DNA of 23,179 nucleotides from an uncultured Ruminococcus sp. (GTDB lineage: Bacteria; Bacillota; Clostridia; Oscillospirales; Ruminococcaceae), in NCBI GenBank assembly GCA_947174965.1, contig CAMWKY010000003.1, positions 1-23,179 on the forward strand, written 5' to 3'. A program made the position numbers and the translations under genes. The notes beneath the pieces are model-generated. The model was not told where the DNA came from and did no database searches. It saw only the letters and a list, made by a program, of their open reading frames with translations. Positions 1-23,179 of this stretch are shown in pieces. Each line of letters begins with the position of its first letter. Position 1 is the stretch's first letter.

Positions 1-22
1 GATATACACACAATACATTATA

Positions 23-967
23 TCACATTATTTTATAATTTGCTATAGCTTTTTCACATTTTTCCAAAATTTCATATTTTTTACTAAAATCATCAATAAT
101 AATCCACCTGATACGTTCATTTTTTCTAAACCATGTGAGTTGTCTTTTGGCATAATGTCTTGTTTCCTGCTTGATTTTGTCAATACAGTCATCAAGAGAC
201 ATAGTATTTTCAAAATATGGTATCAGTTCTTTGTAACCGATAGCATTTGAAGCGGTTGCCATAAATCCGCTTGTATAAAGTTCCCTTGCTTCATCAATAA
301 GACCGTTTTCAACCATTTCATCAACACGCTTGTTTATTCTGTCATAAAGCATTGAACGGTCAGCAGTGTTCAGTCCAATTATAAGAGAATTATATGGACT
401 TTTTTCAAGTTTGCTTTCTGCTTTCAGTTCACTGAATTTACGTCCTGTTATGTGCATCACTTCCAATGCACGAATAACACGCACAAGATTATTTTCATGA
501 ATTGATTCAGCAGAAACAGGGTCGGCATTTACAAGCTTTTCGTAAAGTGCGTGATTGCCGTTTATCCTTGCAAACTCGTAAAGTGATTCACGGAAATCAA
601 TATCACTTCCAGCCTCTGAAAATTTCACGTTGTCAATCAGTGAGTCAATATATAGTCCTGTACCGCCGACAATTATTGGCAGTTTACCTCTTTCAAGGAT
701 TTCCTGTATTTTTTTATTTGCAAGTTCAACATAGTCTGCAACACTGAATACAGAATCTCTTTCAAGAAAATCAATGAGATGATGCGGTATTCCCTGCATT
801 TCCTCTTCTGTAGGCTTTGCGGACGCTATGTCAAGACCTTTGTAAATCTGCATTGAATCAGCAGAAACAACCTCACCGTTATATTTCTTTGCAAGCTCAA
901 CACCGAGCCATGTTTTACCTGATGCTGTAGCACCGCATACAGCAAGTACAAAAGGCTTGTCATTCAT
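23..967 (-). CDS. miaA: tRNA dimethylallyltransferase MiaA
   Basis: MiaA transfers a dimethylallyl group from DMAPP to N6 of A37 in tRNAs reading UNN codons; MiaB (also in this window) then methylthiolates the product. The P-loop GATASGKT is at residues 12-19, followed by the DMAPP/tRNA-binding stretch SADSMQIYKG (35-44) and GGTGLYIDSL. At 314 aa the length is normal for the family. The frame is open four codons further, to a GTG at 979, but that GTG overlaps the AAGGAG ribosome site, so I place the start at the ATG at 967 (MNDKPF). The SD overlaps the mutL stop codon, so translation is probably coupled. It is the last gene of the miaB...mutS-mutL-miaA block seen in many clostridia. It ends 22 bases from the window edge and no terminator is visible. 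Confidence 0.96.
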   Translation of the reverse strand: MNDKPFVLAVCGATASGKTWLGVELAKKYNGEVVSADSMQIYKGLDIASAKPTEEEMQGIPHHLIDFLERDSVFSVADYVELANKKIQEILERGKLPIIVGGTGLYIDSLIDNVKFSEAGSDIDFRESLYEFARINGNHALYEKLVNADPVSAESIHENNLVRVIRALEVMHITGRKFSELKAESKLEKSPYNSLIIGLNTADRSMLYDRINKRVDEMVENGLIDEARELYTSGFMATASNAIGYKELIPYFENTMSLDDCIDKIKQETRHYAKRQLTWFRKNERIRWIIIDDFSKKYEILEKCEKAIANYKIM

Positions 968-982
968 ATTAAAAATCACTCC

Positions 983-2872
983 TTATGTGCGTTTGAATTG
1001 GTGGTCAATATTTGATTTTGTCATGGTAAACATAACAGGTCTGCCATGTGGACAATGACGTATATTTTCATTGTTGTAAACCTGTTCAGCAAGTGCTTTC
1101 AGCTGTTCGGGGGCATTTTTGTCATTTGCTTTTATTGCCGACTTGCAAGCCATTGTGTGAAGCATATCATCAAGAAGTGCCGACTGCGGATTCTGCTTAT
1201 ACAGTTTAAGATTTTCAATAACTTCATATACTATTGCTTCAATATCAGTATCCATAATAAAAGTCGGAACGGCTGTCACAATAATACATGGGCGTTCAGA
1301 AAAATCAAACTCAAAGCCTAAATCCAGAAGCAGTTCTGTATTATTTTCAATAACATCTGTTTCATCAGAAGTCAACAGCATTTTTATTCCCACAAGCATT
1401 TTCTGACTGTACTGACGGCAATTTCTGCTTTTCAGCTTTTCAAAGATAATACGTTCATGGGCAGCGTGTTTGTCAATAATAAGCATTGTGCCGTCACATT
1501 CTGCAATTATATACAGTCCGAAAACTTCGCCTACTATTCGTATATCAGGCTTTTTCTCATCAGTCGTCTTTATTGTTTCGGACGGAATTTCAACAGGTTT
1601 ATCAGGTTTTTCAAATGATTCAGCTTTTATATATTTAAAATCCTCTTGTACAGATTCGGGAACTGTTTCAGGCTCTTTCTCAACTTCATAGGACTGAATT
1701 TCAACAGTTTTTTCCTCCTCAACAATTTCAGGAGTAACAGGCTCTTTTTTCTCTGTAATTTCCTCTTTCTCTTTCAGTTCCTCAACAGGAGTGAACATGA
1801 TTTCCTGCTGAATAAATTCATCTTTTTCAGGTGCGGGCTTAATCCAGTCATTTTTTTGTGGCAATTCAAATTCATAGATAAGACCGTTATTCATAAGGGC
1901 ATTTTTTACAGCAAAGAAAACAGCATCTGATACTTTTTTTTCATCTGCAAAACGGACTTCCGCTTTGGAGGGGTGTATATTAACGTCCATGTCATGCGGT
2001 GATATGTATACAGACAGTACGCAGGCAGGAAATTTTCCTGTCATGATGATGTTTGTATAGGCATTTTCAAGTGCAGAGGAGCATATTTTGGAACGGATAT
2101 ATCTGTCATTTACAAAAAAAGTCTGAAATGACCTGTTATTTTTTGCGTATAATGGTTTTACAGTCATTCCGCTTATGGTGATGCCATTGTATTCATATTC
2201 AACAGGTATCAGGTCACGGGCAAAATCTTTTCCGTATACTGCACATATGCAGGAATACAGTGAACCATCTGAAACTGTATTGAACTCAATTCTATTGTCA
2301 CGGATAAACTTAAATGAAATATCAGGATTTGAAAGTGCGATTTTCTGCATTATATTACTTACTGCATTCGCTTCTGTAACGTCTTTTTTCAGAAATTTTG
2401 CCCTTGCAGGAACATTATAGAATAAATCACGGATAATTATAGTTGTGCCGTCGGGACAACCGCTTTTTTCGTGGAGTAGTTCATCACTTCCCGATATAGA
2501 ATAATGTGTTCCGTAGTCATCATTTTTCAGCTTGCTTAATACTTCTACTTTTGCAACAGCTGAAACAGATGCAAGTGCCTCACCACGAAAGCCAAGAGTA
2601 TTTATATTATCAAGGTCGTCTCTGGTTAAAATCTTGCTTGTTGCGTGACGGAGAAAAGCTGTCGGAACATCTTCAAATGACATTCCACAGCCGTCATCTG
2701 TAACACGCATATATGAAATACCGCCGTTTTTTATTTCAACAGTTATATATTTTGCTCCTGAATCTATTGAATTTTCAACAAGTTCTTTTATAACAGATGC
2801 GGGACGTTCTATAACTTCACCTGCCGCAATAAGTTCGGATATTTCCCTGCTCAAAATATTAATTGAAGGCAT
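983..2872 (-). CDS. mutL: DNA mismatch repair protein MutL (endonuclease type)
   Basis: MutL is the matchmaker of mismatch repair. The N-terminal GHKL ATPase is clear: ELVENSIDSGA (E33, N34, D37), DGCGMS and GFRGEAL. A charged, Glu/Pro/Lys-rich linker (about residues 340-440) leads to the C-terminal dimerisation domain. That domain has the metal-binding endonuclease signature as DKHAAHERIIFE (467-478, a DQHA(X)2E(X)4E variant with Lys for Gln), plus ACKSAIKA and CPHGRP (from C607). A nicking MutL fits an organism without MutH. At 629 aa the length is typical. AAGGAG precedes the ATG. It lies downstream of mutS with one small gene between, and 15 nt upstream of miaA. Confidence 0.97.
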   Translation of the reverse strand: MPSINILSREISELIAAGEVIERPASVIKELVENSIDSGAKYITVEIKNGGISYMRVTDDGCGMSFEDVPTAFLRHATSKILTRDDLDNINTLGFRGEALASVSAVAKVEVLSKLKNDDYGTHYSISGSDELLHEKSGCPDGTTIIIRDLFYNVPARAKFLKKDVTEANAVSNIMQKIALSNPDISFKFIRDNRIEFNTVSDGSLYSCICAVYGKDFARDLIPVEYEYNGITISGMTVKPLYAKNNRSFQTFFVNDRYIRSKICSSALENAYTNIIMTGKFPACVLSVYISPHDMDVNIHPSKAEVRFADEKKVSDAVFFAVKNALMNNGLIYEFELPQKNDWIKPAPEKDEFIQQEIMFTPVEELKEKEEITEKKEPVTPEIVEEEKTVEIQSYEVEKEPETVPESVQEDFKYIKAESFEKPDKPVEIPSETIKTTDEKKPDIRIVGEVFGLYIIAECDGTMLIIDKHAAHERIIFEKLKSRNCRQYSQKMLVGIKMLLTSDETDVIENNTELLLDLGFEFDFSERPCIIVTAVPTFIMDTDIEAIVYEVIENLKLYKQNPQSALLDDMLHTMACKSAIKANDKNAPEQLKALAEQVYNNENIRHCPHGRPVMFTMTKSNIDHQFKRT

Positions 2873-2883
2873 ATTTCGTCTCC

Positions 2884-3258
2884 TTACTTCATTTTTACAT
2901 ATTTCATCATCAATTCACGTGAGCTTCTTCCTATAATACCATTAATCAGAATATTAAAATCTATTTTATCTATTTCAATATTAGTCTCATTATACTGCTC
3001 AGGGTTTCTGTTAACAGTCACTTTTACAATACCATTTTCCAAAAAAATCGCAGTATATCTGCAATATCCTGTCCAGCTCCTGTGTATATACAAAGTATCA
3101 TCTTCAAAATAAATAAACCATTTATCTTCCATTTGTTTTGGACGAAATCCCTCACGAATAAGGTTCATGTCCGTTTCATTCAGATTCATTTCAAGAGTAA
3201 ACTTCGCCGTTTCAGCAGGCATTTCCTTGACAATTTTCCAGTCAGATTTTTTTACCAT
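2884..3258 (-). CDS. conserved-looking small protein of unknown function between mutS and mutL
   Basis: A 124-aa soluble protein with no signal peptide or membrane segment. It starts 10 nt after the mutS stop (SD GAGGT, 7 nt before ATG) and ends 11 nt before mutL, so it is translated as part of the mismatch repair transcript. The central part (about 40-70) is rich in aromatic and acidic residues: MEDKWFIYFEDD, then TLYIHRSWTGYC. I have an impression, from memory and not checked, of having seen this motif in small uncharacterised bacterial proteins, sometimes near nucleotide- or ADP-ribose-related enzymes. No catalytic motif of a known family can be assigned. The location invites the idea of a role with MutS/MutL, but co-transcription alone does not show that. 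Confidence 0.85.
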   Translation of the reverse strand: MVKKSDWKIVKEMPAETAKFTLEMNLNETDMNLIREGFRPKQMEDKWFIYFEDDTLYIHRSWTGYCRYTAIFLENGIVKVTVNRNPEQYNETNIEIDKIDFNILINGIIGRSSRELMMKYVKMK

Positions 3259-3268
3259 AAATTATACC

Positions 3269-5881
3269 TCAATTCAGCATTGCCGTCATATCTTTCAGAA
3301 GTTCACGACATTCGCTGTCTGTTAATTCGTCGATATTTGTTCTTTCAAGCATTTCAATTGCTGATTCTCTGTTGATACTTGCAAAGCTTATCTGCGCATT
3401 ATGTTTTTTTGCAACAGTTTTTTCAGTTTCATGTGTTTTTTCCATTTCCTCAAGAAGTTCTTTTGCCCTATTCACAACTTTTGACGGAAGTCCAGCCAGT
3501 TTTGCAACGTCCACACCATAGCTTTCATCAACTCCGCCCCTGACAATTTTACGCAGAAATCTTATTGTACCACCATGCTTGTTTACTGCTATGCTGTAAT
3601 TCTTTACTCCGTCAAGTTCGTTTTCAAGCCCGATAAGTTCATGATAGTGAGTAGCAAAAAGTGTTTTACAGCCTAATTTCCTGCTTTCGCATATGTATTC
3701 CGCAACAGCTCGTGCAATGCTTATTCCGTCAAAAGTTGATGTACCACGTCCAACTTCATCAAGAATAACAAGACTGTCATTTGTGGCATTTTTGAGAATA
3801 TCCGAAACTTCACTCATTTCAACCATAAATGTTGACTGTCCTGCTGTTAAATCGTCTGACGCACCGACACGGGTGAAAATCTTGTCAACAACTGAAATTT
3901 TAGCAGATTCAGCAGGTACAAAACAGCCCATTTGTGCCATGAGTACAATAAGCGCAGTCTGTCGCATATATGTTGATTTGCCTGACATATTAGGACCGGT
4001 TATTATTGACATTCTGTTTGCTTTTGTATCAAGATAAACATCATTCGGCACAAATATTTCATCTTTAAGCATTACCTCAACAACAGGGTGTCTGCCGTTT
4101 TTTATGTCAATAACACCGTCAATTGAAATATCGGGCTTTATATATTGATTACGCAGTGAAACTTCTGCAAATGAGCATAATACATCAACAGATGCTATAG
4201 CAGATGCAGTTTTCTGAACTTCTGCAAGCTTTGTCGCAATAAAATCACGTACTTCCGCAAAGATGTCCGCTTCTAATGCCAATGCCTTATCTTTTGCACC
4301 TAAAATTGAATTTTCTGCATTTTTAAGTTCCTCTGTAATAAAACGTTCAGCATTTGCAAGAGTTTGCTTGCGAATCCATTCATCAGGTATCAAGTCATAA
4401 TATGAGCGTGTAACTTCCAGATAATAGCCGAAAACCTTGTTATATCCTATTTTGAGATTTTTTATGCCTGTTGCTTCTTTTTCACGCTGTTCAATGTTGT
4501 CAATAATTTCTTTTCCGTGATTCATAATATGGCGGAGGTTGTCAAGTTCTTTGTTGAAACCGTCTTTAATTATACCACCGTCTTTTAAAATTACAGGCGG
4601 TTCGTCTACAACAGCATTTTCAACAAGTCTTACAATTTCATTAAGTTCTGAAATATCATTGTTGTATCTTGTCAGAAGTTTTGAATCGGCAAATTTTGCA
4701 AGTTCATTTTTCAGCATAGGAAGTTGCAGAGCTGTTGCAGAAAGTGCTTTTACATCTCGTGGATTTGCCGATTTATACATGACTTTTGTCATAAGTCTTT
4801 CAAGGTCGTATGTGCAGTCAAGCAAATCATCAATATCTGATAATACTACACTTTTTCTATAGAGTGATTCAACAGCATCAAGTCTTTCAATTATCTTTGC
4901 AGGACTTTTCAAAGGCTGTTCAATCCAGTTTTTAAGCAGACGTTTACCCATTGAAGTACGTGTGGAATCAAGTACCCATAAAAGCGAACCTTTTTTATCT
5001 TTATTTCTGATTGTTTCAGTAAGTTCAAGATTTCGTCTTGCATTTATATCAAGTCCCATAAATGATTCACAATTAAGCAGATTTATAGAAGTAAATCTTG
5101 ATACAGACGTTTTCTGCGTATCACGGATATAATCAAAAAGTCCGCATACTGCTGAACAGTCCGAGCCTGTTTCGGATATTCCAAGTTCAGCTACAGATTT
5201 TACACCAAAAACTTCCTCAATATAACTTCTTAAATTTACATCAAAACACGCATTATCACGCAGAGTAACCGCACAGTTCAATCTCATCTTCACAAAGTCT
5301 GTCACTGATTTCAGTGACAGAAAACTTTCAGTAAAGATAATTTCAGCAGGCTGACAGCGTGAGAGTTCATTTATAACGCCTGTTTCAAGGTCTTTGCCGT
5401 GAAATACACTCAAATCCGCATCACCTGTTGAAATATCAGCAGATGCAATACCGCAGTTTTTTTCATGCTCATTATAGAAAATACTGCAAATATAGTTGTT
5501 TCTGCCGTCATCAAGCATACTTGATTCCGTAAGAGTTCCGGGAGTTACAACACGTATAACATCACGCACAACAATACCTTTTGATTCAGATGGGTCTGTA
5601 AGCTGTTCACATACGGCAACTTTATAACCCTGTTCAATCAGCTTTTTGATATAGACATCGCAGGCATGATAAGGCACTCCGCACATTGGCGCACGTTCAG
5701 AAAGTCCGCAGTCTTTGCCCGTGAGAGTGAGTTCAATTGCCTTTGATGCAGTTATTGCATCATCAAAAAACATCTCATAGAAATCACCCACACGGAAAAA
5801 CAATATACATTCTTTGTATTTTTCTTTTATATCAAGATATTGCTGCATCATGGGTGAAAGTTTATTTCTGTCAATTTCCAT
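3269..5881 (-). CDS. mutS: DNA mismatch recognition ATPase MutS
   Basis: MutS binds mispairs and small loops and recruits MutL. The mismatch-reading Phe-X-Glu is at F34-Y35-E36 (GDFYEMF). The C-terminal ABC-type ATPase has Walker A GPNMSGKST from residue 629 and Walker B LVILDEVGRGTSTFDG near 702. ATHYHEL and the C-terminal helix-turn-helix/dimerisation region follow. At 870 aa it is full length, the usual size for MutS1. SD AAAGGAG stands before the ATG. It follows the YlbF-like gene by 33 nt, the order found in Clostridia and close to ymcA-cotE-mutS-mutL in Bacillus. No frameshift or missing motif is visible. Confidence 0.98.
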   Translation of the reverse strand: MEIDRNKLSPMMQQYLDIKEKYKECILFFRVGDFYEMFFDDAITASKAIELTLTGKDCGLSERAPMCGVPYHACDVYIKKLIEQGYKVAVCEQLTDPSESKGIVVRDVIRVVTPGTLTESSMLDDGRNNYICSIFYNEHEKNCGIASADISTGDADLSVFHGKDLETGVINELSRCQPAEIIFTESFLSLKSVTDFVKMRLNCAVTLRDNACFDVNLRSYIEEVFGVKSVAELGISETGSDCSAVCGLFDYIRDTQKTSVSRFTSINLLNCESFMGLDINARRNLELTETIRNKDKKGSLLWVLDSTRTSMGKRLLKNWIEQPLKSPAKIIERLDAVESLYRKSVVLSDIDDLLDCTYDLERLMTKVMYKSANPRDVKALSATALQLPMLKNELAKFADSKLLTRYNNDISELNEIVRLVENAVVDEPPVILKDGGIIKDGFNKELDNLRHIMNHGKEIIDNIEQREKEATGIKNLKIGYNKVFGYYLEVTRSYYDLIPDEWIRKQTLANAERFITEELKNAENSILGAKDKALALEADIFAEVRDFIATKLAEVQKTASAIASVDVLCSFAEVSLRNQYIKPDISIDGVIDIKNGRHPVVEVMLKDEIFVPNDVYLDTKANRMSIITGPNMSGKSTYMRQTALIVLMAQMGCFVPAESAKISVVDKIFTRVGASDDLTAGQSTFMVEMSEVSDILKNATNDSLVILDEVGRGTSTFDGISIARAVAEYICESRKLGCKTLFATHYHELIGLENELDGVKNYSIAVNKHGGTIRFLRKIVRGGVDESYGVDVAKLAGLPSKVVNRAKELLEEMEKTHETEKTVAKKHNAQISFASINRESAIEMLERTNIDELTDSECRELLKDMTAMLN

Positions 5882-5914
5882 GAAAATTCTCCTTTCTTTT
5901 TCTGAAAATTATAA

Positions 5915-6319
5915 TCAGCCGCAGCCACCGCAAGTTGCACAGCTTCCCGAACAGCCTGTTGACGGCTGACAAGTATCAGGGTCTTCACCGTTTGCGCACA
6001 TTGTGATAATCTGATTCATGTTGTTTACAAGTGATTCCAGTGAATTTTGTGCGGCAGTGAAAACAATCATGTTTTTGTTGGACATAATCTGCTTGTAATT
6101 TGACTTGATACCCTCGTCAAGTTCTTTAATGCGGTCAGTGTCCTTGTCGTCTTTTGCAAGTTCTTCATTGAGTTGTAAGCGCATATTTTCAAAGCCGTTG
6201 ATAAGTGCCTGAAGTACAGTATCATTGTCATTTGCCTGTTTAGCAAGCATATAAGCTGTGTATCTGTCATCAGTCTGTAAAGCTTTGCCGAGTTCTCTTG
6301 TCATTTCAATAATATCCAT
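5915..6319 (-). CDS. YlbF/YmcA (RicA/RicF)-family protein with Cys-rich C-terminal tail
   Basis: A 134-aa helical protein of the YlbF/YmcA family. In Bacillus subtilis RicA, RicF and RicT form a complex that carries [4Fe-4S] clusters and steers RNase Y-dependent mRNA maturation. Residues 1-105 are the helical core (ALQTDDRYTAYMLAKQANDND and an Asn/Glu/Lys-rich second half). The last 27 residues hold six cysteines (C108, C117, C123, C127, C130, C133) in a Gly/Ser-rich tail ending CATCGGCG, well suited to bind a cluster or metal. SD AAAGGAG is 9-10 nt before ATG. Its place between miaB and mutS is the usual one in Firmicutes, though here two lipoprotein genes separate it from miaB. Whether it is the RicA or RicF equivalent cannot be decided here. 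Confidence 0.9.
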   Translation of the reverse strand: MDIIEMTRELGKALQTDDRYTAYMLAKQANDNDTVLQALINGFENMRLQLNEELAKDDKDTDRIKELDEGIKSNYKQIMSNKNMIVFTAAQNSLESLVNNMNQIITMCANGEDPDTCQPSTGCSGSCATCGGCG

Positions 6320-6366
6320 TTTTAATTTCTCCTTTAGTTAAAATTTATTTATATTAAAGGGATTTT

Positions 6367-7020
6367 TTATTCCCATAATACATCATCTATTTCATCAAAA
6401 CTGTAATCTCTGCCAAGTGATATATATTTATGCCCTTTGTATTTTTCAAGCTCAATGTTATACTCATCTTTTGTTATTTCAGTATCATTAAACTCAAATA
6501 TCGCCTGCTCCTTTACACGATAACTAAAATCATTATAAAATGTAGCAATCATATTTATTTCATTATTTTCAAGTTTGCAAAATATTTTATCTTCAATGCC
6601 TGCCCCTATATTATAATGCACAATCATACCATTATCCTCATAATATCCGATGTCACCGAATGCACCTATTCTGCCAAGATATATCAGTCCATTGTCATAT
6701 GTATATATACGGCAAGCGGCGGCATGACTTGCATTTTCCGATATTATAAGTTCAGGCATTCCATCAGTATTCAGGTCATATATGGAAAAAGCTGAATACT
6801 CTACAATATCATTACCAAAAAAATATTCGTCTGAGTTCATGAAATCAAGCAATACCTGTTTATAGGATTTCTGCCAGCTGTTAAGTTCGGAACTTAAATT
6901 TTCTGTTGTTGATTCTTCGACTGCAATTCCTGACCTTTCAGAAATTATTTCATTGCTGTTCACGTTGCTACACCCCATAAGCAGAAACGGCAGACATAAT
7001 ATCAATAAAAATTTCCTCAT
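6367..7020 (-). CDS. putative lipoprotein, single-domain paralogue of the gene upstream
   Basis: A 217-aa secreted lipoprotein with signal peptide MRKFLLILCLPFLLMGC; the lipobox LMGC puts the acylated Cys at 17. A short Ser/Thr/Glu spacer leads to one domain (about 47-215). It has SIYDLNTDGMPELIIS, a DxNxDGxxE calcium-loop-like motif of the FG-GAP/VCBS type, and HAAACRIYTYDNGLIYLGRIGAFGD. Over about 170 residues it aligns without gaps to residues about 545-715 of the 979-aa lipoprotein next door, at roughly 75% identity by my count. So this is a recent tandem paralogue that kept only the third domain. It lies 15 nt downstream of that gene and is probably co-transcribed. The substrate or partner is unknown; calcium-dependent surface binding is a guess. 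Confidence 0.85.
   Translation of the reverse strand: MRKFLLILCLPFLLMGCSNVNSNEIISERSGIAVEESTTENLSSELNSWQKSYKQVLLDFMNSDEYFFGNDIVEYSAFSIYDLNTDGMPELIISENASHAAACRIYTYDNGLIYLGRIGAFGDIGYYEDNGMIVHYNIGAGIEDKIFCKLENNEINMIATFYNDFSYRVKEQAIFEFNDTEITKDEYNIELEKYKGHKYISLGRDYSFDEIDDVLWE
6379..6892. repeat. segmental duplication, copy A (partner at 7825-8338)
   Basis: About 514 bp inside the 217-aa lipoprotein gene match 7825-8338 in the neighbouring 979-aa gene. The offset is constant at 1446 bp at both ends I checked, so no insertions or deletions have accumulated. Both copies are in the same orientation and reading frame. This looks like a duplicated domain-coding segment, and it makes deletion or gene conversion between the two genes possible. 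Confidence 0.85.
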
Positions 7021-7035
7021 AATATCCCCCTTTGC

Positions 7036-9975
7036 TTATGGTGTTACATCAGTCACACTGATTAACTTGCCATTATCATCATGAGTATGTTTTTCACGCT
7101 TTACAAGTGTTTCATTGCCATTGTCGTCATATTCGATATAGTCCATAAATATGCCCTTATCATTCCAATATCTTTTCTGCAATGAAACAGGAATCAATAC
7201 ATCTCCCGACCATTTATAAACGGTATCCTCCGCATCAACAGCACTTGATTTTGAGTGTACAGAAAGAGTTTTATCATCATTTATCTGCACATAGAAATAT
7301 AATTTATCAAGTTCAGACCAGTTTTCAAAATATTCTGTATCGGGATTGTAGCGGAAGTAGCGAAAACCAGCATTTGTTGCTCCCAGACGTTCTTCAACTG
7401 CTATATCATTGTAGCCGTCAAAATCATAGTCAACAAATCGCACTAAAGTTCTGGAATCCATATCAAGAATCCTGTTGTTGATTGTTACGTCAAGCGACTG
7501 ATAAAATTTACCGTCCAGATACATTTCAACTCCGCCCGATTCTGTAATCTTGTAAGAGAAGTTTTTTTCTTTATTTATAAGCGGAGTGAGTTCAGTGAGA
7601 ACATTTGTATTGTAGCAGTCGCCTGTAAATATATCAACAGCATACCAGCCTGTAGTTACACGACGGTCGTCGTAATCTTCATAACTGCGAAAAACATAAT
7701 ATGTTCTGTCGTCAAATTTCTGTCTTTTACAATATGAAATATGCCTGTTGTCTGATTCAGGAAGATTCAGCCACAACAGTTCAGATGCTCTGCTGATACT
7801 GATTATACGTGAATATTCAGTAAGTGCTGTATCTATCTCATCAAAACTGTAATCCCTGCCAAGTGATACATATTCAATACCACGATATTCTGCAAGTTTC
7901 GCATTGTACTCATCTTTTGTTATTTCAGTATCATTAAGCTTGAAAGTTGCCTTTTCTTCACCATAATATCCCACATCATTATAAAATTTAGCAATCATAT
8001 TTATCTGATTGCTTTCAAGCCGATTGAATATTTCATATTCAATGCCCTGTCCTATATTATAATGCAAAATTGTACCGTTATCCTCGTAATATCCGACATC
8101 ACCGTATGCACCTATTCTTCCAAGATATATCAGTCCGTTGTCATACGTATATATACGGCAGGCGGCGGCATGACTTGTATCTTCCGATATTATGAGTTCG
8201 GGTGTTCCGTCTGTATTCAGGTCATATATTGAAAAAGCTGAATGTTCTATAATTTTATTTCCCGTAAAATATTCGTCGGAGTCCATGAAATCAAAGAGTG
8301 CCTGTTTATATGCTTTCTGCCAGTCGTTTAATTCAGGTATATGCGGAATATCTATAGCATACAGATAATTACTTCCGACATCATCTTTTTCATGGGCATA
8401 TACATAAAGCTGATATTCAGATGCAAATTCCAGATTAAAGCTTGTGTAATCATTATCGGAACTGAATTTGTATTCAGCGGTTTTTGTATCATCATCAACG
8501 GAAAACAGCGTTATTACATACTCGCCGTTTTTATTTTTCTCCGAAAATACTGCTGCTGTTTTACCGTCCTGTGAAAATGCAACTTTCGGCAGACGCTGTT
8601 CTTCTGAAATATACTTTGAATCAACATCAGTAATTTCAAGCGTATCAAGATTAAGTCTTGAATACGAAAAATTCCTGCCCGAATAAACCCAGCCTTTATA
8701 GAGTATCAGGTAATTTCCTGCTATATACTGCGGATTGTATGGATAATTCATAGTATATTCCGTGTTATTTTCAATAATGAATTTTTCATCTGTTTCAAGA
8801 TTATAGATTCCACATTCAATAGTTGATTCTTCTGCAATAACACGGTACACAAAACGACTGTCGTCGATTTTGCATATAATATCCACACCAACAAACCCAT
8901 GATAATCATCATTACTGATAAGCACTTTATTTTCTCCCGAAAGAGCTTCAAGAATAATATTTCCGTCTTTTCCCTTGACTGTACCATGTTCCAGCATATC
9001 ATAGCTAAGCCCGACTATAAAATTTTTCGGGCGGTACTCCGTATTTTCGGGTACTGTAAGGTCGTAAAGTTTTATATTATCTGCAATTTCAACTACAGGC
9101 AGATTAATAACATACAGATAATTAAATTCGCTGTCGCCCTCTTTAAGTGCATAGACATACAGCTTATTATCAGAAACAAATTGCAAATCAAAGTTTATAT
9201 ACTTATTTTCTGAACTGAATTTGTATTCTTCGGTTACTTTTTCATTTTCAAGTGAAAACAAAGTTACATCATATTCAGGGTTTACACTGTAATCTGCCGA
9301 TATATTTGCAGTCATTTTCATATCGGACGAAAAAGCTATGCAGGGAAGATAACGTTTATTTTCAATAAAATCCGTATCAATATCAGTGAGTTCAAATGTT
9401 TTGAGATTAAGCTTTGAGTAACCATAAAAGTCAGCAATAAAGCCCCTTGTGAGTATCAGATAATCGCCCGAGACTTTCTGCGGAAAATAGTGGCATCTTT
9501 TTTCACTTTCAATGCGGAAATCTTCATTGTTGAAAAGATTATAAACTCCGCAACCAAGACTTGAATCTTCCTGAATTATATTATAAGCAAAGCGATTGTC
9601 GTCAATTATACAACTGATGACAACATAGACAGTCTCACTTTCAACAGGAAGTTCAATCAATGCAGTACGCTCACCCGAAAGATTTTCAAGATAAATATTT
9701 CCATTTTCTTCTAAAATTTTTCTCCCTGACATTTCGTATTCATTGCCATAGGAAAATTCTTTGTGATTTTGCAGATACTCTTTATTTTCGGAAAAAGTAA
9801 GGTCATATAGTTTTATATTATCCGCAATTTCAGTTATGGGAAGTTTTTTTTCTGATTCTGTAGGCGTTTCGGTTTGTGATTCTGTTGTACTTTCGGGAAT
9901 ACTATTTTCAATGTTTTTTTCATTACAGCCCGTAAGCAGAAATACCAAACATAATATAAGTAAAAATTTTTTCAT
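7036..9975 (-). CDS. large multidomain lipoprotein with internal duplication
   Basis: A 979-aa predicted lipoprotein: signal peptide with lipobox LTGC (Cys17), Ser/Thr/Glu/Pro spacer (18-46). Two tandem domains follow, each starting EIADNIKLYDLT and offset by 247 residues (about 48-294 and 295-541). Each holds matched blocks such as CGxYNL, YLILxxG, SxLNLxTxExTD and KLYVYA/QLYVYA. They read as beta-rich, perhaps propeller-like, sensor or binding domains. Residues about 545-715 are the DxNxDG domain shared with the smaller lipoprotein downstream. The C-terminal part (to 979) has DYDFDGYNDIAV, another FG-GAP/VCBS-like loop. AGAGGAGA precedes the ATG and only 34 nt separate it from miaB, so it is probably transcribed from the miaB promoter. 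Function unknown. Confidence 0.87.
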   Translation of the reverse strand: MKKFLLILCLVFLLTGCNEKNIENSIPESTTESQTETPTESEKKLPITEIADNIKLYDLTFSENKEYLQNHKEFSYGNEYEMSGRKILEENGNIYLENLSGERTALIELPVESETVYVVISCIIDDNRFAYNIIQEDSSLGCGVYNLFNNEDFRIESEKRCHYFPQKVSGDYLILTRGFIADFYGYSKLNLKTFELTDIDTDFIENKRYLPCIAFSSDMKMTANISADYSVNPEYDVTLFSLENEKVTEEYKFSSENKYINFDLQFVSDNKLYVYALKEGDSEFNYLYVINLPVVEIADNIKLYDLTVPENTEYRPKNFIVGLSYDMLEHGTVKGKDGNIILEALSGENKVLISNDDYHGFVGVDIICKIDDSRFVYRVIAEESTIECGIYNLETDEKFIIENNTEYTMNYPYNPQYIAGNYLILYKGWVYSGRNFSYSRLNLDTLEITDVDSKYISEEQRLPKVAFSQDGKTAAVFSEKNKNGEYVITLFSVDDDTKTAEYKFSSDNDYTSFNLEFASEYQLYVYAHEKDDVGSNYLYAIDIPHIPELNDWQKAYKQALFDFMDSDEYFTGNKIIEHSAFSIYDLNTDGTPELIISEDTSHAAACRIYTYDNGLIYLGRIGAYGDVGYYEDNGTILHYNIGQGIEYEIFNRLESNQINMIAKFYNDVGYYGEEKATFKLNDTEITKDEYNAKLAEYRGIEYVSLGRDYSFDEIDTALTEYSRIISISRASELLWLNLPESDNRHISYCKRQKFDDRTYYVFRSYEDYDDRRVTTGWYAVDIFTGDCYNTNVLTELTPLINKEKNFSYKITESGGVEMYLDGKFYQSLDVTINNRILDMDSRTLVRFVDYDFDGYNDIAVEERLGATNAGFRYFRYNPDTEYFENWSELDKLYFYVQINDDKTLSVHSKSSAVDAEDTVYKWSGDVLIPVSLQKRYWNDKGIFMDYIEYDDNGNETLVKREKHTHDDNGKLISVTDVTP
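7825..8338. repeat. segmental duplication, copy B (partner at 6379-6892)
   Basis: Second copy of the duplicated domain segment, coding for residues about 545-715 of the 979-aa lipoprotein. It has many synonymous and some missense differences from copy A but no gaps, for example the shared stretch encoding SHAAACRIYTYDNGLIYLG. Confidence 0.85.
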
Positions 9976-10009
9976 ATTGTCTCCTCTTGTTCTTACACAT
10001 TAACATTTT

Positions 10010-11404
10010 CTATATTTTTCTGCCCATAACAGCCCAGTTCATAGCATCAGTAATTTCAACGTCAACAAACTGTCCGATAAGTGACTTGTCGCCCTCAAAC
10101 TCAACTATAATAAATTCATTGCTTTTGCCCGAAACGTAACCCTCACGCTTTTTGGAAATATCGTCAACAAGCACACGCATTTTTTTTCCGATAAAGCGTC
10201 TGTAATTTTCAGACGATATTTCACGCTGTACCTCCAGAAGCTTTCTCATACGCTGACTTTTCACTTCATCAGGCGTGAAGTCAGGCATTTCAGCAGCTTT
10301 TGTACCTGTACGCTTTGAGTAAATGAACGAATAAATATTATCGTACTTCACACGCTTTATTATATCTAAAGTTGCCTGAAAATCGTCGTCTGTTTCGTTT
10401 GGGAATCCGACAATCAAATCAGTTGTAAGTGAAAATGCAGGGTCTTTACTTCGGATATAGTCCACTATTTCAAGGTACTTTTCAGCAGTATAGCGACGGT
10501 TCATGCGTTGCAGTACATCACTGCTGCCACTTTGCAAAGGCAAGTGAAGATGCTTTGCAACCTTGTCGCATTCAAAAATAGTATCAATCAATTCTTCTGA
10601 TGCATCTTTCGGGTGAGACGACATGAATCTGATTATAAAATCTCCGTCAATGTCATTGACTGCCCTTAAAAGTTTCGGGAATGAGTTTGCCTCACCTGAA
10701 TCATTTCCATAAGAATTGACATTCTGACCAAGAAGCATTATTTCCTTATAGCCATTCTGCACAAGTCCTTTTACTTCTGCAACAATATCATCTGCTTTTC
10801 GACTGCGTTCACGTCCACGAACGTACGGTACAATACAGTATGTGCAGAAATTGTTACAGCCGAACATTATCGGAACACTTGCCTTGAAACTGCTGTCTCT
10901 CACCTGTTCTGCAACTGCTGAAAAGTCATCATATTCAGATATATCAACACCGAATTTCTGACCGTTCAGACAGTCAAGCAAAAGTTTCGGAATACTGCTC
11001 AATGCGGAAGTGCCTACAACAAAATCTACCTGCGGATATGATTTCTTTATTTTTTCGGCAATATGACTTTGTGCTGTCATACAGCCTGCAATGCCGATTA
11101 TAAGAGACGGCTTAACCTCTTTCAGCTTTTTCATACTTCCGACAATGCCGAAAACTCTGTCTTCTGCATTTTCACGTACTGCACAGGTATTAAGTATAAT
11201 CAGGTCTGCTTTTGTTTCGTCATCAGTAAATCTGTAACCGGCATTTTTGAGTAGCCCTTTTATTTTTTCGCCGTCTGATATATTGAGCTGACAGCCGAAA
11301 CTTCTCACATATGCAAGCTTTGAATCACCGATTATATTTCTTATTTTACTTAATATATCAATACATCTCCTTAATTTTATAGTGACTATATAATTATAGC
11401 ACAA
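10010..11404 (-). CDS. miaB: tRNA-2-methylthio-N6-dimethylallyladenosine synthase MiaB
   Basis: MiaB is a radical SAM methylthiotransferase that turns i6A37 into ms2i6A37 on the MiaA product. The three N-terminal auxiliary-cluster cysteines are C38 (FGCQLN), C74 (LNTC) and C108 (AGCM). The radical SAM motif GCNNFCTYC gives C183, C187 and C190. A TRAM domain closes the protein (KMRVLVDD...). The start is uncertain. The open frame begins at a TTG (11404), but the best promoter has its TATAAT over codons 3-4 of that frame. That leaves only the frame after the AAGGAG at 11367-11372, which contains no in-frame ATG, GTG or TTG near it: ATT at 11362 (4 nt from AGGAG) or ATA at 11356 (10 nt) are the only near choices. 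Numbering here uses the TTG. Confidence 0.95.
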   Translation of the reverse strand: MCYNYIVTIKLRRCIDILSKIRNIIGDSKLAYVRSFGCQLNISDGEKIKGLLKNAGYRFTDDETKADLIILNTCAVRENAEDRVFGIVGSMKKLKEVKPSLIIGIAGCMTAQSHIAEKIKKSYPQVDFVVGTSALSSIPKLLLDCLNGQKFGVDISEYDDFSAVAEQVRDSSFKASVPIMFGCNNFCTYCIVPYVRGRERSRKADDIVAEVKGLVQNGYKEIMLLGQNVNSYGNDSGEANSFPKLLRAVNDIDGDFIIRFMSSHPKDASEELIDTIFECDKVAKHLHLPLQSGSSDVLQRMNRRYTAEKYLEIVDYIRSKDPAFSLTTDLIVGFPNETDDDFQATLDIIKRVKYDNIYSFIYSKRTGTKAAEMPDFTPDEVKSQRMRKLLEVQREISSENYRRFIGKKMRVLVDDISKKREGYVSGKSNEFIIVEFEGDKSLIGQFVDVEITDAMNWAVMGRKI

Positions 11405-11421
11405 TTTAATGATATATGCAA
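11393..11421 (-). promoter_or_regulatory. sigma-A-type promoter for the miaB-mutSL-miaA transcript
   Basis: On the minus strand TTGCAT (11416-11421), a 17-bp spacer, then a perfect TATAAT (11393-11398). Transcription should begin near 11386. It stands back to back with the thi promoter, the two -35 boxes being 20 bp apart. It matters for the miaB start, because the TTG opening the long frame would lie upstream of the transcript. Confidence 0.7.
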
Positions 11422-11441
11422 GTAAATTTTAACACAAGCTA

Positions 11442-11470
11442 TTGACAAATCAGAAATATCATGTTATAAT
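11442..11470 (+). promoter_or_regulatory. consensus sigma-A promoter of the thiamine operon
   Basis: TTGACA (11442-11447), 17-bp spacer, TATAAT (11465-11470): both hexamers match consensus exactly. The expected transcript start is near 11477, just before the TPP aptamer. A promoter this strong fits control by premature termination instead of by initiation. Confidence 0.92.
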
Positions 11471-11482
11471 GTAAAAAAATAA

Positions 11483-11570
11483 ACAAGGGAGCTTGTAAAC
11501 AGGCTGAGAGGGAAGTGCGACTTCCGACCTATTGAACCTGATTTGGATAATGCCAACGTAGGAACGAATA
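11483..11570 (+). promoter_or_regulatory. TPP riboswitch (THI box) aptamer
   Basis: The two universal THI-box segments are present: CTGAGAG (11504-11510) and ACCTGATTTGGATAATGCCA (11536-11555), followed by ACGTAGG. A small hairpin (AGCTT/AGGCT, 11490-11505) precedes the first, and GGAAGT/ACTTCC (11511-11525) lies between them. Thiamine pyrophosphate binding is expected to favour the terminator just downstream and switch off the thi genes. The aptamer starts within about 10 nt of the predicted transcript start. Confidence 0.96.
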
Positions 11571-11583
11571 ATGCTTTTTATCG

Positions 11584-11608
11584 GAGTCTGCGTTTGCAGA
11601 CTCTTTTT
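11584..11608 (+). terminator. intrinsic terminator, expression platform of the TPP riboswitch
   Basis: Perfect 8-bp stem GAGTCTGC/GCAGACTC with a GTTT loop, followed by TTTTT, between the aptamer and the thiS ribosome site. This is the classic layout for TPP-dependent transcription attenuation in Firmicutes. Confidence 0.93.
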
Positions 11609-11628
11609 GTATTGAGGAGGACTGAAAA

Positions 11629-11823
11629 ATGATACGAATAAACGGCGAAAAAGTCAATGCAGACGGAAAAAATATATCAGCGATTCTTGCTGATATGGGA
11701 TATTCTGAAAAGCGTGTAGCTGTTGAACTCAATGAACATATTGTGCCTAAAGTAAAATATGATGAAACAGTTGTCTGTGACGGTGATAATCTGGAATTTG
11801 TGCATTTTGTCGGGGGTGGCTGA
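11629..11823 (+). CDS. thiS: sulfur carrier protein ThiS
   Basis: A 64-aa ubiquitin-fold sulfur carrier. ThiF adenylates its C-terminal Gly, which then becomes a thiocarboxylate that gives sulfur to ThiG for the thiazole ring. It starts MIRINGEKV, has the usual VAVELNEHIVPK and DNLEFVHFVGGG, and ends in the required glycines (the GGG end is also familiar from Bacillus ThiS). SD GAGGAGG is 8 nt before ATG. It is the first gene after the riboswitch, and thiF starts 1 nt after its stop codon. Confidence 0.96.
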   Translation: MIRINGEKVNADGKNISAILADMGYSEKRVAVELNEHIVPKVKYDETVVCDGDNLEFVHFVGGG

Positions 11824-11824
11824 T

Positions 11825-12463
11825 ATGAGTATACCAACAAAAGAGGAAATATATAATACACTTGCTGAACGTCACGGAGCAGAATTGCAGAAAAGACTGT
11901 CTGAATCATCTGTTGCAGTATGCGGAATCGGCGGACTTGGCTCAAATATTGCAATATCACTTGCAAGAGCAGGAGTGGGAAAAATTCATATAATTGATTT
12001 TGATAAAGTCGATATATCAAACATAAACCGACAGCAGTATTTTATGGAACAGATTGGACAATACAAAACAGATGCTTTATATGATACGCTAAAAAAAATA
12101 TCTCTATACTGCAATGTGCAGACAGATTGTATAAGACTTATGGAAAGCAATATTCCTGATATTCTGAAAGATGATGACATTATCTGCGAATCGTTTGATG
12201 ATGCGGATTCAAAGGCAGAACTTGTAAACTGCGTGCTTGAGAAGATGCCCGAAAAATACATTGTATCAGCTTCGGGAATGGCAGGACTGTACTCTGCAAA
12301 TGCGATAAAAACACGCCGTATTACAGATAAATTCTATATCTGCGGAGACGGTAAAAGCGACGTTGCGGACGGTATGGGACTTGTTTCGTCTCGTGTAATG
12401 GTTTGTGCAGGACATCAGGCACACATGATAATTAAAATTATAAACAAAGATTTTGAAGTTTAG
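11825..12463 (+). CDS. thiF: ThiS adenylyltransferase ThiF (short clostridial type)
   Basis: An E1-like adenylyltransferase that activates the C-terminus of ThiS with ATP. The Rossmann nucleotide site is VCGIGGLGSNIAISLARAGVG (about 31-51), then IIDFDKVDISNINRQQY with the conserved Arg and Asp. It is 212 aa long and lacks the CxxC zinc pairs of E. coli ThiF, which matches the shorter family-2 ThiF of clostridia. The frame is open upstream to 11759 inside thiS, but ATG 11825, with a GGGGGTGG site overlapping the thiS end, gives the family N-terminus (MSIPTKEE). Tightly coupled to thiS and thiG. Confidence 0.95.
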   Translation: MSIPTKEEIYNTLAERHGAELQKRLSESSVAVCGIGGLGSNIAISLARAGVGKIHIIDFDKVDISNINRQQYFMEQIGQYKTDALYDTLKKISLYCNVQTDCIRLMESNIPDILKDDDIICESFDDADSKAELVNCVLEKMPEKYIVSASGMAGLYSANAIKTRRITDKFYICGDGKSDVADGMGLVSSRVMVCAGHQAHMIIKIINKDFEV

Positions 12464-12475
12464 GAGATGCTGAAA

Positions 12476-13243
12476 ATGAATGATAAACTTATTTTAGGCG
12501 GACATGAATTTAACTCACGTTTTATTCTTGGTTCAGGAAAATATTCACTCAAACTTATTGAAGCGGCTGTCAGATATGCAGGTGCAGAGATAATAACACT
12601 TGCTGTACGCCGTGCAAATACGGCAGAAAGTGAGAATATACTTGACTATATTCCAGACGGCGTGACACTGTTGCCGAATACGTCGGGGGCAAGAAATGCA
12701 GATGAAGCGGTAAGAATAGCACGTCTTGCCCGTGAACTTGGTTGCGGAGAGTTTGTCAAGATTGAGATTATGAGAGACACAAAGTACCTTCTTCCTGATA
12801 ATGCAGAAACTGTAAAAGCTACAGAGATTCTTGCAAAAGAGGGATTTGTTGTAATGCCGTATATGTACCCTGATTTGAATGCAGCAAGAGACCTTGTTAA
12901 TGCTGGTGCAGCATCAGTAATGCCGCTTGCATCTCCAATCGGCTCAAATAAAGGACTTTCAACAAAGGATTTCATACAGATTCTTATTGATGAAATTGAT
13001 TTGCCGATTATTGTTGATGCAGGTATAGGCAGACCGTCACAGGCTTGTGAAGCTATGGAAATGGGTGCGGCGGCTGTAATGTCAAATACCGCACTTGCAA
13101 CAGCAGGTGATTTGCCTGCTATGGCAGAAGCGTTCAGACAAGCAGTTGAAGCAGGCAGAAAAGCATATTTATCAGGTTTAGGACGTGTTCTCACTCGTGG
13201 CGCATCTCCGTCTGATAGTCTTACAGGTTTTCTACATGATTGA
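12476..13243 (+). CDS. thiG: thiazole synthase ThiG
   Basis: A TIM-barrel enzyme that forms the thiazole phosphate carboxylate from deoxyxylulose 5-phosphate, ThiS thiocarboxylate and dehydroglycine. Visible are the Schiff-base Lys in FVKIEIM (K95, with E97 two residues on), [18 protein letters not shown] (D181) and the phosphate-binding [10 protein letters not shown]. Length 255 aa is typical. An ATG also occurs at 12467, but it directly abuts the AGGAG (12462-12466); the ATG at 12476, 9 nt from that site, is the likely start (MNDKLILGG). The ribosome site overlaps the thiF stop codon. Confidence 0.97.
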
Positions 13244-13254
13244 GGGTGAATAAT

Positions 13255-13638
13255 ATGGAACTTAAATGTAAGGACTGTGAAAAATATATGCCTACAGCAG
13301 AAAAAAGTCATGGTGTTTGCAGTATGCCAGCAAGCTATTTTCCGACCAAAGCAGAAGATGACTGCCGTTATATTTCTTTTGAGGAATTAAAGTGCAAGGA
13401 TTGCTCACGTTTCGGCAATGATTTCGCTTGTTTTACGGTTGATGAAAATGACAGTGCAGAAGATTGTATTGGCTTTATTGATATTCAGGGACAAAATATT
13501 TACAATGCTTTATGGGACTGGTTTAAAAGAGGTATTTACAGCCGTGAAAAAGTAATGGAGCTTTGCGACGAGTTTGAGCAGTTAGAGGAATACAGATTTT
13601 TCAAAAGTATGAATAAGGAGAGTGATTCAGGTGAATAA
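13255..13638 (+). CDS. small protein with two four-cysteine sites inside the thiamine operon
   Basis: A 127-aa soluble protein between thiG and thiH; SD GAGGGTGA, ATG at 13255 (an upstream TTG at 13240 lies before the SD and is unlikely). Eight cysteines form two similar halves: C5, C8, C22, C37 and C47, C50, C59, C71. Both halves start ELKCKDC, and between them lies a short acidic stretch. This 4+4 pattern in a short protein recalls the HiPIP-like iron-sulfur small subunits of glycyl radical decarboxylases, notably that of 4-hydroxyphenylacetate decarboxylase. Two [4Fe-4S] or zinc sites are thus plausible. The remaining part (about 75-127) is helical and acidic (ALWDWFKRGIYSREKVMELC). Its end overlaps the thiH start by 8 nt. 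A job as electron donor or assembly partner for ThiH or ThiC is inference. Confidence 0.85.
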   Translation: MELKCKDCEKYMPTAEKSHGVCSMPASYFPTKAEDDCRYISFEELKCKDCSRFGNDFACFTVDENDSAEDCIGFIDIQGQNIYNALWDWFKRGIYSREKVMELCDEFEQLEEYRFFKSMNKESDSGE

Positions 13639-14884
13639 CAATTATTTTGTTGATTCAGGCAAGCTTTCTGAATCAGCACTTAAACGCAAGCACGAACTTG
13701 AAACAAATCCATCTGTACGCACAAATCATATGGAATATATGAATGGTATGGAGAAAATCAGTTCTGATATTTATGATAAGGTTATATCTCAGATGCAGGA
13801 ATACGACTATAATAAATATACTGTTTCAGATGTGAGACGTGCATTGGCGCATGATACCTGTACAGTTGAGGACTTCAAAGCACTTTTATCACCTGTTGCT
13901 GAACCGTTTCTTGAGGAAATGGCAGAGAAAGCACGTCTTGAAACACAGAAGCATTTCGGAAATACAGTTTATCTTTTCACACCGCTTTATATTGCGAATT
14001 ATTGTGAGAATTACTGTGTATATTGCGGATTCAACTGCTATAATGATATTCGCCGTATGAAGCTTACAATGGAACAGATTGAACATGAAATGCAGATAAT
14101 CGCACAAAGCGGAATGGAGGAAATACTTATTCTGACTGGTGAAAGCCGTGCAAAATCGGGTGTTGAGTATATCGGAGAAGCGTGTAAACTTGCAAGAAAG
14201 TATTTTCGCCTTGTGGGTATTGAGATTTACCCTGTCAACACTGATGAATACAAATATCTGCATAAATGTGGTGTTGATTATGTTACAGTATTTCAGGAAA
14301 CATACGACAGTGAACGCTATGAACAGTTGCATTTATTAGGACATAAGAGAGTATTTCCGTATAGATTTGAAGCGCAGGAACGTGCATTAATGGGCGGTAT
14401 GCGTGGAATAGCGTGTTCTGCATTGTTAGGCTTGTCGGATTTCAGGAAAGATGCTTTAGCAAGTGCCTTGCACGTGTATTATCTGCAAAGAAAATATCCA
14501 CACGCTGAAATATCGCTGTCATGTCCACGCCTGCGACCGATTATAAACAATGATGAAATAAATCCGCTTGATGTTCACGAAAAACAGCTTTGCCAGATAC
14601 TTTGTGCATACAGAATATTTTTGCCGTTCTGCAATATTACTGTATCATCAAGAGAAAGTGAGAGTTTCCGCAATGGCATTGTAAAGATATGTGCAACAAA
14701 AGTATCAGCAGGAGTTTCAACAGGTATAGGCGACCATGAAAGCAAGTATACAGGAAAGGAGAATGATTCAGCAGAGGGTGATGAACAGTTTGAGATAAAC
14801 GATAGCAGAAGCCTTGATAAGATGTACAGCGATATGTCCGACGAGGGCTTACAGCCTGTGCTGAATGATTATTTGTATGTTTAA
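13631..14884 (+). CDS. thiH: 2-iminoacetate synthase ThiH (radical SAM tyrosine lyase)
   Basis: ThiH cleaves tyrosine with S-adenosylmethionine into p-cresol and dehydroglycine (2-iminoacetate), the ThiG substrate in anaerobes that lack ThiO. The cluster motif NYCENYCVYCGF gives C125, C129, C132, the CX3CX2C of radical SAM enzymes, preceded by TPLYIANYC. The C-terminal BATS-like region contains ISLSCPRLRPI and SAGVSTGIGDHE. At 417 aa the length is that of the family. I prefer the GTG at 13631, 10 nt after AAGGAG (13615-13620); the GTG at 13622 is only 1 nt from it. The start overlaps the end of the Cys-rich gene. Confidence 0.95.
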   Translation: MNNNYFVDSGKLSESALKRKHELETNPSVRTNHMEYMNGMEKISSDIYDKVISQMQEYDYNKYTVSDVRRALAHDTCTVEDFKALLSPVAEPFLEEMAEKARLETQKHFGNTVYLFTPLYIANYCENYCVYCGFNCYNDIRRMKLTMEQIEHEMQIIAQSGMEEILILTGESRAKSGVEYIGEACKLARKYFRLVGIEIYPVNTDEYKYLHKCGVDYVTVFQETYDSERYEQLHLLGHKRVFPYRFEAQERALMGGMRGIACSALLGLSDFRKDALASALHVYYLQRKYPHAEISLSCPRLRPIINNDEINPLDVHEKQLCQILCAYRIFLPFCNITVSSRESESFRNGIVKICATKVSAGVSTGIGDHESKYTGKENDSAEGDEQFEINDSRSLDKMYSDMSDEGLQPVLNDYLYV

Positions 14885-15476
14885 GATTATTTGTGTAACC
14901 GACAGAAAGTCCTGCAAAGAGGATTTTCTTACAAGAATTGAAAAAATAGCGTCCGCAAAACCCGACAGAATAATATTCCGTGACAAAGATTGCAGTGGTA
15001 AGAAGTATACGGAATTTGCCTTTAAAGTACTTGACATAAGCAATAAATATAACGTACCATGCAGTATGTATTTTCACCCTGATTTTACAGGTGATACGCA
15101 TATGACAATGCCTATGTTACAACATTTTCCTTTGAGTGAAATGAATTATCTCAGGCTCATAGGTGTGTCGGTTCATTCGGTGGAGGAAGCAAAGGAAGCG
15201 GAAAGCAAGGGAGCGGATTACGTTACGGCAGGTCATATTTTTGCTACACAGTGCAAGCCTGATTTAGCTCCACGTGGACTTGATTTTCTGCGTAAAGTCT
15301 GCGAAAGCGTGAAAATACCTGTTTACGCAATCGGCGGAATCAATCCGCAGAATATATCACAGATTGCACAGGCAGGTGCGGACGGTGCTTGCATAATGAG
15401 TGAATTTATGACTTGTGAAAATCCTGCTGAATATATAAAAGATTTAAGGAAAGGAGCTGAATTGAATGAATCTTAA
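14877..15476 (+). CDS. tenI: TenI-type thiazole tautomerase
   Basis: A ThiE-fold protein closest to TenI, which isomerises the thiazole carboxylate made by ThiG to the aromatic form. The TenI hallmark GHIFATQCKPDLAPRGLDFL (near 120-140) and SVHSVEEA are present, as is AIGGINPQNISQIAQAGADG. It lacks the DGVHLG and ND signatures needed for thiamine phosphate synthase activity, and the neighbouring ThiED protein has these. The start is uncertain: ATG 14877 (MFKIICVTDR, 199 aa) looks like the family, while ATG 14865 adds four residues; neither has a good ribosome site. Both overlap thiH, so translational coupling is likely. The thiED start lies inside its 3' end. Confidence 0.9.
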   Translation: MFKIICVTDRKSCKEDFLTRIEKIASAKPDRIIFRDKDCSGKKYTEFAFKVLDISNKYNVPCSMYFHPDFTGDTHMTMPMLQHFPLSEMNYLRLIGVSVHSVEEAKEAESKGADYVTAGHIFATQCKPDLAPRGLDFLRKVCESVKIPVYAIGGINPQNISQIAQAGADGACIMSEFMTCENPAEYIKDLRKGAELNES

Positions 15477-16947
15477 TCCTGGTGAGCTTAATCTGTATGC
15501 CATAACGGACAGAGAGTGCCTGAAAGGTAAAGACATGAAGTTGCAGATTGAACTTGCAATACAAGGCGGAGCAACTATAATACAACTCCGTGAAAAGAAT
15601 ATCACTACAGAAGAACTTGCTAAAATCGCAGGAGAACTTGTCCCGATATGCCATAAGCACGGAGTAAAACTCATAGTAAATGACGACTGGAAAGCGGCAA
15701 GATTAAGTGGTGCGGACGGTGTACACGTCGGACTGGAAGATACATCAGTAGCGGAAATACGTGCAAATACTGATACAGCTTTTATTGTAGGTGCAACCGC
15801 AAAAACAGTGGAGCAGGCACAGAAAGCTGCAAAACAGGGTGCAAGCTATATCGGTGTAGGAGCAGTTTTTCCGTCTCCGACAAAGAAAAACGCTGTAAGA
15901 ATTACTCCTGATGAACTCCGTGAGATATGCAGGAGCGTCAGTATTCCTGCCGTAGCAATCGGCGGAATCACCAAAGAAAACGTGTGGGAACTGCGTGGGT
16001 GCGGAAACAGAGGTATTGCAGTAGTATCGGCGGTTTTCGGTGCAGACAATCCGTATACAGCAACAAAGGAACTTGCTGAAACGTGGCAAAAGGTATACCA
16101 CACACGCACAGCACTTACTATAGCAGGAAGTGACTGTTCAGGCGGAGCAGGTATACAGGCAGATATTAAGACAATGCAGGCACACGGAGTATATGCAATG
16201 AGTGCAATAACTGCACTTACCGCACAGAATACAACAGGTATAACAGGTATATATGAAGTACCGCCTGAATTTGTTGCACAGCAGATTGACATGGTTTTCA
16301 GCGATATACGTCCCGACGCTGTAAAAATCGGCATGATTTCAGGTGCTGAAACAGCAGAAGTGATTGCCGACAGACTGAAATACTGGAAAGCTGAAAATAT
16401 AGTTGTTGACCCTGTTGCAGTTGCGACAAGTGGTGCGGATTTGAGCAGTAAATCAGCTTATGAGGCAGTAAAAGAACTGCTATTCCCGATTTCGACACTT
16501 GTAACACCTAATATTCCCGAAGCTGAACTGATAACAGGTGTAAAAATCAACGATTTGAAAAATATGTATGAATCGGCGAAAGTTATTGCTGAAAAGTACG
16601 GCTGTAATGTACTTTGCAAAGGCGGTCACCTTAAAGAAAGTGCAGACGACCTGCTTTACGGAAATAATGGGAAGTACCAATTTTTTGAGGGCAAAAAAAT
16701 TGATAGTCCAAATACTCACGGAACAGGCTGTACACTGTCAAGTGCAATAGCATCAAATTTTGCATTGGGTTATCCTTTGAATGCCTCGATTGGTAAGGCA
16801 AAACAGTTTATAAATGATTGTCTTGAATCGGGGTTGAATTTAGGTAAAGGAAATGGAATGCTTGACCATTATTTTAAAAATGAAAAGTATGTATCAATGG
16901 AAGCGGAGATATTTAAAAATATTATAAGAAAGAGGGCTGTTTTATGA
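15466..16947 (+). CDS. thiED: bifunctional thiamine-phosphate synthase / HMP(-P) kinase (ThiE-ThiD fusion)
   Basis: A 493-aa fusion. The N-terminal ThiE domain (about 8-212) has QLREK (R42, K44), VNDDW (N72, D73), DGVHVGLED (84-92), [10 protein letters not shown] and AIGGI; it joins thiazole phosphate to HMP pyrophosphate. The C-terminal ThiD domain (from A216, [18 protein letters not shown]) has VVDPV (D315), TPNIPEAE and the anion-hole motif HGTGCT (C422), and phosphorylates HMP and HMP-P. Joining the two consecutive steps may channel HMP-PP. The order ThiE-ThiD is the reverse of the ThiD-ThiE fusions I know best. AAGGAG is 9 nt before ATG; it overlaps tenI by 11 nt and thiC by 4 nt (ATGA). 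Confidence 0.95.
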
Positions 16948-18257
16948 GAGAATACGCAACACAAATGGAGGCGGCAAAAAAAGGTATTATTACACCTGAA
17001 ATGAAGATTGTCGCACAGAAAGAATATATCAGCGAACAGGAATTGTGTGGACTTGTTGCAAAAGGTGAAGTATGTATACCATGCAATATCAATCACAAGT
17101 CAATTTCACCGGAGGGAATCGGCACAAAGATGCGTACTAAGATTAATGTAAATCTTGGTATTTCAGGAGACTGCAACAACTATGACAATGAGATGAAAAA
17201 AGTTGATATGGCTATAAAGTACGGTGCAGAAGCTATCATGGATTTGAGTAACTACGGCAAGACAAATACTTTTCGTACACAGCTTATTGAAAAATCTCAC
17301 GCAATGATTGGTACAGTTCCTATGTATGATGCTATCGGTTATCTTGAAAAGGACTTGCTTGAAATTACAGCAGAAGATTTCCTGAAAGTTGTAAAGGCAC
17401 ACGCTGAAAATGGTGTTGACTTCATGACAATTCATGCAGGAATAAACAAGCGTACTATTGAAGCGTTTATGCGTGACAAACGTAAGATGAATATAGTATC
17501 TCGTGGCGGTTCACTTCTTTTTGCGTGGATTATGATGACTGGCAATGAAAATCCGTTTTATGAGTATTATGATGATGTACTTGATATACTCCGTGAATAT
17601 GATGTAACAATAAGTCTTGGTGACGCACTCCGTCCGGGCTGTATTGACGATTCAACAGATGCAGGACAGATTTGTGAACTTATTGAGCTGGGAGCATTGA
17701 CTGAAAGAGCGTGGGCGAAAGATGTGCAGGTAATGGTTGAAGGTCCTGGACATATGGCAATGAATGAGATTGAAGCCAATATGAAATTGCAGAAGCGTAT
17801 CTGTCATAATGCACCGTTTTATGTTCTTGGACCTCTTGTAACTGATATTGCACCGGGATATGACCATATCACATCAGCAATAGGCGGAGCAATTGCGGCG
17901 GCAAGCGGAGCAGATTTCCTTTGCTATGTTACACCTGCCGAACATCTTAGACTGCCTGATATTGATGACGTAAAAGAGGGTATTATGGCAAGTAAAATTG
18001 CAGCTCATGCGGCTGATATTGCAAATGGCGTACCTCATGCAACTGATGCTGATAATGCAATGGCAGAGGCAAGACACGAAGTTTACTGGGAAAAGATGTT
18101 CAGTATTGCAATTGACTCCGATAAAGCAAGGGCATATTTTGAGAGTACACCGCCGTCCGACCGCCATACCTGTTCAATGTGCGGAAAAATGTGTGCTGTT
18201 CGTACAACAAATAAGATTTTAAACGGTGAAAAGGTTGACTTCTGTACAGAAAAGTGA
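16944..18257 (+). CDS. thiC: phosphomethylpyrimidine synthase ThiC
   Basis: A radical SAM enzyme that rearranges aminoimidazole ribotide into HMP phosphate. Core motifs: [112 protein letters not shown]. The C-terminal cluster motif is CSMCGKMC (C410, C413, C417), a CX2CX3C form one residue shorter than in E. coli, which I believe is normal for the short ThiC of clostridia. At 437 aa it lacks the N-terminal domain of the long proteobacterial form. Last gene of the thi operon; no terminator follows, and a promoter for the next gene lies over its last codons. Confidence 0.97.
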
Positions 18258-18263
18258 TATAAT
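18235..18263 (+). promoter_or_regulatory. promoter of the dockerin-esterase gene, overlapping the end of thiC
   Basis: TTGACT (18235-18240), 17-bp spacer, TATAAT (18258-18263) with an extended TGA just before the -10. The -35 and spacer lie in the last thiC codons and stop. A transcript starting near 18270 would have a leader of about 27 nt with GGAGG at 18283-18287. Confidence 0.85.
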
Positions 18264-18296
18264 ATGATTAATAAATCTGAATGGAGGTTATTAATC

Positions 18297-19697
18297 ATGA
18301 AGAAATTTATTTCAGCAGTATCAGCAGTGGCACTTCTTATATCTTCAATACCTGCAATGAATACTGTTTCACAGGTATCGGCAGAAGATGATGCCATAAA
18401 GATTATGTGCATAGGTGATTCAATCACGGACGGCTATACAAGTGAATATATCGGCTCATATCGTAAATTCATTTGCCATAATCTTATGACAATGGATTAT
18501 AATGTTGACATGGTAGGCGCAAAGGAAAGTGAATGGGCATCTTCATACACAGACGAGGAAACAGGTGAAACGTGGTCGTTTGACAACGATAATACGGGCT
18601 ACAGCGGATATGCCATTAAAGAGTATAGCGGACGTTCGGGCATATACGAAACGCTCATATCAACAGACTGTCTTGCAAAGACAAAGCCTGATATTGTTAC
18701 ATTGCAGATTGGAACGAATGATGTCATTGATAATCATGATATTGATACAGCAGGGGAGAGACTTGAAGTACTTGTTGACTACATTCTTGATAATATTCCG
18801 CAGGACGCAACACTTTTCATTTCTCCGATTCCTCCGCTTGACCCGAACAGAAGTGAAGTTTACGACTGGTTCAGCAATTACCGTCATTCTTCCGACTGGT
18901 CGGAGCAGTACAATGATGATATGGCTGCAATGAATGTTGAGATTTCACTCATGCAGTATAACACACAGGTTATGGCAGTTGCATCTAAAAAGAAGCAGGA
19001 GGGCAAGAATGTTGTATTTTCAGAAGCTGCATTTGAAATAACGGACGTAAAAACACAGCTTTTCGACGGTGTACACCCGAATAATGCAGGTTATAAGGCA
19101 ATGGGTGAAAAGTGGGTTGAAACTATTGACAAATATCTGACAGAAAAATCGTCTGCTGAATCCACAACAACATTTGCAATAACAGAGACTACAACTACAG
19201 AAACAGTTGCAACAACGCAGACAACTACTACAGAAACGGCTGCAACAACACAGACAACTACTACTGATTTTTTACTTATTCCGATAGTAACTACAACTAC
19301 AACAGAGGGCAACACTACATTCAATGTAGGCGACCTTGTAAAGCTTATACACTATGTTCTTGATTGTCCGATTGCATATGAAGAAGATGAGATTAAGAGA
19401 TATGACCTGAATAATGACGGCGGAATAGATGTTTTTGATGTTATTCTTATGAGAGATGCTGTTATTGGCAACGTTGAAAAACTTCTGGAAAAGCGTAAGG
19501 AACTTGGTGACGATAAATTTCTTGATTTGAGTGATGCCTGTCATATTGTGATTTATCCTGATGAATACTATGAAACAACTACAACAACTACTGCACCGAA
19601 AAAAGCAATAGCAAGTGAAATCGCAGAACTTGACAAACCCGACAGAACAGAAGAAAATATTATCATTGACTGGGAAAATAATAGTATATTGTCATAA
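18297..19697 (+). CDS. secreted CE3-like SGNH esterase with dockerin
   Basis: A 466-aa secreted enzyme. The signal peptide is cut after VSA (29). The SGNH hydrolase domain (about 33-280) has IMCIGDSITDGY (Ser42), GYSGYAI, the GTND block (139-142) and the Asp/His pair in DGVHPNN (D257, H260). The pattern is like carbohydrate esterase family 3, which removes acetyl groups from xylan. A Thr-rich linker (about 288-330) leads to a dockerin (about 335-397). Its second calcium loop is canonical (DLNNDGGIDVFD, from D370), but the first repeat (FNVGDLVKLIHYVLD) lacks the usual DxNxDG residues. About 70 residues follow, with a second Thr run. The dockerin implies attachment to a cohesin scaffold at the cell surface. 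ATG 18297 has GGAGG 9 nt upstream and gives the signal peptide; upstream in-frame codons are disregarded. Confidence 0.92.
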   Translation: MKKFISAVSAVALLISSIPAMNTVSQVSAEDDAIKIMCIGDSITDGYTSEYIGSYRKFICHNLMTMDYNVDMVGAKESEWASSYTDEETGETWSFDNDNTGYSGYAIKEYSGRSGIYETLISTDCLAKTKPDIVTLQIGTNDVIDNHDIDTAGERLEVLVDYILDNIPQDATLFISPIPPLDPNRSEVYDWFSNYRHSSDWSEQYNDDMAAMNVEISLMQYNTQVMAVASKKKQEGKNVVFSEAAFEITDVKTQLFDGVHPNNAGYKAMGEKWVETIDKYLTEKSSAESTTTFAITETTTTETVATTQTTTTETAATTQTTTTDFLLIPIVTTTTTEGNTTFNVGDLVKLIHYVLDCPIAYEEDEIKRYDLNNDGGIDVFDVILMRDAVIGNVEKLLEKRKELGDDKFLDLSDACHIVIYPDEYYETTTTTTAPKKAIASEIAELDKPDRTEENIIIDWENNSILS

Positions 19698-19702
19698 TTC
19701 AT

Positions 19703-19733
19703 TCAGCGGAGCAAAAAACTCCGCTGATTTTTT
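19703..19733 (+). terminator. intrinsic terminator after the esterase gene
   Basis: Nine-bp stem TCAGCGGAG/CTCCGCTGA with a CAAAAAA loop, followed by six T. It starts 5 nt after the stop codon and separates the esterase from the VTC cluster. Confidence 0.94.
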
Positions 19734-19773
19734 CACTCAACTTTCACAAAAATCACAGAAATATTTCCATTTC

Positions 19774-19806
19774 TTTAAGATTATTTTAAGATAACAGATT
19801 TATAAT
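19774..19806 (+). promoter_or_regulatory. activator-type promoter with TTTAAG-N5-TTTAAG direct repeat
   Basis: TTTAAG at 19774-19779 and again at 19785-19790, five bases apart (11-bp period), then exactly 10 bp to a perfect TATAAT (19801-19806). No -35 hexamer is found at the right distance. This is the arrangement established for CiaR-regulated promoters in Streptococcus and typical of OmpR-family response regulators that replace the -35. It lies about 40 bp in front of the VTC gene, on the far side of a terminator, so it should control the whole cluster. Which regulator binds it is unknown. Confidence 0.75.
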
Positions 19807-19847
19807 ATAGTCATAAAGTTAATTCACACCTGAAAGGAGTAAGATAC

Positions 19848-20636
19848 ATGGCTATAAATACATTTGCAAGAAAGGAAATAAAGTTTCTGCTTGACATGAA
19901 TCAGTATCATGAACTTATTGAAACTATAAGCGAATATATGAATCCTGATAAGTATTGCATAGGCGGTAAAGAGTATGGCATATATAATATTTACTATGAT
20001 ACTTCTGATGATTTTCTTATCCGTGAATCTCTTGCAAAACCTTATTACAAGGAAAAAATCCGCTTGAGAAGTTATTATTCGCCTGCTGAACCTGATGCAC
20101 CTGTTTTTCTTGAAATAAAGAAAAAAATCGGCGGTATCGTGACAAAACGACGTGTTTCAATGACGCTTGCGGAGAGTGACGAATATTTTGCAACACGTCA
20201 TAAACCTGAAATAAAGAAGTACATAACAGGACAGGTTTTCACAGAACTTGATGCTTTTCTCAATCATTACCCGATTATTCCGAAGCAGTATATCAGTTAT
20301 CAGCGTGAAGCTTTTTTCGGTAAGGATAACAAGGATTTCCGTCTGACATTTGACAGAAAGATTACTGAACGTCGTTACGATTTGCATTTGAGCAATGAAA
20401 GTTATGGCAACTATATAATCGGTGCAGACCAGAGACTTATGGAAGTCAAGGTAGGTGACTCAATGCCTGCATGGCTGGTGCAGAAACTTTCGGAACTTGG
20501 CATATACAAGACAAGTTTTTCAAAATACGGCAGAGCCTACGCAAATTTTGTTAAGGAGCAGGCAAACAAAAGCCATATTCAGATTTCAGGTATATCAATG
20601 GTAAACAATAAAATTTTAGTAAACAGGAGCGTATGA
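19848..20636 (+). CDS. VTC-domain protein (polyphosphate-polymerase-like tunnel enzyme)
   Basis: A 262-aa cytoplasmic protein of the VTC (PF09359-type) family. In yeast Vtc4 this tunnel domain polymerises ATP gamma-phosphate into polyphosphate. The basic and acidic tunnel residues appear in order: RKEIKF (R8, E10, K12), KIRLRSY (K70, R72, R74), FLEIKKK (E89, K91), KRR (100-102), YQREAF, FDRKI, LMEVKVGD (E199, K201) and SFSKYGRAY. It has no signal peptide and no SPX domain. AAAGGAG precedes the ATG. The DUF4956 membrane protein begins 3 nt after its stop. Polyphosphate synthesis is inferred from the fold; bacterial members are little studied and another polyanion substrate or a binding role is possible. 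Confidence 0.9.
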   Translation: MAINTFARKEIKFLLDMNQYHELIETISEYMNPDKYCIGGKEYGIYNIYYDTSDDFLIRESLAKPYYKEKIRLRSYYSPAEPDAPVFLEIKKKIGGIVTKRRVSMTLAESDEYFATRHKPEIKKYITGQVFTELDAFLNHYPIIPKQYISYQREAFFGKDNKDFRLTFDRKITERRYDLHLSNESYGNYIIGADQRLMEVKVGDSMPAWLVQKLSELGIYKTSFSKYGRAYANFVKEQANKSHIQISGISMVNNKILVNRSV

Positions 20637-20639
20637 TTT

Positions 20640-21389
20640 ATGTTAGCATTATTTGATTTTTTTGGAAATGTTTTAACCAAAGTAGACAACAGCACATCTG
20701 ATATTTTTTCAGGTTCGTCAACAACATTGATTCCAAATATATCGTTCAGCGAATTTGGAATATGTGTCGGTTCGGCACTTGTAATAGGCTTTTTAATCAG
20801 TCTTGTATACATATTCTGCCACAGAAAAGAGGGCTACTCACAAAGCTATGTGCTTACAATAATCATGCTCCCGACAATTGTATCACTTATTCTTTTGTTG
20901 ATTAACACAACAGCAGGTGCATTAAGTCTGGCAGGAGCATTTACACTTGTTCGATTCAGAAGTGCGGCAGGTGACCCGAAAGACATAGCATATATATTCT
21001 TTGCAATGGCATCAGGTGTTGCCTGCGGTATAGGCTATGTGGGATTTGCAGTAGTATTCTTTATCATTCTTGGAATTGTAATGATAGCACTTTCAGAAAT
21101 GAATTTCGGTGGCTGTAAGACAAATCACATGACATTGAAAATCACAATCCCCGAAAATCTTGATTATCAGGGAGTATTTGACCCTGTTCTTGCAAAATAT
21201 ACTACATTCAACAAGCTCCGCCGTGTAAAGACAACAAATTTCGGCACACTTTTTGAGCTGATTTATTCAGTTGATGTAAGAAATGACATAGACCAGAAAA
21301 AATTCATTGATGAACTTCGTGCATTAAATGGAAATATGACAATAAACCTTGTATTTTTCAAGTATGATGACAAGATTTATGAAAGCTGA
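20640..21389 (+). CDS. DUF4956-family membrane protein
   Basis: A 249-aa integral membrane protein. Likely helices are at 41-60, 70-90, 116-133 and 134-151, with a hydrophobic Gly/Ala-rich stretch at 92-104 that may be re-entrant. The striking motif is AGAFTLVRFRSAAGDPKD (98-115), with two Arg and an Asp/Lys at a membrane edge, which could contact an anionic polymer. Residues about 160-249 form a soluble, probably cytoplasmic alpha/beta domain (HMTLKITIPENLDY...). AGGAG lies 10 nt upstream of ATG, and it is coupled to the VTC gene. From memory, VTC and DUF4956 genes often occur together. A channel or anchor role for the VTC partner is inference. Confidence 0.88.
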   Translation: MLALFDFFGNVLTKVDNSTSDIFSGSSTTLIPNISFSEFGICVGSALVIGFLISLVYIFCHRKEGYSQSYVLTIIMLPTIVSLILLLINTTAGALSLAGAFTLVRFRSAAGDPKDIAYIFFAMASGVACGIGYVGFAVVFFIILGIVMIALSEMNFGGCKTNHMTLKITIPENLDYQGVFDPVLAKYTTFNKLRRVKTTNFGTLFELIYSVDVRNDIDQKKFIDELRALNGNMTINLVFFKYDDKIYES

Positions 21390-21402
21390 TATATAAAAAA
21401 AT

Positions 21403-21430
21403 TCTCTCTCTGTTTATAAATGGAGAGAGA
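21403..21430 (+). other. stem-loop between the DUF4956 and lipoprotein genes
   Basis: Eight-bp perfect stem TCTCTCTC/GAGAGAGA (21403-21410 with 21423-21430) around a 12-nt AT-rich loop. Downstream on the plus strand is TATTATTATT, a poor U-tract. On the minus strand the same stem is followed by AATTTTTTTATAT, which would make a better terminator. On the coding strand it may act as a partial terminator or an RNA stability/processing element lowering or separating expression of the third gene. Confidence 0.55.
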
Positions 21431-21458
21431 TATTATTATTGACAGGGGTGATTTTATT

Positions 21459-22685
21459 ATGAGTTACAAAAGAATTATTGTTGCAGTCATGTCAATGCTT
21501 ATGCTGACAGCCTGCGGAGAAAATACAGAATCTGAAATATCATCAGAGCCGATTGTTACAGAGAGTACAACAGAAAAAGTTGAAACTACAATAACAACTG
21601 AAACTACTGAAACTACCAGAAAATCGACTACAGTTGAATCAACAGAAAAAGCGACAACTTCAACTACAGCCGAAAAAACAACTACAGTTAAAAAAACAAT
21701 TGAAAACAATAAAACAACTACAGCTGAAAAAGTGTCAGTAACAACTAAAACTGCTGAAACTACTGAAAAGGTTACAGAGGTGACAACAGAGGCAGTTACA
21801 GAGGAAGCAAGCAAATATGATGCTGAATTTAATCTTGCTGAAACTCCGTATGTTGAGATAACAAAAGGCGGAGATTATATAGTGAGAGGTTATACGGCAG
21901 ACGGACAAATATACATAAATACACAATCAGAAGAAAAAGTTGAGCTGACCCTTGATGGCGTGGATATTTCATGCCAGTCAAGTTCTGCAATACTTGTAAA
22001 TCAGGCTAAACGCTGTATAATAAAGCTTGCTGAAGGAAGTACAAACTATCTACGTGACGGCGGAAATGACAAGGTAAATGACGGTGTGATTTTTTCAAAT
22101 GATACATTGCGATTAAAAGGCAAAGGTTCTCTTGAAATAAATTCAGGCAATGCTCATGGTATAGCAAGTGATGATGATGTTATAATTGAAAGCGGAACAT
22201 ATATAATAAATGCTGTAAAAACAGGAATAACAGCCCATGATGATATAACAATCAACGGCGGAGACTTACAGATTTCAGGAGGTACTAACGGTATAAAATC
22301 AAAGGGAACTGTAAATATAAACGGCGGAAATATGTATATATCGGGCGGAGAAAAAGAGGAAAAAAGCTCAATTTATGCTTCTGTTTCATTCAGCTATACT
22401 GGCGGAAAAGTTTTCGCATACGGAAATCAGGTTACACCGCCCGCATTTACTCCGAATCCGTATATTGTTGTAAATTATGCCGACGGCATTTCAGCAGGAA
22501 ATACTATAGGTCTTGTACTTAACGGTGCAGAAAATGCTGTTCTTTATCCGCAGAAAAACTTGAAATGTATTCTTATGCTTGCTCCTGAAATATGTGTCAA
22601 TGATACTTTTACAGCGTATCTTAACGGAACAGCATCATCAGATTTTACAGTATCAGAGGGACAGAATATTTTCACAATAGAATAG
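21459..22685 (+). CDS. Thr-rich lipoprotein with Cthe_2159/DUF4353-type beta-helix domain
   Basis: A 408-aa lipoprotein: signal peptide with lipobox LTAC (Cys19), then a long Thr/Glu/Lys-rich spacer (about 28-120), probably a flexible or glycosylated stalk. The C-terminal domain (about 125-408) has turns such as GDYIVRGYTADGQIYI, VELTLDGVDI, NDGVIFSNDTLRLKGKGSLEI, NAHGIASDDDVIIESGTY and repeated NGGD/NGGN steps. These are the right-handed beta-helix repeats of the Cthe_2159 family, whose founding member was reported to bind cellulose and acidic sugars. ATG 21459 follows AGGGGTG by 8 nt and yields the lipoprotein signal; the in-frame ATG at 21420 lies in the hairpin and is rejected. It is the third gene after the VTC and DUF4956 genes, without its own clear promoter. 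Confidence 0.88.
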   Translation: MSYKRIIVAVMSMLMLTACGENTESEISSEPIVTESTTEKVETTITTETTETTRKSTTVESTEKATTSTTAEKTTTVKKTIENNKTTTAEKVSVTTKTAETTEKVTEVTTEAVTEEASKYDAEFNLAETPYVEITKGGDYIVRGYTADGQIYINTQSEEKVELTLDGVDISCQSSSAILVNQAKRCIIKLAEGSTNYLRDGGNDKVNDGVIFSNDTLRLKGKGSLEINSGNAHGIASDDDVIIESGTYIINAVKTGITAHDDITINGGDLQISGGTNGIKSKGTVNINGGNMYISGGEKEEKSSIYASVSFSYTGGKVFAYGNQVTPPAFTPNPYIVVNYADGISAGNTIGLVLNGAENAVLYPQKNLKCILMLAPEICVNDTFTAYLNGTASSDFTVSEGQNIFTIE

Positions 22686-22799
22686 TATACAAATGATTAA
22701 TAAGTAATATCAAAAAATATATTAACAGAAATTTAAATATTTTTTTCAAAAAAATAAGAAAAAAGTACATTATTTTATAGTTGAGTTTACTATATTGTA

Positions 22800-22828
22800 T
22801 TGCAAATTATTCCATTTTGCAATATAAT
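22800..22828 (+). promoter_or_regulatory. promoter overlapped by a palindrome, upstream of the candidate ncRNA
   Basis: TTGCAA (22800-22805), 17-bp spacer, TATAAT (22823-22828). It is embedded in an inverted repeat, TATTGCAAA (22798-22806) with TTTGCAATA (22816-22824), extendable to 22791-22831 with one mismatch, which could be a repressor operator. An A-rich stretch upstream (about 22745-22765) resembles an UP element. The predicted transcript start is near 22835, with no credible start codon and ribosome site behind it. Confidence 0.65.
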
Positions 22829-22831
22829 ATA

Positions 22832-22916
22832 TATAGCAATTGAAATTTAGTATTCAGAATAAGTATTTAACCCTCTCAATATACTTATTAAATGTGTATT
22901 ATTTTAAATTGCTATA
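22832..22916. repeat. 85-bp imperfect inverted repeat
   Basis: Outer arms TATAGCAATT (22832-22841) and AATTGCTATA (22907-22916) pair perfectly, and inner arms AATAAGTAT (22858-22866) and ATACTTATT (22881-22889) also pair perfectly. A 14-nt loop contains CCCTCTC. The middle sections pair partly. It could be the 5' hairpin of a structured RNA or a MITE-like element; it has no coding content. Confidence 0.7.
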
Positions 22917-23122
22917 GGAACACAGCCTATTTTAAAAGTCTTTGCTGTACGCTGTTAATAAATGGTGTTCAGATTTAAGTACATGGTTTGTGGTTTTTTC
23001 ATGTTTTCTATTCTCAATAACTTATTTTAACTTATTATTTTATGGCTTGACCCTCAGTGCTAGACGGTTTTTTACCGTAAGGGTCACATTCTGCATCTCT
23101 CATTCAGAGGTGCATTTTTTTT
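22835..23122 (+). ncRNA. candidate structured non-coding RNA or leader, about 285 nt
   Basis: Between a promoter and an intrinsic terminator lie several base-paired elements. In order: the 85-nt hairpin (22832-22916); GAACAC (22918-22923) with GTGTTC (22965-22970), with an ACAGC/GCTGT option inside; TGACCCT (23048-23054) with AGGGTCA (23080-23086), enclosing ACGGT/ACCGT (23064-23078) with the 9-nt bulge CAGTGCTAG on one side; then the terminator. I do not recognise it as tmRNA, RNase P, SRP, T-box or a riboswitch class I know. The window ends 57 bases after the terminator, so a free small RNA and the attenuated leader of a gene beyond the edge cannot be told apart. No protein gene is seen in 22686-23179. 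Confidence 0.5.
23092..23122 (+). terminator. intrinsic terminator of the candidate ncRNA
   Basis: Nine-bp stem TGCATCTCT/AGAGGTGCA (one T-G wobble) with a CATTC loop and eight T. No coding sequence leads into it, so it must end a non-coding transcript or an attenuated leader. Confidence 0.9.
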
Positions 23123-23179
23123 GAAAAAATATTGAATAGGAATTTTTGTAAAGTAAACTGCATAACTATTGATTATAAC

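Follow-up and report, generated by a model that had tools for sequence, protein, structure and literature searches.

A three-gene unit in the window (the whole stretch analysed, contig C3 in its entirety, 23,179 bases) is real, conserved and regulated. It places a VTC tunnel protein, a DUF4956 membrane protein and a Cthe_2159-family lipoprotein behind one promoter (Table 1), and what is new here is the Cthe_2159 partner and the CiaR-type control of an already known VTC-DUF4956 module. The genome assembly, of a gut Ruminococcus, is 2.33 Mb in 371 contigs and is 83% complete; where the nearest protein relatives have a named source, it is in most cases Ruminococcus, R. flavefaciens several times. 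Comparisons were made with a family sample of 119 genomes, a phylum sample of 129 genomes (the window's included), 14 control genomes, and a set of named loci, which is the best 80 of 588 matches to a mainly Cthe-type DUF4956 query and is for that reason tilted toward the Cthe class. VTC in the named loci was called by profile search, as a plain ORF picker had missed VTC in 10 of 100 loci.

Table 1. Features of the unit and its upstream border, in window positions
Feature	Position	Strand	Details
Terminator-like site after upstream SGNH hydrolase gene	19703..19727	+	Upstream border of unit; the SGNH gene's own terminator-like site
Putative CiaR-type promoter	19774..19806	+	TTTAAG 19774-19779, N5, TTTAAG 19785-19790, N10, -10 TATAAT 19801-19806
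VTC (triphosphate tunnel) protein, 262 aa	19848..20636	+	Pfam PF09359
DUF4956 membrane protein, 249 aa	20640..21389	+	Five helices (36-153) and C-terminal ACT-like domain (about 160-240); distant MgtC/SapB relative
Hairpin between DUF4956 and lipoprotein genes	21403..21430	+	12 pairs; terminator-like; fold z -3.7
Cthe_2159-family beta-helix lipoprotein, Thr-rich stalk	21459..22685	+	ORF opens 21420; Pfam and PDB 4peu_A

The VTC protein and its DUF4956 companion

VTC is the sole Pfam family above cut-off in the first protein (1.7e-41, 142.8 bits vs 23). The protein has the Vtc4 tunnel fold, in that a PDB search with the VTC alignment profile is significant for VTC chains only (ten, E up to 1.2e-12; next 0.27); the alignment profile is required, and the ATP-synthase f matches of a single-sequence PDB search are spurious. 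R72, R74 and E199 align with Vtc4 R264, R266 and E426, the three residues altered to impair Vtc4 (PMC9911596), and are invariant in 24/24 and 57/57 sequences. The first-pass annotation had called this a tunnel enzyme, and the tunnel residues are indeed in place when it is aligned to Vtc4, with further matches at K12=K200, K91=K281, K100=K294, R153=R361, R165=R373, K201=K428 and K226=K458. An alternative is that, instead of being a polymerase, it acts as a triphosphate-tunnel phosphatase or binds phosphate chains or nucleotides and signals via DUF4956; we regard this as quite unlikely, given the restriction of the profile to VTC chains and the retention of equivalents of R264, R266 and E426. 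Four of the 22 invariant positions of the bacterial alignment differ in Vtc4 (E10=T198, D34=L222, K70=A262, K93=H283), which counts against the polymerase-export explanation given below. In the openly licensed PMC literature we found no bacterial VTC reported to synthesise a polymer.

The second protein matches DUF4956 (PF16316) above the Pfam cut-off at 9.9e-14. The first-pass annotation described a multi-pass membrane protein with a conserved FTLVRFRSAAGDPKD motif, which we place at residues 101-115, at about 20940-20984 in the window. In a 24-member alignment every sequence has R105 and R107; in a 68-member one all keep R107 and at least 90% keep R105. By hhalign, DUF4956 aligns with MgtC/SapB at a probability of 95.1 over 204 columns (A1), or 79.1 with a narrower alignment (A4), against 0.1 and 2.6 for the respective reversed controls; ACT folds are also found, so that DUF4956 has an MgtC/SapB-homologous membrane part joined to an ACT-like domain. 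Pfam MgtC matches 15 of the 24 members at E up to 10 (best 1.5e-4); the window protein, which does not reach the curated cut-off, is not among the matches listed, and four DUF4956 genes match the Pfam model, all below cut-off. Membrane helices followed by a C-terminal ACT-like domain are thus common to both families, while DUF4956 differs by its own motif, LVRFRSA, and by staying under the Pfam MgtC cut-off. MgtC proteins are not known to be channels, which counts against a conduit role for DUF4956.

The proposal that DUF4956 is a Vtc1-type membrane channel is not supported, given this resemblance and the lack of a Vtc1-family gene in the genome: DUF202 (PF02656) is not found in the 83% complete assembly, and is found in 1 of the 119 family genomes. 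PDB searches with DUF4956 list no VTC-complex row, though the matches are filled by the ACT-like part (159-247) and the membrane part is hardly probed. With the yeast VTC complex (Vtc4/Vtc3/Vtc1) the unit has in common a Vtc4-type tunnel domain with matching residues and a genetic tie to a membrane subunit; it differs in that Pfam finds no SPX or membrane domain in the tunnel protein, unlike Vtc4, and in having both an MgtC-like membrane subunit that bears an ACT-like domain and a surface partner.

VTC and DUF4956 are a near-obligate pair. Each is found in 84 of the 119 family genomes, with 83 common to both (p 2e-27), and each in 15 of 129 in the phylum sample, in the identical 15 genomes, with gene order reversed in a few. 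DUF4956 adjoins 18 of the 19 non-window VTC matches of the phylum sample, the 19th beginning 150 bases into its contig, and in the family sample 101 of 105 VTC genes have a same-strand DUF4956 within 1.5 kb (100 downstream, 1 upstream). Among the controls both families match in the same 3 of 14, Bacteroides ihuae, Corynebacterium glutamicum and the archaeon Methanosarcina acetivorans. The gap between the two genes is +3 nt in the window; across loci the median is -8 nt and 148 of 169 gaps are at most 30 nt, with starts taken at the first possible codon and overlaps hence overstated. Across 84 loci, distances in the VTC tree track those in the DUF4956 tree (correlation 0.92), to which shared descent contributes. 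The idea of enzyme and membrane part as separate proteins is supported; our structure models of the two are monomers.

The surface partner and its exchange

The window lipoprotein matches the Cthe_2159 family (PF14262) at 5.6e-49, 167.2 bits vs 25.8, over profile positions 4-195 of 262, and the solved Cthe_2159 structure 4peu_A at 3.5e-20. The start at 21459 is the most likely one, because an RBS-like aggggtg precedes this ATG and a lipobox, LTAC, follows. A 116-residue stretch after the lipobox has 37 Thr. The surface lipoprotein on a Thr-rich stalk stands, with its start more probably at 21459 than at 21420. A crude rule finds a lipobox-like pattern in 74 of 107 Cthe_2159 proteins near VTC, and a dockerin-like motif occurs in 8 of 111 at the loci. 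Since cellulose or pectic acid binding has been described for the family (PMC6712302), attachment of the window protein to plant fibre may be suggested by analogy, while the three-gene order extends to Paenibacillus and Acetobacterium has the pair without Cthe_2159. The strong hairpin ahead of the gene is possibly a partial terminator or a processing site, through which part of the mRNA might become less abundant or more stable.

Across the family sample, 87 of 105 VTC loci have Cthe_2159 or CotH within 6 kb: Cthe_2159 alone in 46, CotH alone in 40, both in 1 and neither in 18, some of them on short contigs. The two are near-exclusive (Fisher p 9e-14) per VTC locus; exclusion per genome is ruled out by 26 genomes with both. 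Mapped on a FastTree built with the VTC sequences of 167 loci, the partner label (Cthe or CotH, 133 labelled rows) switches only four times. Gly/Arg-rich tails as a polyanion-binding trait common to both partners proved inconsistent.

The linkage of the three genes, which the first-pass annotation put forward for checking across genomes, recurs in the family sample and in the named loci. Among the latter (best 80 of 588), VTC is present in 78, the remaining two beginning inside the operon; Cthe_2159 lies within the locus stretch in 65, in the order VTC-DUF4956-Cthe_2159 in 51; CotH is in 7, and kinase and regulator are both in 31. The order is seen in Ruminococcus, Paenibacillus and Ca. Galacturonibacter. 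In Romboutsia and 4 of 6 named Clostridium species Cthe_2159 is nearby but set apart, in the other two Clostridium it is absent, and in Acetobacterium (L147, L148) the pair is without it. It is very improbable that the surface gene is a passenger, by chance or by operon-hitchhiking. Cthe_2159 genes are not confined to VTC loci (of 99 typed rows, 50 are within 6 kb of VTC), and 15 of the named loci have none in the locus stretch, including the close Ruminococcus relatives L116 and L120. However, of 60 genomes in which a Cthe_2159 row was typed, 58 have VTC (p 5e-11); of 88 loci with DUF4956 and Cthe_2159 on the same strand, 71 have a gap of at most 100 nt between them; and some set-apart Cthe_2159 genes share the CiaR box.

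A cotH-PPP-DUF4956 module beside Gram-positive pel genes is already published (PMC7112168). As S. intermedius SIR_1594-1592 it has the VTC and DUF4956 core beside an outside protein in common with our unit; here the partner is Cthe_2159, the promoter is of CiaR type, and neither CotH nor PelF, hence no pel accessory module, was found in the 83% complete genome. In S. intermedius the VTC deletion (SIR_1593) still aggregated, with no Pel change reported, the DUF4956 deletion (SIR_1592) lost more than half of its aggregation in one medium and had more Pel, and the CotH deletion had an effect (PMC12345266), which speaks against a simple pipeline in the pel setting. The same paper reports that the CotH arrangement was not found outside pel; in our family sample CotH lies within 6 kb of VTC at 41 loci, and only 2 of these have PelF within 4 kb, on contigs that may be cut. 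C. perfringens NELoc-2 has two VTC genes, each followed by a membrane protein of 222-226 aa, annotated there as tubulin/FtsZ, and then CotH (PMC2879425). By size and place, we infer that these neighbours are DUF4956.

The CiaR-type promoter and a candidate regulator

The activator-type promoter noted ahead of the three genes can now be given a name, as it resembles the promoters controlled by CiaR, a regulator already known from envelope stress. Its first base, 19774, is also where the first-pass annotation began the cluster. The promoter is an exact fit to the CiaR consensus NTTAAG-N5-TTTAAG (PMC3091779, PMC4938410) with the -10 at the 10-nt distance (PMC3091779), and the window holds only one such repeat at up to 1 mismatch. 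It recurs before VTC in relatives: the exact repeat at 28 of 156 non-redundant loci vs 0.1 expected, and the repeat at up to 1 mismatch at 52 of 156 vs 0.65 expected, for random sequence of the same dinucleotide make-up, leaving 104 without a box. TANNNT stands at 10 nt in 48 of the 52. By class, boxes at up to 1 mismatch are found at 38/85 Cthe, 3/37 CotH, 10/32 neither and 1/2 both. With near-duplicates included, 178 loci have 69 boxes before VTC and another 49 at other places over 5.1 Mb of strand; 12 of these 49 (11 loci) precede set-apart Cthe_2159 genes and 6 (5 loci) precede regulator genes.

Regulators within 6 kb of VTC have a CiaR-like recognition helix in 45 of 58 cases, by our own threshold of at least 7/13 identical residues. 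VTC has the box in 24 of the 45 cases with such a neighbour vs 0 of 13 others (p 3e-4). The window's own genome has a CiaR-like regulator at C212:3184-3843, on another contig than the operon, with the recognition helix NIEVYISFLRKKI, 62% identity to a VTC-linked regulator, and an adjoining kinase gene whose product has a Thr/Pro-rich outside part. Compared with the CiaRH regulon of streptococci (PMC3091779), the repeat, the 5-nt gap and the 10-nt spacing to the -10 are common to the window promoter, and the helix is 7/13 identical to VVEVYVSKVRKKL; the host here is no streptococcus and the putative target is a VTC operon. Among openly licensed PMC papers none was found that joins Cthe_2159 to VTC/DUF4956, or CiaR to VTC.

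Three sites in the genome match repeat and -10 at up to 1 mismatch vs five for a reversed control pattern, so single genome-wide sites mean little by themselves. The perfect matches are two, the window site and C29:7547-7579. The latter is followed by no ORF, and the roughly 80 nt after it end with an intrinsic terminator; this candidate small RNA contains UCCUCC, a complement of ribosome-binding sites that is itself partly paired. Streptococcal CiaR-dependent small RNAs of 87-151 nt have such complements (PMC8186281), and by this analogy the candidate is in line with a CiaR-type regulon. Rfam gives no match there. Pairing with the VTC operon is no better than background and is not proposed; the best predicted pairing is the thiC start (-32.5 vs mean -14.2, sd 4.3), which we do not claim, since the terminator arm may account for much of it.

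A working model and what it would mean

Our best guess, to which we give about an even chance, is CiaR-switched polyphosphate synthesis by VTC-DUF4956 with export to the surface protein. A CiaR-type two-component system would bind the promoter and switch on the operon, and the cytoplasmic Vtc4-like tunnel enzyme would build polyphosphate at the membrane from the gamma-phosphate of ATP. DUF4956, as an MgtC-like protein, would hold the enzyme there, gate it via the ACT-like domain and let the chain reach the outside, where the surface protein, Cthe_2159 here and CotH elsewhere, would use or hold the product. The loci with neither surface partner, the named loci that lack Cthe_2159, those without a box, the placement of the regulator on another contig, and the S. 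intermedius deletions count against this model.

PPK1 is present in the window's genome and in 64 of 84 VTC genomes, with no mutual exclusion (p 0.12), and VTC is therefore not a simple PPK1 substitute. This bears on another account, in which polyphosphate is made or sensed by the pair within the cell, DUF4956 only tethering and regulating VTC via its ACT-like domain and the surface protein being merely co-regulated in the envelope response. The MgtC-like and ACT-like parts are a regulatory architecture, and the boxes before some set-apart Cthe_2159 genes are what co-regulation expects, but PPK1 already covers the cytoplasmic pool in most VTC genomes and the partner families are near-exclusive per VTC locus; we consider this account possible, though rather unlikely. 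The export model can be extended to phosphate chains as a currency outside the cell, where CotH kinases would take phosphate from polyphosphate instead of ATP and Cthe_2159 would keep the polymer at the surface via bound calcium, making it a CiaR-controlled polymer of envelope stress. This is a long shot; if true, MgtC-like proteins would be phosphate-chain conduits or gates.

Two orphan families, bacterial VTC and DUF4956, here become a single unit that can be tested. DUF4956 gains a kinship with MgtC, which may bear on the unsettled function of the latter, and the promoter with its candidate regulator indicates when the unit is used. That the two surface partners can stand in for each other predicts a product, common to both kinds of locus, that reaches the outside of the cell.

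Candidate CiaR-linked features elsewhere in the genome

On contig C29 of the source genome, a candidate small RNA of about 80 nt starts from a perfect CiaR promoter, carries UCCUCC, and is ended by an intrinsic terminator. There is no ORF at this position, and an Rfam search gave no match there. As judged from its sequence, the element is a candidate for a CiaR-dependent small RNA outside Streptococcus. The kinase adjoining the CiaR-like regulator of contig C212 has a long Thr/Pro-rich region that separates its membrane segments and resembles the stalk of the window's lipoprotein in make-up.

Locations of the features discussed
Feature	Location	Strand	Basis
Candidate CiaR-dependent small RNA	L196 (C29 stretch) ~1419-1533 = C29 ~7465-7579	minus (of L196)	promoter and terminator
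Kinase adjoining CiaR-like regulator	L198 (C212 regulator stretch) 1-1491	minus	
Two adjoining lipoprotein-like ORFs	window 6367-9975	minus	by eye
Thiamine gene run	window 11759-18257	plus	ThiC by Pfam, others by eye
SGNH/GDSL hydrolase, Thr-rich linkers	window 18264-19697	plus	
Cthe_2159 with dockerin-like motif	VTC loci L020, L021, L032, L038, L130, L134, L140, L141		

Other genes in the window

Inspection by eye shows that considerably more than 100 residues are nearly duplicated between the two lipoprotein-like ORFs, in a single stretch, and no Pfam family exceeds the cut-off in them. The thiamine run reads as ThiF-like, ThiG, ThiH, two ThiE-like proteins (one of them a fusion with a ThiD-like domain), and ThiC, the one name checked by Pfam.

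Surface partners and cellulosomes

The loci of two close Ruminococcus relatives (L116, L120) have VTC-DUF4956 and the CiaR box, with no Cthe_2159 match within the available stretch of each; the surface gene may have been lost there, have diverged, or have given way to another. PMC6712302 describes both Cthe_2159 and CotH domains in anaerobic rumen fungi, the same two families that are alternative partners of VTC-DUF4956 here.

The source organism is probably cellulosomal, because a C29 transglutaminase has a dockerin exceeding the cut-off (6.7e-7), beside a weak match in the SGNH/GDSL hydrolase (0.028, under the cut-off). Dockerin-like motifs occur in 8/111 Cthe_2159 proteins of VTC loci; L020 and L141 are apparently one place. 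Such motifs would tie the VTC-DUF4956-Cthe_2159 unit to cellulosomes in some relatives.
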